Positions 1-64,000 of a DNA stretch of 64,000 nt are shown in pieces; position 1 is the stretch's first letter, and each line of letters opens with the position of its first letter. The notes beneath the pieces were generated by a model, which worked only from the letters and a program-made list of their open reading frames with translations, was not told the origin of the DNA and did no database searches. The translations under genes and the position numbers were made by a program. The DNA is from Antedon mediterranea. Lineage: Eukaryota; Echinodermata; Crinoidea; Comatulida; Antedonidae. Location: contig NC_092672.1 in assembly GCF_964355755.1 (NCBI RefSeq), forward strand, positions 25,540,501-25,604,500. The letters are read 5' to 3'.

Positions 1-852
1 CTCTAATATTTTGTCTTTCTTCTCTTGATCTAAGATGTGGGTCCTCTGTTCTTCCCACCACGAGAGTACGTCTTTATCGTATGTTGTCCCTTTGGCCCTT
101 TCATGTGGGTTAATTAGGGAAATTGGAACAACCTTATCTTGTTCGTTCTCTAATTCCTTGTCTAGGGCGTTATCTGAGTGTTTGACGGATAACGCTTCCT
201 CACTCTGGGCTATATGGTACGAACCAGATGGTGAGCTCAGTTGTTGTTTTGAGTGGCTATTATTACGCCTTCTATATCTATTTTGACTCTTATGTGAACT
301 CTCATCCGAGTCTGAGGAGCTTTCAGATTGATATCTCCTCTTTCGAGGCATCCTCATTCTCGATCTAGCCCTAGAGTGAGACTCGGATGCAGTTTCTGAC
401 CTGATATCCTTCATCGTCTCCTGCAGCATAGATTTGAAGAAATTCATTTGGCTATGTTGCATGTCGTTTAGTACCTCCATTTGTTCGGTTGAAAAACCAT
501 TTTTTTCAGGAGGCGGCTTGGAGATCGTACAAGAAGCCATTGTTGATTTTCTTTGATGGCTCGATCTAGCCCTTTTTGATTTTGTAGGCTCATGTGTAGG
601 ATGATCACGACCCATATGGAGGCGTGTATCATCGCGCTCACGACTCAAATGAAGGCGTGAGAGATCGTCTTCTGAATTGCGACCCAAGTGGAGGCGCAAT
701 TCCGATCTACTGTCTTGTTGTTGAACGCATGGTAGTGACTGATTCAGTAAGCTTGAATTATTAACACTATTTTCTACACTTATATCTGTAATATTTCTCT
801 TTTTGACCTTGTCATTATGAGAACTATACATTTCTTCTTTATCCGAAGACAT
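1..852 (-). CDS. Partial Ser/Arg-rich hypothetical protein, N-terminal 284 codons
   Basis: The reverse strand is open from an ATG at 852-850 to the window edge (284 codons, no stop). A TTACAG acceptor-like site lies about 14 bases before the ATG, so this may be a whole exon. The product is hydrophilic. Residues 1-45 are Asn/Ser-rich, then come repeated RLHLGR/RLHMGR-like phrases, a short helical stretch (MEVLNDMQHSQMNFFKSM), an Arg/Ser block (SRARSRMRMPRKRRY), and an acidic-to-basic end containing SWWEEQ. No catalytic motif is visible. The layout (coiled segment, then RS-type basic block) resembles gag-like first ORFs of DIRS/Ngaro-type retroelements, but that is inference; a host RS-type protein fits as well. 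I do not recognise the family. Confidence 0.45.
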   Translation of the reverse strand, partial: MSSDKEEMYSSHNDKVKKRNITDISVENSVNNSSLLNQSLPCVQQQDSRSELRLHLGRNSEDDLSRLHLSRERDDTRLHMGRDHPTHEPTKSKRARSSHQRKSTMASCTISKPPPEKNGFSTEQMEVLNDMQHSQMNFFKSMLQETMKDIRSETASESHSRARSRMRMPRKRRYQSESSSDSDESSHKSQNRYRRRNNSHSKQQLSSPSGSYHIAQSEEALSVKHSDNALDKELENEQDKVVPISLINPHERAKGTTYDKDVLSWWEEQRTHILDQEKKDKILE

Positions 853-1330
853 ACTTACGTTCTGTAACAAAATAATTTCGTTTTTCTTCTGTGAAAAATT
901 TTCACAACTCGGCTACCGCCATGCAGTTTTGAGAAGAGGTCGTAGGTCAGGGAGATGAACCGGAAGTAGTTCTTTTAATACTGGTTATTGCCTATATGCA
1001 GATGAGATACGCCAATTGATTCGAGCCGAGAGAGGATGAAGTATAATGATAAATAAATTTTTCATCGGAATGAATCGAATTACAGTACTATATACACTAT
1101 GAATAAATCACTATTGCATTTGAAATATTTTGAAAAGAAAAATTAATATATGATAAACTTCTAAAATAAATGTATTTGAAAGTGAATGGTCCTTTTATAA
1201 TTTCATGTTATGTTTTTAATTTCGTTTAAAGTATCAACCAAACCGATTTCCTTTGCGCAGCATTGAGTTGGTTAGGGAGAAGTTTGGAAAAAACTGCGGC
1301 CTACAGTATGTACAACTCCTATCGTATTGA
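853..1330. other. No gene seen; flank of the partial ORF
   Basis: No open frame of note. The stretch could be the leader of the reverse-strand ORF or part of a retroelement terminus. I see no matching repeat elsewhere in the window. Confidence 0.3.
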
Positions 1331-1333
1331 TTA

Positions 1334-3541
1334 AGGCTGGTTTCCTGTCGACGTAAGAAGTCGAATTTTGCAACGATTCTTGCGTTTCATACGTTTCTTA
1401 CGTCTCTTACGAAAGTTGAGAAAAAATTGACGTCGTTGACGTTAGTCAAGATCGTGTCGGGCCGCAGAGAAACATCTGTAGTTATGCTGCTCCCGAAAGT
1501 TGAAATTTTGGCTGTGAAACACACGTCGTATGCTTACGTCGATTTTAGTGTTGTTACGAAAGTTGAAATTTTTTTCTTACGTCGGTCGGATTTATGACGT
1601 ATTTGAAACAACATCTCTGATTGGTGTTTCTTTTTAGAGCGGGTTTTATCATTTTTCGCGCAAAATGTTGAATGTTGTTATTGTATAGCCTACCTGTCAG
1701 TGCAGCACACCAACATGTTATTTTAAGTAGATAAGCTAGGCCCTAGTATTAGTAAAATACTTAATGAATACTGTACGGTACCGTACTAATAGGAATTGAT
1801 TTGACCAAATAATCAAACTAGCCTAGGCTAGTAGGCCTATGTATTATTTGTATGAATCAAAATATGAATTAATTATCCTGGCCCTCTAGGCCTAGCCTTA
1901 AATAGTTTTCAAAATTAAAAAAAGGCAAATCATTTCGAGATTCCTATTATTATTAGACCTACCCTAGACTAGGCATTGGCCTATTGGCCTATAAGCATAT
2001 CTAATCGAGCATGAGATAGTACTACCGCAGTAAGATACCCATTATTTACAGGCCTATAATCTATATATAAATTTACGTAAGGGCAAAATTCGGTAAATCG
2101 CGCTTTACTTCTAGAATTTTTACTCGATGGTATATAAAGTTGGTTCGTACTTTCGGTACTGATTTTAACCACCTGATGTAACCCTGTTTACTAATTAAAT
2201 TAAGTTAGATAATTAGTTATTGACGATTAAAACGAATTTAGGTTCAACGATTTGCCCCAAATAGGGGTGTTTTCCGATCGTGGTATACACTGTCTAATAA
2301 TGGATGTCCAGCTGGAAAAATACCCGCCACAAAAATGCGAGGAGGCTTCGCATTTTCCTATCTCCTCCTACGATAATTGTTTTTAATAGCTGAAAACCGG
2401 TTGAACAGCTAGAGTACAGCATCATAATGTTGAAGACAGGCCGATTTTCTTTAAAAAATACTATTTTGATTTAATATATGATTATACAAATGTATTGATT
2501 TGCGATGAATGGAACATCCCAATCTCTCAGTCTGCCAGAGTTTGGTTTAACACAAGTAGGTACATTTATGAGCCCTTGGTTTAACACATACGGTAGGTAA
2601 ATATATGGGCCCTTTGAGAATAAACTTGAACAATACTGTAAATACCTATTATAATTACCTATTTTTGGTCCTCATTTGAATCGAACATTTCTTACTGTGA
2701 ATGTTCGTACTGTTAGATGTAATATAAAAATATATACAAATAAACTTATTACTGAGATTGTGGATAGGCTCTACTGTTAGATATATAAACACATTATTAT
2801 ATACAAATAAACTATACTGACAGTTCCTTCTCAACGTTTGTATTAATTAATAATTACCAAAAATATAAACGTCGTAGTGGTGTATCGTGACTATATTTCA
2901 ATCGATTATGACAGTGACAATTTTAACAAAGTATTAAATCGCAAATGTTTTACTGTATATATTTAGAGGTATATTATTTATAGGCCTATAAAACATGAAA
3001 AAAATATTTCGTTACTGAGTGCATAAAGAATATATTTAAAAATTGTTCCTCTTTGCACCTATCCGCTTTCCCATCCCTCAACCCTAAAACTCCCTAATTA
3101 GAACATGATTAGGCTAAAATTATAGTAGTAAATACATACAAATGTTATTGTCCGGCTTTATTTCACTATAAGGACATACACATTACGTCATAACTCTTGT
3201 CGCTCATTGGTTGCTTGTTACGATTACGCTTACGTCTCTTGCGAAAGTTGACTTCAAGTCAACTTTCGTAAGAGACGTAAGAAACGTGACGCAAGGGCGT
3301 TCATTCAAGCGTAAGATAAAAAATCCCGGTTTCCTGTAAAATCGGAAGAAAACGTCGTAACGCAACAATTGTTAGGTCATCGGTTTCCTGTAAAATCGTT
3401 TGTCGTTACCATTTTTCTTACGTTGCGTCGATTTTATAAATTTTCGATCGTAATCGGTTTCCTGTAAAATCCGCATTTCTTACGACAAATCGACGTAGTC
3501 GCAACAAAAGTGATGTTCTTACGTCGACAGGAAACCAGCCT
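1334..3541. mobile_element. 2.2-kb TIR DNA transposon, non-autonomous, 3-bp TTA target duplication
   Basis: The ends are inverted copies: AGGCTGGTTTCCTGTCGACG at 1334 and its reverse complement ending at 3541, extending at least 26 bp. TTA lies directly outside both ends (1331-1333 and 3542-3544). Further inverted motifs lie inside the ends (ACGTTTCTTACGTCTCTTAC near 1390, its complement near 3270), and GGTTTCCTGTAAAATC is repeated three times near 3330, 3385 and 3455 as subterminal repeats. No long ORF is present. A TTA duplication suits the PIF/Harbinger group, but without a transposase that remains a guess. The interior at about 2062-3085 recurs inverted at 43983-45009. Confidence 0.85.
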
Positions 3542-3544
3542 TTA

Positions 3545-4816
3545 TGCTCGCCGTCCCACGTGATCCAACTGACGTGATCTCAATACAACGAGTATAGTAT
3601 GAACAATTGGTACCTGGGCCTACCTAGCTACTGCATGTACTATTATTTCCTTTATACATTACGTCATTCTATAACTAGTGCCATCACAGGAGTATTGTAA
3701 TATGTAATTTATTTTTACCAAAAAACATCAATGAATGTTAACTTCAGCGTAATGACGTCGTGCGTGCTGACCTATATTTCGTATCCCGTTGGCGTTAGAC
3801 CACGCGCGCATTTCGGAAGTGATCCCGCGCGCGTAGAAAGTAAAGAAGAATCCTTAGAAACGACCAAAACATTACTTCAAATAAAACTAGGCCTCTGATA
3901 TTATTAAAGAAGAAGACACAGCACAGTGAGAGGGATAAAACAAATTGGTATAGTTGATATTTAAACTGGTTGGTTAGTTTATAACCTTTATATTCCACAA
4001 TATGTAAGTGTTATAAATTACATAGGCCTGGCCTGATTAGGCCTGGGCTAATAGTAATACTAGGAATAAACTTGGCCTCTAGCTATTATAGTATAGCCTA
4101 GGCCTAGCCTAGACTCTAGGCTAGTAGTAGGCCCAGCCAGGAACAGAATAATCAAAATCGTTGATCTACGATTAGGCCAGATCGATGTGCAAGGCTGATA
4201 TTACTGTATACTATTACTAGTCTAGGCCTAGGCAGTTTTTGTTTATTAAAAAAATACAAAATAAAACTATTTCAAGACCCAAGTAAGGGGACCATATCTT
4301 TAACAAAATATAAAAAAATATTTGTTTGAATAGGCCTAATAGTCTTAATTAAGCTCTGTCTACACTATCGTCAATCTAGTTTGACAAAAAAAGTGTGATG
4401 TACCAAAATATGGTGGTGATACGACCAAAATGATATGGTAGTTATATGTCATCATCATGTCCATGTATGGGCACATCACATACAGTTTAATAGTGTAGAG
4501 TTTTATAGTTAGACTTACTTAGCCTAGGCCTGATTACATTAATTCACTTTGAAAAAAAGTTGGATCGGATAAAAATATTTACCTGATAAAACCGTAATAT
4601 AAAGAGAATAAAATCTCTGAAGTCACTGGTGTTTTGATCAAATTTAACTACTTGTTTTAATAAGTGTAATCAGATTTTTGGATAATTTTTTCTTGAAAAA
4701 AAAAACTTTTTTAAAGTTACAAAATGGCCTATTCAAAGTTTAAATTTATCCAAAGATTAAAAGAAAAAAATAAGCACATTGACTTCATTTTGAGATTTTG
4801 TATTATATCTTTGTAG
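3545..4816 (+). other. Gene-free 5' flank of ODAD1; possible promoter/leader
   Basis: The stretch 3745-3845 is unusually rich in CG and GCGC words compared with its surroundings. ATAT|GTAAGTG near 4000 would serve as the donor of a non-coding leader exon joining the acceptor at 4816. AGGCCTA words are dense from 4020 to 4230. This is a candidate promoter only. Confidence 0.25.
4351..4500. mobile_element. Hairpin MITE, family A (AAGCTCTGTCTACAC ends)
   Basis: Begins AAGCTCTGTCTACACTATC and ends with the imperfect complement (AATAGTGTAGAG). The interior carries ATGGGCACATCACA and GACATCATCATG-like words. At least five further copies or fragments occur in this window (8150, 18329, 25983, 27364, 29500). 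Confidence 0.7.
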
Positions 4817-4821
4817 AAAGT

Positions 4822-7800
4822 ATGAATAGGCCTACAAGTCGACGATCTGACATCAGTGAAGCTGATAATGACTGTTTGGCTGAGATGGAACTCTCCCGTT
4901 TACAGAGACAGTACAGGATTCTTGAAAACGACAGAAAGGCCTACTTCGAAGAATCGCAAAATCTTGTTAGAAAACAAAAGTAACATTTCCACTTTCTCGC
5001 AAACTATTGTTAGAAACGAAAATAACACTTCCTCTTTGTAGCAATCTCTTCTTAGAAAACAAAAAGTAATACTTCCTTTTTGTCGCAAACTATTGTTAGA
5101 AACAAAATGTAATACTTCCTCTTTATCGCAAACTTTTATTAGAAACAAAAGTAATACTTCATCTTTGTCGCAAACTCTTATTAGAAACAAAAATAACATT
5201 TCCTCTTTGTCGCAATCTCTTCTTAGAAAACAAAAAAGTAATACTTCCTCTTTGTCGCAAACTATTGTTAGAAACAAAATGTAATACTTCCTCTTTATCG
5301 CAAACTTTTATTAGAAACAAAAGTAATACTTCATCTTTGTCGCAAACTCTTATTAGAAACAAAAATAACATTTCCTCTTTGTCGCAATCTCTTCTTAGAA
5401 AACAAAAAAGTAATACTTCCTCTTTGTCGCAAACTATTGTTAGAAACAAAATGTAATACTTCCTCTTTATCGCAAACTTTTATTAGAAACAAAAGTAATA
5501 CTTCATCTTTGTCGCAAACTCTTATTAGAAACAAAAATAACATTTCCTCTTTGTAGCAATCTCTTCTTAGAAAACAAAAAGTAATACTTCCTTTTTGTCG
5601 CAAACTATTGTTAGAAACAAAATGTAATACTTCCTCTTTATCGCAAACTTTTATTAGAAACAAAAGTAATACTTCATCTTTGTCGCAAACTCTTATTAGA
5701 AACAAAAATAACATTTCCTCTTTGTCGCAATCTCTTCTTAGAAAACAAAAAAGTAATACTTCCTCTTTGTCGCAAACTATTGTTAGAAACAAAATGTAAT
5801 ACTTCCTCTTTATCGCAAACTTTTATTAGAAACAAAAGTAATACTTCATCTTTGTCGCAAACTCTTATTAGAAACAAAAATAACATTTCCTCTTTGTAGC
5901 AATCTCTTCTTAGAAAACAAAAAGTAATACTTCCTTTTTGTCGCAAACTATTGTTAGAAACAAAATGTAATACTTCCGCTTTATCGCAAACTTTTATTAG
6001 AAACAAAAGTAATACTTCATCTTTGTCGCAAACTCTTATTAGAAACAAAAATAACATTTCCTCTTTGTCGCAATCTCTTCTTAGAAAACAAAAAAGTAAT
6101 ACTTCCTCTTTGTCGCAAACTCTTGTTAGAAACAAAAGTAATACTTTCTCTTTGTCGCAAACTCTTGTTAGAAACAAAAAGTAACACTTCTTCTTTGTCG
6201 CAATCTCTTCTTAGAAAACAAAAAGTTATACTTCCTCTTTGTCGCAAACTATTGTTAGAAACAAAAAGTAATACTTCCTCTTTGTCGCAAACTCTTGTTA
6301 GAAACAAAAAGTAACACTTCTTCTTTGTGGCAAACTCTTCTTAGAAAACAAAAAGTAATACTTCCTCTTTGTCGCAAACTCTTGTTAGAAACAAAAAGTA
6401 ACACTTCCTCTTTGTGGCAAACTCTTGTTAGTGAACAAAAAAGTAACACTTCCTCTTTGTCGTAAACTATTGTTAGAAACAAAAATAACATTCCTCGTTG
6501 TCCCAAACTATTGTTATGAAACAAAAAGTAATATTTCCTCTTTGTCGCAAACTATTGTTAGAAACAAAAATAACAGTTCTCCTTTGTCGCAAACTATTGT
6601 TAGAAACAAAAATAACTATTCCTCTTTGTCGCAATATCTTCTTAGAAAAACAAAAAGTAATACTTCCTCTTCGCCGCAAACGCTTGTTAGAAACAAAAAG
6701 TAACACTTCCTATTTGTCGCAAACTATTGTTAGAAACAAAAATAACTGTTCCTCTTTGTCGCAATCTCATCTTAGAAAACAAAAAGTAATACTTCCTCTT
6801 TGTCGCAAATTCTTCTTAGAAAACAAAAAGTAATACTTCCTCTTTGTCGCAAACTCTTCTTAGAAGACAAAAAGTAACACTTCCCCATTTGTCGCAAACT
6901 CTTGTTAGAAAACACATATTAACACTTCCCCTTTGTCGCAAAATCTTGTTAGAGAACACATATTAACACTTCCCCTTTGTCGCAAAATCTTGTTAGAGAA
7001 CACATATTAACACTTCCCCTTTGTCGCAAACTCTTGTTAGAGAACACATATTAACACTTCCCTCTTTGTCGCAAACTCTTGTTAGAGAACACATAATAAC
7101 ACTCCCCCCTTTGTCGCAAACTCTAAGAGAACAAATGTAACATTTCCTCTTTGTAGCAAACTATTGTTAGTAAACAAAAAATAACATTTGTCAGTATCTT
7201 GCTTTTTTTTAAGAGTCCACTTGGAGTCTTTGAAGGAAGAAAACACCGAGATAGAGACAAACTTAAAGCTAGCCACCAGTACAGCAAATGATAAGAAAGA
7301 CAGAGCGTGCTCCAAGAAAATCAATTCTTTGGTTTGTGACCATGATGAATATTTAAATATGATTGATACAGAGAAACAAGCTATCAAGGAGTTGGATAAA
7401 GAGGTTAAATTAGTTATCAAACTATTTTCTATTTATATTTTTTGTTTTGTTTAATTATTTGTGTAGACAAGGCTTTAGGGGACGTTACGTTACTGTACCG
7501 CAGGTGTTCTATTGCATTTATTTTTTAATGGAGTCTTTAGTTAGTAAATTTGAAGAAAGTGATTTTTCTTTTCAGAAGGAAATAAAATAATTTGATAAAG
7601 TAATACTGTAGATTATGTGTTGAAATAGAGAAAAAAATACACCTAATGATAATTAAATAAGCATTAAGTTCCAAGCCCGTTCTTTAAAAAATGGTCGGAT
7701 AATCTGGTATAATTTTGATTCTCTACCTTAATTGCATCAATCAATGCATAGCATAGCATGCATAGCAGGACAAACATCTTGCCTACTTAGCTCTCTGATG

Positions 7801-10800
7801 CAACGCTATCGTCCATGGGCCGAATCTTCCCGGGCAGTTAATAAATTAACTTCTGTCAAGAAATTCACCGACTCAAATGATTGTTTTACAGATTTTGATT
7901 ATGGAAGATAAAGTTAATGATCAATACAAATCCCTGGGAGGTAGCAGTCGAAGTCAAACACGTCATTTAATTACGGACAAACGCTTCACAATTCTTGAGA
8001 ATCGGCTCCATAAGGTAAATATACTTCAACCATTACAATTAAACGACTACGGTACTTTAAGAATACATAATTCAGAAAACATAAAAAACAACCCATATGA
8101 GCATTCTCGACTTGCTTTTCTTAAACTTTAGGTTCCAAATAATGTGATTATATGCATATCCTTATATGGATACGATGATATCATACCAATACCACATAAC
8201 ACTTTTTTTCAAACTAGTTTGATAGTGTAGACAGAGATTTAGACACTTTTTTAAACATATTTTGAGAGAAATTCTAGTAAGAACGTTGAATCGATTGCTA
8301 TGCTTGTGTTGCCTTAGAGTTTATGGGACTACGGGGTTGTTGGGTTATTCATCAAATTGGAGCCAAGTCACTATACCGAAGGGTGTAAAACTTTAAAACA
8401 TTTCCCACATTACAAACTGTGCGTTAAAACTTCTTGTAACATGTAGACCTCGATAGGCTTGTAATTCTGGTCCGGAGCAGTTGCAGCCAAGGCAGGCCTT
8501 GTTTCAGCAGCCACAAAATAACCGATAATTAACCGATCCAAATTAACCGATAACATTCCTATGGAAACGGGGTTTAATCGATTCCGCTTAACAAACAATA
8601 GGCCTAATTGTAATTAATTGTAACTGATTGGTTTATAAATTAACCGATAATTGTGTTACTGGTTTGAAAAAATGACCTTAATTTATCCATGATTATGTTC
8701 AATGTCATTGTTTTCGATCAAAAACAAAATCTCTCTTGTTGCAGGCAACCATTGGTTTCAACGACATGTTAAGTGCAAACGCAGAATTACGATGCAACAT
8801 TGACCACCTGACGCAAGAACGGCACATATTCGACTCGTTGTACAAAAAGTTATTAAAAGAACAACAGAATATCAAGCGAGAAATGAACGAAGTTATACAG
8901 CAGTCGACGGCAGCTTATGATGCAAGGTAATTAATTATACCATGGCAATCTAATATCATGATGCTGAACTCCGGAGATCAAAGGGTTTATATGTGGCTGC
9001 GACATGTACACGATCAGTTCCACGCCCCTTGGAGACACAGCACCGCGGAGAATATGTAGGCCTATAGTGTACTGCACTGTTGGTATTGTTTCGCACCCAG
9101 GCATAAGATCAAAGGACTGTTACGAGTTCCTACCTTGGCAAGGCGAGCTCATGTTCTGTTGTTAATGTTAGATTAACATCGGCGGAAAAATACATTTTCG
9201 TTGTGGTCAGAGAATGTATACTTAGCATAACAAAAATCTGTCTTGAGTAAAATAAATCGCATATGCGCACTGATTGATTTGACAGTTAGGGGCAGCTGAC
9301 TGGGTTCTGTTTCCTTTAGTTCTTTCTTTCTTTACCCAGTCATCAGTAGTTGATTGGGTTCTGTTTCCTTTAGTTCTACTTTCTTTACCCAGTCAGCAGT
9401 AGTTGATTGGGTTCTGTTTCCTTTAGTTCTACTTTCTTTACCCAGTCATCAGTAGTTGATTGGGTTCTGTTTCCTTTAGTTCTACTTTCTTTACCCAGTC
9501 AGCAGTAGTTGACTGGGTTCTGTTTTCTTAGTTCTACTTTCTTTACCCAGTCAGCAGTAGTTGATTGGGTTCTGTTTCCTTTAGTTCTACTTTCTTTACC
9601 CAGTCAGCAGTAGTTGATTGGGTTCTGTTTCCTTTAGTTCTACTTTCTTTACCCAGTCAGCAGTAGTTGACTGGGTTCTGTTTCCTTTAGTTCTTTCTTT
9701 TTTTACTCAGTCAGCAGTAGTTGATTGGGTTCTGTTTCCTTTAGTTCTACTTTCTTTACCCAGTCAGCAGTAGTTGACTGGATTCTGTTTCCTTTAGTTG
9801 TACTTTCTTTACCCAGCCAGCAGTAGTTGATTGGGTTCTGTTTCCTTTGGTTCTACTTTCTTTACCCAGTCAGCAGTAGTTGATTGGGTTCTGTTTCCTT
9901 TAGTTCTACTTTCTTTACCCAGTCAGCAGTAGTTGACTGGGTTCTGTTTCCTTTAGTTCTTTCTTTTTTACCCAGTCAGCAGTAGTTGACTGGGTTCTGT
10001 TTCCTTTAGTTCTACTTTCTTTACCCAGTCAGCAGTAGTTGATTGGGTTCTGTTTCTTTTAGTTCTACTTTCTTTACCCAGTCATCAGTAGTTGACTGGA
10101 TTCTGTTTCCTTTAGTTCTACTTTCTTTACGCAGTCATCAGTAGTTGATTGGGTTCTGTTTCCTTTAGTTCTACTTTCTTTACCCAGTCAGCAGTAGTTG
10201 ACTGGGTTCTGTTTCCTTTAGTTCTTTCTTTTTTTACCCAGTCATCAGTAGTTGACTGGGTTCTGTTTCCTTTAGTTCTACTTTCTTTACCCAGTCAGCA
10301 GTAGTTGACTGGATTCTGTTTCCTTTAGTTCTACTTTCTTTACGCAGTCATCAGTAGTTGATTGGGTTCTGTTTCCTTTAGTTCTACTTTCTTTACCCAG
10401 TCAGCAGTAGTTGACTGGGTTCTGTTTCCTTTAGTTCTTTCTTTTTTTACCCAGTCATCAGTAGTTGATTGGGTTCTGTTTCCTTTAGTTCTACTTTCTT
10501 TACCCAGTCAGCAGTAGTTGATTGGGTTCTGTTTCTTTTAGTTCTACTTTCTTTACCCAGTCAGCAGTAGTTGATTGGGTTCTGTTTCCTTTAGTTCTAC
10601 TTTCTTTACCCAGTCAGCAGTAGTTGACTGGGTTCTGTTTCCTTTAGTTCTTTCTTTTTTTACCCAGTCATCAGTAGTTGACTGGGTTCTGTTTCCTTTA
10701 GTTCTACTTTCTTTACCCAGTCATCAGTAGTTGATTGGGTTCTGTTTCCTTTAGTTCTACTTTCTTTACCCAGTCAGCAGTAGTTGATTGGGTTCTGTTT

Positions 10801-13800
10801 CTTTTAGTTCTACTTTCTTTACCCAGTCAGCAGTAGTTGATTGGGTTCTGCTTCCTTTAGTTCTTTCTTTTTTTACCCAGTCATCAGTAGTTGACTGGAT
10901 TCTGTTTCCTTTAGTTCTACTTTCTTTACCCAGTCATCAGTAGTTGACTGGATTCTGTTTCCTTTGGTTCTACTTTCTTTACCCAGTCAGCAGTAGTTGA
11001 TTGGGTTCTGTTTCCTTTAGTTCTTTCTTTTTTTACCCAGTCATCAGTAGTTGACTGGATTCTGTTTCCTTTAGTTCTACTTTCTTTACCCAGTCATCAG
11101 TAGTTGACTGGATTCTCTTTCCTTTAGTTCTACTTTTTGTACCCAGTCAGCAGTAGTTGACTGGGTTCTGTTTCCTTTAGTTCTACTTTCTTTACCCAGT
11201 CAGCAGTAGTTGACTGGATTCTTTTTCCAGTTCTTACTTTCTTTCTTTACCAAGTCATCAATAGTTGACTGGGTTCTAGTTTATGTTTGTATCGTTTTAA
11301 TGTTTGTGAGGAATTATTCGCGTGTAAGTTCATATTATTCTAGTCATATAATATTTTCATTGATTTATATTCATTTGAAATTAAGGGACGAAGCCCAGAC
11401 AAAAATGATGGCACTACGTGACAGAAGTGACAAGGAACAAGCACAATACAACTTAGAATTGAAGGAGTTACATCGAATCATTGATCACGACAGAAAGTTG
11501 AAGGAGTTTATGGCAATTAAGGCACAGGAAAGAATGGAAATAAAGGCGATTGAAGCGACAAAGTGCAAAAAGAAAGGTAAACTTAATTATTACTTTATTA
11601 TTTTCTTTTCTTGTATGTGCTTAAATTATTTTTGGTTGGTGCGTATAAACGTCTCCAAATAGAATCCATACCAAGAAAATTGCCTCTGGTCGGAGTCTTT
11701 CACTCACCTGGTGAGTTTTCTCTATGAAAATCGTTAGAGACACCACGAAACTACATGGTTTTAATTGTACGCGTTCAAACTTTGATAAATGATAGTACGC
11801 GCGCGTCTACTTCCGCATAATAATTCAAAAGTTTACAATAATGTTATTAGGCGTGCGTATAGAAGAGATACACTATTGACGCTCATACAATTTTTACTAC
11901 GCGCCACGCAGTTATTAGGTCAAAAATGTCAGTCTGCGCACGCTCTGAGAAATGCATACGCAGAATGACTACTATTATAAACAACTAGTGTGGAGTCACC
12001 TGGCGCGTCGTGAAAACAGAACGTCATTAGCAGTTTTGATTGCGCACGATAAGCCGTGTCCGGGACAAAAAATACATAAAATGTTATTAATAAACTCAGA
12101 ATTAAATATTCTTTACCTCAGATGAGGAAAAATCCAACACTAAAATTCAGGAAGAAGAGATAAAATCTTTAGATGTAATTTTTGAAAGAATTAAAGAGTT
12201 CACTGGAGAAAAAAGCCTTGATGGCCTGGTTCGAAAATTCATTGAAAACGAAGACAAGAATTTCGCATTGTTCAACTATGTGAACGAGTTGAACAACCAA
12301 GTAGAAATGCTACAAGACCAAATACAGAATATCGAACTGGATATTGATGGCTTTAAAAAACAGGGAATGAAACTAGATAAGCATAGACATGCCATTATGA
12401 AAGATTTAGAGGTAAGATAAGACCACCAGAAGGTGTGGCATGATTCTGCTCCTTCGTGGCCTAATTGTCTAATCTAATAAGATTCTGTCGTCTTAAATCG
12501 TGAGACAAGGAATAAAGAGATCTTTCAACACTAGGTATAGAGATCTTTCAACACTAGGTTTTAAGACCACATCAATATTTTGGCCTGAGTGAAAAAAATT
12601 CACGTAGGCTACTTGTTGAAGAGAATCTGTAAGGCTGTCTTTTTTGCTCTCTTCTAAAACGTAAGTCAGACAGAAGCAGTCCATTTTTATAGCCGCAGGC
12701 CTATAGGCCTATAGACTAAATACATCATATCTTACAGGCTAAGTGTACAGAAAAAACGAAAGCAGGCGATGGATTTGAAACAAAGTTGAAACACTTAAGC
12801 AAGAATTTGGGACAGCTGAAGGGAGCAATTCTAAGTTTGTTCCGTAAAGCGGAATGTGACGAATCGACCATTACTGAAATGTTAGGTTCGGTGGCTGAAA
12901 TTGACGACAGCAATGTCATGCTGTATTTAGGCAGTATTGAGCAGAAAGTTAGCGATCTTCTTCTGTCACAGAACTACTTACAACATAAGGTACGAAATCA
13001 TTAGAAAACTGTGCGGCGGTGGATAACCGCTAGATCTGATACCGCGCTCACATTTAAAATTCTCAATGAGTATAGAAATTTTCATATATTTCTAATTTAT
13101 AATATATATAAAAAAATAGAGAATGATTTAATTTAATAGGATGTACGTTTACTATAATATATATAAAGAGATCGTGGTGTGTTTTTTTTCTATCACACAT
13201 TCCTTGCGTTTCAACGAAACTTTCAGCTGATATTGTGTCTCTCCTGAAATTAAGTACACTGCAAAATTGAGAAAATGGTAAAAGATAATAATCGTTTTTT
13301 AGAATGATGGGCCGGCAGTTAATCAACCAATTCTTAACTAATATTAGCAATCCCTGAACTGTTTCAGAACTCATGGATCTGCATCTGAACCAATTAATTT
13401 CATTTCAGGTTTATTGATATTTCATGCAGTACTTGCAGTAAATTGTTACATCAATTTTGAAACAAAGGAATTCTTTAAATACACATTTTTATTAAAATGA
13501 CAAGTAAAAAGAGAAAAGATCATGAGAAAATCCAATTAATTATATTTTTTTAGTCTACTGAGAAAAGTAAACAAGAAACGACGACAGCACAGGTTCAACA
13601 AACCAACAGCATTTGCAACAACACCAAGTTGATAAAACATCCACAAACTGACGTCACAATAGTACCGCCCTCACTTGAGTATGTATCACTGCGCATTGCG
13701 CTTAACATATTTCGTGCTAAAATCTTTAAAGATTCTGTTGCGCTTTCTTTAGGCTTATTATGTTGTCTGTTTCTTTCTCCTAAACTTTTCACATTCCAGT

Positions 13801-15926
13801 TCTAGGCCTAACTGTTGTTTTCAATCTCTAAGTTTTCCTCTATTTGGAGAAGCTTGTGATGCCTTTATTTGTTATGACTTATTTTTGTACATCCTCCGAC
13901 ACATGATCACATGACCGAAAGCACCTAAACACTCTAAAAGTAATGTATTTGATTTGCAGAGTTAACAAAACTCATTAATCTAGTTTTCAGCAGTTTGCCG
14001 ACCTTTATGAAATGGTGTTACATCTTTGGAAAACTTTGGAAAACTTTCTAACCAAACTTACAAAGTTTTCTATACTATAGTGACTTATGGATTAATACAC
14101 TTTCGAATAATGGCATTTAACAGGACAATGTCCACTTCTGTAGGGAATAATTTCATCTTAAAATTTTGTTTAGCAATATTGCTAATAAAACTGATTTTTT
14201 AGTCGAGAAACATAGTTTCTATAGTAGGCCTATATTTTGCTACACAATTGTAGAAATGTGTAGCAAGAAGTTGTTGTTTTGTATAGCTTTTTGCTATGCT
14301 ACACTGGCGAAATTATTCCCTGTTCTTGTGCCCTCGGCGATAAACCTTCGAAATATCGCAAAAAATCCTATTTCTGCATTAATATGTTAAACTTCTTATG
14401 AGTTCGGATCTCCTCTCATAATTCCAATATCACTTTTTACAGTGTAAATTCCTTTCATACTTCTAAAACAATCTAAACAATTTTGCTCTATGTTGATTTT
14501 AAATGATCCCATTTTTTTCGTTTTGACTCTAAACTCTAAAATTACCAACTGAAGCGTATATATTTCATTTTTTCGTTTCGGTCCATTTCTATTTTTAACC
14601 AGAAGTGTTGTTTGAACGCAAGATCAGTTCACTTGCCGATCTATTTGCCTTCTGCTTTCTAAATTGCACGAAACAATATATAAACAAAATATATATTTTT
14701 CTCCTTTCGCGGCATTTAAAATATCTTTAAATTTTCTCAAATATATATCTAATAATCTATCAATTTGTCCATCCATATCAATCAATCAATCAATCAATCG
14801 TTCGATTTATATAGCGCCATTCCAACATTCATTGCTCATGGCCGGCGCTGTAGAAAAAATCAGAAAAGGTGAGTTTTGAGTAGTGACTTAAAGTGACTCA
14901 ATAACGATGTGTGTTTAATGTTCAAGGGTAGGTGGTTCCAGAGCCTAGGTCCAGCAACACTGAAAGTCCGATCCCCAACTATGTTTGCTCCTTGGAATGT
15001 CCAGTAGCACCTGATGACTAGATCTTAGTTCTCGCTTTCCCTTCTTGACTATCAACAATTCTGAGAGATATTTTGGAGCGCAACTATTTAGGCATCGGAA
15101 CACCAGCAGCAGGATCTTAAATTTAACACGTGACTCCATGGGTAGCCAATTTAACTCCATTTACACTAGGACAATAACGATCAACAATAAATAGATAAGC
15201 ATACACTTTTCTAACAGTAAAAAATTAAATATTAGAAAAGTGTTCAATTAAAATGACGTCATGATTAGTTAGAACAATAACACCTTGACTAAACAACACT
15301 ATTGACGTTATTTGAATAAATGTTTCTAATTTATTTTGTTTCATGTAAGAAAACTTTCGGTTTATCGTCGGTCGTTATTGTCCTAGTATAATAAAAGAAT
15401 AATTTTATCTTCATAACCAATTGCTCATTTTGATTTTGAATAGGCCATTTTGTGGTTTTAATCAAGTTAATCGTTTCCGCATTAAAATAAAAACAAAAAC
15501 AAATAATGTTTTCACTTATAAAATGACAAAACAAACAGTTAAATTCAACCAAAACCCATTGGCTGGCAGCCAATTTGACTATTTTTTGCTTTAAATCCAA
15601 TTTTTTGTAGACGTGAATAACTATATTATGGAACATCAAAATAGCACTAGGCCCTAATACAATTTAAATATTAGGCCTACATTTTATTTTCAATCAACTT
15701 TACTTCCTATATTAGTGATAATCCTATCGATAGTGACGATGAAATGAGCTCATCGATTGACGGTACGGGAGGGGTTCAACCGCTGACAGAGGAAGAACTC
15801 AGACGGAGGACAGCAAAAATCGTAAAACGACGACATGAAAGCATTCCAAAAAACGGAAAAGCCAACGAAAATGGAGCTCAGACTAATAAACAAAACACAG
15901 GATCGGGAGACAAAGTCAAGGCATAG
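4822..15926 (+). CDS. ODAD1: Outer dynein arm docking complex subunit 1 (CCDC114/CCDC63 homologue), 9 coding exons
   Basis: Coiled-coil subunit of the docking complex that anchors outer dynein arms on ciliary doublet microtubules. Coding exons: 4822-4979, 7214-7403, 7892-8014, 8745-8926, 11386-11576, 12122-12411, 12738-12989, 13554-13678, 15716-15926; all have GT/AG introns and phases that match, giving 573 aa (human ODAD1 about 670, CCDC63 about 563). Family phrases seen: LQRQYRILENDRKAY then EESQNLVRKQ (exon 1), FTILENRLHK (3), ERHIFDSLYKKL and STAAYDAR (4), ELHRIIDHDRKLKEFMAIK (5), FIENEDKNFALFNYVNELN (6), MLYLGSIEQKVSDLL (7), QPLTEEELRRR (9). The start is the first ATG after a TTTGTAG acceptor at 4816; a leader exon upstream is likely. 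The C-terminal exon is polar and poorly conserved. Introns 1 and 4 hold large tandem arrays. CCDC63 is the better positional match because its human gene lies near PPTC7. Confidence 0.93.
4946..7190 (+). repeat. 43-bp tandem array (about 52 units) starting in exon 1 and filling ODAD1 intron 1
   Basis: The unit is close to CTTTGTCGCAAACTCTTG followed by TTAGAAACAAAAAGTAA and a C/T-rich CACTTCCT. Units of about 43 bp form higher-order blocks of 172 and 343 bp, seen as identical segments starting at 5093, 5265, 5608 and 5951. The last bases of ODAD1 exon 1 with its donor (about 4950-4990: TCGCAAAATCTTGTTAG, then AAAACAAAAGTAACATTTCC) align with the unit, so the real 5' splice site is effectively the first copy. 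Late units (6900-7080) are a variant containing GAGAACACATATTAACAC. The intron runs 4980-7213. Confidence 0.95.
8150..8235. mobile_element. Family A MITE fragment
   Basis: Only the right half is recognisable: CAAACTAGTTTGATAGTGTAGACAGAG ends near 8230 in pieces matching the MITE terminus. It lies in ODAD1 intron 3. Confidence 0.5.
8518..8655. repeat. Short dispersed TTAACCGAT repeats
   Basis: Four spaced copies of (A)TTAACCGATAA-like words occur within about 140 bp of ODAD1 intron 3. No other structure is visible. Confidence 0.4.
9281..11275 (+). repeat. 53-bp tandem array (about 37 units) in ODAD1 intron 4
   Basis: The unit contains GTAGTTGATTGGGTTCTG, TTTCCTTTAGTTCTACTTTC and TTTACCCAGTCAGCA, with a 53-bp period (for example CTGTTTCC at 9361 and 9414). 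Variants with TTCTTTCTTTTTTTA in place of TTCTACTTTCTTTA recur every few units, giving a higher-order pattern. Each unit has a pyrimidine tract followed by CAG. The array ends about 110 bp before the true acceptor of exon 5 (11385). Confidence 0.95.
11577..12121 (+). other. ODAD1 intron 5, no further feature
   Basis: The intron has several CG-rich words (TACGCGCGCGTC near 11797) but no open frame, array or inverted repeat that I can support. Confidence 0.3.
14770..15160 (-). pseudogene. LINE 3' end: truncated reverse-transcriptase C-terminus plus tail
   Basis: Reverse-strand translation from 15160 gives ELNWLPMESRVKFKILLLVF, then CLNSCAPKYLSELL and later RSKHSWGSDFQCCW. This is the typical C-terminal pattern of non-LTR (CR1/L2-like) reverse transcriptases: LHWLPxxxRxxFKILLLxxK, APxYLSxLL, WGDRAFS. 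The 3' tail toward 14770 ends in ATCAATCAATCAATC and contains TTTATATAGCGCCATT. The element is 5'-truncated exactly where the inverted-repeat element at 15161 begins, in ODAD1 intron 8. Confidence 0.75.
15161..15391. mobile_element. Inverted-repeat element with ACTAGGACAATAACGA ends
   Basis: Left end TTACACTAGGACAATAACGA; right end TCGTTATTGTCCTAGTATAA, near-perfect complements 230 bp apart. ATGACGTCATGATTA lies inside. Diverged relatives occur at 32078-32304 and 39843-40190. Confidence 0.7.
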
Positions 15927-16089
15927 ATTTTAACATTTAAACGTACTAAAGTAAAAAGCCTATTATTTAATTTAAATTAGACAATTTTTTAAGCTATTCA
16001 GATTACGAGTACAAAACAATTTATTAATTAAATGCAATTGAATCATGTATTTGTTTGTAATACTTTTCTATAAAGATTGCTCTGGCATG

Positions 16090-16985
16090 GTAATGCCATA
16101 AACTGTTTTGCGCCCTCTATAATATATACTCTAGCAAAGAATATATATAACAAGAATGAGTATTCCGCGATTTTTGCATGAGAAATTTGTAACAGAGAGT
16201 TCCAGTGAGTGATGCCCGCCCTCATAAGGACGGATGTATACATACTAAATAAGACTTGATTTAATAGACATGATACGTGCCACATTAAATAGAATTATGA
16301 TGATAGTTTTTGCAATTGTAAACTATTTTATAATACATATTTATTAACAAACTAGTGTACATTCAATTTTACAGACAATTATTTACTAACATGCTAAATT
16401 AGTTCACAAAAAAGGCCTAACACAGCAACACCAAAATCAACAAATCGTTACTCAGCACGGCCTATTCTTTACCATTGCCGCGTACTACTCTACGCCCGGT
16501 AAATTAAGTATTGTTTTTATGATATAAATTAGTATAAAATACATGTTATTTATAGGATAAAATGTTAAATGTCATTAACATTTATTTGTTTTACCAGAAA
16601 CAAGTTAAATATAGGAATATTATTAAACTATCCTTCGTGAAATCGCGTAAACACCAACACGCCCAGTCACGCTATCGTAGCGCCCGGTTGATAAAGCGAA
16701 CTGTTTATACGGCAGTTTTTACTAAATAAATTGCATAAAACGAACAATTAAATATCCAAATAGCATTTAACATGATGTTGGCATGTAGTTGATAACATTT
16801 TTTATCATGAAAATACTACCGGTGGTCTAGCCTTTGATTATAGAAACCGTCACAAAAAGTTGTATACATCCCAGATACATCCACACTTATGGCGGCGCCC
16901 TACCACATGGACAATATTACTGTTACAGGGAAAATCGCGGATTACTCATTCTTGTTATATATATTCTTTGACTCTAGTGTGTTTT
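16090..16985. repeat. Inverted repeat pair in the ODAD1-PPTC7 spacer
   Basis: Left arm about 16120-16265 contains CAAAGAATATATATAACAAG, then AATGAGTATTCCGCGATTTT; right arm about 16850-16985 carries the complement, with only small gaps further in (GGATGTATACA near both inner ends). About 580 bp of AT-rich, CG-bearing DNA lies between. The right arm ends about 180 bp before the PPTC7 start codon, so it may overlap that promoter. Confidence 0.7.
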
Positions 16986-17162
16986 TATTTGCGGTGTGCG
17001 CAAGCGCACTTTGTGTTATGATTCGTCTGCAAAATGGACTTCGTTTGTAATGATCGTATGCACATTTCTTTTGGATTTTTATACAAAAATATACAGCTTT
17101 CAGGGGATTTTTAAAGTAAATTTTAATGATCTACAATAAACAAGGTATACACAGTACGGGAA

Positions 17163-20100
17163 ATGCAGTCAGTTTTTGTGTACGGTCGACAAGCGGTCCG
17201 TGCAATCCTTGGAACTTTACCATACGATGCTAGCAATAGCCTTGATTATCACCGTCGGCGAAAAACGCAGTTGATCACCGCCTCGTGTGGCTTCTCGAAG
17301 TCAGAGGACGTAGCCACCCCACAGGTGTTTAAAAACGGAACATTTGGGGATGATGCATGGTTTGTTGCCAGTTACAAAGGGGTTGATGTTTTAGGTATGT
17401 TTCTGGTGATAATAACAAGCCGTTTGTTAATGTGATTATTGACAAAATTGATTGTTTATTGATCATTATTTATTGGCACACATAGCCTATATAGAGTAGA
17501 GAGGGCGGCAAACTGACTTTGCTTAGCAGCTAGGCCTATTATTATTAGAGAACAGCCGTACAGCCAGTTTGCTGGTTGCCAAACATAACGAAGGCAATCT
17601 AACAACAGGACACTGGATTGGGGGGCTTAGGGGTGGTCCTGCGGGAGCTCTAGCCCCCTCCCCTCGCGTGTGGGTAGAGCCAAGCTCCCTGTCGGGGAAT
17701 ATAATATTAATAACAGTAAAAAGTGTTCGCGTTCACTCGTCCTGAGGACTTTTCTGTGGATGATCAAATCATATTGATCGAAACGCTGAGAAACTCAACT
17801 GTTTCAGAACTAATATACGTTGTGTACCGCAAACTTTATATCAACATTTGATTTCGCCATGCAAACCTTAAAACAATATACTATGTAAATTATAAAAAAA
17901 CAATGACAGTGTTTCATTTTTATTTTAAAATATTTATATATACTTAAAGTATGTACTTTGCACAAAAGAGTTGGACAGTGTTTAGACCTTGGCAATATTA
18001 TCCTACGATTAATTATTTTTAACAGGTTCCTGCAAATCCCTCATCCTGTGTGATGACGTTATGAACATTTTTTGTACTATACCAGTAAATGTTTTGTTAT
18101 CGGAACGTGTTATTTTACATTGTTAGTTTCTTTGGTTAATTAAAGAATATCAACTGTCAAGGTCATTAGAGTGTGTATAGTACTATAGAGTGTAGGCCTA
18201 CCTGCTAAACATTAAAGCATGGACCTAATTTTCCACATTTTACAAATGTATAATAAACCTATAAAACATCACTGAAGTCCACTTTTGTGAGCGGTAACCG
18301 TAAAGTACAACGATCATAACAATACTGTAAAGCTCTGTCTACAGTACACTTACCAAACTAGTAAGACAAAAAATGTAATGTGCCTATAACTACGACTTTT
18401 AGTTGATAGAAGATTGAACAAACATTACTATTTATATGCCTGTGTAAACATTATTGACATAATTTCATTCAACATCCACATACAGTACAACTCTTAACAA
18501 TTTTTTCAATCTTCTATCAACTAAAAGTCGTAGTTAGTCATGTCTCGGGTCACATTCTATGGTCACCGTACAGATAGGCTACTACATCAGTACTTCTATG
18601 AATGGATGACTAGTTGGTGACAAGAACGCTAGTTGGTCATACCCAGTACCGTTTTGATTTTACGGTCATTCGGGAAACCAACTCATGACGTCTCTTTGCT
18701 TTTCTTCCTTATATCTTATTCTTATTAACTCAAAATAATTTTTACTAACAAACATTACTATTTATTTGCCTAGCGTGTAAACATTACATAATTTCATTAA
18801 ACATCCACATCCACCTCACGACGTTACAAATGCTAACCTACTGTTACAGTGTAACTTTTCCTTTGTAAAATGGATTTGAAAGATGCCTCAAATTACGTAA
18901 TTGACATTAATTTATGAGTAGTACTGTACAGATAAAAATGAATGCACCCTCCCTAAAATTGTAAACAATATTCTCCAGTCCAGTTACAGTTAAAGTAACA
19001 TAAATACTCAAAAGAGTAGTAATTCTATCAAGGCTAACAACGTTGCAAAGTTTACAGTTTGACCTTTTCATTTTATTTACTCCTGAATAAAGCCCACTGT
19101 TCTTTGGTTGATATATTGTATCTGACATTTTACAAAATACAATACTCCCACATACTCTGTATACTGCAGTTTATACAGATCCAAGTCCAGACAGTTGGCA
19201 GAGTTTTGGACTGAGTTCTCAGTTAATTCTTTGTAGTAAGTCTATGCAAAACATGGGAATGTAATGTAATAAAATAATGGAGGATAGTGCAGTCTTTAAA
19301 ATCAAAAACTTGTAGTTGTACAGTAAAAAGTACAAATTAAATAATAATTCAAAACTACAGTACAGTAAACGCTCATTAAATGATACAGTCAAGAAATACA
19401 TTTCTGACATAAAATGCCTTTCGACATAACAGTTTCAATTATTGTTCTTTCTTCATTAAATGAATTATGGTTTTTTTTTATTGATTCTATTTAATAATTT
19501 AAAAATAATGATTTACAAAAAACTCATTTTAATCTTAACGAATGGGATAAGCCCGGAAAAAAAATAATAATAAATAATTTTGCAGTTTTTGGTGGTTTAT
19601 GCAAATTTTCCCAGTTGTTATAGTTACTTGTACAGGTTAGTAAATGCCTTAAATTAAATAATGTGAATACAATTTAACAAAGATAAGAAAATATTAAGAA
19701 ATACATTTATCATGGGGCACAAAAAGTAGAGCTGTATCGTCACATGACAATATTTGCCCAACCATTCCTGTGTATGATAGGTTGGGTTGGGTTAGGTTAT
19801 ACAGTAATTGTGTTAATTAACACATGTGATGCTGTATTATGAAATTTTCCTATGATACTAGAAGAATGTAGTACAGCATTAATGGTTCAAGAATCATTCT
19901 GCCTGACTGAATATGACCAGTGAGTTCCTTGATATACAGTAGCTAGCACATACTGTACCTGTAGCCTACAGCAGAATACAGTATTAAAGTCAGTACAGTA
20001 CTGTAGGTCGTCAACTGTATGGATGAATAGTTTCAGTTAAAAGAAGTTTATTACCAGTACAGTACCCTGTTGGTCAACAATAGTAACACTTGACCTTCAT

Positions 20101-23100
20101 TGTATTGTGTGTAGAAAGTATTTTAATTTTGATATATTTGTACAATAATAATAAGAACGGTTTGTTTGACAGTTTTGGATTTGTACAGTGTACGGTCCAG
20201 TAATTACTTACATTTTGAAGAAATTATATTGGAAAGGGTGCATTGCTTTCAGATCAAAACCAACCATATCATGGACCTATGATACTACTGTAGGTCCATG
20301 CTCATACTAACATTTATGTGTTTGACATTTTTAAGATCTGCCTACAGTAACTAATAAATTTACTTGTCAATTTGCATCATCAACAGGTGTAGCTGATGGT
20401 GTGGGAGGTTGGCGTGACTATGGCATTGATCCATCAAAGTTCCCATGTCAGTTGATGAAGACGTGTGAATCCATCATTAGACAGGGTTACTTCAATCCAG
20501 ATTCTCCGGTTTCAATCCTTGCAAAGGGATACCGAGAATTAATGAATAGTAAATATCCGCTAATTGGTAAGTTTACCCTTTAATGTTACAATTACATCCT
20601 GTCATCCATGTCCTATCAACATACTGTAGAGGATACAGTACAGTAGAGGTGATAAATTAAGAGGTGTTGTTTCTTGTTTCACACTCCCCCCCCCCCCCCC
20701 CCCCCGGTCTAATATTGTGCTACCAGTTTTCCACATTGCTCCCAGATGACAAAGGTATCTGAATTTTGATGTACTGTATGAGTATTATTTTGCAATTAAT
20801 ATACAAAAAAGCTCAAATCAAAACACCCCACTCGCCTATCTTCGTTTTAATACTAAAATATTGGGCAGTGTTGGATGCGCACATCTTTTTATAAATATGA
20901 TTCCACTTCTTGTTTTTTTTTTTCAAATGTTGACATGTACTATAGTATACAAATAATGAATGTTTATGAGTGCAATGGTACAAATAATGGCACGAGGTGA
21001 ATGATGAAAGGTTATATCAACGAGGCAAAGCCGAGTTGATATAACCTTTCATCATTCACCAAGTGCCATTATTTGTACCATTACACGAATACAAAACATT
21101 CATTATTTGTTTTATATAACATCTAAATAACAAACAAAAATGTTTCAAAAAGTACTATTTAACGATCGTTGAATAGTGCGTACTATTGCACGCCATGTGA
21201 CCCACATTCGTCCAATCAAATGACAGGAATTTATATAGGTGTTATATAATATATAGTATATGGCTTCCACAGTTTTAATCGTTTGTGATGTTACGCTCCA
21301 GTGCATCTACTGGCACAAACAACAATAAGAAGATACAGTAGTATCAAAGCTTTAAAATGTTTTACTGTTTTAATAAACATAATAAATTATAATATTTTAA
21401 AAGCAATTAAAATAATTCTTAAGAGTTGATTTATTTATGTCTTTTTTATAGAATTTCATAATGATTATCAAAAATTCTGTGAACTGTCCAGTACTATAAT
21501 TTTGCGATATTTGTGTTGCATTCAGTTTTAAATTGTAATTTGTGTTTGTCATTTTAAGGTTCAAGTACAGCGTGTATTGTTATTATGGATAATGAGAACA
21601 AGATGATACACTCGTCCAATTTAGGAGATTCAGGGTTTATGATCGTAAGAGGGGGAAAAATCGTTAGCAGATCCGTCGATCAACAACATTACTTCAACAC
21701 GCCTTACCAGTTGTCAATACCACCACCAGGACTTGGCTCTGTTCTTACAGACAGGTAATGACAATTTAAGAATGGAGTCTAGTATTGGGTCAAAGATTAA
21801 AAATACTATAGCATTTCCTGTTTTTTTATTGTAAAGTTTTCCATGAGATTATTAAGAGCAAATATAAATATTAATACAGTATGTATATGTTCTAGTGTGG
21901 TACCAGAAGCATGTCAATAGACCAATAATAGTTTGGATAAAGAACATTTACGCCCGTATTCTTAAACCGGACTTTAGTCGTAGTTTGAGCTAAAACTTTT
22001 AAAATTACATTATTTTAATTCATAAAGCGAACTTCAACTAAATTGGCGACTAAATCAGGCCAACTTCGACTAAATTGAGACGGATTTGATCGATGATCTA
22101 AATCACCGACTTAGAAATGGTATTTAAACAAGGTTTACACTTACAGTATAAAAAATGCAACAGTCAGATATTGAAGAATTCTTTTAATTTATACATTGGT
22201 ATGTTATAATAATGAAAATCATGTTTATTTACAACCGTATACAAATTACATTATTTTCTTCGTGCAAGGCCGTCTTGAACTACATACTGTACGTCACGCC
22301 ATAGCGACAATGAGAGATGCGGAAATTCACCACGCGATGGAATGGAGTACGTGGTTCGTCACGATCATGTTGTTAAAATCAAAAGTACAGTACTTTACTT
22401 TTAAAAACTGATCTTCCAATAATAAACGATTAACATTATTTTTCATGATAGGCCTAGTCCTGATGCATAATAAGTTTTGTTGTAACAAAATGGAAAGTGA
22501 TATTAATGCGCAAAATTTACTCTCTTTTCATTGGTCAGTTAATAGCCTTTGTTACCCAGATGTGTGAAACTCGACCAAAAGCTCAACTTCATTAAGTCGA
22601 ACTGTAAACTTAGACTACTTCTTTTATAAATCAAATTTGAAGTAATAGCTCAAACTGCTGTAGTACTTTTTGAAGTCGAAGTTCAAACTACGATTATAGT
22701 TCGGTTTAAGAATACGGGCTTAAACTTTTTATAAACATTTTCGGGTGGTCAAACAAACTTTTTTTCTCTTATTTAGTATGCCCATACAGTAATACTAATA
22801 CCAAAATCCATTGAAAAACCTTCTAAGTTGAAATTTTTTTTAGGTGAAACTTTATTTATTGCAGAATTTATTTGTATTATTTGCATCAAATGGACAGGAT
22901 GTTTTCTGAATTTATAATTAGTGAAATTTATTTTGGATGTAGTTGGATTTTTTCTTCTATGATTTTGAGATTCGGAATAAATATGTAGATGAGAAAGCAT
23001 TTAAGTACAATGTTGGTTAAAATTGTTTGTGATCCCGTCAAAATATAATCAGAATCCTGCTTAGATTTTGATCCCACTTTTTTTTTAGTGTCATTAGTTT

Positions 23101-25506
23101 GTCATGTTTTTGCTTTTTAATTGATATACTGTATCAGAAAATTATATCGGACAATTCAAAAACTGGTCAAACTGTTTCTACAATAGTCATGTTATTTGGA
23201 AAAAATGTCAATTTATGGAAATTATTAAACGAAAACAACAAAAAACCAGTTAAATCTAGTTGTTTGGTACAAAGTTACTGTACAGTTCATGTGTGTGCTT
23301 CCTTAACCATTTTTTCATATTTACTCACTTCCTTCTAATTTACTTTTTTTTAGTGTTCCTATGTTTATGAACTTAGTAATACATGACTAAACATTAACAA
23401 CATTACATTTTGTCATCAATACTTTAAAGTACATTTTGAAAGTTTTTATTAGCAATTTATTTTCTTATGGTGATTCAACATTGATACAGTAATGTAAATG
23501 AATTTACAAATTCATGGAAAAATCTAACAATGTGATTTTATTGCTAAGGATCAGTGTTTATAGTAGAGACACTTGATTTTTTAGTTTTGTTGTGGTTCTT
23601 GTAGATTAGCAATAAAATTAAATTAAAAAAAACGAACTAGAAAAAAAAAAAAATTAAACCTGTGTCGACTGTTAAAAGCCAAACATTTTGCGCGCAGTAA
23701 CTTCTCGGAACAAAATCGGTGTGATTTTCTCCCGAGAAAATTGTTTACACTTTGCAAACTGGTTACAAGTTTTTGAAAAGTTTACACAAAACCAGTTTAA
23801 TTTCAGAGTTGACAAAAGTGATGACTTGGAAGTACCAGTCGCCAATTTTAACATCCCCAGCTACTGTACCTTTCATGTCATGTGCTTAGCGAATAGGCTC
23901 AACAACACCGACTGACATTGCGAGAAGCCTGAATCCTAATGTTCCATATTGTAATAATTATTAAAACCCTTTGTTATTTTTCAGTCCTGAGTCTGCTTCT
24001 AACAAGTCTCTGAGTGTGCAAGAAGGCGACCTCATTCTAATAGCCACTGATGGTCTGTTTGATAATATGTCTGAGAGTATGATTTTAAAAGAATTATCTA
24101 AATTACAGGTAAGTGCACTATATTACATGATGAAAAGCATGTCATGCTTTTAAAGCATTCTCATTTTAATGAAATTTTAAATTGTTTTAATTCTGGAATG
24201 AAAGGTAGGAATATGTATGTTGTAAATGTAATCATAAAAGAAAATTTAATTGTCCATTTTGTTTGTATTAAATTATTAAGTAGCTTTACAAATTTGAGTC
24301 CAAAGACATAACTTAGTTTGCCTAGAGGCTTATTTTCACCAGTGTTAGAAAATAACAGGTTGTTATATTATACAGTATATTCTATAATATTACAGTAGTT
24401 TAACTTTTAAATTGGGGATAACCTTTCAAATGTGTGTGCCAGTGGTTAGGGGGTGTTAGTGCACTGACATTGACCAAGTGTTTACAAGGAAGGAAACACC
24501 TACTTGACTCACTAACAACTTTACATAGATTTTATACTACAATCAGTGGGTGGTCAGTTTCGCTCATTAATAGAGCTCGGAAACCAAAAAAAGGAAATGA
24601 TCGCAAAATAATTCTGCAACATTTTCTGTGTATGGAGTCATCATACATCTATTTGTATCTCAATCAGAGAGCAAAGAGCAAAATGTCATGGAACACGTTC
24701 CCAAATTTGTTATTTGACGTGTTAGTCGACTTGGCGCATGAGAAAATCACATAGTGAATGGCAAATCGAAAGGTCCTTATTAAATATTAGTGCAAGCTGG
24801 CTGCAAATATAACTGACTTACGTTTTTTTGTAACCATATCTTTTTATACAAGATTTGTTTTAGCTGTACTGTATAATTAATTATTATCTGTCATTTCTCT
24901 TCAGTGTACATTCAAATATTTAGTAAATTATTTTTTTTGTGAATAATCATTTTGTTTTCCTTTTTATGATACTAGGATCAAACATTAGAAAATCTACAAA
25001 AGACTGTGAATACAATAGCTGAGAGAGCTAGGGAGTTAGCGTATGATCCTACCTATCTATCACCTTTTGCAATGCATGCCAGAGAGAATGGCTTAGATTT
25101 TATGGGTAAGTATACCTGAGAGATCCAGTTTATCCAACCTATCTATCACCTACTATTCAATTTATCTATGACCTATCCAATCTATCTATCACCTATTCAA
25201 TCTATCTTATCACCTTTCGCAATTCATGCGAGAGAGAATGGCTTAGATTTTATGGGTAAGTATAGCTGAGGGAAATACACAGAATAGCTGACATTGTAAA
25301 TGTTATTTACGATTTTCTTTTGGCCAAACGTTCTAGGAATACAGTAACACTTAATTTATAATTATTTAATTAAAAATAAACACTTTACTATCATTTTCCA
25401 GTTTTAAATAAAATGAACTTTTTTTTCAGGGGGTAAACCAGATGACATCACAATACTACTTTCAGCTGTGAGATGTCAAGATGAATTTGAGGAATCAGCA
25501 TTATAG
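17163..25506 (+). CDS. PPTC7: PPTC7, mitochondrial PP2C-type protein phosphatase, 6 exons
   Basis: PPM-family phosphatase; in vertebrates and yeast (Ptc7) it acts in mitochondria on coenzyme Q biosynthesis (COQ7) and restrains mitophagy. Exons: 17163-17394, 20387-20566, 21559-21754, 23985-24108, 24976-25105, 25430-25506; phases agree and the product is 312 aa (human 304). Metal-binding PP2C motifs are in order: FGDDAWFVA (residues 61-69), [18 protein letters not shown] (79-96), [64 protein letters not shown]. The N-terminus ([18 protein letters not shown]) is basic and amphipathic, like a mitochondrial targeting sequence. Stop is TAG at 25504. The 3' end of exon 5 with its donor is duplicated in intron 5. 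The gene is convergent with RAD9. Confidence 0.96.
17410..18330 (+). other. PPTC7 intron 1, proximal part, no feature
   Basis: No coding or repeat structure could be supported. A locally GC-rich patch at 17610-17700 (CCCCTCCCCTCGCGTG) stands out from the AT-rich surroundings and may be the remnant of an inserted element. Confidence 0.3.
18329..18390. mobile_element. Family A MITE fragment
   Basis: AAGCTCTGTCTACAGTACAC at 18329 followed by ACCAAACTAGTAAGACAAAAA; the right end is missing and the sequence passes straight into another inverted repeat. Confidence 0.5.
18388..18535. repeat. 31-bp perfect inverted repeat with 86-bp loop
   Basis: The arms at 18388-18418 and 18505-18535 are exact complements; the left arm starts AACTACGACTTTTAGTTGAT. 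The loop contains AACAAACATTACTATTTAT, which recurs outside the hairpin at about 18748. Confidence 0.85.
18415..18815 (+). repeat. Direct repeat of about 65 bp, copies about 330 bp apart
   Basis: 18415-18482 and 18748-18815 share AACAAACATTACTATTTAT, TGTAAACATTA, ATAATTTCATT and AACATCCACAT in the same order, with small indels. They lie in PPTC7 intron 1. Confidence 0.7.
20686..20705 (+). repeat. Poly-C tract (20 C)
   Basis: Uninterrupted C run 120 bp after PPTC7 exon 2. The length is likely polymorphic and error-prone in assembly. Confidence 0.95.
20955..21104. mobile_element. 150-bp hairpin MITE
   Basis: Near-perfect palindrome: TACAAATAATGGCAC and GGTGAATGATGAAAGGTTAT on the left are mirrored on the right around a short loop GAGGCAAAGCCGAG. 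Part of its arm (ATTATTTGTACCATT) also occurs in the 53-bp array at 37448. It lies in PPTC7 intron 2. Confidence 0.85.
21952..22719. mobile_element. 0.77-kb TIR element in PPTC7 intron 3
   Basis: Left end GCCCGTATTCTTAAACCGGA; right end TTCGGTTTAAGAATACGGGC. The inner parts also pair loosely through repeated GTCGAAGTT/AACTTCGAC words. TTA lies near both junctions (left TTAC, right TTAA), compatible with a Harbinger-type 3-bp duplication. No transposase ORF is visible. Confidence 0.75.
25060..25275 (+). repeat. 150-bp-offset duplication of PPTC7 exon 5 end plus splice donor
   Basis: The segment from CACCTTTTGC (25061) through GGCTTAGATTTTATGGGTAAG and on to TATACCTGAG is repeated exactly 150 bp downstream (from 25211) with few changes. 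Between the copies lie three degenerate repeats of CTATCTATCACCTATTCAA, also derived from the exon. The second copy carries an identical ATGG|GTAAGTAT donor. Confidence 0.9.
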
Positions 25507-25645
25507 CGATGGTTGTTAGTGGCGATGGTTACTAGTGACGATAGTTGCTAGTGGCGATGGTTATACTAGTGAAAATGTTGCTAGTGGCGATAGTTACTAT
25601 TTGCGATGGTTACTACAGGCGATAGTTGCTAGTGGCAAAGGGGTT
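25507..25645 (+). repeat. 16-bp minisatellite directly after the PPTC7 stop codon
   Basis: About eight copies of GTGGCGATGGTTACTA with A/G and C/G variants begin immediately at the TAG stop, so they would form the start of the 3' UTR. Confidence 0.85.
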
Positions 25646-25659
25646 ACTATGGTGATTAA

Positions 25660-25830
25660 CCAAAGCCATGGAGACATTTACCAAATCAATACAAGCCACA
25701 GAGACAGTGAAACCTGGTAGTGTGTTGATTTCATACAAGCCACAAAGACAATGAAATACATAGTGTGTTGATTGCATTGATACATGAAACAGGGACAATG
25801 ACAAATCTAGTGTGTGTTGCATATTACCTG
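25660..25830 (+). repeat. Three degenerate ~53-bp tandem copies in the PPTC7 3' UTR
   Basis: Copies share ACAAGCCACAGAGACA-GTGAAA and TAGTGTGTTGAT. The last copy is diverged (ACATGAAACAGGGACAATG). Confidence 0.6.
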
Positions 25831-25982
25831 ATGACTTGAAGGAGTAAGGTGGATGCGTGCAAGAGAATCAAGAAAGACTCATAGTGATTCAGAATCGTAC
25901 CATGAGAAGATGATGATGCAATTAGAAATCTATAATATCTCTACATGAAATTATTGCTTTGGATAACTTTAAAAATCCTGTT

Positions 25983-26248
25983 AAGCTCTGTCTACACTAT
26001 CAAATTTTATGTGACAACAAAAATGTGATGTCTATATATGGACACGGTGACATCATATCACTACCATATTTGGGCACATCACACATTTTTCATCAAATTA
26101 GTTTGAAAAACAAAATGTGACTGATGTACCCAAATATGGTAGTGATATTCCCAGATATGGTAGTACAATATGACATCATCATGACGTCCATATATGGGCA
26201 CATCACATTTTTTTTTTCACATAAAGTGTGATAGTGTAGACAAGGCTT
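25983..26248. mobile_element. Family A MITE, compound copy
   Basis: Starts AAGCTCTGTCTACACTATCA and ends GATAGTGTAGACAAGGCTT. The interior has two sets of ATATGGTAGTGATAT/GGGCACATCACA, suggesting one copy inserted in or recombined with another. It lies in the PPTC7 3' flank. Confidence 0.8.
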
Positions 26249-26351
26249 GAGATCTGACAATACAGATATGACAACTGAAGACTTGATGGAATGTTTTATT
26301 AGATTCCCCCATATCATAGAATATGTTATAATATGTAACAAAATTACACCC

Positions 26352-26357
26352 AATAAA
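26352..26357 (+). promoter_or_regulatory. Candidate PPTC7 poly(A) signal
   Basis: First AATAAA after the PPTC7 stop. Later AATAAA words (for example near 30429) could serve a longer 3' UTR; no transcript evidence is available. Confidence 0.3.
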
Positions 26358-26380
26358 TTGTTATTTGATCTCACTATTTA

Positions 26381-26462
26381 GGGTGTCTAGAAAACTCAGA
26401 TCTAGAAAACTCAGATCTCAGATATATCTGATCTGAGATCTGAGTTTTCTAGACAACACCCC
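26381..26462. mobile_element. 82-bp palindromic element
   Basis: GGGTGTCTAGAAAACTCAGA on the left is mirrored by TCTGAGTTTTCTAGACAACACCC on the right (with one extra AA). The centre is AGATCT/ATATCTGATCT palindromes. It would fold into an almost complete stem. Confidence 0.85.
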
Positions 26463-27363
26463 ACTATTTACTGTATAACCGCTAAAAATATTGTTAATGA
26501 AAAAGAGCTTTATATTGTATGTATTTATGTGTAAACATTTGTTAGTTTCAGAATAATGTTCCAGTCTTTAAAATTCCATTTTGCTGAGCAGTTGAGCATA
26601 CAGTATGATCTACATTGAAAGTTTAAGAAAATAGGCTACTTGCCAAATTATAAAATGTCTTGAATTATTATGGTCTAGTCTAGATTCTAGATGGTAATTC
26701 GGCTTAGTAAAAATGATAAAGATTTTGGCACAAATAGCATGTCATACTTATACTTGAAAAAATCAAAAAGAAAATGAAAGAATAAAGAATTAAAAAAACT
26801 AAACTAACTATAGTTTTAGGCAACACCTAAATGTTCACTATATCTAGCATAGTATTGAGTATTTATTTGATTTCAGTGGATAAATTTAATATTAAAATTC
26901 CGAATATTTGGGATATCGTAGGAACGATTGTTTGCTTTTTTCTACTATAAAAGCATAAAGATATCTTGGTATATCAACTTTAAGACAATGTGATATAATG
27001 AGTTTAAAATAGCAACATTATTACTATGTTTTGGTTCTCTTTAAACAGGGTGCATCTCTGTATTCAAAGATAAAATAATTACTGAGTCGCTCATGAATAA
27101 TTATCTTTTTTTTTCACCAAACAAAAATTTATTTTAGTTGAAAATCCGAGTTTCTGAAAAATACCATACAGTAGGATGTTGATATGCTCTAGTAAACCTG
27201 ACCCTTGCCTATTTATATCGGGAAATAGGAAAGTTATAATAGACATTGCAGTGTAATTAGAAATTGGCATTACCCAAATTAATCTGCCTTTATAGGTAGA
27301 TCTGGCTTAACAAGCATCAATTGGTAATCATATGTTAATGTATTGATAGTGCATTTGTATGTG

Positions 27364-27505
27364 AAGCTCTGTCTATACTATCACACTTTATGTAACAACA
27401 AAATGTGATGTGCCCATATGTGGACACGGTGACCTCATATCGCTACCATATTCGGGCACATCACACTTTTTTTGTCAAAATAGTTTGATAGTGTTGAGAG
27501 AGCTT
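27364..27505. mobile_element. Family A MITE
   Basis: AAGCTCTGTCTATACTATCA to TTTGATAGTGTTGAGAGAGCTT, with ATGTGGACACGGTGAC and CCATATTCGGGCACATCACA inside. Confidence 0.8.
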
Positions 27506-29499
27506 TCATTGTATTGATGAATGAGCTTTATAAACTAATTTAATTAATGTATAATTAATATTTTTTGTTTTACATATTTTTGTACTTATGATTTACATAT
27601 TGTACCAAACTAATAATGATAATTTAGTTAGTTAATAGTTAAATGTCCAATTTTGTATGCACATGCCATTTTCATTGTTATCGCTTTAATTTATACCTAA
27701 AATGCTTTAAAAACCTACTCTAATTGTCTAGTTTGTATTTTGGGTGAATAATAATTCCACAGTAAAGCAATCCATCAATCAACTAACTTACGATAGATAA
27801 AGATGGCTTTAGTACTTGCAGATGTTGTGCTGTGAACATTATTATTTCTGGTTCATCAATAACCTACATAACGTCACATTCTAATGAAAGCGTTTTCAAT
27901 GTAGTATTATCACCATACTTTACAAATGATTTGGTTGGTTGCACACAACATGTAGGCCTAATAGTCACATTAATTATTATTATTATGGATTTACATCCAA
28001 TGTTAGTGTACAGCGTTTTGTCAATCCATTGGTTGTCAATTGAGTACAGTCGTCGTTACAGTAAAGACCTACATTTTATGTACCCTATTTTTATGTACGT
28101 ATAAAATGACAGATAACATCATATATAACAGTATATAATTAGTATGTTGTTGGCTGTGTATATTCCATTCATTAAAAGTTTGTACGTTTCTAGGCCTGTA
28201 TAGATGTACTGTAAGGTAAACGAAACATTACTACTTGAAAGGTTGGATTTAAAGCCAATCTGAATGTTACGTATCCTATGTAATATACGTAGGCCTACAG
28301 CTTTGGTCCCTGCCATACCGCAATGTAAAATGAAGGTCTTACTGTATGTTATTAAATAATCTACAAACTACTTTTCCTTCTAAGTTTTCTTCAATGTCTA
28401 TAATTACAATATGAGATCTGGAATCATTTATGTGTGTGATGTCACATTGTATTGTGTAAGAAATTTAAAATAAAATGTGAATTATAAATTAAACTGTAAT
28501 TATAGTTGAAATAATAGAACCAAATCAACATTAATATTTTGTAGGATGTATAAAATGTATAATTATTAAAAACACATTATTTTGCACTAGTATAGCTAAG
28601 TATAGCTACTATTTTATAATATATAATGAAAGGGGTGTATTCTTGAAAGAGGACTTTTGCTCCGTTGATACTTGCACAAATTTTGTGTCTGCATTCAATG
28701 CGTGTAATTTAATTCTGTTACAAATAGTTTTCGCCATGTGAATACTACAACACTACTGTATGTCATGTGACCTTCATGTATCATTCACAAACGCACCATG
28801 AAGTATGTATAGTCAGTATGCAAATTATTATTGCCTATTTTCTAAATTAGTTGCGAGCATGGCGCACATACGTCGTACATGCTGTAGTTCACAAATTTAG
28901 TATATATACATGTTGAAAGTTTGTTCCTGCATTTCACGCATTCTCCCAAAAGCAGTGCGAGATATGTACTTGTGCAAGTGTCAACAGGGATTAACTTTAT
29001 ACGTGTTAACCCATTAATTAACCCAGGATTTAGTTCAGGACTAAGGATACCTTCCTTCAAGAATACAGCCACTAGAGTAATACCTCAATAGTTAAATAGC
29101 AAGTGATAGATATACCTGTCATGTAAGTGTAAGCAAGATTAATTAAATTAAATTAATTAAAATAAATAAACTTACTTTATAAGTACAGTTTGTATTGCAG
29201 TGTAAAAACCTAAAATACTATTAAAACATCATTTATATTGACATGCGTAGATTATATAAAAATATATGTAAAAATGTACCATTTCAGAAGTGGGACTGAT
29301 GTCAAATAACTCTGACAGAATCACAGTTACTTGTTACTTGCTGTCGGGTAAAACCTATTTTTATGTAACAATTGATAGGAAATTGATAGGATTTTGCTTG
29401 GTCAATACACCTTGGTTTCTTTTTGAAAAAAAAATGTTTTATTATGCAGTGAGATCACATTATATTCAAGGGTGCTATTTATCAAGTGTTGTTATTATT

Positions 29500-29595
29500 A
29501 AGCTCTGTCTACACTATCAAACTAGTTCGACAAAATAAGTGTTAATATGTCCATATATGGGCACCTCACATAAAGTTGATAGTGTAGACAGAGTG
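29500..29595. mobile_element. Family A MITE, internally deleted
   Basis: Both ends are intact (AAGCTCTGTCTACACTATCA and GATAGTGTAGACAGAGTGTT) but the interior is only about 55 bp, around ATATATGGGCACCTCACA. Confidence 0.8.
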
Positions 29596-31704
29596 TTACA
29601 GTTGCTGAATATACACTATATATTACATGCATACATATTTATGTGTTTACAGTAGATGTATTATTCTCAGTAGGCCTATATGAAAACATAATGTTTTTGC
29701 TGTTATTTGCTAAGTGTGTTTATTTTGGGAAATCATTGAGGGCACAAAACATGACTTGAGGCACCTATATGTTAACAAGTATCAGAAATGTTGGTGGTAA
29801 ATTTTGATTATGTATACTGTACTAGATTAAACATCTACAAGCAATAATGAAAAAGAACAATTCTATTATATGGATGGAGGATTGTGGCGTTTCTAAAACT
29901 AGTTTTTAAGTCGAGGTGGCGTGCTAACCTAGCTATCATGTAGCCCAGTTATGAAGCTTTGTATGAAAACAATGACATAATACATGGTCTGAACCAGCTT
30001 AATGACTAAATAAACTATATAATATATATACTAAATTGTACAGATAGGTTTGGCAACAAAGTGAGGAGTATCATTTGTCTCTTTTTAGTCATAAATGAGC
30101 CCTTAATAGAATGTAGTACTGTTTATCAGAATGATTCTGAGGCTGTCTCCGCATCGGTACACAATGTATAAAAATGTTCATTCTAAAATTTAAAATATTT
30201 CAAATTAATTTGAAGTGTTGGGTTTGTAATTTAAGTATAATTTTTTTTATTTATTATTGTAACTGAACCTTTTTATTTAAAGGGACTGTTTTTTTCTTTC
30301 AAGGTGTATTCAAACAAATATTGTTTTAATTGAGTGTTGCTTTAAGGAATAGAGTGTGTTGTATTCAATTGAAAGTGTTTCAATAAGTCGTGATTGAAAA
30401 TGTACAAAAGATATCCTGTAAACTACAATAAAGATTTCCACAAGTTATTTTGGTGTTTTTTTATTTGTTTATGTTTGCAAACGACACTAGGAACCTTTAG
30501 GTGAGTGAAAGTGGTTCACATCAACTTGTGATGCATTTCCACAGTCACATGCTCAAGTTAGTGTTTACCGACCGACCGACCACCAACCGACATAGTGAGC
30601 TGTATAGTCACCTAACCCTTAAAGGCACCTATGCGCAACATCTTAAAATGATGTAATCATGTAAAAGTCAACATGTCAATTAGTCTTACATCTGTATGAT
30701 GGATGAAACTAAGTTAGGACTGTTAAAAGAACCTTTGTTATCATTCAAGGGCGTCTCTTCTACAGTGCTCACCTTGATCAGAGCCAATAGGTCTGAGGCA
30801 GATACAGTACTAAATATATATACATTTATAGTAACACTGCACCTGATATTGCAAAGTCTGCCATCCAAGCTGTAACTGGGCCCAATGTTCCTTAACTTCG
30901 GTGATCGGACAAGAACCAGTGTTTCAACCGAATCGAATAATTACACTATTATCCGTTTTTCAGGTATTTTCAAAGTATTTTATACACAAATATAATAACA
31001 TGTGCATAATTGTTTTTTCATACGCATCCAACAATGAGAAACTCGGCAAATTACAGGATGGATACCTATAATTTATCGTGCCTTTTTTAGACTGTGGAAG
31101 TGGAGTCCCTGACACTTGGTCAGGATTGAAGGCAAGCATGGAAAGCAAGCATGGAAGGCAAGCATGTGAAAACACATCTTTTTTTAATACTTTGTAATAG
31201 TGCGGATCATTTCAATTTATGATGCACTATACGACCCCCGGGAAAGGTGCGTCATTTACAAGTAATTAATGACACACTTTACCACAAAAGGACAGTCATG
31301 GTTCAATGCTCTCTAAAAGGTCCGTCACTAAATGCAAGTCAATTTTGTGATGCAGAGGTGCGTCATGATATATGATACACACACCAGACAAATGACACTG
31401 ACACTGACATTGCTGTATGTTCATTTATATTAAACTCAAACCAAGTTTTAAAATATTAAATAATCACCCATAATAAATTTATGCATAATTTATTCTAAAT
31501 TTAAAATCACATTATGTACATTATGCAAACAAAAAAGTCATTTTCAAGAAGTTCTTTACTTCTTTGGTATCAAACAAAAAGTTAGAAGATTCACAACAGA
31601 TAGAGATGATTTTCTACTAGAGTGTCAACTCCAACACAATCATACTGTAGCCCAAATAGCTTATGGCTGCACCACGTCGAGGAGTCGTCCTTGCCCAGTT
31701 TGCA

Positions 31705-31710
31705 TTTATT
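31705..31710 (-). promoter_or_regulatory. Candidate RAD9 poly(A) signal
   Basis: AATAAA on the reverse strand, about 135 bases after the RAD9 stop codon. Confidence 0.45.
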
Positions 31711-31842
31711 CTCTGTCATCTAGCCAGTTGACTCTCTAGTAGTTGAATGTATCTCTGTGTCTGTTTCACAATTATCTGTTGTGGAAATAACTACTGCATT
31801 GTGGGAGAATTCTAAGAGAGTGTTCACAACATGTGGTATTTA

Positions 31843-34800
31843 TCAATCAGAATCTTCGTCTTCCGTATCTTCAGCCAACACGGGCACAGAGGGCTGTGAT
31901 CTTTCCATGTTGGTAGACTGCGATTGTGATGATCCAAAAAACAGAGATCTGAACTAAAATAAGACAAAAATATAATTTTAAGTGGGTGAACATTTTAATT
32001 TGTTTCAATGAATTCAGCATACCTGGACAACTAATGAAGTAGTTGCATGTCCAAGGGTTAAAGTTGTTCTAATGGTAAAGGCCCATTTATACCAGGACAA
32101 TGAAATTCAACTTTAACTACTGTAGATAAATATGCATTCATATTTATATAAATACTGCCAAGATGAAAACAATAAAATGACATCATGATTACCAATAATA
32201 TCATGACAAAAATGATTTTATTGTTCTTATAGGTCATAACATCTTTTGTTTTATGTAAGAAAAAGGTATGTTAAACTATTTATCGTTATCGTTCTAGTGT
32301 GTAGCAGCAGGGTGCGAGTCTCTGCCGCTGCTTTCCTTTAGATATGGCTAAAAATGCAACTTTAAAGTCCCATTCCCTACATTTTTTAGATCTAATTTAA
32401 GGTCACAAACTACATTATTTTATGTAAAAATAAATACTATGGTCCTTTAAATGGTTAAGTTTTTCATTTTTCTTCTGAAATTCACCCACTATTCAATCGA
32501 TTGTAAGGCCAAAACACATGGAAGACTTCAAAACTTTTCAGTGAAAATACCAGGTTTTCCCCCAATTTGTATCAACAGATTCTGGCAAAAACAGAGACAA
32601 TTAATGCAGCAACTATACGACGTCTGGCTAGGCCTATAGCTAGCATACGTTGTTCGTACGTTACCGATGTTTACCAGCTAGGTCTACAAAACTAGGCTAA
32701 AAGACCGTCCACAAGAGGACATTCACCGCGAGCTACTTAGGTAGTGCATTGTTTCTATCTTTTTATCATAATTTACCATAAAACGTATATTTGAGATAAG
32801 GAATGACCTGGTTTATTGTTTTAAAAGTAATATATAACATTATTTTTTCAAAACATCACAAATTGTAGGGAATCTGTCTTTAAGTAATCACATTTGGATT
32901 ACCAAACTACTACGGCTACTACTTTACATCACAATGTTTGTATTTGATATTGTTCTGTGTTTTACCTTCTTGCTAGGTGGTGTGCCTGGTACGACCTCAT
33001 CTAGGTCACTATCACTAACTCTGTTATCTGGGCTTATATTCCCTTGTTCCATTTCCCATGTTGGTAGAACAGGTATAACAGGGCTGGAAGCAATACCTTA
33101 AATATAACAATTATAATAAAGTATTGCTGGATGGATAATTTATATTTCAATTTATTCAGAAAAGCCTCCAGAAATGGATAGATACAGTAGATTAAGATTA
33201 CAAAACAAAAGCAAAACCATAATCAAATGGAAACAATTCAAGCTTAGAACAGCCTCACCAAGAGTTTCAGATAATTGATATCTTCATTATTTGCAAGTGT
33301 GGCGTCTCTTTCAAGTACAGTTGTAACGGTGTCACAGACTCCGTGGTGATGCATTCATTACTTTTTATTCGTTTGTTCACATATTTACAATATTGCTTAT
33401 CAATGATATAGGTTAACAGGCAGAAATTGTTTAAACTTGCACTGTACTTAATCTTATCTATAAAGAGTGTGCTTAACTGCCATCCATGGCTTCCACATTT
33501 AATATAGTCTTAAATAAAGCCTTAAAGTTCTAGGGATCTGAGTTCAAACCAACCAATTACATTATTTTCACAAATTCACCTTAAATTGTATTATGTTGTA
33601 AAACAAAACAATCAAGTTTATCTAGTCTTACCTTCATCATGTCCATTTGACGTACTTGGCTTTGCATGATGGGTAGTTAAATGTAGAGTGTCATCATCTG
33701 GGAAACTAATATCATGTGCAATGCTATGCCTAAAAAGAAATAAAAACATATTTTTTATTAATAACAAATTAAGCATTTAGATGAATGTGTTGTAGTCATT
33801 GTCAAGGTGTGCAGTAGATTGCATGCACTTTCAATGTTATTAATTTTTAAATTGTGTAATTAAAAAGCCCACACCGATCCTACCAAAGTTATGGAAAAAG
33901 CGTAACTTGCCTGTGTATACTGGATTAAAATGTAAAAAACCAAAAATACTTACATGCATACAATTGGAGTAATATTACATTAACATTAATGATTTTATGT
34001 GGTATACTTTGCACTTGAATGTACCTTGATTTATTGGCTGCTAATGTGGTTCCAGCATCTCCCTTCTGCTTCCTGATTGAATTTCTTTTATTTTTATTCA
34101 AACTACTGCAAGATGGAATTAAAACTGTAACTATTAATGTGCACTATAGCACAAAAGAACATAAAACAAATTATATAACCAAGATACATTAACTCCACAA
34201 TCTCACCAATTACCTGTACTGGTGTAATTCAGTTTAGTAGGGTGGTCAACCTGTATCCATGCCAACTCATAACCACCACCTCACTCTCACCATCAGGAGC
34301 TGGCTCGTACCCATCAGTCTAAAGACATATGTTATAGTCTACAGATCACCTTGTCCCTCAGCCCAGTAAATATTTGTATGCTATGCCCATCAGCTAGGTC
34401 AATATTTGTATACTACTGTATGCCCCTCAGCCAGGTTAATATTTGTACACTATGCCCCTCAGCCAGGTCAACATTTTGTATACTTTGCCCCTCAGCCAGC
34501 TCAATATTTTCATACTGTACAGTGTTAAAAGTTTTATTTTGAAATTTATACCTTGTATTCTTGGCTGTGCTAACTCGTGTACTTGACTGTAACTGTGAAC
34601 TGCAAGAGCGCTGTGACTGTGATGCGGAGACAGGATCCGCAAGAGTAGCTAAAACAAAGCTTGCTTCAAGAACGGAATCAATTTCAATACAGAAGACTAT
34701 TGGCCTAATAAAAAAAAATTGTTTCTAAACTATTTTATTGCTACTATATTTGTAGACATCCTTGTTTTGAACGATTACATTCACTCCTGTTTTAAAAAAT

Positions 34801-37800
34801 TTTAAAGATTGTTTCTGTTTGTATTGTTACTTATTAGTAAGTTTTGATATATTTTTATGAATGTTTTTTAATTTATTGCTCTAAATAAAAAGCAGAACCA
34901 TATATATGTAAAACAGGTGCATTATCTATTACCTGATATGTTTTATCCTGTATAAATATGTTTTTAAATATAAATATAATAAAAATTGTTTAACAAATGG
35001 AAATGTGTAAAAAAAAATTGTTTCTTAAACTGTACAGAGAAAAACCAATTAAATAACATACTTGCCAGTTGTCTCAAAATGAACTGAGAGAGGAAGACTT
35101 GCTGCATCTGAGAACGACAAAATAGCCTGGTAGAAAAAATAAACATTATGAAAAAAAACACTGATAAAGTACTTTTAAATATGATTGCTTTGGCAATATT
35201 AGGTCTTAGTTTGTCACAAAAGGCCACAAATACATTGTCTCAATGTATTTTTCTCCTTTCGAAGATCTTTCCCAGGATAAATTCCCTGATATTTCATTTT
35301 TCCTAGTTGTAACCTCTAAATGTCATAGTTCAGAGTTGGTTCTAGCCAGATGGAGTAAGTTTGATTGACACAACCACTGTAATATACATTATAAATGTAG
35401 CCTTACCCTCAGTTCCTTTAGACAGAATGTGACCTCTGTGTCAACGCCAATGCAGTACTCCTGAAACTCTTCTGGATTCAAACTCATTTCTGTGTGCATG
35501 ACTTTGCTAGGGTCTGAATGCATGAAAAATTAAAGTATTCTATACAAAAGAATATTTTGAGTATATTGACAAATAAAACAGAAGACGTATACTATTTGAG
35601 ATTGTCAAATGGAGAGTTTTTGTGGACTAATTTAAAAAAAAAAATTCGGCAAATACTTTTAAAGTACTATATGTACACAGACACACAAACTGGAGTGAAA
35701 TGTAATAGACAGACAAAAATGATAAAACCATGGGCTGAGCTATACCTGGTTCGTCGTCAACATAGTTCTTAAAACTAATAAGCTGAGGATTGACGTTTAG
35801 TGATATTTCTTCAAGAGACGTCTGAAAATTCATGACTGTATCACTCCAAATCCTGCAACGATACAAGAAACAATTATTAGCATACCGTAAATCTTCTAAT
35901 AGTAACCCACACTCTAATAGTAACCCACCTTTAAGTCAATCTATAATAATAACCCACACTCTAATAATAACCCATGGGGTTAATAACCCAGGTATTGAAC
36001 ATTTTCGAATATCAATTACAGTACTCCAGTAAAGTACAAATACTGTAGAAGCTGAAGATCAGTGATATCACTGCGAAGTATCTTTGCGCCAGTTAAAGAT
36101 ATATTGTCCGTGTGAAAAAATATTTTGTTTTTATGTTGGTGAACATGTCATTTTAATGTTACATAATAGTTATTCATTTTTACTAAACAAAAAATAGTCA
36201 AAATGTCAATGGGTTTTTGGCTAAATTTTATTTTGTATTTTTATAAGTGAAAACATTATTTTTTGATTTTTTTGTTTTCTACAGAAGTGATTAACTTTAC
36301 TAAAACTGTGAAATGGCCTATTTAAAGTCTTTTTTTTTAATAATCTTAATTGTTCATGTTTTTGGGGGATCTTTAATCAATCAGATGTTTGCCCTACTTT
36401 GTTACTACTAGGGATGAAAAAAATACTGTATAGGCGAAAAGTGCAGGCCATGAGAAAAAAAAAATTACTTTGAGTTGGCTATTATTTTATTTGGAGATAA
36501 ATCTTTGGAGAAAACTGCCTGTAACGTCTCTGTTTCCTGATAGGTGAGGTTGTGGGTTTTGACAATTCCTGTAAGAAATAAACATGCATGAGAGATGACT
36601 TTCAGAAAATTTTGTTTGGAATATCTTTAAATAAATAAAGCAAATTGATTCATTATCCTTCTTAAAATGGTAATCTTGTTCACAAGACAAACATATACAA
36701 AATGCTCTACTAAAAGCTAGTCTTTTTTATACTAGTAATTTGTCATGAGAAAAAACCCTGACATGACAAAACCCTTGGATTGGTAGGCGAGCTATAACCA
36801 TCCACATGGATATTGCATTTACCAACGAGCTGCGAGTTTTATAAAAAAACAATGTTCAATACGTGAACTCCAATGTTAGATTGCATTTTGTGGTGGGAAT
36901 AGAGACAGAGTGATACATAGAGTAGGCCATCCAAGTTTTTAATATACTGGTGACTTTCAATGACCTTTTCAGCCAGAAAGCGCCATCTCCAATTATTCTA
37001 CTCCTCGTCCAAAATTGTAGTGTTGCCTTTAAAGGATGGTTTACGACCTGTGGCTTAATAATAATAAATAATAATAATAATAATGCAAATTTGCAATGCG
37101 CAAATTCCAGCAGTAAGTGATCAAAGGCACGATGTATGAGAGAGCTTAATTTGAAAGAAAAAGATGAGTTTTCAAAGCAGATTTAAAGGCGGTAGTAGAA
37201 GAACATGATCTAATTGAGGCAGGTAGGTCATTCCATAAGCAAGAGGCAGCAGAAGTAAAGGTGCTTAGGCCAAGTCGGAATGGAAAGGAGATTTTTTAAA
37301 GACGTTAAAAGAAGGTGTGTTATAAAACAAATAATAATATGTTTGATATTCGTAAAATGGAACAAATAAAAAGATGAAATGTTCTATTTTCACCTCATTA
37401 TTTGTACCATTGCACTCAATCCATTAGTCACTTCAGTAAATGAGTGAGTATTATTTGTACCATTGCACTCAATCCATTAGTCACTTCAGTAAATGAGTGA
37501 GTATTATTTGTACCATTGCACTCAATCCATTAGTCGCTTCAGTAAATGAGTGAGTATTATTTGTACCATTGCACTCAATCCATTAGTCACTTCAGTAAAT
37601 GAGTGAGTATTAGTTGTACCATTGCACTCAATCCATTAGTCACTTCAGTAAATGAGTATTATTTGTACCATTGCACTCAATCCATTAGTCACTTCAGTAA
37701 ATGAGTAAGTACATAATTACCTAGTCTGGACTCCAGACGGAGTTTTTTCTTAATATTAGTAAAAATATAAATATTTTTGCACATATGGCGTTTCATACGT

Positions 37801-40800
37801 GTATTACTTGAGTTTGGATACTCCGTCTGGGGAAACACGCAAAAGTCACGTGGTTTGACACCAAGAATTCTTGGTGCATAGATTATCCGGTTGAATAGGT
37901 TCAGCTGCATGCGATTGGCTACTCACTCGTACACTGTTTTAATGTTCATATTTCAGAATTTCAAAGACTCAACAACTAAGATGGTACGCATGCGCTATGT
38001 AACGTTTAGACAATGTGTACTTGGGTACATTGATGAAAGTTTCTGAAGGCTAGAAAGGATTTTATATGGATCATTTAATCAGGGAGATGTAATTTACATC
38101 TCCCTGATTTAATATTACGCGGAGATAATTTGATTTAATTCCCACCCAGACCCCGTCCTGTTCAATTCTGTGTAGTGGTGTATAGCCCTGTCTGTTGTGT
38201 GTGAATCCTGTTGTGTGCCGGTGGTGGTATTATGTAGGCCTACCTTATTGGCGTTTTATTTGGCAGGTCATACTTGCGAGTTGAGTAGGACCTACGAAGG
38301 AGGCCTAGGCTAATGACTAAACAATTAATAAGCAAAACAACTTGGCAACACGATTTCATATTTTAACAGTCTCGATCGTACATTCAGCACTGTACGTAGG
38401 CCTACTCGATCTTTTTCATTTTTAAACAAAATGATCATTGGTTGATTCGAAATCCATATTTACATACCGCCCGCCCCATATAGCCAAATACGGTATGATA
38501 ACCTACGTCATTCTTATCGGATGTTTGCGGTCTGCAAATCGATTTCTATACGTGTTTCACAAGTCTGTATTTTCAGACAAAAATCGCGGTCGAAATAAAA
38601 ACAAATAAATAAAAAAAAAACAATACAGACTTGGGGCAAGTCTAATAATTACCATGTTTACAGTACAACTGGAACACCATCCTGGCTTCCTGTGTATTTA
38701 GCTGTATTTTACATCTATAAACACTCTTCTCAATGTGGCTTAGAGACTTGAACACGGCGAAGCATGACTATGAAAAAGGCAACACATTATTGAACAATGC
38801 TAATGAATTAAATTGTAAATGTTGGCCTTTGAATTATTCTTTCTTTGTTTCCTTATTGTAGCACAAGCAGAATTGCAAATATAGATTCACAATAGTGAAA
38901 AGAGAAATCTATCACAATATATTACAAGAAATAATAATTTAAGATTTTAATTCATCACAAAACCAGGTGATCTAAATTAAAGGTGATTATTATTAAAGAT
39001 AATTTTTCCGAAAATGTAATTAAAAATAATATGCTGATTGTTTCAGCAACAACGTAATTGGAATTTAGAGTTCATGATCATGCACAGTATGGTACAGTAA
39101 GAACAAAAAATTGTGCTATAAAGCATGCATGCAAAGACATTAAAGAATAGAAAAATCTTTTAGTAGCATTAATCTAAATACCAATATTGTATCACATTTT
39201 TATTTGTAAATAGTAGTAGAATTCATTGACTACCATAATCTACAATTTATTAAGCATTTTGATATAATTTTGTCTGTATTTTTTCATATTGGAATATTAT
39301 TTGATCATAAGATACCCTTGTTAAAAACAAACACCCTCCCCCAAATAAACGCCTCCCTCGAATCAAATTAACACTAAAAACCATCACAAACAATACACGC
39401 CCCAGGGAATTTATTCGAATAAATATGTTATACAACCTTCATTGTTATCCGACATCTGAAGGCATCCTCTTCATCATCCTCCGAGTCAGATGGTCGATTT
39501 CCAGATCCATCATCATATTCAGAGAAGAAATTTGGAGAAAAGATGAAGCAAGCATATGCTGAACGTGATGTGTTTACAGTACGCAGAGCAAGCTGTGAAA
39601 TGATCAACGAAATTATTAATATACAAATACACTTTTTTTTTTAATTTGTGGTATCATCTGAAAATAATAATGTCAAGCAGGTTGTTTTTGCTTATTTTTG
39701 TTGTTTTCGCTAATTTTTTTTGTCTTTTTAAAGATTTATAAATTCTTTTTTTATAGAATTTCACAATTTGGTACAGTAGATTGCATATAATTATAGTACA
39801 CTGTCTTAATTCATTGTACACTGTAACTATAAGACTGCTACACACTAGGACACTAACAATCTATAGTATTGACAATAAATTATATGTAACACACATTTTT
39901 CTTTCATAAAACAAAAGAAATTTAAAAAGTTTCCATTCTAGAACTACAGTATAAAGGAATAACCATTTATGCTGTCTTTGATGAATTGAAAATGATGTCA
40001 TGATCAACAAGAACACAATAACATCGTTGTATCGTCATGATCATATTGCTTTTACTAATCATGATGTCATCCAATTGGACGTGTGAAACTATTATTTTAT
40101 TTTACGATGAACACCGTTACGATTTATTTTGTTTTCTGTATAAAAATATAAATTAAAAATAGGAATTTATCGCCGATCGTTATCATTCAAGGGCCTTAAA
40201 AAGGTTTAATTGTAATATTGTTTGGGGTACAGTAATTGTGGTTTTTCTAGAATGTTGATAGATACGTGTGGTATGGTAAAACTTGTACATTTCTTGTGTT
40301 TGCATTTTAACATTACTGTCTGTATACCAGTATCAAGAAGAATTTAAATAAAAACAAGAAAGAAAAGGCAAAGAAGAAATTAAAAAGGCTAACTTACTCC
40401 TTGCTCTAATGGCTCAATGTACAGTTCATCTCCAATCCTTGCTAAACAGTGGATTGCTCTGCCAAATACTGCAATTTAATTAAACATTATTTATTTAATT
40501 GTAAAAATCTGTACTGAAAAAGGCTCAAATGCAAATATGTATTAAGGCTAAATTTAAAAATGAGCGGCAACGTTAAAAAAAATATAGAATCTATGTTATT
40601 CCTTTTTCCGCTCAGGATAGATACAGATTTCATGTGGGACAAGTTACATGGTTTTTCGTTACCGTTATCACTCATCTGTGTATGGCCTGTAAACTATTGT
40701 AGCATGCTGTATTGTGAAATACTGGATTATTTGCCTATCTACAGTTGTACCACCATTTTCAAAATTGTAAAATGTTGTATTTAATTTTGTTACAATGAAT

Positions 40801-43800
40801 TTTGCTGACCGCATACATTGCATATTTATAATAAGCATTTAGCCTACCATTACCAGACGTATATAATAGTTTAAACTTTCTTTCAATCCTTTGTGTACAA
40901 ATGGATTTAAAACATAAAAAACGATACTTCAATTGCAATTCTTGCATATTATTTGACAAGACCCAAGGCCCATGATGAATGACAAAAATGACATGTTTTT
41001 TTTTGTTAATGTAGGCCTATGACTAGCCTAGTAAGCCAGGCCTACTAGTAAGCCTACAGTAGGAATAGCGCTTGAAAACGGTCGCGATAAAATCAACATC
41101 CGGTATTTTGTATGGAGTACCACTAGATACGCTTTTTATCATTATTAGTTACGTTTGATATCGGTGGCATTTTATTTTGGTCACGCTAATGTGTATGGTG
41201 CGCACTAGATACATTTTTAATGAAAACGCTCATTATGTTAATTTTAGTTACTTTTTAATATAGAATTTCTATTAATGCTATTGACCTCGTAGTGTAGGCT
41301 GGTATGTCGTTTATATTTTTTGTTAAAAGCAAACTTTGACTTTATTTCATATCTTGATAATATAAGGAACGAAAAAAAATATGTTGCCATTTTTTCCAAA
41401 GACATTTAAAGGACCAAATTCAAGATGGCCGCCAACATTCAAATAACCCTATTAAAAATCAGAATATCACCAATAATACAAATTATGAATGTGGAACAAG
41501 TCCGTTTTGATGGTATTACTGTACCCATTATACAACAATCCTAACTATGTAAAGCGATAATCTGTCAGCCATCTTGGATTTCAAAATGGCCGCCACTAAA
41601 AATTAAATTCTTTAAATAATTTTTTTTAAATATGTGTGCATAAATTGTTGTTTGTACACAATGTTCTAAAATTGTCACTTCTCACATGATTGTAAATTGT
41701 AAATACTAGATGGCACGCTCGCTTCGCTCGCGTACCATCTAGGGGTGCTCACAGATGGTTCTCGAATACAGTAGAATCCACGGACGGGGACTTTTTTGGG
41801 ACACTAAACAAAAACGGAAGTGTCCCCCTAATTGGGGTATTCAGAAATAGAGACAACAAAACCAATACTGGATTCCATAAAGGACAATTAATTTATGTGG
41901 ATTAAAGAAATTAGGGAGAAATGGAAATGTATGTACGGGAATTGGGCGGCGGCACGTGGTGGTGGTGATGGAACCGCAGTAATAAAGTTGATTGTATTTA
42001 TATATTATAAGAACCAAACTAAATAAATAGACCTAGACATTCTGCGAAATGGAAATCGGAAATTCAAGCTCCTATTCAGTGAAAAATTAAACTGTAGTCT
42101 ACCTAAATATTTAGGGCAAATCATCGGTTGTTATGGAACGCCGTTTACGCAACATTTCGATGATATGAATTTTATGACGTGATATGTGAATGAAATGCAT
42201 CGATATGAATTGAATGGCGTGATATATGAATGAAATGTTTTGAATTGAATGCTTTGAATTGAATGTTTTGAATGAAATGTTTTGAATGAAATGTTTTGAA
42301 TTGAATGTTTTGAATAAAATGTTTTGAATGAAATGTTTTGAATGAAATGTTTTGAATGAAATGTTTTGAATGAAATGTTTGAATTGAATTGAAAAGTCAA
42401 ACTATTGGCGGCGTATGTCATTCCCGCTCGCGATTTTTTTTCAACCTCTTAATAGGCCTAAGCATGGGTACCCTCATTTCCTTTCAACGCTGTCATCAAT
42501 ATGAATCCTTTACAGAGACTCCCTAACAGACCTGAAACATTGGAATACATATTTCCGAACCCAGGTCTGTTAGGATTCTCTGTAAAGGCAGCGTGGAAGA
42601 AAGGAGATGAGGGTACCCAGGCTTAGGCCTAAGAGGTTGAGAAAATAATCGCGAGCGAGAATGACATACGCCACCAATAGTTTGACTTTTCAATTCAATT
42701 CAAACATTTCATTCAAAACATTTCATTCAAAACATTTCATTTAAAACATTTAATTCAAAACATTTCATTCAAAACATTTCATTCAAAACATTTCATTCAA
42801 AACATTTCATTCAAAATATTCAATTCAAAGCATTCAATTCAAAACATTTCATTCATATATCGCACCATTTAATTCATATCGATGCATTTCATTCACATAT
42901 CGCGTCATAAAATTCATATCATCGAAATGTTGCGTAAACGGCGTTCCATAGGTTGTGGTGTTGAACTTCCTGTAAACATTTGTGTGAACCAAACTGGGTC
43001 GAATTTCTGTCATGAGTACTGATTTGTTGGCCTGTGATTTATGACGCCTAAGGGATCTATCTAGACTTATTTTTTAGAATAATGTACGTACCTGTCAGAT
43101 ACAATTGTCTTGTGTCGTATAATAAATAAGTACTGTAATAGTTACTGAAGTTACTATTACAATCTCGTCAATGAAAACACGAAAATGTATATGCACTTAC
43201 TTATGAAAACGTATACAGTATTACTCAGTTATTGAAACAGTAGGTTTAAAAAAGTTTCGTTTGTCTGTAAAATGATGTAATCAAGCTGTTTACATGAGTC
43301 TTAATTTATAAGCACATCAATAATAAAATAGTTTATCTATCCTGTAATTGGCAAGATTATGGTCGCTGTTGAATGAAATAAAGCCAATCGGTATCATATT
43401 TGTACAGAAACGTTTTCGCGGCCGAAGGGTGTAACCTAAATTCGTTGTATTATCGTCAAGAACTAACTGTAACTAAACTTACATAGAAAGTAGGGTATCA
43501 TAAATTTGGCCTTAGCACTCGGGGGAGTGGCTAAGATGAAGTCCGTGGGACTACTAAATATAAATTGTAATGAACCTCGAGGGACATAAATAGGAATATT
43601 TCATGTTTCATTATCAATGTATAATAAATGGAAACTGTTTACCGATTCAAATAATAGAAATTGGTTTTTAACATTTTCCGAACCTATTGTAAGTTTATTC
43701 TCAAAGGGCCCATATATTTACCTACCGTATGTGTTAAACCAAGGCCTCATAAATTTACCTACAGTACTTGTGTTAAACCAAACTGGATGTTCCATTCATC

Positions 43801-46800
43801 GCAAATCAATACATTTGTATAATCGTATATTAAATCTATCAAAATAGTATTTTTTAAAGAAAACCGGCCTGTCTTCAACATTATGATGGTGTACTCTAGC
43901 TGTTCAACCGGTTTTCAGCTATTAAAAACAATTATCGTAGGAGGAGATAGGAAAATGCGAAGCCTCCTCGCTATGTAACATTAGGGTTGAGGGATGGGAA
44001 AGCGGATAGGTACAAAGAGGAACAATTTTTAAATATATTCTTTATCCACTGAGTAACGAAATATTTTGTTCATGTTTTATAGGCCTATAAATAATATACC
44101 TCTAAATACAGTAGGCCTAAAACATTTGCGATTTAATACTTTGTTAAAACTGTCACTGTCATAATCGATTGAAATATTAAAGTACATGTCACGATACACC
44201 ACTACGACGTTTATATTTTTGGTAATTATTAATTAATACAAACGTTGAGAAGGAACTGTCAGTATAAAGTTTATTTGTATATCTAACAGTAGAGCCTATC
44301 CACAGTCTCAGTAATAAAGTTTATTTGTATATATTTTTATATTACATCTAAACAGTACGAACATTCACAGTAAGAAATGTTCGATTCAAATGAAAAATAG
44401 TTAATAGGTATTTACAGTATTGTCAAAGTATTGCAAGTTTATTCTCAAAGGGCCCATATATTTACCTACCGTATGTGTTAAACCAAGGGCTCATAAATTT
44501 ACCTACAGTACTTGTGTTAAACCAAACTCTGGCAGACTGAGAGATTGGGATGTTCCATTCATCGCAAATCAATACATTTGTATAATCGTATATTAAATCT
44601 ATCAAAATAGTATTTTTTAAAGAAAATCGGCCTGTCTTCAACATTATGATGGTGTACTCTAGCTGTTCAACCGGTTTTCAGCTATTAAAAACAATTATCG
44701 TAGGAGGAGATAGAAAAATGCGAAGCCTCCTCGCATTTTTTTGGCGGGTATTTTTCAAGATGGACATCCATTAGACAGTGTATACCACGATCGGAAAACA
44801 CCCCTATTTGGGGCAAATCTTTGAACCTAAATTCGTTTTAATCGTCAATAACTAATTATCTAACTCAATTTAATTAGTAAACAGGGTTACATCAGGCGGT
44901 TAAAATCAGTACCGAAAGTACGAACCAACTTTACATACCATCGAGTGAAAATTCTAGAAGTAAGGCGCGATTTACCGAATTTTGCCCTTACGTAAATTTA
45001 TATATAGATAAGGCTAAAGTTGTCAATGTCCTCTATATAACAGTATATATAATACCCCACTATGACTATTAAATTAAATAATCGTTCAAAGTTGGAGTTG
45101 CAAAAGTATGGAACAACTTAACAATTTATATCAAATATTCAACAACAATTACGTTTAACTAGAGGGTTAGACCTCTAGTTCGCTCGCTCCCCTCTAGGAA
45201 GTGTAAACGAAGGTTCTCGGAATGATAATGACTCGGGTAAAAAGGTTTTAGAAGGACGTTCTCCTTGTACGTTTTCTGTCGGTTACCATTATTGAAAATG
45301 CTTGACATTCGAAAAACTAAACCTACTCTGTTTCACAGTGTCTTAGATGATTAATAACATTTTAAAGTATAGTGTTTATTGTTTTATAGGGCGGAGGTGG
45401 GGAGGCAGAGTTCATTTGAGGGAGATGCTTATTCGAGGGATTTTTTAGTTTTAATAATATCGTAACATATATAATCAAATAAAATCCTCTCATAGATATG
45501 AAAAGTGGTAAAAAATTATAACAAATGCTTGGTAAATTATAGTTAACAGTGTAATGAATTCTATTATAAATAGTATATACAATATTGTGTGTATAATTAA
45601 TGTGGATGGGCGTTTATTAGATAGGTAGGGGGGGGGGGGGGGGGGGTGTAGGCGATTATTATTCAAAGTGATGTTTTATTGGTGAGGCGTTTATTCAAAT
45701 AAATACCATCATAATACATTATTTAACTTAAACATCTTTTGAAACTAACTTCCGCGACAGTGTAGGCCGTTTCGGCCCAAGAAGGAAGATGTTTTAGACG
45801 GCTTGCAACATGGGCCCTAATGGGACACAGATAGCCTACAGTTATTCCTGCCAGCTTACTCAATAAAACTCGGCTATCGGGATTTTATTTTTTAACTACT
45901 GTACCTTCACACGCGCGGTCCAATCCGAAAATAAAAAAAAAAATAAAATAGCTATAGCCACTAACGACCACCTTAACTGAAACCAGGTAGTTGCAAGGTG
46001 AACCTGTGAACTCATCGTGAACCCGGAAATTACTTTGACTGCGTACAATTGAAATTGAGTTGAAAATCTACCGATGAATCAGAAATTTTGTTTTAAAACT
46101 CTTTATAATATGTTCCTAAGATAGAAATATGGAACAATATCGTAATAATGAAAACTGTTTTACATTTTGCGGTTCACCTGAGATAGTTCAGGTAGGTATC
46201 CAAGGCAGAAATTTGTTCCAAAGTTTTTCCATTGTGCACGCCTATGTCAGAATTAACCATAGATTCTAAATTACAGATCTCATTTCTTTTCATGAAACTG
46301 AAACTTGACAGGAGACAGGACCACAATATAAAACTAGTGCATTTATACCTTATTGTGAAATCCTGTATAAATATGTTAAATAATAAATGCGTTATTGCTA
46401 TGTAATTCAATGTCTGAACCTTCAGGGCCATAGTCACCAGTATGGTTGGTAAGTTTTCAAGCTGTCAACTTTTGGCAGAAGCTTGAAGAAAATACAGATA
46501 CAGCTCTGCCTATAAATAACCTTGTAAATGAATGAACTCCTACTTCTCACCTTCTACAATCTCAACCAATTTCATTAGATATGAACCCCCTACAGACAGA
46601 CCAGCATTATACACTCGTTTGATGAGTGCACATGGTTGTGGTATAAAAACTCATGTACTACTACTAGGGAAAGACAAAAATGCCTGGTGATGACTCTTTC
46701 CCGAGATGACTGGAGGTGGACAGAGATGACATCAAAAAGCAATTATTATGTCGACCCGGTGAACTATATGGCTTTTGGACATGTAGCATTGTGAAAAAAG

Positions 46801-49800
46801 TGTTGAGGCAAGTGCTTTTGTGAACTTGTATTACCTATACAACCAGTGACACAAATATCTTAAATGGAAAACATCTCTAAAGGACAGAAGCACACTAATT
46901 CTGCTTTCTCTCTACAACTTGCTTCTACAAATGCAGATAGAGAAAGAGATTTTCTAAGTGAAGTATCATTTTGTTTGAAAGAGGCTGATCATAAAGATAT
47001 TAACTTGAATACAGAGAGTCGACAAAATCTAAATGATGTGGTTAAACTATATCCCTATATATGTATATGAGAGGACATGTATGTGTGGGACTTGCTGGAT
47101 TTACATCAATTGATCAGGGTCATTGAGCATGGTATCATTGGAATAACACAAATTAATGATTTCATCAGAGCTGTCAAATCTAGTTAACATTTAAAGAGAG
47201 ATGATATCCCGATTAATGAAGAATGCTGCAATTCGCACAAAGGTGTTTGTTGGCCATGGCATGATGAAATTGGACAGAAAATGTTTGAGGCATTGGTAAA
47301 AGTCTTGTAGAAGGAAAACTGTCTATATGGAATCCTAAGAAAAAGACGAATATTGGCAAAAAATATATATGACGGTGAATACAGGTGACAAACTTATCAA
47401 AGTAAAAGAAGACTCCTATAGAGATTATTTGCCGGTGAAATGAGGTATTTCAGTTATTTTGCCAATTTGTTTCTGAACAAGGTTGTTGGGAATGCAGATC
47501 AGTCTGTGGAAGTTCAATGGATACAGTAGTAGAGAACGAAGGAAGGTCAACTTACTGTATCGCATTCAAGATTAGAAATATTTCATTGAAGGACTTTGGC
47601 AGAGTTAGTTGTCATTTAACTGAAGAAGTTTATGAGATGTTTTAATATGAAGAAGTGTTCTGTCAGTACTGTAGACCTCCTGATGGTCAACATTTTGTGT
47701 TAATCACCATGTTGTTGTCATAAGCATATCATTTTGTATATTTCAATCTAATTTTATTTAACTTATACAAGTTTTAATAGAAATTTAACCCATTTTTTAA
47801 AAATGGCGGCCATTTTAAAATTCAAAATGGCCGCCATTTTGTGTTAATCACCAATGTTGTTGTCATAGGCCTATCATTTTATGTGATTTCAATCAACGTC
47901 ATAACTTGCACATGTTTTAATAAGAAATTTAATCCATTTTTAAAAAATGGCGGCCATTTTGAAAATCAAAATGTCAGAATACTAATGAATATCTCCTAAA
48001 ACGCTAATCGTCGTTAGACATTGCGCGTCTCACTTGTGTTCGCCACTCAGTACGTTTTTGAGCAAGCATGTGTATAGGTCCGCGTGTGAAAAGTTCTGTT
48101 TCCTTTTTTATGTTTGCCATCCATGTCGTTTTTGGTCTTCCTTTTGGTTTTTTGGTCTTTCTCTGAGCCTCTCCGAGTGCGATCTTAGCTGGTGTGTTTT
48201 CATTTAAACGGAGCAGGTGACCATACCATGTCAGCCTTCTTTTCTTTAGGTTCTTACTCCACTCATTTTCTCCTGTTCTTTTGTACAAATCTTCATTTTT
48301 TATTTTCTCCGGCCACCTTATACCTATTATTAGGAATTTTCTTTGAAAGACATCGATTTCGCTTTTTAGTGATGCTGTCATTGTCCACAGTTCACAATTA
48401 TACAGAAAGATGCTTGTAATGTATACGTTGAAGACTCTCATTTTCAGGTTTATTGTTATTTTTCTATTTGGAGTATGAATACTAATGAAAATAGGTTTAT
48501 AATAATTCTTATATAGCAGAGAACCCATATGAACTTAAAAAAAAAAAAATCAGAGAGAGAGAAACAGGTGTTTTTTCAAAAGAGATTTAAAGGAGGAGAA
48601 ATTGTAAGAGTTACGAATGCTTAAAGCCCCATTCCCTACGTTTTTTAGATCTAATTTAAGATCACAAACTATATTTAATGTAAAAATAATACTATATGGT
48701 CCTATTGCGATAACTTTTTTCGTCTTTAAACGGTTAAAAATGTGAAAAATAAATCGATTTTAATAATTATAGCGGCCCGCTATAAATCCCAAAATGCATT
48801 GCGCGCGGATTGATATTTTTGTTTTTCACCTGTAATTCGCCCACTTTTCGATCGATCGTGAAGCCAAAACAAATGGAAGACTCCTAACTTTTCAGCGAAA
48901 ATACCGGGTGTTCCCCAATTTGTATCAACGGAGTCTGGCAAAAATAGAAAGACAATTAATGCAGCAACTATACAACGTCAGGCTAGGTATATAGCTAGCG
49001 TACGATGTTCGTACGTTACCGATGTTTACCAGCTAGGCCTACAAAACTAAGCCTAGCTAGGCTAGGCCTGAGACCGTCCACGAGAGGTCGATCGCCGCGA
49101 GCTACTTAGGTAGTGCATTGTTTCTCACTTTTTATCATAATTTACCATAAAACGTACATTTAAGACAAGGAATGACATGGTTTAATGTTTTTAAAGTGAT
49201 ATATATGTATTATTTTCCAAAAAACGTCCAAAATTGCAGGGAAGGGGTCTTTAAAGGTAGAGAATTAAAGAAAGAAGGAGCATTGAAACTAAAAGAAAGT
49301 TTAAAGATTTCAAGGTACAGTGTAGCTACATGATCATAGAAGGCGCCAATATGGCTTATTTGGGGGTTTATTTTAGTAACTCGCCTTTTAACCATCAACA
49401 TAATATGATCATTTTACTAAAAACTATATTTTAAACATTAGAAATAAAAATATCACGTGATGTGCCTCAACAAAAATTATTATGCACTGATATTTAAAAA
49501 TTTAGATTTACGAACGGCATATGGATGTGAGACTTACTTTTAAATTATTTAATTAAATGATTATTATAAATGAAGAAATAATAGATATATCAAATTAATT
49601 AAAAACTATGGTATCACCATATACATCGTTTCATAAAAACACGTGCAGGAGGCCTAGCCTACAGTATAGACATTTCAAACGTATGGTTATTAGTAATAGA
49701 CGTCATTTTACCTGGCCATCGACAATGATTGTATGTGTTTTGTCCATGATTTGATACGTACACACTAACAAGTGCGTGTTTTTTTTTAAAGGGGAATCCC

Positions 49801-50712
49801 CGTCAGCAAAATAACGTACTGTTGAGGAAACAGCTACATGATCATAGAAGGCGCCAATATGGCTTATTTGGGGGTTTATTTTAGTAACTCGCCTTTTAAC
49901 CATCAATATAATATGATCATTTTACTAAAAACTATATTTTAAACATTAGAAATAAAAATATCACGGGATGTGCCTCAACAAAAATTATTATACACTTAAT
50001 ACTACGGACATAAATAAAATTAAATGATAAAAATGTGATCGAATAATATGTTGCTAACGACATGGATATGATATATCTGCCACAATATGCATAAGTATAA
50101 AAATGGATACGCTGGCTTTACGTGCTATACATTGTAACAATTATTGTTTTAAAATAAATTATTCTCTTTTACGTAAAAAAAAAAAATATTTATTAACCAA
50201 ATAAAAAATATCCACATAAATAATCTAGGCCTAGGCCTAGTTCCTATAAAAATATATCAATTAAATTTATATAAACGAAGAAAATGTATATATCCTCTAG
50301 CTAGCATGCATCCCGCTCCATACAAAATAGCGCGACCGATTTCAAACGCGACCAATAATATCATCAAAAGTATCTAGCCTAGGCCTAGCTAGTGGCGCGC
50401 CATACAAAATACAGTTGATTTTATCGTGACTGATTTCATCGTAAACCGGATGAGCCTAGTAGCTTAGCTAGTAGACTAGTAGTAGGCCTAGGCCTAGGCC
50501 TATTAATTATTACTAGGCCTAGCCAAACATAAGCCTAGTAGTACTACTATTATTTAGCTAGTACCCACTTATAGGCTAGTATAGTATAGGCTAGACTAGA
50601 GGCTCCTAGCTAGGCCTACCCCCCTAGCTAGGCCTATCTTATGATGATATAAATAAATTTGAACGATACATTTACCTTTAACATTTGCAGTAGTAGGAAT
50701 TACACACTTCAT
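31843..50712 (-). CDS. RAD9: RAD9 checkpoint clamp component (9-1-1 complex), 13 coding exons
   Basis: PCNA-like subunit of the RAD9-RAD1-HUS1 clamp that activates ATR signalling. Exons 5'-3': 50712-50676, 40468-40398, 39592-39437, 38767-38653, 36568-36469, 35852-35746, 35513-35407, 35126-35062, 34704-34552, 34105-34025, 33729-33632, 33096-32966, 31953-31843; every junction has GT/AG and a matching phase, giving 443 aa (human RAD9A 391). Family phrases: MKCVIP (1-6), VFGRAIHCLARIGDELYIEP, LRTVNTSRSAYACFIF, VFKSLSHIEKSV, IVKTHNLTYQETETLQAVF, HTEMSLNPEEFQ, VTFCLKELRAILSFSD, SVLEASFVLATLAD, then a polar tail with VPGTPPSKKFRSLFFGS and VPVLAEDTEDEDSD at the end. The tail binds TOPBP1 in the human protein. 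An acidic loop (SDSEDDEEDAF) lengthens the N-terminal domain. This is probably the single pre-duplication orthologue of RAD9A and RAD9B. Intron 1 is 10.2 kb of mobile DNA. Confidence 0.96.
32078..32304. mobile_element. Inverted-repeat element related to the one at 15161
   Basis: AAGGCCCATTTATACCAGGA near the left end and TATCGTTATCGTTCTAGTGT near the right end pair imperfectly. ATGACATCATGATTACC lies inside, as in the relatives. It lies in RAD9 intron 12. Confidence 0.5.
32366..32879. mobile_element. TTAA-flanked MITE, family B, copy 1
   Basis: Left end AGTCCCATTCCCTACATTTT; right end AAATTGTAGGGAATCTGTCT, complementary in outline. TTAA flanks both sides (32362-32365 and 32880-32883). Its interior (CCGATGTTTACCAGCTAGG, GCGAGCTACTTAGGTAGTGC) is shared with the copy at 48625. 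TTAA duplication suits piggyBac-type mobilisation. It lies in RAD9 intron 12. Confidence 0.85.
34366..34520. repeat. ~35-bp minisatellite, 5 copies, in RAD9 intron 9
   Basis: Units resemble TGCCCCTCAGCCAGGTCAAT followed by ATTTGTATACTA. Unit length varies by a few bases. It begins just downstream of RAD9 exon 9. Confidence 0.8.
36105..36390. repeat. Diverged copy of the 59.8-kb interspersed element
   Basis: CATGTCATTTTAATGTTACATAATAGTTATTCATT, in pieces, and TTTTTATAAGTGAAA match the order of words at 59800-60020. It lies in RAD9 intron 5. Confidence 0.45.
37085..37310 (+). mobile_element. SINE/LINE-tail-like repeat
   Basis: AAGATGAGTTTTCAAAGCAG, GATTTAAAGGCGGTAGTAGA and GGCAGGTAGGTCATTCCATA follow the order seen in the tail at 14860-14960 (AAAGGTGAGTTTTGAG, GGTAGGTGGTTCCAGAGCC) and in a fragment near 48560. 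It follows an ATAATAATAATA run and lies in RAD9 intron 4. Confidence 0.55.
37395..37705 (+). repeat. 53-bp tandem array (about 6 units) in RAD9 intron 4
   Basis: Unit GTATTATTTGTACCATTGCA, CTCAATCCATTAGTCACTTC, AGTAAATGAGTGA with period 53 (for example 37448 and 37501). One unit near the 3' end is shortened by four bases. The first part of the unit matches the arm of the hairpin MITE at 20955. Confidence 0.92.
39250..39436. repeat. Fragment of the TTTATTCGAATAAA repeat family
   Basis: AAACACCCTCCCCCAAATAA, ACGCCTCCCTCGAATCAA and GGAATTTATTCGAATAAAT resemble words in 45400-45710 and in the element at 56117. It borders RAD9 exon 3 directly. Confidence 0.4.
39843..40190. mobile_element. Inverted-repeat element, relative of the one at 15161
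   Basis: CACACTAGGACACTAACAAT at the left and TTATCGCCGATCGTTATCATT at the right, with AATGATGTCATGATCAAC and ACTAATCATGATGTCAT inside. It lies in RAD9 intron 2. Confidence 0.5.
41690..41760. repeat. CTAGATGG hairpin with GCTCGCTTCGCTCGC core
   Basis: ACTAGATGGCACGCTCGCTT is followed by CGCTCGCGTACCATCTAG, giving a short hairpin. A similar arrangement (CTAGAGGG, TTCGCTCGCTC, CCCTCTAGG) lies at 45155-45205. Both may be transposon ends; partners were not identified. Confidence 0.45.
42132..42950. mobile_element. 819-bp foldback element with 14-bp satellite in both arms
   Basis: The sequence is palindromic almost throughout. Left end TATGGAACGCCGTTTACGCA, right end its complement. Each arm carries about ten copies of TTTTGAATGAAATG (or the complement), then GTCAAACTATTGG, CTCGCGA, AGGCCTAAGC and GGGTACCCTCAT, mirrored around a small centre near 42550. 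GGTTGT lies directly outside both ends (42126-42131 and 42951-42956), a likely 6-bp target duplication. It sits in RAD9 intron 1. No coding capacity is apparent; frames in the arms are only repeat translations. Confidence 0.9.
43689..45009. mobile_element. Second, inverted and rearranged copy of the 1334-3541 transposon interior
   Basis: 43983-45009 is the reverse complement of about 2062-3085, sharing for example CCGGTTTTCAGCTATTAAAA, GGCAAATCTTTGAACC and TACCGAATTTTGCCCTTACG. A second partial copy (43689-43975) repeats 44430-44733 in direct orientation (GGGCCCATATATTTACCTAC to GCGAAGCCTCCTCG). The TIR ends of the 1334 element are absent. Confidence 0.85.
45628..45646 (+). repeat. Poly-G tract (19 G)
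   Basis: Uninterrupted G run on the plus strand, in RAD9 intron 1, within a repeat carrying GCGTTTATTCAAATAAATAC words. Confidence 0.95.
46540..47640 (+). pseudogene. Decayed coding remnant of unknown family
   Basis: The base composition and residual plus-strand frames look like old coding DNA. The longest runs from 46864 (MENISKGQKHTNSAFSLQ, later LSEVSFCLKEADHKDINL), and interrupted frames follow on both sides. I do not recognise the family. Its position inside RAD9 intron 1 and beside other repeats suggests the body of a transposon gene. Confidence 0.3.
47690..47985 (+). repeat. Two tandem ~150-bp units ending in AAAATGGCGGCCATTTT palindromes
   Basis: GTTAATCACC-ATGTTGTTGTCATA, TATCATTTT, TTTAATA-GAAATTTAA and AAAATGGCGGCCATTTT occur in the same order from about 47697 and 47840. 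The first unit also has the reverse palindrome CAAAATGGCCGCCATTTTG. Confidence 0.75.
48004..48528 (-). pseudogene. 5'-truncated LINE, C-terminal end of reverse transcriptase polyprotein
   Basis: A 174-codon reverse frame ends the ORF: KMRVFNVYITSIFLYNCELW, then TWYGHLLRLNENTPAKIAL, KGRPKTTWMANIKKE and EWRTQVRRAMSNDD. The series LYxCExW, RxxxWxGHxxR, GRPxxTW and WRxxV is the standard C-terminus of RTE-like and related non-LTR retrotransposons. The catalytic palm is missing upstream (an A-rich run follows at 48537). The open frame is long for a dead copy, so insertion may be recent. It lies in RAD9 intron 1, same strand as RAD9. Confidence 0.8.
48625..49250. mobile_element. TTAA-flanked MITE, family B, copy 2
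   Basis: Left end AGCCCCATTCCCTACGTTTT; right end AAATTGCAGGGAAGGGGTCT. TTAA at 48621-48624 and 49251-49254. It is 112 bp longer than copy 1; the extra piece includes GCGGCCCGCTATAAATCCC and AATGCATTGCGCGCGGATTG. It splits an older repeat (GAGTTACGAATGC before, AGGTAGAGAATTAAAG after). Confidence 0.85.
49325..49995 (+). repeat. 165-bp direct repeat, copies 506 bp apart
   Basis: 49325-49490 and 49831-49996 are almost identical, both starting GCTACATGATCATAGAAGGC and ending AACAAAAATTATTATRCACT. The intervening part (AAAACACGTGCAGGAGGCC, AAAGGGGAATCCCCGTCAGC) resembles 57640-57800. An LTR-like or duplication origin is possible. Confidence 0.85.
50676..50712 (-). CDS. RAD9: RAD9 exon 1 (37 coding bases)
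   Basis: Encodes MKCVIPTTANVK plus the first base of a Val codon, then donor G|GTAAATG. It joins the exon at 40468-40398, which continues VFGRAIHCLARIG. Too short for ordinary ORF calling; found by searching the reverse strand for a Met-Lys-Cys start with phase-1 donor. The match to the conserved RAD9 N-terminus and the phase agreement make it secure. Confidence 0.9.
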
Positions 50713-50844
50713 TTAAAGTTGTGGTAAAGTCTTCTATCTAGGCCTAGCCTACTTTTATCTTACCAACACATCTCAAGAACAGAATTAACATGTATGGTGA
50801 TTGTATCAGCCTAGACCAAAGTCCAAAGATAAGTTATAAGTTCT

Positions 50845-50890
50845 TTGCTATGGGTGGCGCCATTTTGTGAGCCATGGAGAGAGGGGGATT
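50845..50890 (-). promoter_or_regulatory. RAD9 proximal promoter with YY1-like site
   Basis: On the reverse strand CACAAAATGGCGCCACCC lies about 150 bases before the RAD9 start codon; CAAAATGGCG matches the core of the YY1 motif common at housekeeping promoters, and GGCGCC is E2F-like. Similar AAAATGGCGGCC words occur in repeats elsewhere in the window, so function is not certain. Confidence 0.4.
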
Positions 50891-51011
50891 GAGTAATTGA
50901 CTGAGGAGTAGGGCGCCCGCATCAAATTAGAAAGTCAAAATCATAGAGGGGTTCTGATATTTTAATTGTGAAGGATGCACCACCTTTGCTGCTAATAGTA
51001 CAGGAAAGATA

Positions 51012-54000
51012 GGGTGTGTCGAAAGCGAAGACCTCGAAAGCGAAGATCGAAGACCGAAGACCTCGAAAGCGAAGACCCTACGAAATGGTAGTGTGCACAA
51101 AATCCGACCAAAATCGATGATAACACCTTGAATTTACAGATTCTAAAAAAATATTTCGATTTTAATCGTTATGTTATCAAAAAACATGACTTTATCTATG
51201 AACAAGCTCACGTGTTTTCGCCAATGGAGTTAATATGTGATATAGTTTTACGAACAAACACATCGCGCTATTTGCAAGGCGACGGACACACAAGAAGGAC
51301 CTCGAATTGAATGCAATATTAAATGTCACTTTTTCCGATAACTTTGTATTGTAGCACACGTCGCCTACAATTTAAAACCATAGCCAACTGTATAGAAAAG
51401 TATAGAAATAAACTACACAGTAAAGTAAATAAATTAAAGTAAGTAAATTGTAAGAAGTAAAGGATGGCGATAGGCATTTAGCCTAATTTTAGAGCCTATA
51501 TAAAAAGTGTCCGTATCATAGATTTTACACTTGTTTTTAAAAATGTTATACGTACGCGTGAATACAACTAAGAGATCCTTTTTTTTGCATTTAAATATTA
51601 TTATGTTGATGTATGTTTATTATCTATAATATTTGCCTATTTGTATGAATAAATACAATAAGATATTTATTTTCCTGGAGTTATTCTGTATAGTATTTTA
51701 AACTTGTACATTTTCCCCATTGTAGCCAATACTACAGTATTACTGATTTAATTATTCGCCAGTTTAAAAATGTTTTTCTAATGTATTCATAATGGACAAA
51801 TAATATTATCAGTATCGGTTAGTGTGGTTGGTGAAGCGACAGTACTATGTAAAGAAGAAAAATGTAAAATAAATATTTCATTAACCAACGTATGAACTAC
51901 TAAACGAAAACATCCTGCCGCAACGTATTGTATTGAACGCGCGCGCAACATAAGAAAATACTCTTCTATCTATTTTTGCATCCCCTCTTACGATCGAGAA
52001 TCATGAAGAACGTAAAGCAGTCGGCGTTGAACACGTCGGTTCCCACTTGTGATGACACGCAAATTTGTTCTTAAGGCGCACTTTGCGTCGATCTGGATAC
52101 TAATTCCAGCTCTTAAAATATTTCCCGGGTCAAAATTGGCAGAATATATTCAAATTATGATTTGACAAGAAGTAAAAAGAACGAACGATATAGGCATCAG
52201 CGTTCTGCAAATTTTGGTTATAAATCGGTCGTTTCCTGCGACATATCATCTGTTTCACGGCTTCCATAATTCCGAATAATTATGCCATTATGTGAACGTT
52301 CACAAAGACAAAAGCCATTCAAAACAAAGATTGAAATAAAAAATATTCCCTCCAAAATTACAAGTTGCCGATTTTGTTACAATATGATTAGTGACGATAG
52401 TGTGTTCACGTTTAATTTATTTTTCAATATTAAAACGGGTGTTTATTCATATCGGTATTACGTTTACCGACACTGTCAAAAGATTAGTTTAATGAAGTTC
52501 CAGTTCCGCCAACCACAATTTTCCTCATCATCAAATAAAAAACTGACTTTTGTTTTCAAGCATTGCCCGTGGTGAATACAAAAAGAGATACTCTCTATAA
52601 ATCTTTATTAAGTGATGGTGAATGTTTATCGGGCTTAACCACTCTAACCCCCAACCTTCTATCTCACAGGCTTGTGGTTGAGACGACTATTCAACAGTCT
52701 CCCGATTTTCAACAGATTGTCGACGTCCCGCTTCTAAATGTTTGCATCCCTGCCATGAGTGTCCATTAACAAAAGAAAACATAACATTTTAATTAAGAAA
52801 CAGGTTACCGGTTGTTGACCATTTAAATATAGAATTGACACTAATACAAACAAATCTAACAGAATTATACTATTATAACGGGTTAACGATCAAGAAAAAT
52901 GTTCAGAGTGTGATGTCTATCGTTCGTTCTACAGTATTAGCCTTTTGTCAAATCATAATTTGAATACAGTATTATTTTTTACTTTGACAATACAAAGATA
53001 TAAAATAAAGTTCCGTTAGTTCACGGTAAGCTGTTGGGACGAACTGTCATTGGCCCGAGAAATATTTTAAGAGCTGAAATTGGTTTTCAGATCGACGCAA
53101 AGTGCGCCGTAAGAAAATAACGTTGCGTGACGTGTCATCACAAGTGGGAACCGATGTGTTCAACACCGTTTCTGCTTTATTACGTTCATCATGATCCTCG
53201 ATCTTAAGAGGGGATGCAAAATAGATAGAAGATAGATAGATAGATTTTCTGTTGCGCGCGCCAATGATACGTTGCGGCAGAATTTGTTTTGTTTAGTGGT
53301 TCATACGTTGGTTTTAATGAAATATTTATTTTCCTTAAAAGGAAAATAAATATTTCATTAACCAAAAAAAATTTACATTTTTCTTTACATCATCGGTCGC
53401 TTCTCCAACCACACTAAATATTCTGATACTGATATAGGCCCTATTATTTGTCTATTATGAATACATTAGAAAACATTTTGAAACTGGCGATTAAGTAAAA
53501 TAGCAATAGTTACAATGGGAAAATGGAAAAGTTTAAATACAATACAGGAAAATGAATATCTTATTGTATTTATTCATACATTTAGATAATAAACAATAGG
53601 CAAATATTATAGATAAAAAACACATAGCAACATATTTAAATGCAAAAAAGATCTCTGTACCTAACATTTAAAAGCAAGTGTAAAATCTATGATACGGACA
53701 CTTTTTATAGGCCTATAGGCTCTAAAATAAACCTAAATACCGGGCCTACCGCCATCCTTTACTTCTTACAATTTACTTACTGTAGTTTATTTCTATACTT
53801 ATAAACAATTGGCTATGATTTTAAATTGTTATCGGAACAAGTGACATTTAATGTGCGAGGTCCTTCTTGTGCGTCCGTCGCCTTGCAAATAGCGCGATGT
53901 GTTTGTTCGTAAAACTATATCACATATTAACTCCATTGGCGAAAACACGTGAGCTTGTTCATAGATAAAGTCATGATTTTTTATAATATAACGATTAAAA

Positions 54001-54157
54001 TTGAAATATTTTTTCAGGATCTGTAAATTCAAGGTGTTATCACGATTTTGTATGATTTTGGTCGGATTTTGTGCACACTGCCATTTCGTAGGGTCTTCGC
54101 TTTCGAGGTCTTCGGTCTTCGATCTTCGCTTTCGAGGTCTTCGCTTTCGACACACCC
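51012..54157. mobile_element. 3.1-kb long-TIR element (Mutator-like/foldback) with 9-bp target duplication
   Basis: Ends GGGTGTGTCGAAAGCGAAGA and complement. Inverted arms of about 1.2 kb each (51012 to about 52200; about 52915 to 54157) share, among much else, TCACGTGTTTTCGCCAATGG, GACGCAAAGTGCGCC-like words and CAAATCATAATTTGAATA. The outermost parts contain four TCGAAAGCGAAGACC-like repeats. Outside lie GGAAAGATA (51003-51011) and GGAAAGGTA (54158-54166), a 9-bp duplication with one change. Very long TIRs with 9-bp duplications are characteristic of MULEs; no MULE transposase is encoded. Confidence 0.88.
52282..52575 (+). CDS. Hypothetical 97-aa ORF in the unique centre of the long-TIR element
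   Basis: ATG to TGA, starting MPLCERSQRQKPFKTKIEIK and ending KLTFVFKHCPW. Residues about 30-75 contain CRFCYN and YRHCQ, a C-x2-C ... H-C arrangement that could bind a metal, within a Tyr/Phe-rich segment. No relative is recognised. A second frame (to 52769) overlaps but lacks an ATG at its start. It might be a captured host fragment, an accessory TE protein, or chance. Confidence 0.3.
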   Translation: MPLCERSQRQKPFKTKIEIKNIPSKITSCRFCYNMISDDSVFTFNLFFNIKTGVYSYRYYVYRHCQKISLMKFQFRQPQFSSSSNKKLTFVFKHCPW

Positions 54158-54643
54158 GGAAAGGTATGCTCAGAATCAGTAAAAGGTTGAAAAAATTGCA
54201 ACAGAATTTTTTTCACCACAATGTGCATTTCTATAAGGTCCCTATATGAACATACTAAAAGTCTAGAAAAATCCAGGTAGGGGAAATAGGTTTTTTTAAA
54301 CAAAATGGCCGCCAATGGCGAAAAATGTCTAAAAAAAATGAACAAAAAACATATATTTTATATCTAATTACCACTTGATAGCAGTTTTTATAATGCTTTT
54401 TATATTTCTTTAGTGTCAAACATTTAAACTGCAATATACATATTAATTTAAGTGCTATTTAGCAACAAAAACACACATTTAAGTATCAAGATATCACCAC
54501 GGTTATAATAATTAATAGACAACGTATAGTCCTATGCATTATAATGCAGGATTACGGTGTCTAATATTAAAACAGCTCATTTACATTTGTACTGTCACAA
54601 CAATAGAATTATACAATCTTACAATCTATTAATCCATTTATTT

Positions 54644-55120
54644 TCATTGTCCAGTTATCATCCTCTGTCTATAGGTAGGAATTAAGCATGTGCTGCGGCC
54701 GTGATGGTATTCGTCACAAACAGTGGTACTGGTGGTAAATTTGTCATCAATGGACACATCACGCCATTTGTAACTTTCCATTCCCCAGTCTGTGGGTTGA
54801 AGAAGAGTACTTTCTTTCCACTGCTGTACCATGGTAATTAAATATACACGCAGGGAATGACATTTTGCAGCATTTGTTGTAGGGGGAATAGACTTTATTT
54901 CAAGTGCTGTTTTGCTTTTTGCTACTTTCTCCCAGAACGTATTCCTCCATACAGTATAGCTACCAATGCCAATTCCTCTGATGCGATGGTTTCTTTTTTT
55001 TTTGGAGACGTTTGGTTTTACAGAGTTTGTAAGCATACTACTGCCCAGGTGTTATGACTTTTTAAGACCTTTTCCTATACCAAATAGATGGGATGTAGTA
55101 TCATATCCCTGGATTCCATG
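54644..55120 (-). pseudogene. Decayed uncharacterised gene, C-terminal part (reverse copy)
   Basis: Reverse translation shows HGIQGYDTTSHLFGIGKG (about 55120-55067), a stop, then after a shift an open 130-codon frame from 55036: RIRGIGIGSYTVWRNTFWEK, later KCHSLRVYLITMVQQW, LQPTDWGMESYKWRD, TSTTVCDEYHHGRSTC. The GYDTTSxLFGxGK motif followed by HSLRVY and PTDWG resembles a large group of uncharacterised proteins of aquatic invertebrates that carry a GCDTTS-type motif and often sit in mobile DNA; that link is from memory and unverified. It lies in the interior of the outer element. Confidence 0.5.
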
Positions 55121-55589
55121 TATAAAAAGCAAACTAATTTTTACAGAGCTTCACACCAAGGACAGACTTTACATGCATTCACAGTGCTCCCCCATCGAGA
55201 ACATACAGTATTAAATCAATGAATGAAGCAACCGTGACAGAATATAAATTTAAGAGGAAAGAACACATGGGTCAAACCAACCATATTCATTAATAAAGAA
55301 GCAGTGCACATTCCCTCACATATACTATTTCATCATCTATGTGAGACAGTCATACACAATGCATCATTTGGTGAAAAAGAATCTTATACTTTTCCTGCAG
55401 CCCTCTTTTACTCCATTGACTCCATACACACTGCTAGACTACTCAGAAACCTTCATCTCACTGCCCACTGTTTGCTACATCAAACCTTTTGGCCCGAAAC
55501 AGCAACATTTCAAGACACTTATTATGTACCATGTATGTTTGTTACGTTATGTGAAGGCAAAGTAAACTATTGTGTTTAATGGCTATAAT

Positions 55590-55950
55590 TATGGGCCGTA
55601 AGTAAATTTGGTTTAGGAAGAGGTGTTGGCCTTAAAAATCATCACATCACAGTAGGAGTTGTATGTCAAATTCTGTAAACCAAACAGTTTAAAAAAAAAA
55701 AGAAAACATTGCATCAGGAATTTGGCATTGGTACCTATATATTATGGAAGGAAGTCAATGGAGACTTTAGACAGCCTCTTTTCTTTGAGAAAGTTGCAAA
55801 AAGCAAATCTATTCCCTTGCTGCAAAATTTCATTTCGTGAGTCTTTATTACCAGGTATAGCAGTGGATAGGAGATAGTCTTCAACCCACAGACTAGGGAT
55901 GGAAAGTATTGATGACAAATTGACTACCAGCACCAGAGAAACTATTAAAG
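55590..55950 (+). pseudogene. Decayed copy of the same gene in opposite orientation
   Basis: Plus-strand frames read FGLGRGVGLKNHH, then KKKRKHCIRNLALVPI and KLQKANLFPCC, aligning with the reverse copy (FGIGKGLKKS, KKKRNHRIRGIGIGSY, KVAKSKTALEIKSIPP). At DNA level AACCCACAGACT and GAATTTGGCATTGGTA match the complement of 54644-55036. Multiple frameshifts are present. Confidence 0.6.
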
Positions 55951-56116
55951 TTGATTAGATGTACCTATAAATAAGGTTGTAGTAAAATGAATTGCCGTTG
56001 CAGAAAATATGGTTTGGACTGCTGCTCCACTATTTTTTAAGAATGCCACGGCATCAGCACATGCTCAATTCCCCACCAATAGATGGAGGATGAGATACTG
56101 ACAAGATGAAAGTGAA

Positions 56117-56518
56117 ATTACCGCATTTATTTGAATAAATGCCCTTGGTGGTTGATTTTTAAGGAGGGTAGTGGGGGCGTGTAATCGTCGTGAGGAGTTT
56201 ATTCGGAGAGGCGTATATTTTTGTGGGTGTAATGTGGGAAACGTGTACAATCAAATAAATACACCCTTTAGATATGAACAAATACAACACCATTCAGTGA
56301 ATTCTATTACAAATAGAGATGTGTTAAAATACAATATTGTGTATAATATGCATGTGGCGGGGCGTACATTCGAGGAAATAAATTCAAAATGATGTCCGAT
56401 GGGAGCGGGGGAGGGGGTGCGGTGGCGTAGGTTATTCAAAATGATGTCCTATGGAGGGGAAGGGGGGAATTTATTCGATTTTTCTAAATGTAGCGTTTAT
56501 CCGAATAAATACGGTAAT
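56117..56518. mobile_element. 0.4-kb MITE with TTTATTyrAATAAA ends
   Basis: Left end ATTACCGCATTTATTTGAAT and right end ATCCGAATAAATACGGTAAT pair as TIRs. The interior is G-rich on the plus strand (GGAGCGGGGGAGGGGGTGCG) with repeated TTCAAAATGATGTCC. Related fragments occur at 39250 and 45400-45710. It is nested in the right half of the outer element. Confidence 0.7.
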
Positions 56519-57344
56519 AGATTGTGGCGCAAGGATTTTCCCGATGAGGGAGGGAGAGGTGGAGAGCGCAGCCAGCATCAATTGGCTGGGCCATCAATGG
56601 GAGCGCACCCAGAGGTTCCGATAATATTATACCGGTAAAGGGTAGTTTTACTCACTTTTAAAAATGAAAATCCTTGAAACTGCACTCAATGGGGTATTGT
56701 TTTATATTAGGAAATATCATCATATTATTGTCTATATACATAAAAAATAGCCAATTGTGGAGAGGGGATGGGGGGACGGACAGACTCCCTCACCCTTCCC
56801 ATTTGATCTCCCATCCCTATACCACCCCTCCCCACTGGCACCACCAATGTTGTAATATATTGTTATAACAGTACAAATGTAAATGAACTGATTTATTAAT
56901 AGACACCGTAATCCTATGTGTTAAGCATAGGAAGGACTGCGTTTTATATATTATTATAACAATAGGGATATATCTAGATACTTAAACATTTGTTTTTCGG
57001 CCATTTTCTAATTAACAGCACTTAAAATAATGTGTTTATTGTAGGTCAGATCTTCGAAATTGTAAAGAAATATATAAACCATTGTAAAAACTGTTATAAA
57101 GTGGTAAAGATCTATCATTTATGTTTTTTTGTCCTTTTCTAGGAATTTTCGCCATTGGCGGCCATTTTGTCCATACCTGGATTTTTCTAGACTTTTAGTA
57201 TATTCATATAGGGACCTTATAGAAATGCATTGTGGTGAAATAAATTCTGTTGCAATTTTTTCAACCATATTTCATAGTTTTCCTGTACTATAAGTGTGCC
57301 ACCGATCTAAAGGTGTGATTCCAAATAAATAAATGGGTGCAGGT

Positions 57345-58163
57345 CAAGTCGGCCCCAAACCGTCTCGGCCAAAGTCAAGTCGGCCCCACGTCAAGTCGGC
57401 CCCAAGTCAACTCGGCCTCAAGTCAACTCGGCCTCAAGTCAATTCGGCCTCACGTCAACTCGGCCAAAAACTAATCGGTCAACTCGGCCACAATAAAGTA
57501 TGGAACGCAAAAAGTGCTTAATATTATTACGATTCTTACTATCCACGTTTTAAAAAAAATGAAGAAATAAAAAATATATCATATCATATAAAAAAATGAA
57601 CTCATTGCCGATATGAATAGAAGTACCCGCGTGTTACAAAAAACACGTGCAGGTACCGTATTTTAGGAAATCGAAGACGGAGGCCTACGTTCCACCATTT
57701 GGCCATAGAAAAATGAACGTACATCGTTTTTGTGCATGATTTGCGTTTTTAAAAAAGGGGAATCCCCCGGTCAGCGAAAAACACGTAGCAGTTGTAGATA
57801 TCGAAAAAGGCTGGCAAACGCGCAGGGAGGCTCAGCTACGAAATTTTATTAAACGTAAATAAAGGAAAGTTGGTGAAATCATTCCTATTTTTTTGGCTAA
57901 ATATATTATTGTCTAAATAATAATTAATTAAAAGTCAGAATTATTCATAGTTAAAAAATTGTGAAGAAATATTATTTTATCAATCCCCTTCATTTGCACT
58001 TTTTGCGTTCCATACTGGGCCGAGTTGAACGATTATTTTTTTGGCCGAGTTGACGTGAGGCCGAGTTGACTTGAGGCCGAGTTGACTTGAGGCCGAGTTG
58101 ACTTGAGGCCGACTAGACTTGGGGACGACTTGACTTTGGCCGAGACGGTTTAGGGCCGACTTG
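57345..58163. mobile_element. 819-bp element whose TIRs are tandem CAACTCGGCC repeats
   Basis: The left arm consists of about nine 14-bp units of the type GTCAAGTCGGCCCC or GTCAACTCGGCCTCA (57345-57490), followed by AGTATGGAACGCAAAAAGTGC. The right arm carries the complement (57990-58163). The 500-bp centre has no ORF and shares AAAGGGGAATCCCC with 49790. AAATAAATAAAT lies on both outer flanks. It abuts the outer element on one side and the VPS29 promoter on the other. Confidence 0.85.
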
Positions 58164-58397
58164 GATCGAAAATAAATAAATAAACTACAAACATATAGAG
58201 GGCGCACATAAAAGGTCACGAGAAAAAATACTGATGCGCCCCCACACACATCATCCAGAAATAAGGAAAAAATACTGTGTGTGCAGAGCAACTCTAGCTG
58301 GAGTGTGTTACTTTTCTGGGCCTAGGCTGCTTAGCTACTTCTTTATTAAAATAAAAAAAGATAATTTTTGTTTTCATCTGTAAATTATAAGGAAAAA
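58164..58397 (+). promoter_or_regulatory. VPS29 upstream region
   Basis: The only non-repeat DNA between the CGGCC-repeat element and the VPS29 start codon, so it must contain the 5' UTR and probably the core promoter. No TATA box at a sensible distance is clear; TTAAAATAAAAAAAGATAA lies about 50 bases before the ATG. Confidence 0.35.
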
Positions 58398-61300
58398 ATG
58401 GTAAGTATTGCTAAAAACCTTTTCCTTTCAGCATTTTTTTTCCAGCTAGCCAGTCATTACATTGTCAAGTCAGCACACACCCACCGGGCCGGGGGGGGGG
58501 GGGGGAAGGGCAGGCCAGGCCCTCTCCTCCTCCTGGCTGCTGATTGGCTGGTCCGTCCTGCCCTACCTGACCGTTAATCTATTATAAGCCCAGGCTAGGT
58601 CTAATCTACTCCCTAGCTAGGCAGTATAGTACTGTAGTAGGTAGGTGTAAATTGTTAGGCCCTACCTAGGCCTAGCCTAGTCTTACCTTTAGTATTCTAA
58701 CTTTTAGTAAGTTAATTAAAGAGCCAATATGGGTTTTATAATTAAACTCGTTCGTAAGGAACATCTCATTGTGTGTGTGTGTGTGTGTGTTTGTCAAGTT
58801 TGTTTTTCAATGAGTTTACACTCTTGCTATTGACAACCAATACATTTAAATTGACCGAACGAGTCCTTTTGGATTTGTTGTCTTTTGTTTGTCCTTTTTA
58901 ATGGTGTGTAATGTTCATGTTCTGCACAATTTGAACAATTACATGAATTTCCGTATTCACTCATCGGCACTCAATCCAGTCGCACTACCTCCAACGACCG
59001 TTAGCTCATCAAATACCCAAATGCCTGTTATGTTATGAAATACCATACAGTATACATAATTGTAATTTTGTATACCGTCCCATTTTAGGGCTACTCAATC
59101 AGAAGCTAAAGCAAGCAGCAGTTATAGTTCTAAGGACAGACAGTTTTGTGAAAATGGAAACTCCACTATAACTTATTGATTCCAGCTGCTACAGTAGACC
59201 CAAAAAACGTCTGGGAAAGAGTCTATTCGGACATGTCATGCTAAAATTACAAATCCCTATGCATTTCTGGTATATTCACTGTCAGATATTCATTGAATTA
59301 TTATCGAAACAGTCCATTAAAGTTTGTGTTTGTAATAGGATACTTCACAATTGAAATATCTAGGGTGATGAAGTGACCCCCAGATTTGACCTTAGCAATA
59401 AAATTAACTAAAGTGACAGAAATTGAGTATTCACTTATGTAACAAAAAAATAATATTTATTCACATATAAAAAAAGAAAAGAAACCCAAAAACCATTGTC
59501 TGACAGACAATTTAAGTACAGTATTTGTTGCTTTAAATATTACATTTTTTTCAGGTAAAATAACTATTATGTGACAATAAAATGACACATTCAAAAACAT
59601 TTGAAATAAAAAATATTTTTCAATAAGCGAGCAGCGTTTTTTGTAAGAAATATTTCTTGTTCAATTTGCGTTTTGGTGAGCGGCTTGAAAGTGATTCATT
59701 TCGCTTTTTGGTTAACCAGTCTTTTGGATTTTGAATTCTTTTTTTGTTTGTTTTGTATGTTGTTCTTTTCTGACAAAATATTTTTTTTTTAATTTTGTTG
59801 TTGAATATGTCATTTTATTTTCACATAATAGTTATTCACTTTGACCAAAAACTGGATCCAACAAAATTATTTACAGTACATGAAAAAACTGTAATTTAAA
59901 GCAAAAAATACTTAAATTGTCTGTCAGACAATGATTTTTGGTTAAAATTGACCATTTATTTTGTCTTTTTATAAGTGAAATTATAATTTTTATTTTTGAA
60001 GTCTGATTTTATTAATCTTCATTTTTTGGGGAACAATACACCTTTAAATGAAATGAAATTATCACCTTTCTTTCATTAGTTGGTGTTAGTTCTTGGAGAC
60101 TTGCATATTCCTCATCGCAAGAGTAACTTACCAGACAAATTCAAGAACCTACTTGTACCAGGCCGAGTTCAGCACATCTTATGCACGGGTAACTTATGCA
60201 CAAAGGAATCGTATGACTACCTTAAAACATTAGCCAGTGATGTTCATGTCGTCAGAGGTGACTTTGATGAGGTAAATTACTGTAGCAAGCAGTGAACACC
60301 CCTTATCACTATTCAGGGGACACTCCTATATTTTTCATTCTTGTTAAACTAACAAGGGCAATATGTTTTCACTACTAACTATGCAAAAATGCATTCAAGG
60401 GAATGTACAGTATGCAACATTTAAAATTGTAGTCTGAAACATGATTTAATTTTGTCGAAAATTAGTTTTGTCCATTAAAAAATTTATAGCAAGCAAAGTG
60501 TATGTGCATGTTATATTACGTTCTTGTGTGATATGGCCTGAAGTTAAGCACTAAATAAGGTATACCTGGTAGAAACTTCATTTTACGTACGGTACAGGAC
60601 CGAAAGGCGTGCGTAAAACCTGGGATTCGTAAAATCCAGGTTGACCTTAAATTGACCCCCAAATACGTAGATCGTAGCTAAAGGCTGCCATGTTTGCCTA
60701 CTTTACACTACAGCATGCAGGTGGTCACTAGCTAGGCCTTGCCTAGACTAATCTAACAGACTAGCAAGATGTGAGGCCTAACTAAAAAAGTACAGTATAT
60801 ACTTAGGACACAACTGTCATACAGATAGACCCGAGTTCAATTCCCGACAACTCCCAGTCCACTCAGCTGTAAATCAGTACCTGGTTGAAAATACTAGGGA
60901 GAAAAAAGGCGGCGTGGAAAGGAACTGGCCACCCTACCACATAATGCCGAGGCTTAGTACAATAAGCTCCTAACAGCTCATTCCCCTACGTTCAGAATGA
61001 ATACGGGACTCACCTTTACCTTACAGTATATACAGGCTGTGCGATGTTTAAATAAAGTGTAAATTAAAATATCAAATGTTCTTGTATTTTCTATCAATAA
61101 AAACAGTCGCTGCGGGGGGAATGCATGTGTGTAGCTGTCTCACACAGCAGAGTTCCTCACACAGCCATGGCTTTGTGCTTTGTTGTTGTTAAATTGCACC
61201 CTCAATGTAAGAAAATGATGATGTCATCATCATTTTAAGCGTACGTAAAATCCAGGGAACGTAAAATCAATCGCGGTACGTAAAACATAGGTTCTACTGT

Positions 61301-62692
61301 GTTTAAAATTTATGTTTATGAAGATATAACCAAAAGTAAAAGCTTGATGTTAAAAAATTGTGCGTAGATCACATAACAATTTATTGCATACATTTTATGA
61401 AGTGCTCATGGACTAAGGTCAACCAAAATCCATTTGCTAAAAGACAAATGCACAGACAAATAAACCAGGGTGACCACATAACCTCCTTGGCAGGTAATAA
61501 CTTATTGAACATTTTATTTTCCAAGAACATAACTTACCCTGAGCAGAAAGTGGTGACAGTTGGTCAGTTTCGTATTGGTATTTGTCATGGTCATCAAGTT
61601 GTCCCCTGGGGTGACATTGACAGTCTTGCTATGGTACAGAGACAACTAGATGTTGATATACTAATCTCCGGCCATACTCACAAATTTGAAGCTTTTGAAC
61701 ACGAGAATAAATTTTACATCAATCCAGGCTCCGCTACAGGTGCTTACAATGCATTGGAAAGGTATGTTATGAAATTTACTTTCATTTTTAAATACATTTT
61801 TGGTACAGTAGTCTTTGCTAGTACCGCATTTTTTTTGGTTTTCCTATTCAAAGAATTTAGACCTTACATAAATGTCTGGTTCAGAGAATTACCTGCCAAC
61901 TTGCGCAATTTTGTTGGGTGTCGCCTAATGAGGTTTATTGCAAATAGCTTGATTTCGCAATGACCGTCATTGCACAATGCATGATGGGAAGGGTTTTGGA
62001 GCAATAGCGCCACTGCATAAAAACTTCATATACTGGTGGTGACATTATTGCAGCTCCCAATTCCTTCCCATCATGTATCGCTCAAGCTATTTGCGTCAAA
62101 CCTTAAAACCAATCTCTAATTCTTCCAATTTAATGTAATTTTCACCAGATTTTATCTTAATTTTCACCTACTACTACTGTACTGATTTTACTATTTTCCT
62201 ACCAAATACTCAGATTTATGAATGAATTTGATTGATTTGATTGTTATTATTTTTTATTGTATTCATATTTTTGCTAACATCGCGAAAAAACTAAATTTAA
62301 AAAAAAGGCATTTTGAAATTGAATTTTGCTACCAACAGCAAACTTCGCCAGTTTGTCTTGTGGAAATTCGGCATTTTTTTGTTGAATCTCTTCAGGTTTT
62401 TTTGGAAATTTTTTTTAATTTACCAGATTTTTATGACCCAGGGGTGGTAGGTCTGAACCCACCCCTTACTTTGGGCTCTAGAGTACTATGTAACAGTTCT
62501 AGACATTTTCTTCAAAAGTTTTACCATTTTCTAAGTTTCATCAAATTTCAATATATATATTTCTCTCTTTTCAGCAATATTGTGCCAGCGTTTGTACTTC
62601 TAGATATCCAAGCTGCTACCGTGGTAACGTATGTTTATCAACTCATAGGTGATGATGTCAAAGTTGAACGAATAGAATATAAGAAAAACTGA
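58398..62692 (+). CDS. VPS29: VPS29 retromer subunit, 4 exons
   Basis: Metallophosphoesterase-fold scaffold of the retromer/retriever complexes, which recycle cargo from endosomes. Exons: 58398-58400 (ATG only), 60080-60271, 61526-61761, 62575-62692; phases 0, 0, 2 fit. The product is 182 aa, the usual length. Conserved blocks: [13 protein letters not shown] (2-14), [118 protein letters not shown]. The start was chosen because ATG|GTAAGT at 58398 joins TTAG|TTGGTG at 60080 to give MLVLVLGD, the same single-codon first exon known for the short human isoform. It is divergent from RAD9, 7.7 kb away. Intron 2 holds a SINE. Confidence 0.96.
58491..58505 (+). repeat. Poly-G tract (15 G)
   Basis: G run in VPS29 intron 1, 90 bases after the donor, within a GC-rich patch (58470-58560). 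Confidence 0.9.
58771..58790 (+). repeat. (GT)10 microsatellite
   Basis: Ten uninterrupted GT dinucleotides in VPS29 intron 1. Confidence 0.95.
59486..59950. mobile_element. Inverted-repeat element in VPS29 intron 1
   Basis: CCATTGTCTGACAGACAATT, AAGTACAGTATTTG and CTTTAAATATTACA at 59490-59560 are mirrored at 59880-59945 (ACTGTAATTTAAAGC, TTAAATTGTCTGTCAGACAA). Related but diverged sequence is at 36105-36390, and possibly 15400-15610 (AACCCATTGGCTGGCAGCC). Confidence 0.7.
60600..61290. repeat. Inverted/direct ACGTAAAATCCAGG words bracketing a SINE
   Basis: GCGTAAAACCTGGGATTCGTAAAATCCAGG, in two pieces near 60612, and ACGTAAAATCCAGG, ACGTAAAATCAATCG, ACGTAAAACATAGG near 61242-61290 are repeats of one word at both ends of a 0.7-kb segment. 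It may be an element interrupted by the SINE. Confidence 0.45.
60832..61018 (+). mobile_element. tRNA-derived SINE fragment
   Basis: GAGTTCAATTCCCGACAACT matches the pol III B box (GGTTCGANTCC) with tRNA-like context. It is followed by the SINE-body phrases CACTCAGCTGTAAATCAGTA, CCTGGTTGAAA and AAAGGCGGCGTGGAAAGGAA, ending near CGGGACTCACCTTTACC. The A box is not evident, so the 5' end is missing. It lies in VPS29 intron 2. Confidence 0.65.
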
Positions 62693-64000
62693 ATCAACAA
62701 TGAGTATATGAATTTTAATTACTGTCAAATCAATATATAATAGAATGTAGAAAAATGTCATATCATTCACCTGGTAATTTCTAAATGGTGTACCAGCAAA
62801 TATTCTTTCCCTTATGTATTTTAGATTGGGTTTTGGGGAAGGGGAGGGAGTGTGGGATTACAGTATGTTACGTTCTGAACATGTCAGGGTTTTTTAAATG
62901 GCCTCCAGAAAATAATAAAATTCCAGTAAATTTTTTTAGGATTTATTATATTGTCCAGTTATAAAAGAAGGGGAAGTCATCTTTTGATAAAAACTTTGGC
63001 AAAAAATTATTTCTTATTCATTGTCACTCAAGAATTGACACACGTCGGAGCACACTGTAAAAAACACTGTTGACAGCATAGTACATGAACTCCAGAGTTT
63101 GCTGGGCTATTTGAAAGGTGTATTCAAGTTTACTTGTTTACAATCTTATAAACAAACTGAACAAAGATAATTATGTAATAAATAAATTTGATATTAAATA
63201 ATATTGAATAAATTAAACAAGCATTACTTGTTGGAACCGAATAGTGAAAAACAAATTTACAATTGGTCCATTTATTGTATATATTATATTGAGTAATGTA
63301 TCCCATTTATAACAATAATTATGTGTTGTTTTATTATTTTTATGACACATATTATGAATTGTAAATACACACATGCATGCAACGTTCTTATAGTTTAAAA
63401 GACAGGCTTAGAATTAAAGTGCTGGTATATGTTCCATAGTGTCAATATTGCCTAAATGTTTCCTATACCAAATAGTTGATATTTAACACGGTTCACCGAT
63501 CTTGTAAATTTGATTGGACAATATCCGGTCACATGATATTGATCCTGTATATCTGAATTAACTAATACAATGGTTTGCCTGTATGTAAACAATGATAACT
63601 TTATACAAAATTATAGTAGACATTTCTGTTGAAAGAATGTTAGGGGTAAGTATAAACAAATTATAGATGCAAGTGATTGAAAATAACCAAGATAATTTTT
63701 TTTTAATTTAGCTATAAAATTATTTGTCAGAATTTATAAATAAGTATTTCAATCGGTGACCAATACTATAGAGTCACGTAACTCCATGACATAAGTGATA
63801 TTTAAATTTTTTTCAAATATCAAGAAGTATCAAACTTCAATCACAACTATGGAATCATATAAATTACAAAATAAAACATTCCTCTTTTTTTTTGTATGTT
63901 TAATTAATAAAGTCATAAAAGTATGTATTTTATGTTTATCCTGTTTATTATTATAATAATATTAATAATATAATATTTGTTAGAAATGTCCATTATCCAT
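62693..64000. other. VPS29 3' flank; no further gene seen
   Basis: AT-rich, with a candidate poly(A) signal AATAAA at 62914-62919 and further AATAAA words near 63178-63210. No coding frame, array or inverted repeat is evident to the window end. Confidence 0.5.

Follow-up and report, generated by a model that had tools for sequence, protein, structure and literature searches.

Results

The window, by which we mean the whole 64,000-nt stretch of DNA that was analysed, contains a gene that was read over seven exons, with a tandem array in intron 1 and another in intron 4 (Table 1). When the seven exons are joined, they give a single open frame of 462 aa, with AG before exons 2–7 and GT after each exon. 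The best matches of this frame in the PDB are CCDC63 (216 bits), an outer dynein arm docking protein (7moq, 171 bits), and CCDC114 (163 bits), and the gene was therefore classed as ODAD1/CCDC63 type. The coding part of exon 1 is 158 nt long and ends in phase 2. Its donor stands in the context AAA/GTAACA, and the acceptor of intron 1 was read as TTTTTTTTAAG/AGTCC. Joining exon 1 to exon 2 gives RKQKVHLESLKEEN, and the joined sequence aligns with the homologs without a gap.

The array in intron 4 (9297–11282) consists of 37 copies of a 53-bp unit with inverted unit ends (TGACTGGGT...ACCCAGTCA). It was considered as a border-derived array and rejected, as its best score against the 14 ends of exons 1–7 was 10.5. 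Other features were noted farther along the window. Paired short tandem arrays, mutually inverted and with units of 14, 15, and 16 bp, are located at 42161–42924, 51019–54150, and 57343–58144, as in fold-back elements. An open frame of 176 aa on the reverse strand (48007–48534) resembles by eye the end of a LINE reverse transcriptase, and one of 207 aa on the forward strand (61340–61960) we take to resemble an exon of VPS29.

Table 1. Features of the ODAD1/CCDC63-type gene in the window, and exon-border arrays at other loci of the genome.
Feature	Position in window	Strand	Basis or description
Exon 1, coding part	4822–4979	+	Open frame; homology to CCDC114, CCDC63, and docking-complex chains
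Mirage-type array, 52 units of 40–45 bp, the last one degenerate	4954–7196	+	TRF (4954–7180) and unit cutting
Unit 1 of the array: final 26 nt of exon 1 and opening 17 nt of intron 1	4954–4996	+	Unit cutting, alignment
Donor of intron 1 (GTAACA)	4980–4985	+	In-phase join to exon 2, gapless against homologs
Array part built of four-unit blocks, about 172 bp	5039–6112	+	Matches of a 172-bp query; identity peaks at offsets 4, 8, and 12
Intron 1 3' tail, 17 nt: pyrimidine tract and acceptor AG	7197–7213	+	Direct reading
Exon 2	7214–7403	+	AG/GT borders, frame, homology
Exon 3	7892–8014		AG/GT borders, shared open frame
Exon 4	8745–8926		AG/GT borders, shared open frame
Exon 5	11386–11576		AG/GT borders, shared open frame
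Exon 6	12122–12411		AG/GT borders, shared open frame
Exon 7	12738–12989		AG/GT borders, shared open frame
Case a: DNAH1, donor			61-bp unit, 19.1 copies, 98%; unit of 49 nt exon and 12 nt intron
Case b: kinesin, acceptor			70-bp unit, 20.5 copies, 96%; includes the first 20 nt of the exon, 19/20 identical
Case c: MYO6, donor			58-bp unit, at least 13.6 copies (end of locus reached), 98%
Case d: contig 3 myosin paralogs, five loci, donor			82–83-bp unit of exon end and donor
Case e: myosin (L068), acceptor			52-bp unit, 2.5 copies, 89%
Case f: probably another myosin, putative exon, acceptor			150-bp unit, at least 2.2 copies, 96%

Intron 1 (4980–7213) is almost entirely taken up by its array, which is followed by the 17-nt acceptor tail. 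TRF called the array at 4954–7180 with a period of 42 and 51.6 copies, together with further periods of 172 and 343. A 172-bp block used as a query matched six places, including its own, at 98–100% identity. Units 4, 8, or 12 places apart are on average more alike (identity 0.88, 0.87, and 0.86) than those at the other offsets up to 11 (0.80–0.83). The four-unit block structure hints at turnover of the array. Furthermore, the proximal units score 17–20 against the exon end, while distal units (6803 and 6892–6980) score 21–22 and are thus equally close to the exon or closer, so the array has been reshuffled since its start. Unit 1 shares about 80% identity with the rest of the units. It differs from the unit majority at six aligned sites, and at two of these its state occurs in no other unit. 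When the genome (354 Mb, 18 contigs) was searched with two array queries, matches were found in intron 1 only, at 22 and 17 places. Because the search leaves out very common words, the absence of the unit elsewhere is not proven, and a dispersed satellite family is unsupported rather than excluded.

In the preliminary description of this DNA, the 43-bp unit had been lined up with exon 1's final bases and donor; the register between them proved to be exact. Unit 1 consists of TCGCAAAATCTTGTTAGAAAACAAAA, 26 nt belonging to the exon, followed by GTAACATTTCCACTTTC, 17 nt belonging to the intron. The terminal 26 nt of exon 1, aligned to every unit, reach a score of 22 against the rest of the array, while 1,929 random 26-mers taken from the 64-kb window gave a maximum of 15 and a mean of 8.1 against the array. 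This match is far beyond chance. In the window outside the array, the same 26 nt gave nothing above a score of 14. When the 14 ends of exons 1–7 were compared with the array, the 3' end of exon 1 alone matched (29.5; next best 10.5). The exonic part of unit 1 encodes SQNLVRKQ, which is aligned with TVALIKKQ of docking-complex chain 7moq (3/8 identical, the rest similar) and with VHQRINKQ of CCDC114, a moderate conservation. In-frame coding that is shared with homologs and stands at the right place would be unexpected of an unrelated satellite, and it is from this coding content that we infer the direction, from the exon to the array. With the exact register, the homolog-shared coding, and no like match elsewhere in the window, there is good support for the earlier suggestion that exon 1's end and donor seeded the array.

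Dozens of decoy donors had also been ascribed to the intron. They are real in the sequence, with GT at the donor place in 34 of the 51 further units (33 GTAA and one GTTA), but the remaining 17 units lack it. When scored by a donor table, 26 of the decoys equal the real donor. Any downstream donor brings in a TAA at codon 54, because the stop lies at the border itself. Exon definition and nearness to the cap may contribute to the choice of the first donor.

Do similar arrays occur at other exon borders of this genome? We screened 85 loci of about 3.2–3.5 kb each, centered on the best exon matches to tektin (5 loci), dynein heavy chain (30), kinesin (30), and myosin (20), together with one extension (L036), for 237,270 distinct bases in all, and TRF was run on the loci. 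For two tektin exons, the best match was 8snb, a sea urchin entry, at 221 bits (next entry 139) and 239 bits (next entry 147), in keeping with an echinoderm or close relative as the host; GFP and COX1 gave no match in the genome, a result of little weight because the GFP control was likewise negative. Six cases were found (Table 1, cases a–f), a minimum, as part of the TRF rows was read. The exon junction in the DNAH1 case aligns gaplessly with DNAH1 (181 bits), the kinesin case has a Pfam kinesin match of 100 bits, and the exon in the MYO6 case matches myosin VI at 54 bits. PDB and Pfam searches both gave no confirmation of the putative exon in case f (L079).

The five contig 3 myosin paralogs have 1, 1, 1, 2, and 3 full copies of the exon end with its donor. 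In two of them (L083 and L086), the single full copy is accompanied by a short intronic echo of about 30 nt, as read by eye; L082 is without the echo. This comparison stood in for a relative with the single ancestral copy, and gain and loss are unpolarized in it. The exon concerned has weak PDB matches to myosins (E 0.006–0.01) and no match in a Pfam search, and a clear myosin exon adjoins it.

In a first test of exon ends, covering the central exons of 65 loci, L043 was flagged with a score of 22.5, and L009 with 16.0 through an AT-rich match. A broader test took in 162 exons with 320 ends. Here the kinesin end scored 27.0, above all 1,402 null pairs (null maximum 22.0), and the end in myosin L068 scored 18.0, between the 99% (14.0) and 99.9% (21.5) null levels. 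Three more ends scored 14.5–16.5; chance alone would put about three ends above 14.0. The cases other than kinesin and L068 come from TRF rows read by eye and have exons outside the HMM lists. Two arrays were set aside after reading, namely that of L030/L009 (79 bp), which starts 96 bp past the HMM-matched exon end, and that of L029 (15 bp). The arrays in L007, L037, L040, L041, L042, L046, and L066 were read by eye, and no entry into an exon was seen.

Discussion

A 2002 paper on Adh reportedly deals with mirages. The preliminary description knew of no named case with the structure seen here, which was mistaken, since the amphioxus mirages (PMC3087553, PMC3902484) have such a structure and the human ABCA7 VNTR (PMC5954066) nearly so. 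Mirages are minisatellite-like tandem duplications across an exon–intron border, at the donor or the acceptor, with splice signals in many of the units (PMC3087553). The genes are Adh3, the globins BflGb6 and BflGb9, TnC, and PGBD5 (PMC3087553, PMC3902484), the last being added by the lancelet PGBD5 paper, which cites TnC (PMC3902484). The units are 10–72 bp in Adh3 and 150–160 bp in the globins, the BflGb6 mirage has 3–6 units, and intron gain is proposed as one consequence of mirages (PMC3087553). The preliminary description saw a possible threat to splice fidelity in such an array; in the amphioxus mirages, regular splicing is described as undisturbed (PMC3087553, PMC3902484).

The array in intron 1 has the same features. 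Its tandem units span the border, with the true border among them (26 nt exonic, 17 nt intronic); they are of minisatellite size and numerous (40–45 bp, 52 units); and splice signals are present in many, not all, of them (GT in 34/51 further units). At the level of sequence, this is clearly a mirage-type array. The host here is an echinoderm, however, and there are about 52 units compared with 3–6 in BflGb6. Moreover, splicing and length variation were demonstrated for the amphioxus mirages, whereas the ODAD1 array is known from the sequence of one assembly.

The VNTR in intron 18 of human ABCA7 is an intronic array of many copies of a 25-bp unit that includes the donor of exon 18; a cryptic donor one unit downstream is used, and a minor isoform retains one unit (PMC5954066). 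It is like the ODAD1 array in being a many-copy intronic repeat that takes in the donor of an exon (PMC5954066). By its description, however, the ABCA7 array begins at the GT and has a unit without an exonic part, whereas 26 of the 43 nt of unit 1 in ODAD1 are exonic, and the ODAD1 array does not start at the donor GT inside the intron. Another case resembles this one in a tandem duplication across an intron–exon border, but a new intron resulted there (PMC4974935). As regards intron gain by tandem duplication, the coding sequence of ODAD1 was found to be continuous with the homologs. Exon-border arrays in sea urchins or other echinoderms were not described in the part of the literature that our search covered (including PMC2206037). 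Both the echinoderm host group and the recurrence within one genome appear to be new.

We suggest, with a probability of about 85%, that the array is a mirage-type minisatellite born of a duplication of the exon 1/intron 1 border, and that it probably has no function of its own. A 43-bp segment across this border would have been duplicated in tandem, and the duplication would have been tolerated, since all additional copies are spliced out when the donor nearest the exon is used. Growth of the array may then have followed by further duplication, through slippage or unequal exchange, with a four-unit block amplified at a later stage. Coding selection and its role as the donor in use would both preserve unit 1, while the remaining units drift. 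The exact register, the homolog-shared coding, the nested repeats, and the recurrence at other exon borders of the genome, where the coding content in DNAH1, kinesin, and MYO6 is strongly conserved, support this origin, all of them features of sequence, and so do the paralogs with 1 to 3 copies. The two private differences of unit 1 count against it, as do the unpolarized gain and loss and the short intronic echoes among the paralogs. We also infer the neutrality of the array and the use of the first donor. Random tandem duplication, hidden by splicing, suffices as the explanation, and border arrays fit a simple null model in which such duplications survive at borders because splicing hides them.

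Could exon borders be especially prone to duplication in this lineage? A mechanism that targets splice sites, such as one acting through R-loops or U1-marked nascent RNA, might produce several cases at both donors and acceptors within a small sample, as were found here. We consider it unlikely. Among 98 introns between consecutive HMM exons, there were 11 arrays with 20–250-bp units, and one of these reached an exon, compared with 0.62 expected from random placement of the seeds, in a count that involves small numbers and approximate exon ends. No splice-site-aimed process is therefore called for on these small counts, but this counterevidence is limited, as a moderate excess is compatible with such small numbers.

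Could the repeated donors themselves be functional? They might form a reservoir of sites for U1, or they might tune how much the gene produces, through unproductive splicing that ends at the codon 54 stop, which comes with every downstream donor. The donors that keep GT, and the 26 that equal the real donor by the donor table, would be in line with this, but the loss of GT in 17 of 51 units gives no sign of upkeep, and comparable arrays are seen both at acceptors and in genes unrelated to this one, so that we regard such a function as quite improbable. We give the lowest probability to the reverse order, in which an array of outside origin was present before the exon end came to resemble it, whether through gene conversion or because a splice site shifted. 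Array ends can in principle be homogenized, and unit 1 does have about 80% identity to its fellow units, but the exonic part encodes a homolog-shared stretch, the exon junction is gapless, the unit was found at no other place in a genome search skipping very common words, unit 1 retains states absent from the array majority, and the copied part in DNAH1 and MYO6 is strongly conserved protein.

How common, then, are exon-border arrays of this border-duplication type? We lean slightly toward the view that hundreds or more exist in this echinoderm genome, at donors and acceptors alike. The cases read by eye from TRF rows give no rate, and the figure of hundreds is therefore an extrapolation. The mirages that we found in print are from amphioxus, and several in an echinoderm genome, at donors as well as acceptors and reaching about 50 copies, would extend the host range. 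If border arrays are indeed common, mirages would be no peculiarity of amphioxus, and this genome would offer a natural setting for testing how one site is chosen by the spliceosome among tens of near-identical ones. The echinoderm arrays would offer many natural constructs with competing, near-identical splice sites.

The screened loci also gave some observations on the gene families themselves. Contig 3 has at least 19 matches to one myosin head exon in a span of about 5.5 Mb (L082–L086, G000:C3:19.6–25.2 Mb), a dispersed amplification of a myosin gene. Two series of dynein heavy chain exons (L022–L025, G000:C1:2208666 and C1:2590790) score almost equally and lie about 380 kb apart, and they are perhaps a recent duplication. 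In a kinesin gene, a 29-bp array of 49.6 copies is located at 1781–3222 of L041, and its unit is also present at the start of L038.
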